This document shows, piece by piece, positions 1-37,085 of a stretch of DNA of 37,085 bases. Position 1 is the first letter of the stretch. Every line of letters begins with the position of its first letter. The position numbers and the translations under genes are program-made. The notes under the pieces are model-generated. The model saw nothing but the letters and a program-made list of their open reading frames with translations, searched no databases and was not told the origin of the DNA. This DNA is from Rhodoferax sp. (GTDB taxonomy: Bacteria > Pseudomonadota > Gammaproteobacteria > Burkholderiales > Burkholderiaceae_C), in NCBI RefSeq assembly GCF_014859475.1, contig NZ_JACUUE010000007.1, positions 1-37,085 on the forward strand, in the 5' to 3' direction.

Positions 1-39
1 TGATGGCTAGAATGGCCAATCGAAACCTGTGAGGCAAGC

Positions 40-321
40 ATGCAAACCACCGCTACCGAAGCCAAAAACCGTTTTGGCTATTTTTGTGCCAAAGCCAAGA
101 GCGAGCCGGTGTTCATCGAAAAAGATGGACGACTCGATAGCGTGATCGTTTCTTTTGACACCTTTCAGGCACTGCAAAAGGCGCAGCCACCGGTCAGCTT
201 TGAAGAGCGCAAACGCGCTTTTCAAGAAAAGTACAAAGACTGGATTGCTGAACAAAATGCCCACCATGAAGCGCATGGCCTGTGGTGTGCGGGTTTGGTG
301 GCCTGGCCAGGTGAAGCTTGA
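40..321 (+). CDS. Antitoxin with Phd/YefM-like N-terminus and CcdA-like C-terminus
   Basis: A 93-residue antitoxin of a type II toxin-antitoxin pair. Residues 1-48 read like a Phd/YefM DNA-binding domain: MQTTATEAKNRFG, then a stretch of the type PVFIEKDGRLDSVIVS. The tail from about residue 57 (KYKDWIAEQNAHHEAHGLW) instead resembles the toxin-wrapping tail of CcdA antitoxins. The stop codon overlaps the ATG of the downstream ccdB-like gene (TGATG), as expected for a co-translated pair. By family knowledge it should neutralise the toxin and repress its own promoter, probably within the 39 bases upstream, where TGGC and GCCA half-sites are visible. The domain split is my reading and has not been aligned. 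Another reading is a plain Phd/YefM antitoxin with an unusual tail. Confidence 0.8.
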   Translation: MQTTATEAKNRFGYFCAKAKSEPVFIEKDGRLDSVIVSFDTFQALQKAQPPVSFEERKRAFQEKYKDWIAEQNAHHEAHGLWCAGLVAWPGEA

Positions 322-638
322 TGGCGCAATACGACGTTTATGTCAATCCGCAGCGGCAATCACGTCAATTTGTACCGTTCGTGGTCGATGTGCAAAGTGG
401 CCTGATTGACCAATTGCCAACGCGCCTGGTGTTGCCTTTGTCGCGCGTCGGCGCGGTCATGACGCACTTGCCGCTCAATTTGTGCCCGGTGGTCCGCATT
501 GAAGGTGAAACACTGACGATTCAACCGCATTTGGCTGCACCCGTTGCTGCCAATCAGCTCAAAACTCTGGTTGCCAATTTGCAGTCACGCTCGGGTGATA
601 TTGCCGCCGCGCTGGACGCCGTCCTGTCTGGTATTTGA
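321..638 (+). CDS. ccdB: CcdB-family toxin
   Basis: A 105-residue protein close to the 101-residue length of F-plasmid CcdB. It starts AQYDVYVNP and has the family core (PFVVDVQSGLID, LVLPL, LCPVVRIEGE). CcdB toxins of the F type poison DNA gyrase through their C-terminal Trp-Gly-Ile. Here the protein ends LSGI, so Gly-Ile are kept but Trp is Ser. The ORF track starts at a TTG at 318; I prefer the ATG at 321 because it overlaps the antitoxin stop. The stop is one base before nudB, so toxin and downstream metabolic genes may share a transcript. Toxic activity on gyrase is inferred from the family only. Confidence 0.82.
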   Translation: MAQYDVYVNPQRQSRQFVPFVVDVQSGLIDQLPTRLVLPLSRVGAVMTHLPLNLCPVVRIEGETLTIQPHLAAPVAANQLKTLVANLQSRSGDIAAALDAVLSGI

Positions 639-639
639 C

Positions 640-1119
640 ATGCCTCGCCCGTTCAAAATCCCCCAATCGGTGCTGGTTGTCATTCACACCCCGGCGCTCG
701 AGGTGCTGCTGATCAAACGCGCCGATGCGGACGATTTTTGGCAATCGGTCACCGGAGCCAAGGACACGCTGGCCGAGTCGTTTGCGCAAACGGCCTGGCG
801 CGAAGTGTTTGAAGAAACCGGCATTGACTGCCGCCCGGGCTCGGCATTGGCAGACCAACTGCACGACTGGCAACTGGAAAATGTGTACGAGATTTACCCG
901 CGTTGGCGCCATCGTTATGCGCCCGGTGTGATGCACAACACCGAACACCTGTTTGGCCTGCAGGTGCCATCGGATACCCCGGTGTGTTTGAGCCCCCGAG
1001 AGCACACTGACTACCAATGGCTGCCCTACAAACAAGCGGCCGAGGCCTGCTTTTCGCCGTCCAACGCCGAAGCGTGTTTGCTGTTGCCTCGTTTTTTTCA
1101 AGGGCGAAGTCTGCCATGA
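640..1119 (+). CDS. nudB: Dihydroneopterin triphosphate diphosphatase (Nudix)
   Basis: A 159-residue cytosolic Nudix hydrolase. It removes pyrophosphate from 7,8-dihydroneopterin triphosphate in folate synthesis, the step after FolE, whose gene lies about 2 kb downstream. The Nudix box is visible as G(x6)E(x7)REVFEETG near residues 37-60, one residue longer in its first gap than the classic G-x5-E. NudB-like marks are SVLVVI near the N-terminus, DDFWQSVTGA and RHRYAPGV. The track ORF begins inside ccdB at 544; the ATG at 640 gives the usual family length and begins 1 nt after the ccdB stop. The gene overlaps the next one by 4 nt (ATGA), so coupled translation is likely. Confidence 0.88.
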   Translation: MPRPFKIPQSVLVVIHTPALEVLLIKRADADDFWQSVTGAKDTLAESFAQTAWREVFEETGIDCRPGSALADQLHDWQLENVYEIYPRWRHRYAPGVMHNTEHLFGLQVPSDTPVCLSPREHTDYQWLPYKQAAEACFSPSNAEACLLLPRFFQGRSLP

Positions 1120-1850
1120 ACATCATCCGGGTGGCCACCTACAACATCCACAAAGGCGTGCAAGGCATCGGGCCGGCGCGGCGCCTGGAAATTCATAATC
1201 TGGGGCTCGCGGTCGAATCGCTCGACGCTGATGTGGTTTGCCTGCAAGAGGTTCGGGAATCCAACCGCCTCGAGGCCAAGCGCTTTGCGCTCTGGCCAGA
1301 ACTTGCGCAAGCCGATTTCTTGGCGCCCCAGGGTTACGAGGCGGTGTACCGAACCAACGCCATCACGCGCCACGGCGAGCATGGCAATGCGCTGCTGTCG
1401 CGCTGGCCTGTGTTGTCGCACCAGCATGAGGACATGTCGGACCACCGCCTGGAGCAGCGCGGATTTTTGCACGTCATGCTCAACGTCCATGAAAAAATGG
1501 TGCACGTGCTGGTGGTACACCTCGGGTTGATCAAGGCAAGCCGGGTGCGTCAGGTGGCGCAGTTAAAACGCTTTATCGAGCGTGAAATCCCCGAGTCTGC
1601 CCCGCTGCTGGTGGCTGGCGATTTCAACGACTGGGGCAAGACCGTGCAACTGGCGATGGCCCAAGAAGGCTTGCACGCCTGGAATGCACGCCAACCCACA
1701 TTTCCGTCGCGCCTGCCTTTGACGCAACTCGATTATGTGTTTGCCCGTAACCTGACACCGATGGGCCTGATGGTGCCCAAGGGGCGCATTTGGACGCGCA
1801 TGTCTGACCATTTGCCCTTGATCGCCGAATTTGCCTTGGCCGCCAGCTGA
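1116..1850 (+). CDS. Endonuclease/exonuclease/phosphatase family protein
   Basis: A 244-residue member of the EEP fold (DNase I, exonuclease III and inositol phosphatase superfamily). Visible motifs are RVATYNIHKG at the start, VCLQEVRE with the metal-binding Glu, GDFNDW in the middle and SDHLPLIAEF at the end with the catalytic Asp-His. The substrate cannot be read from sequence: DNA, phosphoinositides and nucleotides are all possible. It sits between nudB (4-nt overlap) and clsB (8-nt gap), and relatives are often found beside cardiolipin synthase genes, which hints at a lipid or envelope role. I use the ATG at 1116 because the upstream part of the track ORF lies inside nudB. No signal peptide is evident. 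Confidence 0.82.
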   Translation: MNIIRVATYNIHKGVQGIGPARRLEIHNLGLAVESLDADVVCLQEVRESNRLEAKRFALWPELAQADFLAPQGYEAVYRTNAITRHGEHGNALLSRWPVLSHQHEDMSDHRLEQRGFLHVMLNVHEKMVHVLVVHLGLIKASRVRQVAQLKRFIEREIPESAPLLVAGDFNDWGKTVQLAMAQEGLHAWNARQPTFPSRLPLTQLDYVFARNLTPMGLMVPKGRIWTRMSDHLPLIAEFALAAS

Positions 1851-1858
1851 TTCGCAGC

Positions 1859-3070
1859 ATGTTTGCGCCCGGTCATCAGGTCGATTTGTTGCAAGGCTCG
1901 CAGGAATTTTTTCCGGCGCTGGTGCAAGCGATCGATCGCAGTGTGTTGGAAGTTCGCCTGGAAACCTATATTTTCAATGTTGAGGCCTCCGGCGAGCATG
2001 TGGCGCAAGCGCTCGAGCGGGCGGCGCAACGCGGTGTCAAGGTGTTCGTGGTGATGGACGGCGCAGGCACCGACAGGTGGAGCCAGACCTGGGCCAGCCG
2101 GTTTACGGCGGCTGGCGTGGCCTGGCGAATTTTTTCGCCACTGGGCGGGTTTGGTCTGCTCATTCCCAGGCGCTGGCGGCGCCTGCACCGCAAATTGTGC
2201 GTGGTCGATGGGCGTGTGGCGTTTTGTGGTGGCATCAATGTGCTGGATGATTTTTATGACCCCAATCATGGCAGCTTGACTGCGCCCCGATTCGACTTTG
2301 CGGTGCGCGTGACCGGCCCCCTGGTGGAGTCGGCGCACGCCGCTCTGGTTCAGTTCTGGTGGCGCTTGCAAGCCACGCGCATTGTGCGCCGGGGCGATCT
2401 GGCAGCGGCCTGGCAGGCCTTGCATGAGGCGAACAAGTCCGACCCGGACGCATTCACCGGCGCTGAACTGATGCCGGCGGATGGCAACCCGGTGGGCGCC
2501 AGGGCCGCCCTGGTTTTGCGCGACAACTTGCGCCACCGCACCCGCATCGAGCGCGCCTACCGTCAGGCTATCGGCGAGGCGAAAAATGGCATCATCATTG
2601 CCAATGCCTATTTCTTGCCCGGCCGAAAAATAAGCCAAGGCCTGATTCATGCGGCGCAGCGCGGCGTGCAGGTGCGCTTGTTGCTGCAGGGGCGCTACGA
2701 ATACTTCATGCAGTACCATGCCGCGCGCATGGTCTATGGCAAGCTGCTCGCTGCCGGTGTCGAGATCATCGAGTACCAGCCGAGTTTTCTGCACGCCAAG
2801 GTGGCCGTGATCGATGGCCATTGGGCCACCGTGGGCTCATCCAATCTGGATCCGTTGAGTCTTTTGCTGGCCCGCGAAGCCAACGTGGTGGTGGATGACG
2901 CGGCCTTTGCGCAAAATTTGCAGGCGCGTCTGGAGCATGCCATGCAGGTTGACGGCACACGGGTAAATCCGGCCGACTATGCCAGTCGGCCTCTGGTGCA
3001 GCGCTTGCTCGACAGGGTGGCTTATGTGGTCATGCGGGTGTTGTTGTTCATTCATGGAAAACGGTATTAA
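1859..3070 (+). CDS. clsB: Cardiolipin synthase B (phospholipase D family)
   Basis: A 403-residue member of the phospholipase D superfamily. It has two HKD motifs: HRKLCVVDG at residues 110-118 and HAKVAVIDG at residues 312-320, the latter followed by GSSNLD. ClsB enzymes condense phosphatidylglycerol, or phosphatidylethanolamine with glycerol, to cardiolipin at the inner membrane. The protein has no long N-terminal transmembrane pair, which fits ClsB rather than ClsA. Length matches the family (about 400). It follows the EEP gene by 8 nt and closes the first tight run of genes. The next gene, folE, starts about 100 bases later with its own upstream region. Confidence 0.87.
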   Translation: MFAPGHQVDLLQGSQEFFPALVQAIDRSVLEVRLETYIFNVEASGEHVAQALERAAQRGVKVFVVMDGAGTDRWSQTWASRFTAAGVAWRIFSPLGGFGLLIPRRWRRLHRKLCVVDGRVAFCGGINVLDDFYDPNHGSLTAPRFDFAVRVTGPLVESAHAALVQFWWRLQATRIVRRGDLAAAWQALHEANKSDPDAFTGAELMPADGNPVGARAALVLRDNLRHRTRIERAYRQAIGEAKNGIIIANAYFLPGRKISQGLIHAAQRGVQVRLLLQGRYEYFMQYHAARMVYGKLLAAGVEIIEYQPSFLHAKVAVIDGHWATVGSSNLDPLSLLLAREANVVVDDAAFAQNLQARLEHAMQVDGTRVNPADYASRPLVQRLLDRVAYVVMRVLLFIHGKRY

Positions 3071-3174
3071 TTTGATAGCTTAAAAAGCATGCTCTGTAGG
3101 TATTTAAGGCGAATAACCTTACGTCAAAAAGACTGCTAACATCCTTTCATGTCCAATCACTGTGAACGACAACC

Positions 3175-3876
3175 ATGAATTCAGCCCCCCCAGAAGAAGG
3201 TACACCGGTCTCGGTGAAGATCCGCGAGCGCATTCAAGCCGCGCGCAAGCGTTTTCATGCCAATGACAACATTGCCGACTTCATTGAACCCGGCGAGCTC
3301 GAGCTGCTACTCGACGAAGTGGAAGACAAAATGAAAGGCGTTCTGGGCAGTTTGGTGATCGACGCCGAGCACGACCACAACACCGACAACACGGCGCGAC
3401 GCGTGGCCAAAATGTACCTCAAGGAAGTGTTTCAGGGCCGTTATGTCAAGGCGCCGGAGATCACCGAGTTTCCCAATGCCGAGCACCTCAACGAGCTGAT
3501 GATCGTGGGTCCGATCACGGTGCGCAGCGCCTGCAGCCACCATTTTTGTCCGATCATGGGCAAGATATGGATCGGCGTGCTGCCCAACGAACATACCAAC
3601 GTGATCGGCCTGTCCAAATACGCGCGGCTGGCAGAATGGGTCATGGGCCGGCCACAAATCCAGGAAGAAGCCGTGGTGCAACTGGCCGACCTGATCCAGC
3701 AGAAAACCCAACCCGACGGCCTGGCCATCGTCATGGAAGCCAGCCACTTTTGCATGGGCTGGCGCGGCGTCAAGGACGTTGACAGCAAGATGATCAATTC
3801 GGTCATGCGCGGCAGCTTTCTCAAAGATGCCAACTTGCGCCGTGAATTTTTGTCTTTGATTCCCCAGAAAGGTTAA
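3175..3876 (+). CDS. folE: GTP cyclohydrolase I
   Basis: A 233-residue enzyme that opens folate biosynthesis by converting GTP to 7,8-dihydroneopterin triphosphate. Type IA marks are clear: zinc ligands in SACSHHFCPIMG and HFCMGWRG, the segment NEHTNVIGLSKYARL, and QEEAVVQLADLIQ. The N-terminal 45 residues are charged and variable, as in other betaproteobacterial FolE proteins. The start ATG at 3175 follows a spacer of 104 bases after clsB. That spacer carries an AT-rich stretch (TTTGATAGCTTAAAAAGC) reminiscent of intergenic repeats in Comamonadaceae, but no promoter I can defend. The stop lies 2 nt before the BLUF gene, so the two are probably one transcript. Confidence 0.95.
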   Translation: MNSAPPEEGTPVSVKIRERIQAARKRFHANDNIADFIEPGELELLLDEVEDKMKGVLGSLVIDAEHDHNTDNTARRVAKMYLKEVFQGRYVKAPEITEFPNAEHLNELMIVGPITVRSACSHHFCPIMGKIWIGVLPNEHTNVIGLSKYARLAEWVMGRPQIQEEAVVQLADLIQQKTQPDGLAIVMEASHFCMGWRGVKDVDSKMINSVMRGSFLKDANLRREFLSLIPQKG

Positions 3877-3878
3877 CC

Positions 3879-4301
3879 ATGTTGGTACGTTTGTTGTACG
3901 CCAGCCGGGCCATTGATACGAACCCCGAGGCCATTGAATCCATTTTGCAGCAGTCGCGCTCGCACAACCCCAGTACCGGTGTCACCGGTGTTCTGTGTTA
4001 CGGTGGTGGTATCTTTTTGCAAGCCATTGAGGGTGGCCGCATGGCTGTCAGCGAGCTGTATGGTCACATCCAGCGCGACCCGCGCCACAAGGACGTGGTG
4101 CTACTGCATTACGAAGAAATTTCCGAGCGCCGCTTTTCCGGTTGGACCATGGGCGAGGTCAACATGACCCGCATCAACGCGTCCATTTTGCTCAAATACG
4201 CAGAAAAGCCCGAGCTCGATCCCTATTCGGTTTCGGGTCTGGTTTCGCTGGCCTTGCTCGAAGAGCTGATGGCCACCGCTTCGGTCATCGGCCGCGCCTG
4301 A
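3879..4301 (+). CDS. BLUF-domain blue-light sensor
   Basis: A 140-residue short BLUF protein that should bind FAD through its single domain (residues 1-95) and switch hydrogen bonding on blue light. The key residues are present: Tyr7 in RLLYASR, Asn30 in HNPSTGVTGVL, Gln48 in FLQAIEG, and Trp-Met in FSGWTMGEV. A tail of about 45 residues (LKYAEKPELDPY...) has no output domain, so signalling must go through protein-protein contact, as in PixD-type proteins. It starts 2 nt after folE. Translational coupling to a pterin enzyme is unusual and has no known explanation that I can name. The partner is unknown. Confidence 0.9.
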   Translation: MLVRLLYASRAIDTNPEAIESILQQSRSHNPSTGVTGVLCYGGGIFLQAIEGGRMAVSELYGHIQRDPRHKDVVLLHYEEISERRFSGWTMGEVNMTRINASILLKYAEKPELDPYSVSGLVSLALLEELMATASVIGRA

Positions 4302-4304
4302 TCG

Positions 4305-5132
4305 GTGCCCACCAGTGTGCTGGTGGGCTGTGATTTTTCCAGCGCTCCCACGTCCAGAAAACCCATTGTTGTAGCTTCAGGCACCCTGCATCATGGGCAG
4401 GTGCAGCTCACCAGACTGGAACATTTTGCGACGCTGGCGGCATTCTCCGACTGGCTCAAGAAACCGCTAGCCTGGGTTGGCGCTTTTGATTTTCCTTTTG
4501 GTTTACCGCGGGAACTGGTGCAAACGCTGGGCTGGCCGACCGACTGGGCGGCCTGCATGACCCATTACACAAGCTTGAGCCGCGACCATATCCGCCTGGC
4601 CTTCGCGGCCTTTTGCAATGCACGCCCGGTCGGCGGCAAGTTCGCCCATCGTGCCACCGATGGGCCCGCGGGATCAAGCCCGAGCATGAAATGGGTCAAT
4701 CCGCCGGTGGCATTCATGCTGCACGCCGGGGTGCCGCTGCTGCTTCAGGCCGGCGTCACGCTGCCTGGCTTGCATGCTGGAAACCATCAGAAGATTGCGC
4801 TTGAAGCCTATCCCGGCATGCTGGCGCGCGAGGTGCTGGGCCAGCGCAGCTACAAAGCCGATGACAAGGCACGCCAGACCCCCGAGCGTCTGATTGCCCG
4901 CAAAGACCTGATCACGGCGCTGGAGCAAGGCAACACCCGGCTGGGTTTGCGCCTCAAGCTGTCCCATGCGCAACGCGACGCCCTGGTCGATGATGCGCGC
5001 GGCGATGCGCTCGACGCGGCGCTGTGCCTGATACAGGCAGCGTGGGCGCAAACACAGCATGACGCCGGCGCTGCGTTGTACGGCTTGCCGATTGACCTGG
5101 ATCCGCTGGAAGGCTGGATCGTCAGCGCCTAA
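4305..5132 (+). CDS. DUF429-family protein
   Basis: A 275-residue protein of the DUF429 type, function unknown. It begins VLVGCDFSSAP, an Asp-bearing beta-strand start typical of RNase H-like folds, and contains WVGAFDFPFGLPREL, LEAYPGMLAR and DDARGDALDAALC with conserved acidic residues that could bind metal. A nuclease-like fold is therefore plausible but is inference. The start is GTG at 4305, 3 nt after the BLUF stop, with no ATG that gives the full N-terminal strand. It belongs to the folE-BLUF run and is followed 7 nt later by the secreted nuclease-like gene. Confidence 0.75.
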   Translation: MPTSVLVGCDFSSAPTSRKPIVVASGTLHHGQVQLTRLEHFATLAAFSDWLKKPLAWVGAFDFPFGLPRELVQTLGWPTDWAACMTHYTSLSRDHIRLAFAAFCNARPVGGKFAHRATDGPAGSSPSMKWVNPPVAFMLHAGVPLLLQAGVTLPGLHAGNHQKIALEAYPGMLAREVLGQRSYKADDKARQTPERLIARKDLITALEQGNTRLGLRLKLSHAQRDALVDDARGDALDAALCLIQAAWAQTQHDAGAALYGLPIDLDPLEGWIVSA

Positions 5133-5139
5133 CTTGCTT

Positions 5140-5625
5140 ATGTGGCGCAAACTCATCGTTTTCTGCTTGTTGTTGCCCGCCAGTGTGCAGGCCACGGTCT
5201 GGACGGGTGTGGTGAGTCGTGTGTCGGATGGCGACACCCTGTGGCTAAGGCCAGCAGATGGCTCGGCGCCCAGAAAGGTACGACTGTTGGGGCTGGATGC
5301 CCCCGAGCTGTGTCAGGCGGGCGGCGCGGCTGCACGCGACGCGCTGCACAAGCTGGTGGCTGGCAAAGCCGTGCAAGTGACGGTGAATTTTCAGGACAGC
5401 TATGGCCGCGACCTGGGTCGGCTGCGTGTCGATGAGCGCGATGTGGGGGCGGCGCTGGTCAGTGCAGGTCACGCCTGGTCGAGTCGCTGGCACAACAGCC
5501 GAGGACCTTACGCGGTGCAGGAGGCTGCTGCAAGGGCGGCGAGCTTGGGTTTGTTTGCCGCCCCCGCGCCCGAGTTGCCGCGCGACTTTCGCAAGCGCCA
5601 CGGCCCGTGCCAGCCGCCGCGTTGA
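5140..5625 (+). CDS. Secreted thermonuclease (SNase-like) family protein
   Basis: A 161-residue protein with a signal peptide (MWRKLIVFCLLLPASVQA) followed by one staphylococcal-nuclease-like domain. Family marks are VVSRVSDGDTLWL with the calcium-binding Asp, VRLLGLDAPE with the catalytic Arg-Asp-Glu set, and YGRDLGRLRVD. By family it would cut DNA or RNA outside the cytoplasm with Ca2+. The track ORF starts at 5059 inside the DUF429 gene; I use the ATG at 5140 because it gives a clean signal peptide. It is the last gene of the + strand run and converges on the moeB-like gene with only 4 nt between stops. Confidence 0.8.
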   Translation: MWRKLIVFCLLLPASVQATVWTGVVSRVSDGDTLWLRPADGSAPRKVRLLGLDAPELCQAGGAAARDALHKLVAGKAVQVTVNFQDSYGRDLGRLRVDERDVGAALVSAGHAWSSRWHNSRGPYAVQEAAARAASLGLFAAPAPELPRDFRKRHGPCQPPR

Positions 5626-5629
5626 TCGT

Positions 5630-6397
5630 CTATGCGGGTTGCGCTGCGTGCGCTGTTGCACACACCGGGCAGGCCGCATGGCGGCTGATGCGCAGCTCGG
5701 TAAATTCCATGGCACGGCCGTCGAGCATCAGCAGGCGGCCGCTCAAAGCTTGCCCGGCACCCGTGATCAGCTTGAGCGCCTCGGCCGCTTGCAGGCTGCC
5801 GATGATGCCCACCAGCGGCGCAAACACGCCCATGGTGGCACAGCGGGTTTCTTCAAAAGTGGCCTCGGGTGGAAAGACGCAGGCGTAACAGGGCGACAGG
5901 GCGTCGCGCGCGTCATACACGCTGACCTGGCCGTCAAAGCGGATGGCGGCGCCCGAGACCAACGGTTTCTTGTGCGTCACACACGCCGCGTTGATGGCGT
6001 GCCGGGTGGCAAAGTTGTCGCAACAGTCCAGCACCACGTCTGCCTGCGCCACCAGTTGGTCGAGCAGCGCAGCATCGGCACGTTGCTGAATCGCCGCCAC
6101 CTTGACCCCCGGATTGAGCTGGGCAATGGCCGCCTGAATGGACTGCACCTTGGCGCTGCCAACACGGTCCATCGTGTGCGCCACCTGGCGCTGCAGGTTG
6201 GTCATGTCCACCGTGTCGTCATCCACCACGGTGATGTGGCCGACCCCGGCCGAGCCCAGGTACAGCGCTACCGGCGAGCCCAGGCCACCGGCGCCGACGA
6301 TGAGCACCTGCGCCGCCAAAATGCGCTCCTGGCCCTCCACCCCGATTTCGTTGAGCAGAATGTGGCGCGAATAGCGCAGCAGGTCGTCATCGGTCAT
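5630..6397 (-). CDS. moeB: MoeB/ThiF/HesA-type adenylyltransferase
   Basis: A 255-residue E1-like enzyme that adenylates the C-terminal Gly-Gly of a small sulfur-carrier protein (MoaD in molybdopterin synthesis, or ThiS in thiazole synthesis). Features in order are RYSRHILLNEIG, the ATP-binding GAGGLGSPVALYL, the DDDTVDMTNLQRQ segment, and DCCDNFATR. The zinc-binding CYAC and CPVC pairs follow, with TRCATMGVFAPLVG between them. No rhodanese domain is attached, so the short bacterial MoeB form fits best. ThiF cannot be excluded from sequence. It is 8 nt downstream of the protease gene. A role in molybdopterin supply would serve the TtrA reductase in this window, but that link is inference. Confidence 0.82.
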   Translation of the reverse strand: MTDDDLLRYSRHILLNEIGVEGQERILAAQVLIVGAGGLGSPVALYLGSAGVGHITVVDDDTVDMTNLQRQVAHTMDRVGSAKVQSIQAAIAQLNPGVKVAAIQQRADAALLDQLVAQADVVLDCCDNFATRHAINAACVTHKKPLVSGAAIRFDGQVSVYDARDALSPCYACVFPPEATFEETRCATMGVFAPLVGIIGSLQAAEALKLITGAGQALSGRLLMLDGRAMEFTELRISRHAACPVCATAHAAQPA

Positions 6398-6405
6398 GCC
6401 TTGCC

Positions 6406-7878
6406 TTAGTTCTCTTTTTTCTCTTCGGTGCGCTCGACCAGTGTCTTGCTGGCAATCACAGGCAGACCTTTGAGTTGGTTCAAGGCTTGTGTCAGGGGAA
6501 AGTCCTTGTCTGAACCCAGTTCAGGCAAGCGGCGTTCGGACGCTGGTTTTTTCATTTCTTCTTCGAGCTTGATGCGGGCTTCTTCGCGCGCTTTCTCGCG
6601 CGCCGCGTCCTTGACCTCGTCGCCCTGACCGCTGCTCAGGTGTTTTTCCAGGTCGGCCTCGCGCGTGCGCAGCGCGGCAAAAAGGTTGCCGTCGGCCGAC
6701 TCATCGACCATCACGTCGGGCACGATGCCCTTGGCCTGGATCGACTTGCCGCTGGGCGTGTAGTAACGGCTGGTGGTGAGCTTGAGTGCGGCGGTGGGGC
6801 AGTTGTCCATGCGGAAGGCCGGGTCCAGGCAGACGGCGGTTTGCACCGAGCCCTTGCCAAACGTCTGGTTGCCGAGCAGCGTGGCACGCTGGTGGTCTTG
6901 CAGGGCACCGGCCACGATCTCGCTGGCCGATGCCGAGCCTTCGTTGACCAGCACCACCAGCGGCACAGTCTTGAGTGCACCGCGGGTGACTTCTTCCAGA
7001 CGTTTCAATGGATCGGCACCGCCGCGGCGCTGGTAATAGCGCGGCGATGCCTTATAGGTGAACTTGCTGTCGGCGAGCTGGCCGTTGGCTGACACCACGG
7101 TCACGTTCTCGGGCAGAAAAGCGGCCGAAATAGCGACCGCCGCATCCAGGTAGCCACCCGGATCGTTGCGCAAGTCGAGCACCAGGCCCTTGAGCTTTGG
7201 TTCCTGCTTGTAAATGTCTTCGACCTTGCGCGCAAAGTCGGCCACCGTGCGCTCCTGGAACTGGCTGATGCGCACCCAGGCGTAGCCGGGCTCGATCACT
7301 TTTGCCTTGACGCTTTGGGTCTTGATTTCGGCACGCGTGATGGTGACTGAAAAAGTGCGGCTTTCGTCCTTGCGGAAGATGCTCAAGATCACCTTGGTGT
7401 CGGGCTCGCCGCGCATGCGCTTGACGCCTTCGTTGAGCGTCATGCCTTTCACGGGCGTGTCGTCAATCTTGACGATCAGGTCATTGGGCTTGAGCCCGGC
7501 GCGGTCGGCTGGTGAGTCTTCAATGGGCGAGACCACCTTGATGAGCCCGTCTTCCTGGGAAATCTCGATGCCCACGCCGACAAACTTGCCGGTGGTGCCT
7601 TCGTTGAAATCCTGCAGCGCTTTTTTGTCGAGATAGACCGAGTGCGGGTCCAGCCCGGCCACCATGCCGGCAATGGCATCGGTGATGAGTTTCTTTTCAT
7701 CGACCGGCTCGACGTAATTGGTTTTGACCATGCCGAATACCGCCGCAAGCTGCTGCAGCTCTTCGAGCGGCAAGGGCGCCAGCGCGCCGCGCGCCACCGT
7801 TTGCAAGGACACGGTGGTCAATGCGCCGGCAAATACGCCGACCGAGATCCAGCCGGCGACTTTCAATTTATATCCCAT
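6406..7878 (-). CDS. C-terminal processing protease (S41 family, CtpA/Prc-like)
   Basis: A 490-residue periplasmic serine protease. An N-terminal membrane or signal segment (VAGWISVGVFAGALTTVSL) precedes a helical region ending in GLDPHSVYLD. A PDZ domain follows at about residues 85-170 (FVGVGIEI, PADRAGLKPNDLIVKI), then the S41 core with the nucleophile in NEGSASASEIVAGAL and the Lys in TFGKGSVQ. The charged C-terminal tail is rich in Glu, Lys and Arg. Such proteases trim C-termini of envelope proteins and control peptidoglycan hydrolases. The ATG at 7878 is chosen over the track start because it begins the signal segment and has GGAATC just upstream. It lies between gpmA and the moeB-like gene. 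Confidence 0.9.
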   Translation of the reverse strand: MGYKLKVAGWISVGVFAGALTTVSLQTVARGALAPLPLEELQQLAAVFGMVKTNYVEPVDEKKLITDAIAGMVAGLDPHSVYLDKKALQDFNEGTTGKFVGVGIEISQEDGLIKVVSPIEDSPADRAGLKPNDLIVKIDDTPVKGMTLNEGVKRMRGEPDTKVILSIFRKDESRTFSVTITRAEIKTQSVKAKVIEPGYAWVRISQFQERTVADFARKVEDIYKQEPKLKGLVLDLRNDPGGYLDAAVAISAAFLPENVTVVSANGQLADSKFTYKASPRYYQRRGGADPLKRLEEVTRGALKTVPLVVLVNEGSASASEIVAGALQDHQRATLLGNQTFGKGSVQTAVCLDPAFRMDNCPTAALKLTTSRYYTPSGKSIQAKGIVPDVMVDESADGNLFAALRTREADLEKHLSSGQGDEVKDAAREKAREEARIKLEEEMKKPASERRLPELGSDKDFPLTQALNQLKGLPVIASKTLVERTEEKKEN

Positions 7879-7959
7879 TGTGATTCCAGAGCGTGTGAGC
7901 TTTTTGAAAGCGTCGATTAGAGCGAAGCACCGCGTCGGGGTTCCCCAGCGGCGCAAAAG

Positions 7960-8703
7960 TTACTGTTTTCCTTGGGCCGCTACGGCAGCGGCAGCCTTGG
8001 CCGCGGCTTCGGCGTCACCCAGATAGTAATGGCGAATCGGTTTTAGCTGGTCGTCGAGTTCATAAACCAGCGGTATGCCATTGGGGATATTCAGGCCCAC
8101 GATGTCGCTGTCAGAGATATTGTCGAGGTACTTGACCAGCGCCCGGATCGAATTGCCGTGGGCGGCAACCACCACGCGCTTGCCCGTCCGGATCGCTGGC
8201 GCCAGCGCTTCGTTCCAGAACGGCATGACGCGGGCCACCGTGTCTTTCAGGCATTCTGTCAGCGGCACCTGCTCGGGCGCGAGCTTGGCGTAACGCAGGT
8301 CGCCGCGTTCGCAGCGCGGGTCGGCAGGTTCCAGTGGCGGCGGTGGCGTGTCGTAGCTGCGCCGCCAGATCAGCACTTGCGCATCGCCGTACTCTTTGGC
8401 CACCTCGGCTTTGTTGAGGCCTTGCAGCGCGCCGTAGTGGCGCTCATTGAGACGCCAGCTGTTCACCACTGGCAGCCAGGTGCGGTCCATTTCGTCAAGC
8501 ACGTGCCACAGGGTGCGGGTGGCACGCTTGAGCACGCTGGTGTAGGCGATGTCGAAGTCGTAGCCTTCGGCCTTGAGCAGGCGCCCGGCAAAGATGGCTT
8601 GTTCCAGCCCGGTGGGGGTCAGGTCCACGTCGGTCCAGCCGGTAAAACGGTTTTCCAGGTTCCAGGTGGATTCGCCGTGGCGAATCAAAACGAGTTTGTG
8701 CAT
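7960..8703 (-). CDS. gpmA: 2,3-bisphosphoglycerate-dependent phosphoglycerate mutase
   Basis: A 247-residue glycolytic enzyme interconverting 3- and 2-phosphoglycerate. The phospho-accepting His is in [10 protein letters not shown] at the N-terminus. Other marks are [52 protein letters not shown] and [14 protein letters not shown] with the second active-site His. The tail is an alanine-rich extension ([17 protein letters not shown]), a common betaproteobacterial decoration. I place the start at 8703 ([11 protein letters not shown]); the track ORF adds 12 residues with no family match. It is divergent from the rhodanese-grxC-secB operon, a gene order familiar in Burkholderiales. Confidence 0.95.
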
Positions 8704-8755
8704 GTTGATATAAAGGAATAAGTGCGGGCGTCGGTGCAATGCCGCTGCTGCATTC

Positions 8756-8761
8756 TAAAAT
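8756..8761 (+). promoter_or_regulatory. Possible -10 element upstream of the rhodanese operon
   Basis: TAAAAT sits inside a short palindrome GCATTCTAAAATGC (8750-8763) about 40 bases before the GTG start at 8801. It matches the sigma-70 -10 consensus at five of six positions. No good -35 hexamer stands 16-18 bases upstream, so the call is weak. Confidence 0.3.
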
Positions 8762-8800
8762 GCCGGGCTTGATACAAGTCCCTCACCTAGGAAATTACCC

Positions 8801-9208
8801 GTGAAATTTATTCTTGATAACTGGATGTTGATTGCCGTTGCCCTGTCAGCGGGCATCATGCTGATGATGCCCATGATCAAAGGCGCCGGCCAGGGTGCCT
8901 TGACGCCCGATGGCGCGGTACAACTGATCAACCGCGAAAAAGCGGTGGTGATCGACATTTGCGAGCCCAATGAATTTGCTGCCGGCCATGTGATCGGCGC
9001 CAAAAACATTCCCATGGGCCAACTGGAGGGCAAGCTGGTCGCCACGGTCAAGAACAAGGCATTGCCGGTGATTCTGGTGTGTCATTCGGGCGCGCGCAGC
9101 AGCCGCGCGCTGGGCATCGCCAAAAAACTGGGTTTTGAAAATGTGCAATCGCTGGCGGGTGGTCTGGGCGCCTGGCGTGCGGCCAATTTGCCGGTTGAAA
9201 AAGCCTGA
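8801..9208 (+). CDS. Membrane-anchored rhodanese-like protein
   Basis: A 135-residue protein with one N-terminal membrane segment (about residues 7-28) and a rhodanese domain. The active-site Cys94 is in VCHSGARS, a loop typical of sulfurtransferases. The gene order rhodanese-grxC-secB matches the YibN-type protein of proteobacteria. Its natural sulfur donor and acceptor are not known to me. The start is GTG at 8801 with AGGAAA upstream. It lies 15 nt before grxC, so one operon with redox and export genes is likely. Confidence 0.87.
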   Translation: MKFILDNWMLIAVALSAGIMLMMPMIKGAGQGALTPDGAVQLINREKAVVIDICEPNEFAAGHVIGAKNIPMGQLEGKLVATVKNKALPVILVCHSGARSSRALGIAKKLGFENVQSLAGGLGAWRAANLPVEKA

Positions 9209-9223
9209 ACAAAGGAAAATTTT

Positions 9224-9484
9224 ATGCAATCCGTGAAGATGTACACCACCGCCTTTTGCCCCTACTGCATTCGCGCCAAGCAACTCCTCAAGGCCCGTGG
9301 CGTCGAGGGCATTGAAGAAATCCGCATCGACCAGCACCCGGCTGAGCGCGACCAGATGATGGCCGCCACCGGTCGGCGCACCGTGCCGCAAATTTTCATC
9401 GGCAGCACCCACGTCGGCGGCTGCGATGATCTGGTGGCTTTGGATGCCCGTGGCGAGTTGCTGCCGCTGCTGCAGGCCGCCTGA
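9224..9484 (+). CDS. grxC: Glutaredoxin 3
   Basis: An 86-residue dithiol glutaredoxin that reduces disulfides with glutathione in the cytoplasm. The CPYC active site is at residues 12-15, followed by the TVPQIFIG cis-Pro loop and the GGCDDL glutathione-binding turn. Length matches GrxC (about 83-88 residues). It starts after AAAGGAAAA, a good ribosome binding site, and sits between the rhodanese gene and secB. Confidence 0.95.
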   Translation: MQSVKMYTTAFCPYCIRAKQLLKARGVEGIEEIRIDQHPAERDQMMAATGRRTVPQIFIGSTHVGGCDDLVALDARGELLPLLQAA

Positions 9485-9555
9485 GATAATCCGGCCAACA
9501 TTTACACGCACCATCACTGGCGCGGAAGTCTCATTTTTTAACTGAAAGACCCCCC

Positions 9556-10023
9556 ATGGCTGAAAACAAAGACCCTATTTTTCAAATTCAACGTGTCTAT
9601 CTCAAGGAAGCCTCGCTGGAGCAGCCTAATTCACCCGCGATCCTGCTGGAGCAAGAGCAGCCCACGGTTGATATCCAGTTGGGTGTCAACGCCGCACCCG
9701 TGGGTGAGGGCGTGTTTGAAGTGATGGTGACCGCCACGGTGCAAACCAAAATCAAGGACAAGACCGTGTTTCTGGTCGAAGCGACGCAAGCCGGCATTTT
9801 TGAGCTGCGCAACTTGCCGCAAGAGCAAATGGGCCCGATCCTGGGCATTGCCTGTCCGCAAATCGTCTATCCCTACCTGCGCGGCAATGTGGCCGACCTG
9901 ATCCAGCGCGGTGGTTTTCCGCCCGTGCATCTGTCGGAAATCAATTTCCAGGCCATGTACGAGCAACAGCAGAGCGCCCAGGCTGCCCAGGCTGCTCAAG
10001 CTGAGCCCGCACCGGCCCAGTAA
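9556..10023 (+). CDS. secB: Protein-export chaperone SecB
   Basis: A 155-residue homotetrameric chaperone that holds preproteins unfolded and hands them to SecA. Family features include [14 protein letters not shown] at the N-terminus, [10 protein letters not shown]-like strands ([12 protein letters not shown]), [16 protein letters not shown] and [11 protein letters not shown]. The C-terminal tail is Gln/Ala rich ([15 protein letters not shown]), typical of betaproteobacterial SecB. It follows grxC by 71 nt and precedes gpsA by 47 nt, the classic proteobacterial grxC-secB-gpsA order. Confidence 0.96.
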
Positions 10024-10070
10024 ATTGGCTGCGCTGGCGTGCTCCTGATGCAGCGGCTAACACTTGACTC

Positions 10071-11099
10071 ATGATGAAAATCATTGTGCTTGGGGCTGGT
10101 GCATGGGGCACGGCGCTGGCAGTCAGTGCCAGTCAGCACCCGGACCGTCATGCGGTAACGCTGTGGGCGCGGGATGCCACGCAGTCGGGTTTGCTGCAAA
10201 CGCAGCATGAAAACCAGCGCTACCTGCCCGGCGTGGCTTTGCCGCCCAAACTGGCCTTTAGTGCGGCAGAGTTGGCCGAACTGCCTGCTTTGACCGACAG
10301 CGCCGATCTGGTGGTGGTGGCCACGCCGATGGCGGCTCTTCGGTCCATGCTGACGGTTTTGGCTGCTTGCAAGGCACCCGTGGCCTGGGTCTGCAAAGGG
10401 TTCGAGGCACCGGTTGCCTTTGAGGTCGGCCTGCTGGCCCATGAGGTGCAGGAACAAGTGGCGCCTGCTTTGCAAGCCGGCGTGCTCAGTGGCCCCAGCT
10501 TTGCGCTTGAAGTAGCACGGGGTCAGCCCACCGCGCTGGTGGCGGCCAGTGCCCACGACGCCGTGCGCCAGGCGCTGGTCAATGCCTTTCACGGGCCAAC
10601 GCTGCGGGTTTATGCCAATGATGACATCGTCGGCGTCGAGGTGGGTGGTGCCGTCAAAAACGTGCTCGCCATTGCCACCGGCCTGTGTGACGGCCTGGGT
10701 CTGGGGCTCAATGCCCGCGCCGCGCTGATCACCCGGGGTTTGGCAGAGATGACGCGCCTGGGGCTGGCGCTGGGCGCTCAGCCCGGCACCTTCATGGGCT
10801 TGAGCGGCCTGGGTGACCTGGTGCTGACCGCCACCGGCGACTTGTCGCGCAACCGCCAGGTGGGCTTGGCGCTGGCGCAGGGGCAAAGCCTGGCGCAAAC
10901 AACAGCCGCGCTCGGCCATGTCGCCGAAGGTGTTTACAGCGCCCGCACCGTGGTGCAGCGCGCCAACCACCTTGGCGTGGACATGCCGATCGCCAACGCG
11001 GTGGTGGCCTTGCTCGACGGCTTGTTGACCCCGCAACAGGCGGTGGCCGACTTGATGGGGCGCGAGCCCACGGTCGAGCAGCTTGACGCGGCATCCTGA
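10071..11099 (+). CDS. gpsA: Glycerol-3-phosphate dehydrogenase (NAD(P)+)
   Basis: A 342-residue cytosolic enzyme reducing dihydroxyacetone phosphate to sn-glycerol 3-phosphate for phospholipid synthesis. It shows the Rossmann [10 protein letters not shown] near residue 9, [37 protein letters not shown] with the catalytic Lys, and [14 protein letters not shown]. Two ATG codons are adjacent (10071 and 10074) and either may start translation. It supplies the backbone for lipids on which clsB of this window would act, though the two are not in one operon. Confidence 0.95.
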
Positions 11100-11130
11100 A
11101 TTTGACATTTCAACCCCTGGACACCATGAC

Positions 11131-12009
11131 ATGACGGCTCATTCTGATTTCTCTCCCGCCTTTGTTGCCGAACTGGCCCGGGCCGATGTGGTCAGGGCCT
11201 TGCAGGAAGATGTGGGCGCTGGCGACCTGACCGCTGGTCTGGTGGACCCCACCTTGCGCGCCAGAGCCCGCGTGGTGGCGCGCGAAAGCGCCGTGATCTG
11301 CGGTCAACCCTGGGCTGAGGCCGCCTTGCGCCAGCTCGACCCCGAGGTCGATATCGCCTGGCTGGTGCCCGAGGGCCATCGCTGCAAAGCCGACCAGGTG
11401 GTGCTCGAAATTCACGGCCAGGCCAGGGCTATGCTGACGGCCGAGCGTACCGCGCTTAATTTCTTGCAACTGCTCAGTGCCGTGGCCAGTAAAACCAGCG
11501 ACTACGTGCAGGCCATTTGCGATGTGCCTGGCTCACACGCCCGCATTGTTGACACCCGTAAAACGCTGCCCGGTTTGCGTTTGGCGCAAAAGTACGCGGT
11601 CTTCGTGGGCGGCGGTGTCAACCACAGGCTGGGCTTGTATGACGCGGTGCTGATCAAGGAAAACCACATTGCCGCCGCCGGTGGCGTCACCGCCGTGCTG
11701 CAGCAGGCCGCGCGGGTGGCACCAAACGCCCGTTTTATCGAGATCGAGATCGAAACCCTGGCGCAACTCAGCGAGGCGCTCGATGCCGGCGCCAGCATGG
11801 TGTTGCTCGACAACATGGGCCTGTCGCAGTTGCATGAATCTGTGCAACTCAATGCCGGGCGCGCCATTCTGGAAGTGTCGGGCGGTGTCAACCTGTCGTC
11901 GGTGCGCGCCATTGCCTCCACCGGGGTGGACCGCATTTCGATTGGCACCTTGACCAAAGACATCAAGGCGGTTGATTTTTCGATGCGTTTTGCCACCGAG
12001 CTGCTATAA
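11131..12009 (+). CDS. nadC: Nicotinate-nucleotide pyrophosphorylase (carboxylating)
   Basis: A 292-residue enzyme converting quinolinate and PRPP to nicotinate mononucleotide in de novo NAD synthesis. Motifs are LQEDVGAGDLTAG, AERTALNFLQLLS, RIVDTRKTLPGLR with the substrate-binding Arg-Lys, and LIKENHIAAAG. Near the end are IEIEIETLAQL and LLDNM. The track ORF begins at 11083 inside gpsA; the ATG at 11131 begins the normal N-terminus. It is followed 42 nt later by nadA, which makes its substrate. Confidence 0.95.
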   Translation: MTAHSDFSPAFVAELARADVVRALQEDVGAGDLTAGLVDPTLRARARVVARESAVICGQPWAEAALRQLDPEVDIAWLVPEGHRCKADQVVLEIHGQARAMLTAERTALNFLQLLSAVASKTSDYVQAICDVPGSHARIVDTRKTLPGLRLAQKYAVFVGGGVNHRLGLYDAVLIKENHIAAAGGVTAVLQQAARVAPNARFIEIEIETLAQLSEALDAGASMVLLDNMGLSQLHESVQLNAGRAILEVSGGVNLSSVRAIASTGVDRISIGTLTKDIKAVDFSMRFATELL

Positions 12010-12051
12010 ACGACCGCTGGACACCTTGATTTTTGCGCCTCAGGAGGCAAC

Positions 12052-13173
12052 ATGAACATGGCCATGAAAGAAGTCGATTACGAACAGCCGCAGGCCGATG
12101 CCAGTGGCCCGGTCTGCGCCACCAAACACGCTTGGGCGCGGGTGCCGCTTGAGCCCGGCCCCGTGGAGCGGGCAGCTTTAAAAGACAAAATCCGCCGCCT
12201 GCTCAGGGAAAAAAACGCGGTCATGGTGTCACATTACTACGTGCACCCCGACCTGCAGGACCTGGCCGAGGCCACCGGTGGCCTGGTCAGCGATTCGCTG
12301 GAAATGGCGCGCTTTGGCCGCGACCATTCGGCGCAGACGCTGGTGGTGTCTGGCGTGCGTTTCATGGGCGAAACAGCCAAAATCCTGTCGCCGGAAAAAC
12401 GCGTGCTGATGCCCGACCTCGACGCCACCTGCTCGCTCGACCTGGGTTGCCCGGTGGACGAGTTCAGCGCCTTTTGCGATGCCCATCCCGATCGCACGGT
12501 GGTGGTCTATGCCAACACCAGTGCGGCGGTCAAGGCGCGCTCGGACTGGCTGGTCACGTCAAGCTGCGCGCTCGATATTGTGCGGGCGCTCAAGCACAAA
12601 GGGCACAAAATTTTGTGGGCGCCCGACCGCCACCTGGGTGGCTACATCCAGCGCGAAACCGGTGCCGACATGCTGATGTGGAACGGCTCCTGCATCGTCC
12701 ACGACGAGTTCAAGGCGAGCGAGTTGAAGCACCTGATGCAGCAGCATCCGGGCGCCAAAGTGCTGGTCCACCCCGAATCGCCTGCCGAGGTGGTGGCGCT
12801 GGCCGATGCGGTAGGCTCCACCTCGGCCATTCTCAAGGCGGCCCGTGAGATGGACGCTGACGTGTTCATTGTGGCCACCGACAACGGCATGATGCACAAG
12901 CTGCGCACGCTCAACCCGGGCAAACTGTTTCTGGAAGCGCCCACGGCGGGCAATAGCGCCAGCTGCAAGAGCTGCGCCCATTGCCCCTGGATGGCCATGA
13001 ACAGCCTGGCTGACGTGGCCCGCGTGCTGGAGACCGGCGCCAACGAGGTGTTTGTTGACCCGGTCATCATTCCGCGCGCGCGCTTGCCGATCGAGCGCAT
13101 GCTGGCGTTCACCTCGGCGCTCAAAGGCGGTCATGACGCCGGCAGTCTGGTGCCCAATATCGGGGCCGCCTGA
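12052..13173 (+). CDS. nadA: Quinolinate synthase A
   Basis: A 373-residue iron-sulfur enzyme that condenses iminoaspartate with dihydroxyacetone phosphate to quinolinate. Cluster cysteines can be assigned to [20 protein letters not shown] and the final [12 protein letters not shown], and the substrate site to [11 protein letters not shown] strong ribosome binding site (CAGGAGGCAAC) precedes the ATG. It forms a two-step NAD pathway unit with nadC. No nadB (aspartate oxidase) is in the window. Downstream lies a block of inverted repeats that may end the transcript. Confidence 0.96.
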
Positions 13174-13208
13174 GTTCTTTTGTTTGCACTCTGGGGGCAT
13201 TGGGGAGC

Positions 13209-13380
13209 GCCTCAGACGCGCTTCGCTTTGCGACATCGGCGCCCCACCCACTGCGCAACCGCTCTGCTTCAGTTTCGTGGCTCGCCAAACCCAGGCGCAT
13301 CAGGTCAATCGGGGTAAGGCGTGGGGCCGATGTCGCAAAGCGAAGCGCGTCTGAGGCCCCGCGCCTTACCCCGATTGACC
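13209..13380 (+). repeat. Interleaved inverted repeats after nadA
   Basis: Two inverted repeats cross each other in an A-B-A'-B' order. Arm A (13209-13240) is the exact reverse complement of A' (13326-13357), 32 bases. Arm B (13303-13321) is the exact reverse complement of B' (13362-13380), 19 bases, and extends inward with one mismatch. A-A' and B-B' cannot both form as simple nested hairpins, because A' lies in the B-B' loop. The block lies between convergent nadA and the DMT transporter and contains no credible gene. It may be a composite mobile or REP-like element, a terminator, or both. Confidence 0.8.
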
Positions 13381-13427
13381 CATCACAAGCACCAGAACGT
13401 CCTGACTGAACTCTGTCTTCCTGACGG

Positions 13428-14333
13428 TCAGCGCCGTGATGCTGACACCCAGATGCCGCCCACAATCAGCACAAACGCCAGCGCGTGGTAAAGGTGCGGC
13501 AATTCCCCTAAAAAGACCGCTGACAACACCGCTGTAAACAGAGGCACCAGATTGATGAAAAATCCGGCTACTGCCGGGCCAGCGCGTGCCACGCCAGCGC
13601 CATAGGCACGGTAAGCGAGCAGGGCAGGGCCAAGGGCCACGAACAGCAAAGCCGCAGCCAGGCCCCAACTCAAATCCAGCCGTCCCAGGCCCAAGGCCCA
13701 TTCCGCCCCTGCCGACAGGCTTGACCAGACCAGCCCAAGGGCAATCTGCGCCAGCAAAAAGGCCGACCAGTCGCGTCTGATTTCAGTGGGCTCGGTGGTC
13801 GGGTGCGCCAGCATCCAGCTGTAATAAGCCCAGGCGGCCGAGGCCAGCAACATGTACATATCGCCCGGCACCAACCGCACCTGCAACAGCACGTCAAGCT
13901 GGCCCCGGCTCAGCACCAGCATCACGCCGCCGATCGACAGCGCTGCACCCAGCCATTGCTTGCCCGAGATGCGCATGCCAAAAAACACCCGGCCAATCAA
14001 CAGCATCCAGACCGGCATACTGGCGCCCACCAGCGTGACATTGATTGGCGTGGAAGTGTTGAGTGACAAATACAGCAGCGCGTTGTAGCCGCCAATGCTC
14101 AACATGCCCAGCATGGCAAAACGCGGCCAGCTCTGCCACAGGGCACTGCCCCGGCGCAACACCGGCGCGGCCAGTGGCAGCAGCAGCGCAAAGGCGATGG
14201 CCCAACGCAGCAGGTTGAGCGTCATGGGCGAGATCAGTGGCGCAATCATGCGCCCCACCACAGCATTGCCGGCCCACAAAATGGGTGGCAGGGTCAATAA
14301 CACAAGGGTGCTGGGGTTGAGTTTGGCGTGCAT
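13428..14333 (-). CDS. DMT-superfamily (EamA) transporter
   Basis: A 301-residue inner-membrane protein with about ten hydrophobic helices in two EamA repeats. The first repeat has LPPILWAGNAVVGR and the second MLLASAAWAYYSWML, the usual WA-Y/S signatures. EamA exporters move amino acids, nucleotides or other small metabolites; the substrate here cannot be read. I start at the ATG at 14333 (MHAKLNPSTL), which places the first helix at the N-terminus; no clear ribosome binding site precedes it. The track ORF starts at a TTG at 14423 and would add 30 residues. It is divergent from the quinone oxidoreductase gene and convergent with nadA. Confidence 0.87.
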   Translation of the reverse strand: MHAKLNPSTLVLLTLPPILWAGNAVVGRMIAPLISPMTLNLLRWAIAFALLLPLAAPVLRRGSALWQSWPRFAMLGMLSIGGYNALLYLSLNTSTPINVTLVGASMPVWMLLIGRVFFGMRISGKQWLGAALSIGGVMLVLSRGQLDVLLQVRLVPGDMYMLLASAAWAYYSWMLAHPTTEPTEIRRDWSAFLLAQIALGLVWSSLSAGAEWALGLGRLDLSWGLAAALLFVALGPALLAYRAYGAGVARAGPAVAGFFINLVPLFTAVLSAVFLGELPHLYHALAFVLIVGGIWVSASRR

Positions 14334-14442
14334 GGGGAAAGACTGTAACAAGGCATTTGCCGTGGCCTGATGCACTCGCGACAGCGACCGCTGCCAAATC
14401 ATGGCAATATCTTGCAAATTCAACTTTTCAGGAATTCAAACC

Positions 14443-15438
14443 ATGACAACGAGCACCTCACGCGCCATTCGCATCGACCAACACGGCGGGCCGGAACAAC
14501 TCAAACTGGTGACCGTGACGGTCGGTGAGCCCGGCCCCGGCGAGATTCGCATTCGCCATCACGCGGTGGGGCTGAACTTTATCGACGTCTATCAGCGCAG
14601 CGGCTTGTACCCCATGACGCTGCCGCAGCAGCTTGGCATGGAAGCCGCCGGAGTGGTCGAAGCAGTGGGCGAGGGCGTGACACACCTCAAGGTGGGTGAC
14701 CGCGCCGCTTATGCCAGCCAGCCGCCGGGCAGCTATTGCGATGTGCGCGTGATGCCAGCCAAATGCGTCTGCAAGCTGCCCGATGCCATCTCGTTCGAGA
14801 CCGGTGCCGCCATGATGCTCAAGGGCCTCACGGCGCAGTATTTGCTCAAAAAAAACCAGCCCTTGGGCGGTTTACAGCCGGGAGATTTTGTGCTGTTTCA
14901 CGCCGCCGCCGGTGGTGTTGGCTTGATTGCCTGCCAATGGGCCAAGGCGATGGGCTTGCAGCTGATCGGCACGGCGGGCTCAGACGCCAAATGCGCGCTG
15001 GCCAAAGCCAATGGCGCGGCCTTTGTCATCAACTACAGCACCGAAGACTTTTTGGCGCGCGTCAAGGAAATTACCGGTGGCAAAGGCGTCAAGGTGGTCT
15101 ATGACTCGGTCGGCAAAGACACCTGGGACAAGTCGCTCGACTGCCTGGCGCCGTTTGGCCTGATGGTCAGCTTTGGCAATGCCTCCGGGCCGGTGGCGCC
15201 GTTTGCGCCGGGCATCCTTGGGCCCAAGGGCTCACTGTATTTGACGCGGCAAACCCTGTTTACCCACATTGCCAGCCGCGAGAGCACGCAGGCCATGGCT
15301 GACGATCTGTTTGAAGCCGTGACCAGCGGCAAGGTGCAGATTCACATCGACCAGCGCTACAAGCTTGAAGACGTGCAACAGGCGCACCGCGACCTGGAAG
15401 CGCGCAAGACCACCGCTTGCAGCATTCTGACCTTGTAA
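14443..15438 (+). CDS. qor: NADPH:quinone oxidoreductase (zeta-crystallin type)
   Basis: A 331-residue zinc-free medium-chain dehydrogenase. Marks are RIDQHGGPEQLKLV, HHAVGLNFIDVYQRSGLYP, GMEAAGVVEAVGEGV, the Rossmann AAAGGVGLIACQWAKAMG, and NYSTEDF with the Lys-bearing NADPH loop. It reduces quinones by one electron using NADPH. The ATG at 14443 follows CAGGAATTC, a good ribosome binding site; upstream parts of the track ORF belong to the intergenic region. It is monocistronic and converges on lspA across a hairpin. Confidence 0.9.
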   Translation: MTTSTSRAIRIDQHGGPEQLKLVTVTVGEPGPGEIRIRHHAVGLNFIDVYQRSGLYPMTLPQQLGMEAAGVVEAVGEGVTHLKVGDRAAYASQPPGSYCDVRVMPAKCVCKLPDAISFETGAAMMLKGLTAQYLLKKNQPLGGLQPGDFVLFHAAAGGVGLIACQWAKAMGLQLIGTAGSDAKCALAKANGAAFVINYSTEDFLARVKEITGGKGVKVVYDSVGKDTWDKSLDCLAPFGLMVSFGNASGPVAPFAPGILGPKGSLYLTRQTLFTHIASRESTQAMADDLFEAVTSGKVQIHIDQRYKLEDVQQAHRDLEARKTTACSILTL

Positions 15439-15525
15439 TTCCATTTCTAAATCATCCGCGTCGTTGTTGCTTCGCCTTGTCGTGCGACAGCACTGTCTGC
15501 GGCTGCGCGCCTGGGAGCCTGGGAG

Positions 15526-15608
15526 CCTGGGCGGCAGAGCGTTCTGCGCAGGTAAAAGGAGGAGCCCGCAGGGCGGGGGACACGCAGCAGAAAGCTCTGC
15601 CGCCCAGG
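15526..15608 (+). repeat. 22-bp inverted repeat between qor and lspA
   Basis: Arms 15526-15547 and 15587-15608 are reverse complements at 21 of 22 positions, with a 39-base GC-rich loop. The convergent position between the stops of qor and lspA suggests a bidirectional terminator, but there is no T-run on either side. A REP-type repeat is equally likely. Upstream the unit GGGAGCCT is repeated twice. Confidence 0.7.
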
Positions 15609-15644
15609 CGCTTGGACACAAGTGATTTGGAAACGCAATAAGCT

Positions 15645-16145
15645 TTAGCGCCCGCGCCGCACGCGTAGCAGTTCGTCAAGGATCAGGCAGGCGGCGCCCA
15701 CAGTGATGGCGCTGTCGGCCACGTTGAAGGCCGGAAAATGCCAGCCGCGCCAATAAAAGTCAAGAAAATCAACCACATAACCGTACATCACGCGGTCAAT
15801 CACATTGCCCACGGCACCGCCCAGAATGCTGGCAAGGGCAAAGGCGAACAATTTTTGACCGGCATGGTTTTTCAGCATCCACACGATCAACAATGCCGCC
15901 CCGACACCAATGGCGGTAAAAAACCAGCGCTGCCAGCCGCCGGCGCCGGCCAGAAAAGAAAACGCAGCGCCGCTGTTATGCACCCGCACAATGTTGAAGA
16001 ACGAGGTGACCGCAGTGCTGTCACCCAATTGGTAATAGCCCATGATCAGCACCTTGGTGAACTGGTCGGCGATCAGAATCAACACGGCCCAGCCGAGCCA
16101 GCCCAGCACGCTGGCCTTGGACGCGCCGAAGGTTTGGCGCGCCAT
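15645..16145 (-). CDS. lspA: Lipoprotein signal peptidase (signal peptidase II)
   Basis: A 166-residue inner-membrane aspartyl protease that cleaves prolipoprotein signal peptides. Four membrane segments are visible, and the catalytic Asp residues lie in [15 protein letters not shown] and FNVADSAI. The substrate of globomycin-type inhibition is this site by family knowledge. The start at 16145 overlaps the ileS stop by one base (TGATG), the standard ileS-lspA arrangement; the longer track start lies inside ileS. Confidence 0.95.
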
Positions 16146-19036
16146 CAGGCCACCGTGCGGGTTTCCCCGGAGCCAAACAGGTTGCTGATGCAGCGGCCAC
16201 ACAGCGTGGGGTGGGTGCTGTCTGCACCGATGTCGTCGCGGTAGTGCCAGCAGCGCTCGCACTTGACCCCGGTCGAGGGGCTGACCGCGATGGCCAGGGC
16301 ATCCCCGCTGCGCAAGTCGATGGCGGAGGTGATGAAGACAAACTTCAGGTCGTCGCCCAGGCTCGCCAGCAGCGCGTGGTCGTCAGCACCGACCGTCAAG
16401 CTGACCTCGGCTTGCAGCGATGAGCCTAGCTTGCTGTCAGCGCGCAGCACTTCAATCTCTTTGTTGACCGCGTCGCGCAGCTCGCGAATGCGCGACCACT
16501 TGGCCAACAGCGCAGCGTCGGCTCCAGCCAGGGCGACATACTGGTCCATGAAAATAGAGTCGCGCGTGGCGGCAGGTGTCTTGCCGGCTGTGCCCAGCAC
16601 GGCCCAGGCTTCCTCTGCGGTAAAGCTCAGGAACGGCGCCATCCAGCGCAGCATGGCCTGGGTGATTTGCCACAGCGCGGTTTGTGCGCTGCGCCTGGCC
16701 AGTGATTTGGGCGCGGTGGTGTAGAGCCGGTCTTTCAGCACATCGAGGTAGAACGAGCCCAGGTCTTCACTGCAATAAATCTGCAGCTTGGCCACCACCG
16801 GGTGAAATTCATAGACCTCAAAATGCGCCAGGATGTCGGCCTGCAGTTGCGCTGCACGGCTCAGCGCGTAGCGGTCGATCTCCAACAGCTGATCCAGCGG
16901 CACGGCATCCACGGCCGGGTCAAAGTCTTGCGTGTTGGCCAGCAAAAACTTGAGCGTGTTGCGGATGCGGCGGTAGGTGTCCACCACGCGCGCCAGAATT
17001 TTGTCGTCGCCGGCAATGTCGCCCGAATAGTCGCTGGCGGCCACCCACAGGCGGATGATTTCGGCGCCCAGCTTCTTGCTGGTTTCCTGCGGGTCAACGC
17101 CGTTGCCAGCGCTTTTGCTCATCTTGTGGCCCTTGCTGTCCACCGTAAAGCCGTGCGTCAGGATGCCTTTGTAGGGCGCGCGGCCGTACATGGCGCAGGC
17201 GGTCAACAGGGACGAGTGGAACCAGCCACGGTGCTGGTCGTGACCTTCGAGGTACAGGTCGGCCTCGGGACCGCTTTCGTGACCCGCGCCCGCGTGCGAG
17301 CCCTTGAGCACCGTGGTGTGCGTGGTGCCCGAGTCAAACCAGACTTCCAGAATGTCGCTGCTCTTGGTGTAGTGTGGCGCATCGCCCGCGCAGCCCACTT
17401 GCGCCAGAATCTCTTCAGTGCTGGCCTTGCTCCAGGCCTCGATGCCACCGGCCTCGACCATTGTTGCGGCCAGGTCCAGAATCTCCATGGTGCGCGGGTG
17501 CAAATCCCCCGAGTCCTTGTGCAAAAAGAAGGGCAGCGGCACGCCCCAACTGCGCTGGCGGCTGATGCACCAGTCGGGCCGCCCGGCGATCATGTCGCGC
17601 AGCCGAACCTTGCCGTTTTCCGGGTAAAAAGCAGTTTCTTCGATGGCGGCGAGTGCCATGTTGCGCAGCGTGTCGGGCGCCTTGTCCTTGGTGAAGACCC
17701 CCTCGCCCGCGTCCATGCGAATGAACCACTGCGCGGCGGCGCGGTAGATTACCGGTGTCTTGTGGCGCCAGCAATGCGGGTAGCTGTGGGTGATGTCGGT
17801 GGTGCAAAACAGCCGACCGGCCTCGCGCAGCGTGTTGATGATGACAGGGCAGGCTTTCCAGATGTGCTGGCCGCCAAACAGTGGGAAGTCTGCCGCATAC
17901 GTGCCGTTGCCCTGCACCGGATTCAGAATGTCGTCATAAGCCATGCCGTTCGCCACACAGCTGTTGAAGTCTTCCACGCCATAGGCAGGCGCCGAGTGCA
18001 CGATGCCGGTGCCGTCAGACGCGCTAACGTAGTCAGCCAGATACACCGGGCTCAGGCGATCGAAGCCTGCGTCCACATGGGCGAATGGGTGCTTGAAGTT
18101 GATGCCGCCCAGCGCCTTGCCGTTGACGGTGGCCAGCACGCTGCCGCTCAGGCCGAAGCGCTCGAGGCAGGCGGCGACCAGGTCTTGCGCCAGCACCAGC
18201 AGACCACGTTCGGTATCGACCAGCGCGTAGGTGAGTTCGGGGTGCGCGTTGAGCGCCTGGTTGGCCGGGATGGTCCAGGCGGTGGTGGTCCAGATCACGG
18301 CAAAGGCGTCTTTGGCCAGCGCGCTCAGGCCAAAGGCTGCGGCCAGCTTGGCCGGCTCGGCGCACAAAAAGCCCGCGTCCAGCGTTTGCGACTTCTTGTC
18401 GGCGTATTCAATCTCGAACTCGGCCAGACTGGAGCCACAGTCAAAACACCAGTAAACGGGTTTGAGGCCCCGGTAAACAAAACCACGCTCGATGACGCGC
18501 TTGAAGGCGCGAATCTCGTCGGCCTCGTTCTTGAAGTCCATGGTGCGGTACGGGTGATCCCAATCGCCCAGCACGCCCAGACGTTTGAAGTCCTGGCGCT
18601 GCAGGTCGATTTGCTCGGTGGCGTAGGCGCGGCTTTTGCCTTGCATGTCGTCACGCGCGAGCTTGCGGCCAAATTTCTTCTCGATGGCGTTTTCGATCGG
18701 CAGACCGTGGCAGTCCCAGCCGGGAATATACGCGGCATCGAGCCCCTTGAGCTGGCGCGCCTTGACGATCATGTCTTTCAGAATCTTGTTGACAGCGTGG
18801 CCCATGTGGATGGCACCGTTGGCATAGGGCGGGCCGTCGTGCAGCACAAACTTCTGACAGCCGCAGCGGGCCGCGCGCAGCTTTTGGTACAGGCCTTGTT
18901 CTTCCCACTGCTTCACCCATTGCGGCTCGCGCTTGGGCAGGTCGCCGCGCATGGGGAATGGCGTGTCGGGCAGGTTCAGCGTGCTGCGGTAATCGGCTTT
19001 GCCGGCGGAGCCAGCGTCTGTGGTGTTAGTTGTCAT
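16145..19036 (-). CDS. ileS: Isoleucyl-tRNA synthetase
   Basis: A 963-residue class I aminoacyl-tRNA synthetase charging tRNA-Ile. The HIGH motif is HMGH at residues 77-80, and KMSKSAGN marks the second ATP site. The editing domain ([14 protein letters not shown]) lies between them. The C-terminal zinc motif is CERCWHY followed by LCGRC. Length is close to the bacterial type 1 enzyme (about 940 residues). The ATG at 19036 lies 11 nt inside the end of ribF, so the two are translationally linked. A 773-residue antisense ORF in the track over this gene is a shadow. Confidence 0.97.
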
Positions 19037-20012
19037 GGTGGGGCAAGGTGGCAAAGTAGGCACGGGCGTGATCGCAGTCCTGGCGGATGCCAGCGGTCAA
19101 AGCGTCCAGGGAGTCGTACTTGAGTTCGTCGTGCAGTTTGTGGAGAAGTTCCACGCGCACAATTTTACCGTAGGCACCCTCGGCGCCCAAGTGGGCGGGC
19201 CAGTCCAGGCAATGGGTTTCCAGCAGCACCCGTCCGCCGTTGACGTCTCTGGGGTCGAGCGACGGGCGGATGCCCAGATTGGCGACGCCCATTAACGGGA
19301 TTTCGGCCAAACCATGCACCAGCACCGCAAAGATGCCGCTGGCCGCAGGCTTCCAGTGGGCAAAGCGCTGGTTCAGGGTCTTAAAGCCCAGGCTGCGGCC
19401 CAGTTTGCGGCCATGCACCACATGGCCCGAGATGCGGTAGGGGTGGCCCATCAGGCGGGTGGCGTCCGCCATGCGGCCCTCGAACAGCGCCTCGCGCACG
19501 GCCGAGCTCGACACCCGCAGGCCATGCACCTCATAGCTGTTCATGCGGGCCACGTCAAAGCCCTGCCTGAGTCCGGCGGCATCGAGCATGGCGTAGTCGC
19601 CGGCACGGCGCTGTCCGAAGCGAAAATCGTCGCCCACCAGCACATACCGGGCACCAAGCCCTTGCAACAACACCTGGTCGATGAAAGCCTGCGGCGACAG
19701 GTTGGCCAGCTGCGCGTCAAACGGCAGCACCACCGTTTGATCAACACCGCATTGCGCCAGGTCAATGAGTTTGTCGCGCAGCGTACCCACGCGCGCCGGC
19801 GCCAAAGCGGGGTTTCGCGTAAGGCCGGCAAAAAAGTCGCGCGGATGCGGCTCGAAAGTCAAGGCGCAACAGGGCACACCGCGCTGCTGCGCTTCGCCCT
19901 TGAGCAGACTCAGCATGGCCTGGTGGCCACGGTGCACGCCGTCGAAATTGCCAATCGTCAAGGCACAAGCCGGCGCGATCTCAGGATGTTTGAAGCCGCG
20001 ATAAATCTTCAT
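19026..20012 (-). CDS. ribF: Bifunctional riboflavin kinase / FAD synthetase
   Basis: A 328-residue enzyme that phosphorylates riboflavin to FMN and adenylates FMN to FAD. The adenylyltransferase half has [16 protein letters not shown] near residue 20, [16 protein letters not shown], and SSSAVREAL. The kinase half from about residue 185 has [19 protein letters not shown] and HCLDW. I place the start at the ATG at 20012 (MKIYRGF), which matches the usual N-terminus; the upstream 79 residues of the track ORF lie in the promoter region. It leads the ribF-ileS-lspA operon. FAD from this enzyme would load the BLUF sensor and flavoproteins of the window. Confidence 0.95.
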
Positions 20013-20024
20013 TATTTGATATTG

Positions 20025-20053
20025 ATTTGATAGCATGGCGCGCATATTGTCAA
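20025..20053 (-). promoter_or_regulatory. Sigma-70-like promoter for ribF
   Basis: On the minus strand a perfect TTGACA (20048-20053) is followed by a 17-base spacer and TCAAAT (20025-20030, four of six matches to TATAAT). It lies just before the ribF start at 20012, which leaves a very short leader. The -35 is strong and the spacing ideal; the -10 is only fair. Confidence 0.45.
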
Positions 20054-20181
20054 AGCGCTTGACGTTAATTCGACATTGAAAGGGAGTATATTGTGCCTTG
20101 GATGCACGCATGGCTCGCCTTGCTGGCACCGTTTGCGCTGCAAAGGTTTGTTCGGATTGCGTACTTTTCAGGAGTCGTGTT

Positions 20182-20739
20182 TTGAAAGTCTTGAAACTGT
20201 CAGCCCAGGGCTTGCCCCAATCGTGGATTTCGCTTGAACAAGCGGTCATTCATTACGCCGCCCAAGATGTGCGCTGGGAAATGGGTGGCCAGGTGGCGGT
20301 GTTTCATGGCGGTCACAACGCCCGCACGGGCCAGCAGTCGATCATCACCATCTCGAGCATCATCGGCACCAAGGGCGTGCCCAACATCAACCCGTTCGAA
20401 CTCAAACCCGGCCTGACCAACAGCAAACTGTTTGCCCGCGACCGCAACCTGTGCGCCTACTGTGGCGATTTGTTTGACGAGCATGACCTGACGCGCGAAC
20501 ACATCATTCCTTTTGCCCAAAACGGCATCGACAACTGGATGAACGTGGTCACGGCATGCCGCCCCTGCAACCACCGCAAAAGCCATCGCACGCCCGAGCA
20601 GGCCCATATGCCGCTGCGCTACACGCCTTACGTGCCCAGTCTGTGGGAAGACTTTATCTTGCGCAATCGCCGCATTCTGGCGGATCAAATGGAATTCTTG
20701 ATGGCGCACGTGCCCAAGTCATCACGTTTGGCGGCCTGA
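20182..20739 (+). CDS. HNH endonuclease
   Basis: A 185-residue protein with a C-terminal HNH domain. The zinc-binding pairs LCAYCG and CRPCNHRK flank LTREHIIPF and NWMNVVTAC, which carry the His, Asn and His of the ββα-metal site. The N-terminal half (VLKLSAQGLPQSWISLEQA) is shared by a family of stand-alone bacterial HNH proteins of unknown role. The track ORF starts at 20098, but I choose TTG at 20182. AGGAG sits 7 bases before it, and the family N-terminus starts there. It is 33 nt upstream of the DNA ligase gene, which may or may not be functional pairing. Confidence 0.83.
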   Translation: MKVLKLSAQGLPQSWISLEQAVIHYAAQDVRWEMGGQVAVFHGGHNARTGQQSIITISSIIGTKGVPNINPFELKPGLTNSKLFARDRNLCAYCGDLFDEHDLTREHIIPFAQNGIDNWMNVVTACRPCNHRKSHRTPEQAHMPLRYTPYVPSLWEDFILRNRRILADQMEFLMAHVPKSSRLAA

Positions 20740-20772
20740 TACTTTTGTGCAGGTTGGTTTCAGGGAGTAAAA

Positions 20773-21666
20773 ATGATGAATCAGCGATTGATCTGGCGCA
20801 TGACGCCCTTGTGTGTGCTGCTGGGCAGTGTCTTTGCCACGAGCGCCTGGTCGGCCAGCGCGGCACCTGCGGCGGCTCAAGTGGTCGGCACCGCCGCGCA
20901 GCCCGCGCTCATGCACGCCAAACTTTGGCCAGCGGGCCTGGACCCCAAACCCTATCTGGTGAGTGAGAAGCTCGACGGCGTGCGCGCTGTTTGGGATGGC
21001 CACAACTTGCGGTTTCGCAGCGGGCTGCCCATTGCCGCGCCCGGCTGGTTTACCGCCGGGCTGCCCAAAACACCGCTGGACGGCGAGTTGTGGCTGGGCC
21101 GGGGCCGCTTTGACGAACTCTCTGGCACGGTGCGCAAAAAAGTGCCCGTGGAGGCCGAGTGGCGCCAACTGCGCTACATGATTTTTGACTTGCCCGGTGC
21201 CGTGGGCTCGTTTGCAGAACGCACGGCGCGCATCACCGCAATACTGGCGCAGGCACGCCAGCCCTGGCTGCAAGCGGTGGCGCAAACACAGGTCAGCCAT
21301 GCTGACAGCCTGCAGGCCTTGCTGAATCAAACGGTCAAGGAAGGCGGCGAAGGCCTGGTGCTGCACCGCGCCAACGCCCTGTGGTCACCTGGGCGCAGCG
21401 ATGCCCTGCTCAAACTCAAACCCATGCCCGATGAAGAGGCGCGGGTGGTGGCGCATCTGCCGGGCAAGGGCAAGCATGCCGGGCGCATGGGTGCCCTGTT
21501 GCTGGTCATGCCCGACGGCCAGCAGTTTGCCCTGGGCACGGGGTTCAGCGACGCCGAGCGCGCCGACCCGCCCCCGGTGGGCGCCACCGTGACCTACCGT
21601 TACCGCAGCCGCACGCCCAACGGGCTGCCCCGGTTTGCCTCGTTCATGCGGGTGCAGCCACAATAA
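20773..21666 (+). CDS. Exported ATP-dependent DNA ligase (LigE type)
   Basis: A 297-residue minimal ATP-dependent ligase with an N-terminal signal peptide (LCVLLGSVFATSAWSASA). Motif I with the adenylated Lys is EKLDGVRAVWDG. Motif III includes LDGELWLG and MIFDLPG; motif IV is EGLVLH and motif V LLKLKPMP. An OB domain ends the protein, and no extra DNA-binding domain is present. LigE enzymes are thought to act in the periplasm, possibly on DNA taken up from outside. The main chromosomal ligase would be NAD-dependent LigA, not seen here. The start is ATGATG at 20773 after CAGGGAG. It precedes greB by 5 nt. Confidence 0.87.
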   Translation: MMNQRLIWRMTPLCVLLGSVFATSAWSASAAPAAAQVVGTAAQPALMHAKLWPAGLDPKPYLVSEKLDGVRAVWDGHNLRFRSGLPIAAPGWFTAGLPKTPLDGELWLGRGRFDELSGTVRKKVPVEAEWRQLRYMIFDLPGAVGSFAERTARITAILAQARQPWLQAVAQTQVSHADSLQALLNQTVKEGGEGLVLHRANALWSPGRSDALLKLKPMPDEEARVVAHLPGKGKHAGRMGALLLVMPDGQQFALGTGFSDAERADPPPVGATVTYRYRSRTPNGLPRFASFMRVQPQ

Positions 21667-21671
21667 CAGGC

Positions 21672-22226
21672 ATGAGCAAAGCCTTTACCAAAGAATCCGA
21701 CAACGAGGACGAAGACGACGATAGCCGTCTGCCGCCATTGCCTCCCGGTGGCAAAAACTACATCACGCCCCAAGGCTTCGCCACCCTGCGCCACGAACTC
21801 AAAACGCTGATTGACGTGACCCGTCCCAAGATGGTGGAGGCAGTGCATTGGGCGGCCAGCAATGGCGACCGCTCGGAAAACGCGGACTACCACTATGGCA
21901 AAAAGCGCCTGCGAGAAATTGACCGGCGCATCCGTTTTCTGATCAAGCGTCTTGAAATTGCCGAAGTGGCCGATCCGTCGCTGCACTTTGGCACGACCCG
22001 AATATTCTTTGGTGCCACCGTGACCTATGTGGATGCGCAGGGCGAGCAGCGCACCGTGAAGATCATGGGCATTGACGAGGCCAATAGCGCGCAAGGTGAG
22101 GTCAGCTGGATCTCGCCGATTGCACGCACGCTGCTCAAGGCCGAGGAGGGTGATGTGCTCAAGCTGGTCATGCCGGACCGGGTGGACGAGATCGAGGTCA
22201 TCAAGGTGTGCTACCCGCGCCCCTGA
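21672..22226 (+). CDS. greB: Transcription elongation factor GreB
   Basis: A 184-residue factor that enters the RNA polymerase secondary channel and triggers cleavage of backtracked transcripts. The coiled-coil tip is seen in ASNGDRSENADYHYGKKRLREID, quoted here only in part (GDRSENADYHYGKKR), with the catalytic Asp-Glu. YGKKRLREIDRRIRFL marks GreB rather than GreA. The C-terminal domain carries GEVSWISPIARTLL. The acidic N-terminus (DNEDEDDDS) is an extension. It is 5 nt after the ligase gene, so the two are likely co-transcribed. Confidence 0.94.
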   Translation: MSKAFTKESDNEDEDDDSRLPPLPPGGKNYITPQGFATLRHELKTLIDVTRPKMVEAVHWAASNGDRSENADYHYGKKRLREIDRRIRFLIKRLEIAEVADPSLHFGTTRIFFGATVTYVDAQGEQRTVKIMGIDEANSAQGEVSWISPIARTLLKAEEGDVLKLVMPDRVDEIEVIKVCYPRP

Positions 22227-22230
22227 GACG

Positions 22231-22410
22231 ATGGCTTGCTGTACGACAGCCGGTCAGCCAGGCACCGCCATCAGCGTCGAGACACTCAACGGCGTTGTGA
22301 TGCTGTGCGGGTTTGCCAAGAGCGCCACTGAGAAAGTGGCTGCCGAGAGCATTGCACGCAAAGTCAATGGCGTGAAGTCCGTCAGGAACGAGATCGTCAT
22401 CCAGCCTTGA
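22231..22410 (+). pseudogene. Broken BON-domain protein remnant
   Basis: A 59-codon frame encodes the back half of a BON domain: GTAISVETLNGVVMLCGF, then SATEKVAAESIARKV and NGVKSVRNEIVI. The front half is missing. In another frame just ahead (ggcttgctgtacgacagc) GLLYDS resembles the lost ADS/LL part of the domain, so a frameshift near 22262 seems to separate the two. BON proteins of the OsmY type are periplasmic and bind lipids. No ribosome binding site precedes the ATG. It abuts greB and marks the left edge of the ttr block. Confidence 0.65.
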
Positions 22411-22501
22411 ACGGCAGGACCCCGGCGCGGTGTGCGCTTGGTAGGCGATAGGGACTTTTACCTAGGGCCATGCCCCTTTGTTCTGATTTTCAATTCTGAG
22501 C

Positions 22502-22544
22502 GCAAAGCTTAATCTTGCTCCGTCATCAAAAAACGGAGCTTTGC
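22502..22544 (+). promoter_or_regulatory. Hairpin masking the ttrB ribosome binding site
   Basis: GCTCCGT (22517-22523) pairs perfectly with ACGGAGC (22533-22539), which holds the GGAG ribosome binding site. GCAAAGCT (22502-22509) pairs perfectly with AGCTTTGC (22537-22544), ending directly before the ATG at 22545. The two helices share AGC, so they compete, or stack with a 10-base bulge. Either way the site is paired. This suggests translational control of the reductase operon, for example by temperature, a protein or ribosome state. The trigger is not visible. Confidence 0.55.
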
Positions 22545-23276
22545 ATGAGTGCTCATCCAGATTTTTCCCGGCGCGCCTTTTTCGCGGCCTTGCCGGCAGT
22601 CACCGCGGGTCTGGCCGTCCCGGCCATGGCTGCAGAAGTAGCCGGGCCGCATTGGTCGATGTTGGTGGACACCCGGCGTTGCATCGCCTGCCAGGCCTGT
22701 ACCATGGCCTGCGCCATGGAAAACGCCTCCCCAGATGGGCAGTTTCGCACGGTGGTGGCGACCTACGCGGTGACTGGCCAGGACGGCAAAACCGGCCTCT
22801 CCGTGCTGCCGCGTTTGTGCAACCACTGCGACGAGCCGCCCTGTATTCCCGTGTGTCCGGTGGGCGCCACCTTCAAACGGGAAGACGGCATTGTGCTGGT
22901 GGACGGCGACCGCTGCGTGGGCTGTGCCTACTGCGTCCAGGCTTGCCCGTACGACGCGCGCTTCATCAATCACGACACCGGCAAGGCCGACAAGTGCACC
23001 TTCTGCAGCCACCGGCTCGAAGCCGGACTGCTACCCGCTTGCGTCGAAACCTGTGTGGGCGGCGCCCGCATATTTGGCGACATCAATGATCCGAACAGCG
23101 AGATCAGCCAGCGCTTGAAGGCGGCGCAGGGGCAGATTCAGGTGCTGAAACCCGAAGCCAAAACCTCCCCCAGGGTTTTTTACATTGGTCTTGACGACCA
23201 CCTGAAGGGGCGTGTGGACGGCACTTCTGCCGCCGACATGATGTGGCGTCCGAGCCAACAAGGAGCATCAACATGA
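22545..23276 (+). CDS. ttrB: Tetrathionate reductase subunit B (4x[4Fe-4S])
   Basis: A 243-residue electron-transfer subunit carrying electrons from TtrC to TtrA. It begins with a twin-arginine-like signal (FSRRAFFAALPAVTAG). Four cysteine motifs follow: CIACQACTMAC, CNHCDEPPCIPVCP, CVGCAYCVQACP and CTFCSHRLEAGLLPAC. The set matches four [4Fe-4S] clusters of the DmsB/NrfC type. The ATG at 22545 is preceded by GGAG within a hairpin. The stop overlaps the ttrC start by 4 nt. The tetrathionate assignment rests on the TtrB/C/A/S/R set; a related polysulfide or other sulfur-oxyanion substrate is possible. Confidence 0.87.
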   Translation: MSAHPDFSRRAFFAALPAVTAGLAVPAMAAEVAGPHWSMLVDTRRCIACQACTMACAMENASPDGQFRTVVATYAVTGQDGKTGLSVLPRLCNHCDEPPCIPVCPVGATFKREDGIVLVDGDRCVGCAYCVQACPYDARFINHDTGKADKCTFCSHRLEAGLLPACVETCVGGARIFGDINDPNSEISQRLKAAQGQIQVLKPEAKTSPRVFYIGLDDHLKGRVDGTSAADMMWRPSQQGAST

Positions 23277-24358
23277 ACACGACGATTGAAATTCTGGGTT
23301 TTGCGCGGGAACCGGCCTGGTTACCGTGGGCCGTTACCTATTTCTTTTTGATCGGCATTTCCACCAGTGCCTTCTTCCTGTCCTTGCCGGGGCTTGCCTG
23401 GCACCATCCCGACTGGCGCCATGTGTCACGGCGGGCGTTGCTGGTGGCGCTGGTCTGCGGCTTGGCCGGCCCGGTCGCCTTGCTGGCCGACCTGCACCAG
23501 CCAGGACGATTCCTCAATTTCTACCTGCACCCGAATTTGGGCTCGTGGATGGCCTGGGGGTCCTTCTTTATTCCGCTGTACCTGTCCGGACTGTTCCTTT
23601 ACACCTGGCTCTGTTTGCGTCCTCAACTGGCCGCATTGGGCAAATCCGACGACAAGTTTGCGGGGGTCTATCGCATGCTGGCCTTGGGCGGCCATGACAA
23701 CCCGGGCGCCATCAAGGCGGCGGCGCTTCTGGGCGGCATCGGCGCTGCGCTGATCCTGCTCTACACCGGCATGGAGGTGATGGTGGTGCAGGCCCGCCCA
23801 ATGTGGCACAGCCCGGTGCTGCCACTGCTCTTTTTGGTCACTGCGCTGAGCGGCGGCTTGGGCATGACGGGCCTGTTTGAAGCGTTGAACGGCAACAATA
23901 AGGCTGCGCCTTTGCTCAATCGCTGGCTGGTGCGCAGTCAGTGGGCGACCCTGCTGTTACTGCTGGTCTGGTTGCTGGCTGGTGCTTCCGGTTTATCGAG
24001 TGCAGCAGCCGAAGCGCTGGCCGCGATGCAGGGCGAGTTCAGCTGGTGGGTCACTGGCGCCTGGCTGATTGGCAGCACCCTGCTGACGCTGTGGCTCGCC
24101 AGCTCCCGTCGTCATACGCTGATCCTGCCGGCGCTGTTCGCCCTGCAGGGCGCCTGGACGGTGCGCTGGGTTGTCCTGATGACCAGCCAGAGCCTGCCCA
24201 AGATGGGCGCCACCACCCACGACTATTTCCTGACCCTGACGCCCGATGGCCTGCTTGGCATCGTCGGCATGGTCGGTCTGTGTCTCACCATTTACATTGT
24301 TCTGACCAGCCTCATCCCTTGCGACGATCTGGCGCAAGACCGCGGAGTTCAATCATGA
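23273..24358 (+). CDS. ttrC: Tetrathionate reductase subunit C (NrfD-like membrane subunit)
   Basis: A 361-residue polytopic membrane protein of the NrfD/PsrC family with about nine hydrophobic helices. It oxidises quinol and anchors the reductase. Family-like segments include YFFLIGISTSAFFLSL, LADLHQPGRFLNFYL and MEVMVVQARPMWHS. It begins with ATG at 23273 inside the ttrB stop (ATGA) and ends in the same way over ttrA, so all three are translated as one unit. The track ORF starts 30 bases earlier inside ttrB and is not used. Confidence 0.87.
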   Translation: MNTTIEILGFAREPAWLPWAVTYFFLIGISTSAFFLSLPGLAWHHPDWRHVSRRALLVALVCGLAGPVALLADLHQPGRFLNFYLHPNLGSWMAWGSFFIPLYLSGLFLYTWLCLRPQLAALGKSDDKFAGVYRMLALGGHDNPGAIKAAALLGGIGAALILLYTGMEVMVVQARPMWHSPVLPLLFLVTALSGGLGMTGLFEALNGNNKAAPLLNRWLVRSQWATLLLLLVWLLAGASGLSSAAAEALAAMQGEFSWWVTGAWLIGSTLLTLWLASSRRHTLILPALFALQGAWTVRWVVLMTSQSLPKMGATTHDYFLTLTPDGLLGIVGMVGLCLTIYIVLTSLIPCDDLAQDRGVQS

Positions 24359-27300
24359 AAATCAGCAAACGTCGTCAAGTTCTCGCACTCGGTGGTCTGG
24401 CCGCCTTTGCCGTCGGGTATTCCGAAACCGCGGGTCGCGTGATCGGCAAGCTCCTCGGCAAGGATGCCCCCAAGCACAAAACAGCGGGAGATGCCCCGGC
24501 ACCCGAGTTCCGCGTGGATCGCCAGGGTCATCTGGACATCAATCCAGCGCAGCAGGTCAGCTACACGACTTGCCTGGGTTGCACCACGATGTGCGGCGTG
24601 CGCGTGCGCATCGACCGCGCTTCAGGCAAGGTGCTGCGGGTCGCGGGTAACCCCTACAGCCCGCTGTCCACCGATCCGCACCTGCCGATGAAGGCCAGCG
24701 TGCGTGAGAGTTTTCTTGCTATCTCTGCCCACAACGGCAAGGGCTTGGCGGGGCGCTCCACGGCTTGCGGACGCGGCAACGCGGTGGCCCAGCAAATCGA
24801 CTCGCCGTACCGCGTCCTGACGCCGCTCAAGCGCGTCGGTGCGCGTAACAGCGGTCAATGGGAACCAATCGCCTTTGATCAACTGGTCAAGGAGCTGGTC
24901 GAAGGCGGCGACCTGTTCGGCGAAGGGCATGTCGACGGACTGGCTGCGCTGCGCGATCTGAAAACGCCCATCGACAGCACCCAACCGGCGCTCGGGCCCC
25001 GGGTCAACCAGGTGGCGGTACTCTCCAGTGTCAAGGATGGTCGTGATGGCTTTGCACGTCGATTCTTCCAGCAGTCCTACGGCACCCTCAACTTTGTTGG
25101 CCATGGTTCCTATTGCGGCGGCTCCTACCGTTCGGGTTCGGGTGCCCTGTTTGGCAACATGAAGGCCATGCCACATTGCAAGCCCGATTTTTCCAATGCC
25201 GAGTTTGTGCTCTTTGTCGGCACGGCACCCGGGCAGGCCGGCAACCCGTTCAAGCGCCAGGGCACCCTGATCGCCAAAGCGCGCACCGAGGGCAAGCTGT
25301 CCTACGTCGTGGTCGATCCGGTGCTGACCCACGCCGACAACCGCGCCAGTGGTGATCGTGGCCGCTGGTTGCCTATTCGTCCCGGCACCGATGGTGCGAT
25401 GGCCATGGCCATCATCCGCTGGCTGTTCGAGAATGAACGCATCGACAGCCGTTTCCTGAGTTTTGCGAACGCCAAGCTGGCCAAGGCAAATGGCGAACCC
25501 TCGTTCTCCAACGCCACCCATCTGGTCGTCGTGCAGCCGAAACATCCACGCGAGCGGCGCTTCCTGCGCGCCTCCGACCTGGGCGTCGAATTGCCTGAAG
25601 AACAGCGCTACAAAGAGGGCGATGTCTTCGTTTGCCTGGATGATGCGGGCATGCCGGTGTTCAGTGACCAGGCCAAAGGTCCAGCCCCCTTGTTTGTTGA
25701 CACTGTGCTGACGGTCGGCGGCCAGGAGATTCGGGTCAAGTCCTCGCTGCAACTGCTGCGTGAAGAAGCCATGCGCCTGGAGCTTGACACCTACGCCAAG
25801 GCCTGTGGCATCCCGGCCGAGACCCTGGCGGCCCTGGCCCAGGAGCTGGCCTCGCACGGCAAACGCGCCTCGGTCATTGCCCACGGCGGCATGATGAGCG
25901 GTAGCGGCTTCTACAACGCCTATGCGCTGATGAGCATCAATGCGCTGCTGGGCAACATCAACTGGAAGGGTGGCTTCGTCGCCAACGGCGGCGGCTTCAA
26001 GGACAGCGGCGAGGGGCCGCGCTACAACCTGGCAACCTTTGCCGGCATGGTCAAGCCTTCCGGAACGCCGCTAGGGCGCAATGTGCCCTATGAAAAAACC
26101 GCCGAATTTGCCACCAGGAAAGCGGACAACAAACCCTATCCGGCGACCGCGCCGTGGTTTCCGAACGCGCCCGGCCTCACCACCGAACTGCTGCCTGGCG
26201 GCATCAGTGGCTACCCCTATGCGCTGAAGGCGCTGGTGCTCTGGTCGTCCAATCCGCTGTACGGCGTCACCGGCCTGCGCAACAAGATTGCCAAGGACCT
26301 GGCCGATCCGAAGAAGCTGCCACTGATCATCTCGGTGGACCCTTTCATCAACGAGAGCAATGCCTACGCCGACTACATCATTCCCGATTCGCTGATGTAC
26401 GAAAGCTGGGGCTGGGTGGCGGCCTGGAACGGTGTGCCGACGAAGGCGATGGGCGCGCGCTGGCCGGTCATCGAGCCCCGGGCCGCGAAGACGCCCGAGG
26501 GCCGCGCCATCGGCATGGAGACCTTCTTCATCGCGCTGGCCAAGGCCATGCAGCTGCCCGGCTTTGGTGAAGGGGCCCTCAGCGATCCGGACGGCGCCAC
26601 TTATGCGTTGAATGGGCCCGAGGACTGGTACCTGCGCGGTGGCGCCAACATTGCCTGGCTGGGCAAGGCGCCGGTGGCCGATGCGACCGACGACGACATC
26701 CGCCTCAGCGGTGTCGATCGCATTCGCCCGCTGCTGGAAAAAACCCTGAAGCCGGAAGAGGTGGCCAAGGTGGCTTTCTTGTTGACCCGGGGTGGACGCT
26801 ACCAGCCGGGCAAGGATGCCTATGACGAGGAAAACCCGGAGTGGATGCGCAACCCGATGAAGGCCATGTCCCATGTGTGGAATGAGAACGTGGGCACCTC
26901 AAGGAACAGCCTGACCGGCAAACGCTACAGCGGATGCGCTACCTGGGTCGAGCCCGCGTTTGCCGACGGCACGCCGGTGCGCAAGCTCTATCCGGTGGAC
27001 AAGTGGCCCCTGCAACTGGTCAGCTACAAGTCGGCGTTGCAAAACCCGTACTCGATTGGCGCTACCCGCCTGCTCGGCCTGCATCCGGAAAACCCTGTGC
27101 TGATCCATCCGGACGATGCCGCTCGCCTGCATGTGAAGATGGGTGATTTGACGCTGATCACGACGCCCTCGGGCAGCCTCAAGGCGCGGGTCATGGTGCA
27201 TGCCGGTATCACGCCGGGGGTGGCGGCATTCGAGCACGGCTTCGGCCATCGGGAGCTGGGGGCACGGGCGCATCGCATTGGCAGTGCGCGCCAGCCGCAG

Positions 27301-27441
27301 GACCGGCGCCTGGCTGCCGGGGTCAACCTCAACGAGATTGGTTTGATCGACCCGACGCGTCCCGACAAATCGCCCTGGGTCGATTCGGTCTCGGGTGGCG
27401 CGGTGCGTAACGGCTTGCCGGCGACCCTGCGCCGGGCCTGA
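24355..27441 (+). CDS. ttrA: Tetrathionate reductase subunit A (molybdopterin catalytic subunit)
   Basis: A 1028-residue periplasmic molybdoenzyme of the DMSO-reductase family, close to Salmonella TtrA in length (about 1020). It starts with a twin-arginine-like leader (SKRRQVLALGGLAAFAVG). A [4Fe-4S] motif uses Cys73, Cys76, Cys80 and Cys138. Cys254 in HGSYCGGSYRSGSG is my candidate molybdenum ligand. Later segments (NPLYGVTGLRNKI, ESNAYADYIIPDSLMYES) bind the bis-MGD cofactor. It should reduce tetrathionate to thiosulfate during anaerobic respiration. The track ORF of 1166 residues begins out of frame inside ttrC; the real start overlaps the ttrC stop. The moeB-like gene of this window may serve its cofactor. 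Confidence 0.88.
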   Translation: MKISKRRQVLALGGLAAFAVGYSETAGRVIGKLLGKDAPKHKTAGDAPAPEFRVDRQGHLDINPAQQVSYTTCLGCTTMCGVRVRIDRASGKVLRVAGNPYSPLSTDPHLPMKASVRESFLAISAHNGKGLAGRSTACGRGNAVAQQIDSPYRVLTPLKRVGARNSGQWEPIAFDQLVKELVEGGDLFGEGHVDGLAALRDLKTPIDSTQPALGPRVNQVAVLSSVKDGRDGFARRFFQQSYGTLNFVGHGSYCGGSYRSGSGALFGNMKAMPHCKPDFSNAEFVLFVGTAPGQAGNPFKRQGTLIAKARTEGKLSYVVVDPVLTHADNRASGDRGRWLPIRPGTDGAMAMAIIRWLFENERIDSRFLSFANAKLAKANGEPSFSNATHLVVVQPKHPRERRFLRASDLGVELPEEQRYKEGDVFVCLDDAGMPVFSDQAKGPAPLFVDTVLTVGGQEIRVKSSLQLLREEAMRLELDTYAKACGIPAETLAALAQELASHGKRASVIAHGGMMSGSGFYNAYALMSINALLGNINWKGGFVANGGGFKDSGEGPRYNLATFAGMVKPSGTPLGRNVPYEKTAEFATRKADNKPYPATAPWFPNAPGLTTELLPGGISGYPYALKALVLWSSNPLYGVTGLRNKIAKDLADPKKLPLIISVDPFINESNAYADYIIPDSLMYESWGWVAAWNGVPTKAMGARWPVIEPRAAKTPEGRAIGMETFFIALAKAMQLPGFGEGALSDPDGATYALNGPEDWYLRGGANIAWLGKAPVADATDDDIRLSGVDRIRPLLEKTLKPEEVAKVAFLLTRGGRYQPGKDAYDEENPEWMRNPMKAMSHVWNENVGTSRNSLTGKRYSGCATWVEPAFADGTPVRKLYPVDKWPLQLVSYKSALQNPYSIGATRLLGLHPENPVLIHPDDAARLHVKMGDLTLITTPSGSLKARVMVHAGITPGVAAFEHGFGHRELGARAHRIGSARQPQDRRLAAGVNLNEIGLIDPTRPDKSPWVDSVSGGAVRNGLPATLRRA

Positions 27442-27452
27442 GGCTGGCGCTT

Positions 27453-27469
27453 GGCGCTAATCCAGCGCC
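27453..27469. terminator. Possible shared terminator between ttrA and ttrR
   Basis: GGCGCT and AGCGCC pair with a 5-base loop across the ttrR stop, between two convergent genes only 15 nt apart. The stem is short and no T-run follows, so the call is weak. Confidence 0.25.
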
Positions 27470-28089
27470 GCCGGATCGGCCCGCAGCATCAGGCGGGCCA
27501 GTTCGGCGGCGGATGAGATGGCAGCCTTTTCCATGATGTGCTGGCGGTGGATGTGCACCGTCTTTTCGCTGATGCCCAGGCGGACAGCAATCAGCTTGTT
27601 CGGTTGGCCGAGTGCGATCAGGCGGGCGGCTTCCCTTTCCCGAGGCGAGAGCGCAGCCAGCACAGCCAAGGCGGCATCGCGCCGCTGTGTTTCGTCCAGC
27701 GCCTCAGCACTGCGCCGGATGGCTGCGGCCACGGTATCAAGCAGCATCTGGTCCTTGAATGGTTTCTCGATGAAATCGCTGGCGCCTGACTTCATGGCCT
27801 GCACCGCCATCGACACATCGGCGTGGCCCGTCATGAACAGGATCGGCAGCAGCACACCACGCTCGCGCAGCACCTGTTGCAGTTCCAGGCCACTCATGGC
27901 TGGCATGCGGATGTCAAGCAGCAGGCAGGACGGCTGGGTGGGCGGCGCGGCAAGGTCGAGAAATTCTTCAGCCGAGGCATAGAGCTTGACGCTCCAGCCC
28001 ACTGAATCGAGCAGGAACCGCAAGGAGTGGCGCAGACCCGCATCATCGTCCACCACGTGGACGAGGCAATCTTCAGGTGGGTAGGTCAT
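27457..28089 (-). CDS. ttrR: Tetrathionate response regulator (FixJ/NarL-type)
   Basis: A 210-residue response regulator. The receiver domain has the acidic VVDDDAG start, the phospho-acceptor Asp in LLLDIRMPAMSG and the Lys in EKPF. A LuxR/FixJ helix-turn-helix follows (LSPREREAARLIALG, ISEKTVHIHRQHIME). It should activate ttrBCA when phosphorylated by TtrS. The start at 28089 (MTYPPEDC) lies 17 nt inside the end of ttrS, so coupled translation is likely; the track extension is within ttrS. In contrast to Salmonella, where ttrRS and ttrBCA lie on one strand side by side, here they converge. Confidence 0.87.
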   Translation of the reverse strand: MTYPPEDCLVHVVDDDAGLRHSLRFLLDSVGWSVKLYASAEEFLDLAAPPTQPSCLLLDIRMPAMSGLELQQVLRERGVLLPILFMTGHADVSMAVQAMKSGASDFIEKPFKDQMLLDTVAAAIRRSAEALDETQRRDAALAVLAALSPREREAARLIALGQPNKLIAVRLGISEKTVHIHRQHIMEKAAISSAAELARLMLRADPAALD

Positions 28090-29872
28090 GGCAGCGGAGT
28101 GAAAAGGAAAAACGCATGCCCGGACCATCGGCATTGGGCTCGGCCCACAGCCGACCGCCATGAGCTTCAATGATGGTTTTGCAAATAGGTAACCCAAGGC
28201 CCAGCCCATCCGGCTTGGTGGTGAAAAATGGTTCAAACAGGCGGGCCAATTGTGTCGGTTCGAGACCGCAACCCTGGTCAATGACGTGGAGATGAACCCA
28301 GTTGTCAACGGCTTCAATTATCACCTGAACACGGTGCCGCTCGGGCGCGAGGTTGCGCCCGGCATCCAGGGCATTTTTGATCAGATTCAGCAGGACCTGC
28401 TGAATTTGCGGGCCATCCGCCAGCACCCGGCAGTGCTCGGGTAGCCGATTGTCGATGTGGATGGTGGGCGGATGGGCCAGCATGCCAATGAACAGGTGCC
28501 GCGCTTCCTTGGCAATGAGCGCCAGATCAACCGGAGCGCGCACGGCGCCCCGTTTTTTGGCGAAATGGCGAATGCGCTGCACGATGCCACCCGCCCGCTC
28601 GGCTTCGCTCACGATCTGGGTGCAGGCTTCGTTGATGGCCTCCGGCGTCAGGCGGCCGCTGTCCTGGCGGCGCAGCACGGTGCGGGCGTAGGTGCCAATG
28701 GTGGTCAATGGCTGGTTCAATTCGTGCGCCAGGTTGCCCGACAGTTCGCCCAGCACTGACAATCTTGAGAGATGCTCCATCTGCTCCTGGCTTTCACGCA
28801 TGCGCGACTCGGCCTGTTCCCTGGCCTGGAGGGACTCACGCAATTGGGCGGTTCGACGGTGCACCAATTGTTCGACCCGGATGGTGTGGGTGATCCAGGC
28901 CACCAGGGCCACCAGTGTACCCAGCAGCCAGGGCCAGAAACGACGCGCCAGCCCTTCTGGCGTGATTTCCCGCAAGTAGGCGTACGGGCCAACGCGCAGT
29001 TCCCGATACAAGTCGTGTACCGGTTGATAGTCTGCCGGAACAGTCCACCCCATGCCGTCTGCTGCTTGCGTCATGGACAGCAGGGCGTGGGCGACACGCT
29101 TGGCCAGCACCGGGTCGGTCTGCCGGGTGACAGACAGGGGCCAGTCCGGGAAAAGGGGGGTCGACAGCGCACACGGAAACTGCTTTTCCTGGCGCTGCGA
29201 CAAAACCCGGAAGTCAGCGGGCTGAAGCTGTGCCTCGCGCACCATTTGTTCCGGCACACAGGCGCGCACGATGCCGGCATCGACTTTGCCCTGTAGCACG
29301 GCCTCGACCACCCGGCTCATCGGCAAGCCAATAAATAAAATTTCCTTGAGATCCGTCTCCGGATCGACGCCACTGTGCAGCATGGCCTGGGCAGCCAGCA
29401 GGTAGCCACCAAAAGCGTCCGGTGCAATGGCCGCCACCCTTTTTCCGGTCAGATCAGTGAGCTCTTTTAAATCCGTGCGATCACTGCGCGCCAGCACGAC
29501 CGAGCCCAGCGCCCTGGCGGCAGACACCCCCACAGATTCCAGCGTGGCGATGCGGCTGAGGCCGAATTCGGCCTCCATGGTGATGTAGTGTACCGGGTTG
29601 GTGATCGCCAGATCAATACGCTCCCCAGCGATGGCCTGGCGCAAGCTTTCGGCATCATGGTTTTCCAGCCGGAAATGGTGTTCTGGTAGCGCCCGGTTCA
29701 GGTAGCTGATGAGCGGATTCCAGTCGGACGTCGATGCGCGTTCCCCTTGGTAGGCAAAGACGCCTATCGCCACTTCCTTCCCCAAGGCCTGCGATGCACT
29801 GAAACACAAGAGTGCGAGCAAGCCGACCAACAAACTTGTTCGCAGGGTCTTTTTGTGGCCGACGTTATCCAT
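28073..29872 (-). CDS. ttrS: Tetrathionate sensor histidine kinase
   Basis: A 599-residue membrane kinase. After a signal segment comes a PhnD-like periplasmic binding domain (about residues 33-290, e.g. DLAITNPVHY, GVFAYQGERAS) expected to bind tetrathionate. A single membrane helix follows near 313-333 (WPWLLGTLVALVAWI). The HisKA box is GNLAHELNQPL with the phospho-accepting His. The ATPase domain shows LLNLIKNALDAG, DQGCGLEP and GLGLGLPICKTI. This architecture is that of TtrS and the related ThsS thiosulfate sensor, so ligand identity is inferred from the ttrBCA neighbours. It is transcribed ahead of ttrR. Confidence 0.85.
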   Translation of the reverse strand: MDNVGHKKTLRTSLLVGLLALLCFSASQALGKEVAIGVFAYQGERASTSDWNPLISYLNRALPEHHFRLENHDAESLRQAIAGERIDLAITNPVHYITMEAEFGLSRIATLESVGVSAARALGSVVLARSDRTDLKELTDLTGKRVAAIAPDAFGGYLLAAQAMLHSGVDPETDLKEILFIGLPMSRVVEAVLQGKVDAGIVRACVPEQMVREAQLQPADFRVLSQRQEKQFPCALSTPLFPDWPLSVTRQTDPVLAKRVAHALLSMTQAADGMGWTVPADYQPVHDLYRELRVGPYAYLREITPEGLARRFWPWLLGTLVALVAWITHTIRVEQLVHRRTAQLRESLQAREQAESRMRESQEQMEHLSRLSVLGELSGNLAHELNQPLTTIGTYARTVLRRQDSGRLTPEAINEACTQIVSEAERAGGIVQRIRHFAKKRGAVRAPVDLALIAKEARHLFIGMLAHPPTIHIDNRLPEHCRVLADGPQIQQVLLNLIKNALDAGRNLAPERHRVQVIIEAVDNWVHLHVIDQGCGLEPTQLARLFEPFFTTKPDGLGLGLPICKTIIEAHGGRLWAEPNADGPGMRFSFSLRCHDLPT

Positions 29873-29999
29873 GGGGTCAGTATAGATAACTGGTCGGTGT
29901 CGATGGGCTGAAACGGGGCTGAGTCAAGAAAGAGCGCGTGACCCAGCCTTGAGGCTGCCGTGTAGACTGATTGACCGCTCCAGCCCCGCAGGTTTCGAC

Positions 30000-30013
30000 T
30001 TGATCTGCGGCAA
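30000..30013 (+). promoter_or_regulatory. FNR/Dnr-like box upstream of the ygbA-like gene
   Basis: TTGATCTGCGGCAA compares with the FNR/Anr/Dnr consensus TTGAT-N4-ATCAA: the left half is perfect and three of five positions of the right half fit. It lies 72 bases before the gene at 30086, a normal activator distance once a -10 region is allowed for. It could also serve ttrS, transcribed the other way. Confidence 0.4.
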
Positions 30014-30085
30014 TAATTCACGTCAAGCTCATTCAAGCGCCGGGCTTGCATCTTCGCGTCGCCAAAGGAAACAAGGGTCCATGCC

Positions 30086-30487
30086 ATGACAGATCAATAC
30101 ATTGAATTCACCACCGACAAGCAATTTGTCCAGCGCGTGCGTGAACTCAAAACCATCGAGGTAATGATCAACATGTATTGCGCCGCCCACCATCACGGCA
30201 ACCCGCGGTGCGCTGACTGCGTGGACTTGTTTGACTACGCGCAGCGCCGACTGCAGCGCTGTGTGTTTGGTGACGCCAAGCCAAATTGTGCCAAATGCGT
30301 CGTGCACTGCTACACCAGGGACATGCGCGAAAAGATCAGGATTGTGATGCGCTGGGCTGGGCCACGGATGCTGCTACGACACCCAATTCTTGGCATCCGG
30401 CATCTTTTGGCCGACCGCAAGCCAGTGCCAATGTTGCCAAAGAAGCGTGTCACTGAGACGCTTGACGAAAAGGGAAACAAACCCTGA
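30086..30487 (+). CDS. Nitrous oxide-stimulated promoter family protein (YgbA-like)
   Basis: A 133-residue cysteine-rich protein matching the YgbA_NO family. Marks are RELKTIEVMINMYC, CADCVDLFDYAQRRL, FGDAKPNCAKCVVHCY, and the basic RWAGPRMLLRHPILG. Eight cysteines, mostly paired, suggest metal or Fe-S binding. E. coli ygbA is in the NO-responsive NsrR regulon; the molecular role is unclear. It starts after a divergent region shared with ttrS and carries an FNR/Dnr-like box. It is followed by a transposase fragment, so the accessory block ends here. Confidence 0.82.
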   Translation: MTDQYIEFTTDKQFVQRVRELKTIEVMINMYCAAHHHGNPRCADCVDLFDYAQRRLQRCVFGDAKPNCAKCVVHCYTRDMREKIRIVMRWAGPRMLLRHPILGIRHLLADRKPVPMLPKKRVTETLDEKGNKP

Positions 30488-30513
30488 CAGCTTGTTTTTC
30501 CTTGGATTGACTG

Positions 30514-30879
30514 GTGGGAACTGAGAGGTTCGATGGTTGGACCGTCTATGACAACCTGACCAAGCTCGGCTACCGTCATGATCCTTTGGCCATCCAAGGC
30601 GACCAATCGAAGACCGAAACCCACCTGCCGATGATTTACATAGTTTTCGGAAATCTGGATGCTTGGTTGCTGGGAACTCACCACGGAGTCAGCCCGAAGC
30701 ACTTGCAGGCATACCTGAACGAATTTGTATTCAGATTCAACCGCCGATTCTGGCCGATGGTGGTGTTTGATAGCGTTTTGAAAATCGCAGCACAGGCAAA
30801 AGCACCAACATATCGAAATCTGTACGATGGCGTGGATCCAGGCCACCCAGTCCACGGCCAGCCTGTATCAACCGGATAG
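30514..30879 (+). pseudogene. IS1595 (ISXO2-like) transposase, C-terminal fragment
   Basis: The 121-codon frame holds only the last third of an IS1595-family transposase. FDGWTVYDNLTKLGYRH carries the second catalytic Asp, and AWLLGTHHGVSPKHLQAYL and NEFVFRFNRRF are near-invariant in the family. The N-terminal zinc ribbon and first catalytic Asp are missing, so it cannot transpose. I see no terminal inverted repeats. It lies at the right side of the ttr-ygbA block. Confidence 0.83.
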
Positions 30880-31080
30880 GCATGCTTTAACCCATGTTTT
30901 TCTTTAAGGGGTCAAACGGTGACATTGCAGTTTGCACCAGTGGCGTTCGCAAGTCTGGCAATAATGCCATCAGGGCGTTGCCGTGCCTGGGGAAATGGTG
31001 AGGGCTTCAAGGTCGTTTACTGCAATGGCAGGAGCACTACTCACGGCAAAGTTGCCTTTATTTTTATGTGCCCACGGAGC
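30880..31080. other. Intergenic region without recognised genes
   Basis: About 200 bases between the transposase fragment and the suhB stop. A frame runs from 30919 into suhB antisense, but its protein matches nothing I recognise and continues as a shadow. I see no clear terminator or repeat. Confidence 0.5.
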
Positions 31081-31950
31081 TTATTGGGTTTTGGCCAGTT
31101 CGGCCACGGCCTCGCGCACGGCGGCTTTGTCGCCGGCGCCGGCAAACTTGCTGTACTTGCCAAGAATAGCCACCATCTGGCCGTAGATGCGCGGGTTGGC
31201 CGCCATGCATTCTTGTTGCTCCAAAAAGTTGGAGTCGCCAGAGAAATTGCCGACCAGGCCACCGGCCTCGGTGATCAGCAGCGAGCCCGCGGCCACGTCC
31301 CAGGGTTGCAGGCCGAGCTCGAAAAAGCCGTCGGTGAAGCCGGCCGCCACATAGGCCAGGTCGAGCGCGGCGGCGCCCGGGCGGCGCAGGCCGGCAGTGC
31401 GCGCCATCATGTCGCCCATCAGGCGCAGGTAGGTGTTGATGTCGTCCTCCTGGCGGTACGGGAAGCCGGTGGAGATCAGACATTCTTGCAAGCGGGTGCG
31501 TTTGGCCACGCGGATACGGCGGTTGTTGAGGTAGGCGCCGCGGCCCTTGGTGGCGGTGAACAGGTCGTTGCGGCTGGGGTCGTAAATGACGGCTTGTTCG
31601 ACCTTGCCCCGCACGGCCAGCGCGATGCTGACGCAGTAAATGGGCAGGCCGTGGATGAAGTTGGTGGTGCCGTCGAGTGGGTCGATGATCCAGATAAACT
31701 CGGAGTCTTGCGCGCCATGCACGCGGCCTGATTCTTCGGCCCAGATGGCGTGGCCGGGGTAGGCGGTGAGCAGGGTTTCAATGATGATTTCTTCGGAGGC
31801 CTGGTCCACCTCGGTAACAAAGTCGTTGACCTTTTTTTCCGAGACACGGACCGATTCGACGTCGAGCGCGGCGCGGTTGATGATGGCGCCGGCAGCGCGG
31901 GCGGCTTTCACGGCCACATTGACCATGGGGTGCAGGTTGGAAGGATTCAT
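31081..31950 (-). CDS. suhB: Inositol-1-monophosphatase family protein
   Basis: A 289-residue Mg2+-dependent phosphatase. Metal-binding motifs are [20 protein letters not shown] and [17 protein letters not shown]. In proteobacteria SuhB hydrolyses inositol monophosphate and also acts in the rRNA antitermination complex. Length is slightly above the usual 267 residues because of a longer C-terminus. I keep the ATG at 31950, though Met9 ([10 protein letters not shown]) is also a common family start and no clear ribosome binding site decides. It is divergent from trmJ, a frequent gene pair in Burkholderiales. Confidence 0.92.
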
Positions 31951-32072
31951 ATCGATTTTTGTAAGACGGACGGCGCAAGCCTGAGTCTGAGTAAGGGATG
32001 AGCTGGTGCGATTCCCGGCGATGCGGGCGGCGACAATAGCGCTATTTTAACGGCCAGTGCCCGGACAATCTT

Positions 32073-32846
32073 ATGCAGACGCGCTTTATCCTGATCAACA
32101 CCAGCCACGCTGGCAATGTGGGCGCCGCCGCGCGCGCCATGAAAACCATGGGGTTTGACGACCTGGTGCTGGTGGCCCCACGCTGGGCCAATGTGCTCAA
32201 GCGCGAAGAAACCATCCAGCGTGCCAGTGGCGCTTTGGATGTGCTCAAGAATGCCCGTATTGTCGGCACGCTCGACGAGGCGCTGGACGGCATGACGCAC
32301 TTGTGCGCCACCGCCATGACGCCGCGCGACTTCGGCCCACCCACGGTGACGCCGCGGGCGCACTTTGCGGCGCTGCTGGGCACAGCCTCATGGCGCAACG
32401 CAGGGCAGGCCGCTGCTGCCGAGAGCTCGCAACAGGCGGGCACGCCGCAAACCGGCATGGCATTTTTGTTTGGCTCCGAGCGTTTTGGCATGGCCAACGA
32501 CGACGTTTACCGCTGCCACGCCTGCCTGAGCATTCCGAGCAACCCCAAGTTTGGCTCGCTTAATCTGGCGGCGGCACTGCAGGTGATTGCCTACGATTGG
32601 CGCGAGGCGCTGGGCGGCTACCGGGTGCAGGCCGCCACAGCTGAGCCGGTGCTGGCCGATGCGGCGCAGGTGGCTGGCATGCTGGCGCACCTGGAGCAGG
32701 GGCTCACCCATATTGGTTTCCTGGACCCGCAGTCGCCCAAAAAGCTCATGCCACGCCTGAACCAGCTGTTCAATCGCGCGGCAGTGACGCAGGAAGAAAT
32801 CCATATCTTGCGGGGTATTGCAAAGATGATGATGAAGCCGCAGTGA
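32073..32846 (+). CDS. trmJ: tRNA (cytidine/uridine-2'-O-)-methyltransferase TrmJ
   Basis: A 257-residue SPOUT-class methyltransferase. It modifies the ribose of position 32 in several tRNAs using S-adenosylmethionine. The N-terminal FILINTSHAGNVGAAARAMK and the knot region with FLFGSERFGM, SIPSNPKFGSLNLA are clear. The C-terminal extension with HIGFLDPQSPKKLMPRL is the TrmJ mark that separates it from TrmL. It is divergent from suhB with a 122-base spacer, and is followed by REP-like repeats before cysE. Confidence 0.93.
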   Translation: MQTRFILINTSHAGNVGAAARAMKTMGFDDLVLVAPRWANVLKREETIQRASGALDVLKNARIVGTLDEALDGMTHLCATAMTPRDFGPPTVTPRAHFAALLGTASWRNAGQAAAAESSQQAGTPQTGMAFLFGSERFGMANDDVYRCHACLSIPSNPKFGSLNLAAALQVIAYDWREALGGYRVQAATAEPVLADAAQVAGMLAHLEQGLTHIGFLDPQSPKKLMPRLNQLFNRAAVTQEEIHILRGIAKMMMKPQ

Positions 32847-32849
32847 GGT

Positions 32850-32943
32850 GAGCGGCGCCCTGTGGGAGCGGCGCCCTGTGGGAGCGGCGCCCTCGCCGCG
32901 ATTGAACCCCGACAGCCATCGGCCCGAGGGCGGGCCTCCCACA
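32850..32943. repeat. 16-bp tandem units and REP-like palindrome
   Basis: GAGCGGCGCCCTGTGG occurs at 32850-32865 and 32866-32881, and a third, diverging unit starts at 32882. The last part forms a palindrome: TGTGGGAG...CGCCGCGAT (32877-32902) against ATCGGCCCG...CTCCCACA (32918-32943). Another partial right arm (ATCGGCCCGAGGCCCT) lies near 32959. This resembles REP elements of proteobacteria and lies between trmJ and cysE. Confidence 0.75.
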
Positions 32944-32992
32944 AAAACACCAACAACTATCGGCCCGAGGCCCTAGCGAATAAACTCAGCGC

Positions 32993-33766
32993 ATGTTTTC
33001 ACGACTCAAATCCGACGTTCAATGCATTCTGGAGCGCGACCCCGCAGCGCGCAGCGCCTGGGAGGTGCTGACCTGTTACCCCGGCGTGCACGCGGTGTTG
33101 TTGCACCGGCTGGCGCATGCCTGCTGGACGCATGAGCTTAAATGGCTCGGGCGGTTTATCTCGCAGCTGGCGCGATTTTTGACCGGTATCGAGATCCACC
33201 CCGGCGCCAAAATTGGCGAGCGCGTGTTTTTTGACCATGCCATGGGCGTGGTGGTGGGCGAGACCGCTGAAATTGGCGACGATTGCACCATTTACCAGGG
33301 GGTGACGCTGGGCGGCACCTCGCTGTACAAGGGCATCAAACGCCACCCCACGTTGGGCCGGGGCGTGGTGGTGGGCGCCGGGGCGCAGGTGCTGGGCGGT
33401 TTTGCCGTGGGCGATGGCGCCAAGGTGGGCTCCAACGCGGTGGTGACCAAGCCGGTGCCAGCGGGTGCCACGGCGGTGGGCAACCCGGCGCGCATCATCC
33501 AGGCCGAGCTTGATGTCAGGCGTGAGGAGGTGGCCTCCAAAATGGGTTTCTCGGCTTACGGCGTGACGCAAAACGACGACCCGCTGAGCCAGGCCATGCG
33601 TGGCCTGATCGACAGCGCCGCCACCCAGGAGCACCAGATCGCCATGATCTGGAAAGCCATCGAACAGCTCAATTGCCCGCGTCAGGTGGCCTCGATCGTG
33701 CCGGTGGATGCTGCGCGGCAGGAGCATTTCGAGGCCGACAAACTCAACCAGCTGGTGGGGAAGTAG
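32993..33766 (+). CDS. cysE: Serine O-acetyltransferase
   Basis: A 257-residue hexapeptide-repeat acetyltransferase making O-acetylserine from serine and acetyl-CoA, the carbon skeleton for cysteine. The left-handed helix region has GIEIHPGAKIGERVFFDHA, GVVVGETAEIGDD and YQGVTLGG. The N-terminal helical part is short, as in other beta- and alphaproteobacterial CysE proteins. The end overlaps the convergent reductase gene by 23 nt. It remains intact although the sulfate-reduction operon 2 kb further on is destroyed, so cysteine could still be made from sulfide or thiosulfate. Confidence 0.93.
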   Translation: MFSRLKSDVQCILERDPAARSAWEVLTCYPGVHAVLLHRLAHACWTHELKWLGRFISQLARFLTGIEIHPGAKIGERVFFDHAMGVVVGETAEIGDDCTIYQGVTLGGTSLYKGIKRHPTLGRGVVVGAGAQVLGGFAVGDGAKVGSNAVVTKPVPAGATAVGNPARIIQAELDVRREEVASKMGFSAYGVTQNDDPLSQAMRGLIDSAATQEHQIAMIWKAIEQLNCPRQVASIVPVDAARQEHFEADKLNQLVGK

Positions 33767-34811
33767 CGGTCTTGACACCGAGGCGCTGCTGCAGCAGCGC
33801 GCTGCTGGTGGTGTATTGCAGCACCCCAGAGGCTTGCGGGTTCAGATAGGCGGCAGCCGCAAACGCGGCCAGCGTGGCTTCGTGAAAACCGCAGACGATG
33901 AGCTTCTTTTTGCCGGGGTAGCTGTTGATATCGCCCACAGCGTAAATGCCGGCTTCGCTGGTAGCAAAGGTGGCCGGGTCCACGCTGAGCTGTTTGCGCG
34001 CCATGGCCAGGCCCCACTGGGCCACCGGCCCGAGCTTGGGGCTGATGCCCTGATTCACCAGCAAGGCATCCAGCACCACATTCAGGGTTTGGTCTGCCGG
34101 TGTTGTGATTGCCACGGCCGTGAGCCGTTCTCCCTGGGTTTCGATGCCGGTGATTTGTCCGGTAATGAATGTGATGCGGCCACTGGCGCGTAATTGGGCC
34201 AGTCTCTCCAGGGCTTCGGGGCTGGCCTGCAGCACATCGCGCCGGTGCACCAGGGTCACACCGGTGACCTGATATGTGCCTTCGGCCAGTGCAATGGCGT
34301 TGTTCACCGCGCTTTCTTCACCGCCGACCACCACCACTTGCATGCCTTTGAAGCGTTCGGCTGGATTCAGGCGGTAAAACAGTTGGCTGCCGGCAAACGC
34401 GGCCAAACCATCCACCTTGAGCTCTTTGGGCACAAAGGCGCCCACCCCGGCGGCGACGAACAAGGTGCGGGTTAAAAATTGCTGTGTCGATGTGCCGACA
34501 AGCCAGCGGCCACCGGTCTGGCGGCTGAGTTGGCTGACCTGCTGGCTGAAATGAAATGCGGGGTTGAAGGGCGCTACTTGTTCGAGTAGCCGCTGGGTCA
34601 GGTCGCGGCCGGTGCTGTAAGGCAGGCCGGGAATGTCGTACAGGGGCTTGTCCGGGTAGAGCTCGATACACTGGCCGCCAGCCTGGTCCTGCACATCGAC
34701 CACCTGCGCATGAATGCCTTGCAGGCCGAGCTGAAACACCTGAAACAAGCCCACCGGCCCGGCCCCGATGACCAGGGCGTCGGTATGGATGGGAGTGGGG
34801 TCAGACTGCAT
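33744..34811 (-). CDS. Ferredoxin-NADP+ reductase (thioredoxin-reductase-like type)
   Basis: A 355-residue FAD- and NADP-binding enzyme. The FAD site is DALVIGAGPVGLFQVFQL and the NADP site VVVVGGEESAVNNAIAL. DINSYPGKKKLIVCGFHEA lies near the C-terminus. No CxxC redox pair is present, so it is not thioredoxin reductase but fits the YumC-type ferredoxin reductase. The neighbouring fdxA on the same strand is a plausible partner. I start at the ATG at 34811, where the native N-terminus (DPTPIHTDALVIG) begins. The ATG and first codons lie in a dispersed repeat; upstream track residues are repeat-derived. It overlaps cysE by 23 nt at the stop. Confidence 0.83.
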   Translation of the reverse strand: MQSDPTPIHTDALVIGAGPVGLFQVFQLGLQGIHAQVVDVQDQAGGQCIELYPDKPLYDIPGLPYSTGRDLTQRLLEQVAPFNPAFHFSQQVSQLSRQTGGRWLVGTSTQQFLTRTLFVAAGVGAFVPKELKVDGLAAFAGSQLFYRLNPAERFKGMQVVVVGGEESAVNNAIALAEGTYQVTGVTLVHRRDVLQASPEALERLAQLRASGRITFITGQITGIETQGERLTAVAITTPADQTLNVVLDALLVNQGISPKLGPVAQWGLAMARKQLSVDPATFATSEAGIYAVGDINSYPGKKKLIVCGFHEATLAAFAAAAYLNPQASGVLQYTTSSALLQQRLGVKTATSPPAG

Positions 34812-34983
34812 GGATTGGCGCGCTGCGCTTTCCATGAACAGCCCCGTCATTGCGAGCGAAGCGCGGCAATCCATGACTTCCGGACTGCATGGATCGCCAC
34901 GGCCTGCGGCCTCGCGATGACGGAGTTTCTGTTCAAGGTCCGTTTGCGGTATTGGGCCGGATACGGGGGGCTCGCCGTGACCC
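34804..34983. repeat. Dispersed palindromic repeat, copy 1
   Basis: CGTCATTGCGAG (34845-34856) and CTCGCGATGACG (34911-34922) are inverted with one mismatch and bound a 78-base palindromic module. A second module with GTTCAAGGTCCG and GGATACGGGGGGCTCGC follows. Both modules recur at 36882-37085. The left end (gactgcatgg...) is the truncated end of another tandem copy and contains the start codon of the reductase gene. Confidence 0.8.
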
Positions 34984-35016
34984 ATATCCAGGTGCCCGGC
35001 ATTCATGACGACAGGT

Positions 35017-35346
35017 TCAGCGGATCAACTCGGACAGCTTGCCGGTTTTGTCTTTCCACTCTTCGGCTTCGGGCAGCGGAGCCTTGCGTTTGGTGATGCT
35101 TTTCCAGGTGGGCAGCTTGGCCAGCTCGGCGTTGAGCTTGGTCATGTGGCGCTGGTCTTTGGGCACGTCTTCTTCGGCGTAAATGGCGTTGACCGGGCAT
35201 TCTGGAATGCAGACCGCGCAGTCGATGCACTCATCGGGGTCGATGGTCAAAAAATTGGGACCTTCGCGAAAACAGTCCACGGGGCAGACATCGACGCAAT
35301 CGGTGTACTTGCATTTGATACAGGCTTCAGTGACGGTGTGGGTCAT
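35017..35346 (-). CDS. fdxA: 7Fe ferredoxin ([3Fe-4S][4Fe-4S])
   Basis: A 109-residue ferredoxin. The N-terminal motif [18 protein letters not shown] and the second [17 protein letters not shown] give one [3Fe-4S] and one [4Fe-4S] cluster in FdxA proteins. The remaining tail ([16 protein letters not shown]...) is the usual FdxA extension. It lies about 205 bases upstream of the ferredoxin reductase gene on the same strand. They could form an operon, now separated by the palindromic repeat. Confidence 0.95.
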
Positions 35347-35447
35347 TTTAAAATTTCTTCGGTTGAAAGCAATGGTGATGATTTTAAGGGCTCTGGTTCA
35401 AGGCTTTGGAGCATAGTGGCATTGCCGCTTTAAAGCCTTGATGTGTG

Positions 35448-36099
35448 TCAATTGACTAGGGCCGCCCCTGCGGTTCTGTGGCTGGCAGTGTCGATCAGCA
35501 CCAGGGCGTCCAGCACGCGCGATGTGCTGAACGGCCGCACGGCCAGCGGTTCTTGCAGCAGCAGTTCGATATGGCCGATGCTGTTGGCGGGCAGCGCGCT
35601 GGCGTCTTCTTCGGCCAGTGTGTTGATGTCGAGCCGGTGCACCACGCGCTTGAAGCGTGCCTTGACCCAGCGGTGGCCGAGCAGCGCCCAGTAGGTGCGC
35701 CCGGCGACCAGCGGCTCGTCGTCCATCCAGGCCACCGTGACGGCGAGTTCACGGCTGGCGGGCGATGCGTCAATGGCCAGCAGCCAGTCGCCGCGCGACA
35801 CGTCCACTTCGCGGTTGAGCACAATGCCGACGCTGTGACCGGCAGGCACGTTGCGCGGCGCTCGCGTGTGGCCCAGCACCTGCGCCAACGCGGCCCCAGA
35901 ACACCCGGCGACCTTGCGTGGTGTCGGCGCTGGCGGAAAATTTTTCGAGCCATTGCACCGGGAATGCCAGCGGCAGTTGTGTATCGGCCGTCGTCACCGG
36001 CAGTAGCTCCAGGATGTCGAGCAGGCTTGGGCCGGTGTAGCCGTCGTCGGTTGACTCAACCACGTTGTGGCCTTTGAGTGCCGAGATTGGCGCCTGAAA
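35448..36099 (-). pseudogene. cysN: cysN remnant (sulfate adenylyltransferase subunit 1), back half, frameshifted
   Basis: The remnant starts at the end of the GTPase domain (FQAPISALKGHNVV, GYTGPSLLDILE, LAFPVQWLEKFSAS, QGRRVFWGRVGA). The frame then changes near 35885 into the C-terminal region (AQVLGHTRAPRN, GIVLNREVDVSRGDWLL, AWMDDEPLVAGRTYWAL, HRLDINTLAEEDAS, LIDTASHRTAGA). The whole GTP-binding core with its P-loop is missing. At the frame change some 25 residues of the beta-barrel domain expected between WGRV and VLGH are also missing. The gene cannot yield an active ATP sulfurylase regulatory subunit. The upstream end is joined directly to cysI sequence. Confidence 0.85.
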
Positions 36100-36836
36100 T
36101 GGGCCGAAACCCGGTCCAGCTCGGCCTGGGGAATGGCGTGTGCAGCGCCGTCATGCGCCAGGATGCTGGCGAACTCGGCCTCGACCTCATCGACAAAACG
36201 CTGGCCTTCGGCCTTGACCAGAAACTTGATGCGTGCCTTGTACAGATTGTCGCGGCGGCCCAAGCGGTTATAGACGCGCACCACGGCCTCCAAATAATTG
36301 AGGATCTGGTTCCAGGGCAAAAACTCGCGCAGCGTGCCGACAATCACCGGGGTGCGGCCCATGCCGCCGCCCACCAGCACCTTGAAGCCGACCTGGCCGG
36401 CAGCGTTGCGGCGCAGGTGCAGGCCCACGTCGTGCCAGGCAGTGGCGGCGCGGTCTTCCTGGGCGCCACTGATGGCGATCTTGAACTTGCGCGGCAGGAA
36501 GGCAAACTCGGGGTGCAGCGTGCTCCACTGGCGCATGATTTCGGCGTAGGGGCGCGGGTTGATGAGTTCGTCAGGAGCAATGCCGGCCAACGCGTCGCTG
36601 GTGATGTTGCGGATGCAATTGCCGCTGGTCTGGATGCCGTGCATGTCTGCCGTGGCCAGCAGGTCCATCACGTCGGCACTTTTTTCAAGGGGAATCCAGT
36701 TGAACTGCACGTTCTGGCGCGTGCTGAAGTGGCCGTAACCCACCGGCAGGTGCGCTGTGCCGAATTCGGCCTGGGTCTGGCTGGCGTGCTGGTAAACGGC
36801 GGTGCTGGGCTGGTCAAAGTCGGTGTATTGGTACAT
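36097..36836 (-). pseudogene. cysI: cysI remnant (sulfite/nitrite reductase hemoprotein), 5' part with internal deletion
   Basis: The frame starts MYQYTDFD, the expected start, but jumps to QPSTAVYQHASQ, which in homologues lies tens of residues further on. It then reads normally through GYGHFSTRQNVQFNW, IQTSGNCIRNITSDALAG, RQWSTLHPEFAFLPRKFK, VGGGMGRTP and RIKFLVKAEGQRF until DRVSAHF, where it runs into cysN. The C-terminal half with the siroheme and [4Fe-4S] cysteines is absent, so it is inactive. Full-length family proteins have about 570 residues. In related bacteria the order cysI, DUF934, cysH, cysD, cysN is common; the middle genes are missing here. Confidence 0.85.
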
Positions 36837-36881
36837 GGTTCAGTCCGGGTTAACAAATATGGCGTTCATGTGAAAGCTTAT

Positions 36882-37085
36882 CGTCATTGCGAAGACAGTG
36901 CGGCAATCCATGGCCCCGGACTGCATGGACTGCCGCGCTACGCTCGCAGTGACAAAGTCTCTGTTCAAGGTCCGTGTGCGGTATCGGGCAGGATACGGGG
37001 GGCTCGCAGTGAGGTCTTTCCATGAACAGCCCCGTCATTGCGAACGCAGTGACGCAATCCATGACCCCGGACTGCATGGACTGCC
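36882..37085. repeat. Dispersed palindromic repeat, copies 2 and 3 in tandem
   Basis: CGTCATTGCGA begins at 36882 and again at 37033, a period of 151 bases. Shared parts include GGCAATCCATG, CCCCGGACTGCATGGACTGCC and, in copy 2, GTTCAAGGTCCG and GGATACGGGGGGCTCGC. The third copy runs off the window. These match copy 1 near 34804-34983 in module order. They lie upstream of the cysI remnant. Confidence 0.85.

Follow-up and report, generated by a model that had tools for sequence, protein, structure and literature searches.

A predicted ttrB promoter in Rhodoferax lies inside a hairpin that may lock read-through RNA against translation

The promoter that we predict for ttrB in Rhodoferax sp. starts transcription inside a hairpin that covers the ribosome-binding site of this gene, so that mRNA made from it would lack the 5′ arm of the hairpin. 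We consider it probable that the hairpin serves as a translation lock against read-through, which the promoter splits. By comparison of leaders we could show the anatomy of this putative promoter, the pairing of the predicted arms and, in related leaders, selection on this pairing; the start site, the read-through RNA and its repression we infer.

The window, i.e., the whole stretch of 37,085 nucleotides that we analysed, carries a ttrBCA operon in the order B-C-A with a TtrSR pair nearby (Table 1), which identifies it as a putative tetrathionate reductase operon with tetrathionate as the predicted substrate. The ttr scores stay below the curated cut-offs, probably because the NCBIfam models rest on enterobacterial proteins. 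For the regulator the best NCBIfam match is FixJ, with TtrR second, while the kinase matches TtrS. Among named relatives, the nearest are Rhodoferax MAGs (89-95% identity in TtrB) and many Rhodocyclaceae-type genomes. Upstream of ttrB, greB and a BON-domain ORF point in the same direction, no intrinsic terminator was found in 22200-22700, and the two genes are a possible source of RNA that reads through into ttrB. Upstream of greB, at 20773-21666, a gene that resembles ATP-dependent DNA ligases matches Pfam DNA_ligase_A_M and DNA_ligase_OB_2 and apparently encodes a signal peptide.

Table 1. Features of the ttr region in the window (minus positions are relative to the predicted transcription start)
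Feature	Position	Strand	Basis or remark
greB and BON-domain ORF, co-directional upstream genes	21672..22410	+	Pfam, NCBIfam
TtrR-like operator, imperfect palindrome TAGGGACTTTTACCTA	22449..22464	+	-73..-58; same position in ~60 leaders; TtrR binding inferred
CCAAT-type box, here CTGAT	22483..22487	+	-39..-35; alignment
Second 5′ arm GCAAAGCT	22502..22509	+	promoter spacer, -20..-13; not conserved
-10 hexamer TAATCT	22510..22515	+	column consensus TAnnnT
5′ arm GCTCCGT of the lock	22517..22523	+	-5..+2, mostly untranscribed from own promoter; sequence, opening costs
Predicted transcription start +1, G	22522	+	pyrimidine-purine initiator step
3′ arm ACGGAGC of the lock	22533..22539	+	contains SD GGAG 22535-22538; sequence, fold
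Second 3′ arm AGCTTTGC	22537..22544	+	abuts ATG; sequence
ttrB, iron-sulfur subunit	22545..23276	+	Pfam Fer4_11; best NCBIfam match TtrB, 321 bits (cut-off 416)
ttrC and ttrA, remainder of operon	23273..27441	+	best NCBIfam matches TtrC, TtrA, below curated cut-offs
ttrR and ttrS, convergent two-component system	27457..29872	-	Response_reg and GerE; HisKA and HATPase_c

Scanning with a generic sigma-70 model detected no promoter in front of ttrB; only the alignment of approximately 65 betaproteobacterial ttrB leaders, each placed by its own features, revealed one. These leaders share a TtrR-like operator, a CCAAT-type box and a -10 hexamer, and the spacing between box and hexamer is fixed at exactly 27 nt in nearly all of them, whereas the distance from hexamer to ATG ranges from 32 to 53 nt. 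In a set of 49 leaders with less redundancy, the information at the conserved hexamer positions is 1.86 (T), 1.35 (A) and 1.53 (T) bits; in the logo, the A at -36 in the CCAAT-type box reaches 1.71 bits, and the columns of the palindrome, which is of the type TAGGnA..CCTA, up to 1.2 bits. A perfect version of this palindrome, TAGATGAATTCATCTA, is found in leader L072, and hexamer variants occur at the same place in Janthinobacterium-type loci (TATCAT) and in Oligella (TAGAAT). Of 44 non-redundant leaders, 36 have a pyrimidine-purine step 7 nt beyond the hexamer, as compared to 2-17 for other steps, and we predict the ttrB start at this step. The module resembles an activator-dependent sigma-70-type promoter that starts at an initiator base. 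A match to CCAAT-27-TAnnnT is absent from the region upstream of ttrS, and an automatic scan found no promoter of this kind at the distant TtrB-like genes that a class-wide search returned. Our literature search found no account of ttrB start sites or leader structure.

The original prediction for this leader was that two perfect helices bury the GGAG site or the bases up to the ATG (22545-22547), and the helices are borne out: the arms given in Table 1 form a perfect helix of 7 bp and a second perfect helix, GCAAAGCT:AGCTTTGC, which have AGC (22537-22539) in common. Both helices are real in the DNA and moderately improbable by chance. Of the dinucleotide shuffles of 22440-22560, 6.2% contain a perfect helix of 7 bp or more with a comparable loop, 4.8% contain one of 8 bp or more, and 1.6% contain both; the fold has a z of -2.2 for these 121 nt and of -2.4 for the 50 nt from 22516. 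The window has no match to any known RNA family in Rfam.

The original prediction further took both arms to be present in one ttrB mRNA, which the anatomy of the promoter contradicts. The mRNA from the predicted promoter would be without the lock because the two 5′ arms lie almost wholly before the predicted +1. This RNA would read GUCAUCAAAAAACGGAGCUUUGC-AUG, with a leader of 23 nt, and opening its SD and start codon is computed to cost 3.9 kcal/mol at 37°C, compared to 11-12 kcal/mol for RNA that begins at 22517 or further upstream (11.3 from 22517 itself). The masking that had been proposed is thus computed for RNA that spans the region, i.e., that begins at -6 or earlier, but not for the normal ttrB mRNA. 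Nor does a switch between two masked states find support, since the second helix lacks conservation and its 5′ arm lies upstream of the -10 hexamer; the nearest relatives, L002, L053 and L054, have GCAGCGCT, GCAACGCT and GCAAGACT in place of this arm, which breaks the helix. As a candidate riboswitch or RNA thermometer the ttrB mRNA was rejected, because both competing arms would have to be in the normal mRNA and the predicted start lies past nearly all of both 5′ arms. More generally, a leader hairpin seen in genomic DNA may be absent from the mRNA.

Across betaproteobacterial ttrB leaders, the untranscribed bases -6 to -1 appear to be under selection for pairing with the bases that precede the AUG, though all significance values are inflated and the tests optimistic because the sequences are related. 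When the 12-14 nt directly following the hexamer were paired in free register with the last 12-14 nt before the ATG, true partners beat swapped ones in the set of all leaders (0 of 5000 swaps). The same test gave 17 and 1 of 5000 for G1, the clade of the window (1 of 5000 in the 14-nt version), and 0 of 5000 for the related lineage G2; promoter-spacer controls showed no pairing excess. The pairing partners in G2 are the 7 nt that follow the hexamer and the 7 nt that precede the ATG, as in GACATCG:CGATGTC, GGCAACA:TGTTGCC, GGCTACG:CGTAGCC, GGCAGTG:CACTGTC and GACAGCG:CGTTGTC. For this outer helix, 84.7% of cells are paired as compared to 76.7 ± 1.6% after shuffling (0 of 500 shuffles; 23-57% for slid versions), and four pairs have changed on both sides. 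The covariation that had been suggested as a check is therefore present in G2, but not for the window's exact helix in its own clade, where the fixed 7-bp helix has 65.2% paired cells versus 66.0% in shuffles and zero double changes, so that the evidence for this exact helix consists of the free-register and energy tests. In the latter, the bases -6 to -1 raise the opening cost above that of random 6-mers, with 8.27 versus 6.09 kcal/mol in G1 and 10.36 versus 6.67 kcal/mol in G2. The nearest relatives of the window (L002, L032, L053, L054) keep a lock of 5-8 kcal, and several G1 leaders have weak locks.

The bases -6 to -1 are left untranscribed only by the gene's own promoter and are present in RNA from upstream, which predicts a stronger lock where the upstream gene is co-directional. 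In G1 and G2 together, the median lock is indeed 5.7 kcal/mol with a co-directional upstream gene versus 1.9 kcal/mol otherwise (p=0.013), with orientations taken from automatic gene calls that are rough and in some cases weak. After similar leaders had been collapsed, the medians were 5.3 and 0.24 kcal (p=0.002). The effect is found in G2 (p=0.003), but does not reach significance in G1 by itself (p=0.46), and strong locks also occur at some divergent loci (L057, L063, L032). A first call of orientation from codon usage was set aside as unreliable, as was a hand-picked list, which had been made after the lock values were seen and was thus open to bias.

These observations could also be read in other ways. 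In the window's clade the helix might owe its existence mainly to chance plus the conserved SD and discriminator, and be without function; this would accord with the missing fixed-register covariation in G1, with the shares of shuffles that yield both helices (1.6%) or the first alone (6.2%), and with the weak locks of several G1 leaders. We nonetheless regard it as unlikely, as free-register pairing in G1 exceeds both swaps (1 of 5000) and random 6-mers, the four nearest relatives retain their lock, and covariation is clear in the related lineage G2. A riboregulator within the normal ttrB mRNA, perhaps responsive to temperature or a ligand and with two masked states, is quite improbable: perfect helices do cover the SD, which is masked in RNA from -6 or earlier, but the predicted start lies inside the hairpin, the second helix is not conserved, an Rfam match is absent, and from +1 the opening costs just the 3.9 kcal mentioned above, and 7.0 kcal even at 15°C.

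Action at the level of DNA, where a repressor would bind to an inverted repeat around +1 or the repeat would affect the opening of the promoter, would fit the location of the 5′ arm at -6 to +1, and the counts of G.U and A.C (11 versus 5) do not separate an action of RNA from one of DNA. However, the arms co-vary in sequence while the distance between them varies by several nt (G2 leaders have 31-36 nt), which is unlike a protein site and speaks against a dimeric operator, and the strength of the lock goes with the direction in which the upstream gene runs; we hold such an action to be rather improbable, too. Very improbable, to our mind, is a switch gated by the start site, where a choice between starts near -6 and at +1 would lock or unlock translation of the operon and the discriminator would be evolving as an anti-SD element.

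In the read-through lock that we favour, transcription activated by TtrR would begin at about 22522, within the hairpin, and the genuine ttrB mRNA with its 23-nt leader would be devoid of the anti-SD arm and freely translated. RNA entering from the side of greB and the BON gene would carry the bases -6 to -1, such that the SD and the start region could fold into the hairpin, and RNA so folded would be poorly translated.

A related situation has been described for sigG of Bacillus subtilis, where read-through RNA from spoIIG was proposed to be blocked by a large hairpin, one that RNA made from the sigG promoter itself cannot form (PMC5942855). The likeness is that a hairpin is proposed to stop the translation of read-through RNA and is impossible in RNA that starts at the promoter of the gene; yet the sigG hairpin has 20 or more bp and belongs to a Gram-positive sporulation gene, whereas that of ttrB has 7-12 bp, belongs to a respiratory operon and is supported by sequence comparison. 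In phage T4, I-TevI is masked in early and middle RNA but accessible in late RNA; masking of the SD has also been reported for soc, e and related late genes (PMC2988022). As is predicted for ttrB, the SD is masked in the long RNA and free where the placement of the promoter drops the 5′ arm, but the T4 case is experimentally shown temporal control in a phage, and that of ttrB is predicted for a chromosomal operon.

Published control of ttr is transcriptional, as the original prediction had stated. PMC11293645 describes TtrSR control of ttrBCA in Vibrio parahaemolyticus, with a ttrR box GTGG-N4-CCAC just upstream of -35, and PMC5408782 cites TtrSR control of ttrBCA in Shewanella and Salmonella. 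These systems resemble the operon described here in having a FixJ-type TtrR and, upstream of the ttrB promoter, a box with an inverted repeat, but the Vibrio box differs from the betaproteobacterial TAGGnA..CCTA, which lies near -65. No RNA layer in ttr control was found in the available parts of either paper.

Other groups of leaders do without the lock. It is absent from G4 and G5, and G3 has none from -6. Instead, the G3 leaders (L005, L089, L106, L110, L115), which include Polaromonas-type ones, have a free SD that is preceded by a short stem-loop such as GAGCC-AATCA-GGCTC. This stem-loop begins at approximately the predicted +1, which agrees with the predicted start, and could be a 5′ stabiliser of the mRNA. 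The promoter module is present and the leader lock absent in the Thiobacillus/Sulfuriferula group (L058, L061, L062, L065, L066) and in the Oligella group (L074, L084, L114), indicating that the lock varies between lineages.

Locks that silence read-through RNA but spare a gene's own mRNA are known in a few cases, mostly from phage genes. The ttrB leader would be an instance of this mechanism, which is known but has seldom been described, in a conserved operon for respiration of many betaproteobacteria, and the link between lock strength and the orientation of the upstream gene may help to gauge, by comparison of genomes, how widely bacteria protect tightly controlled genes from stray transcription.
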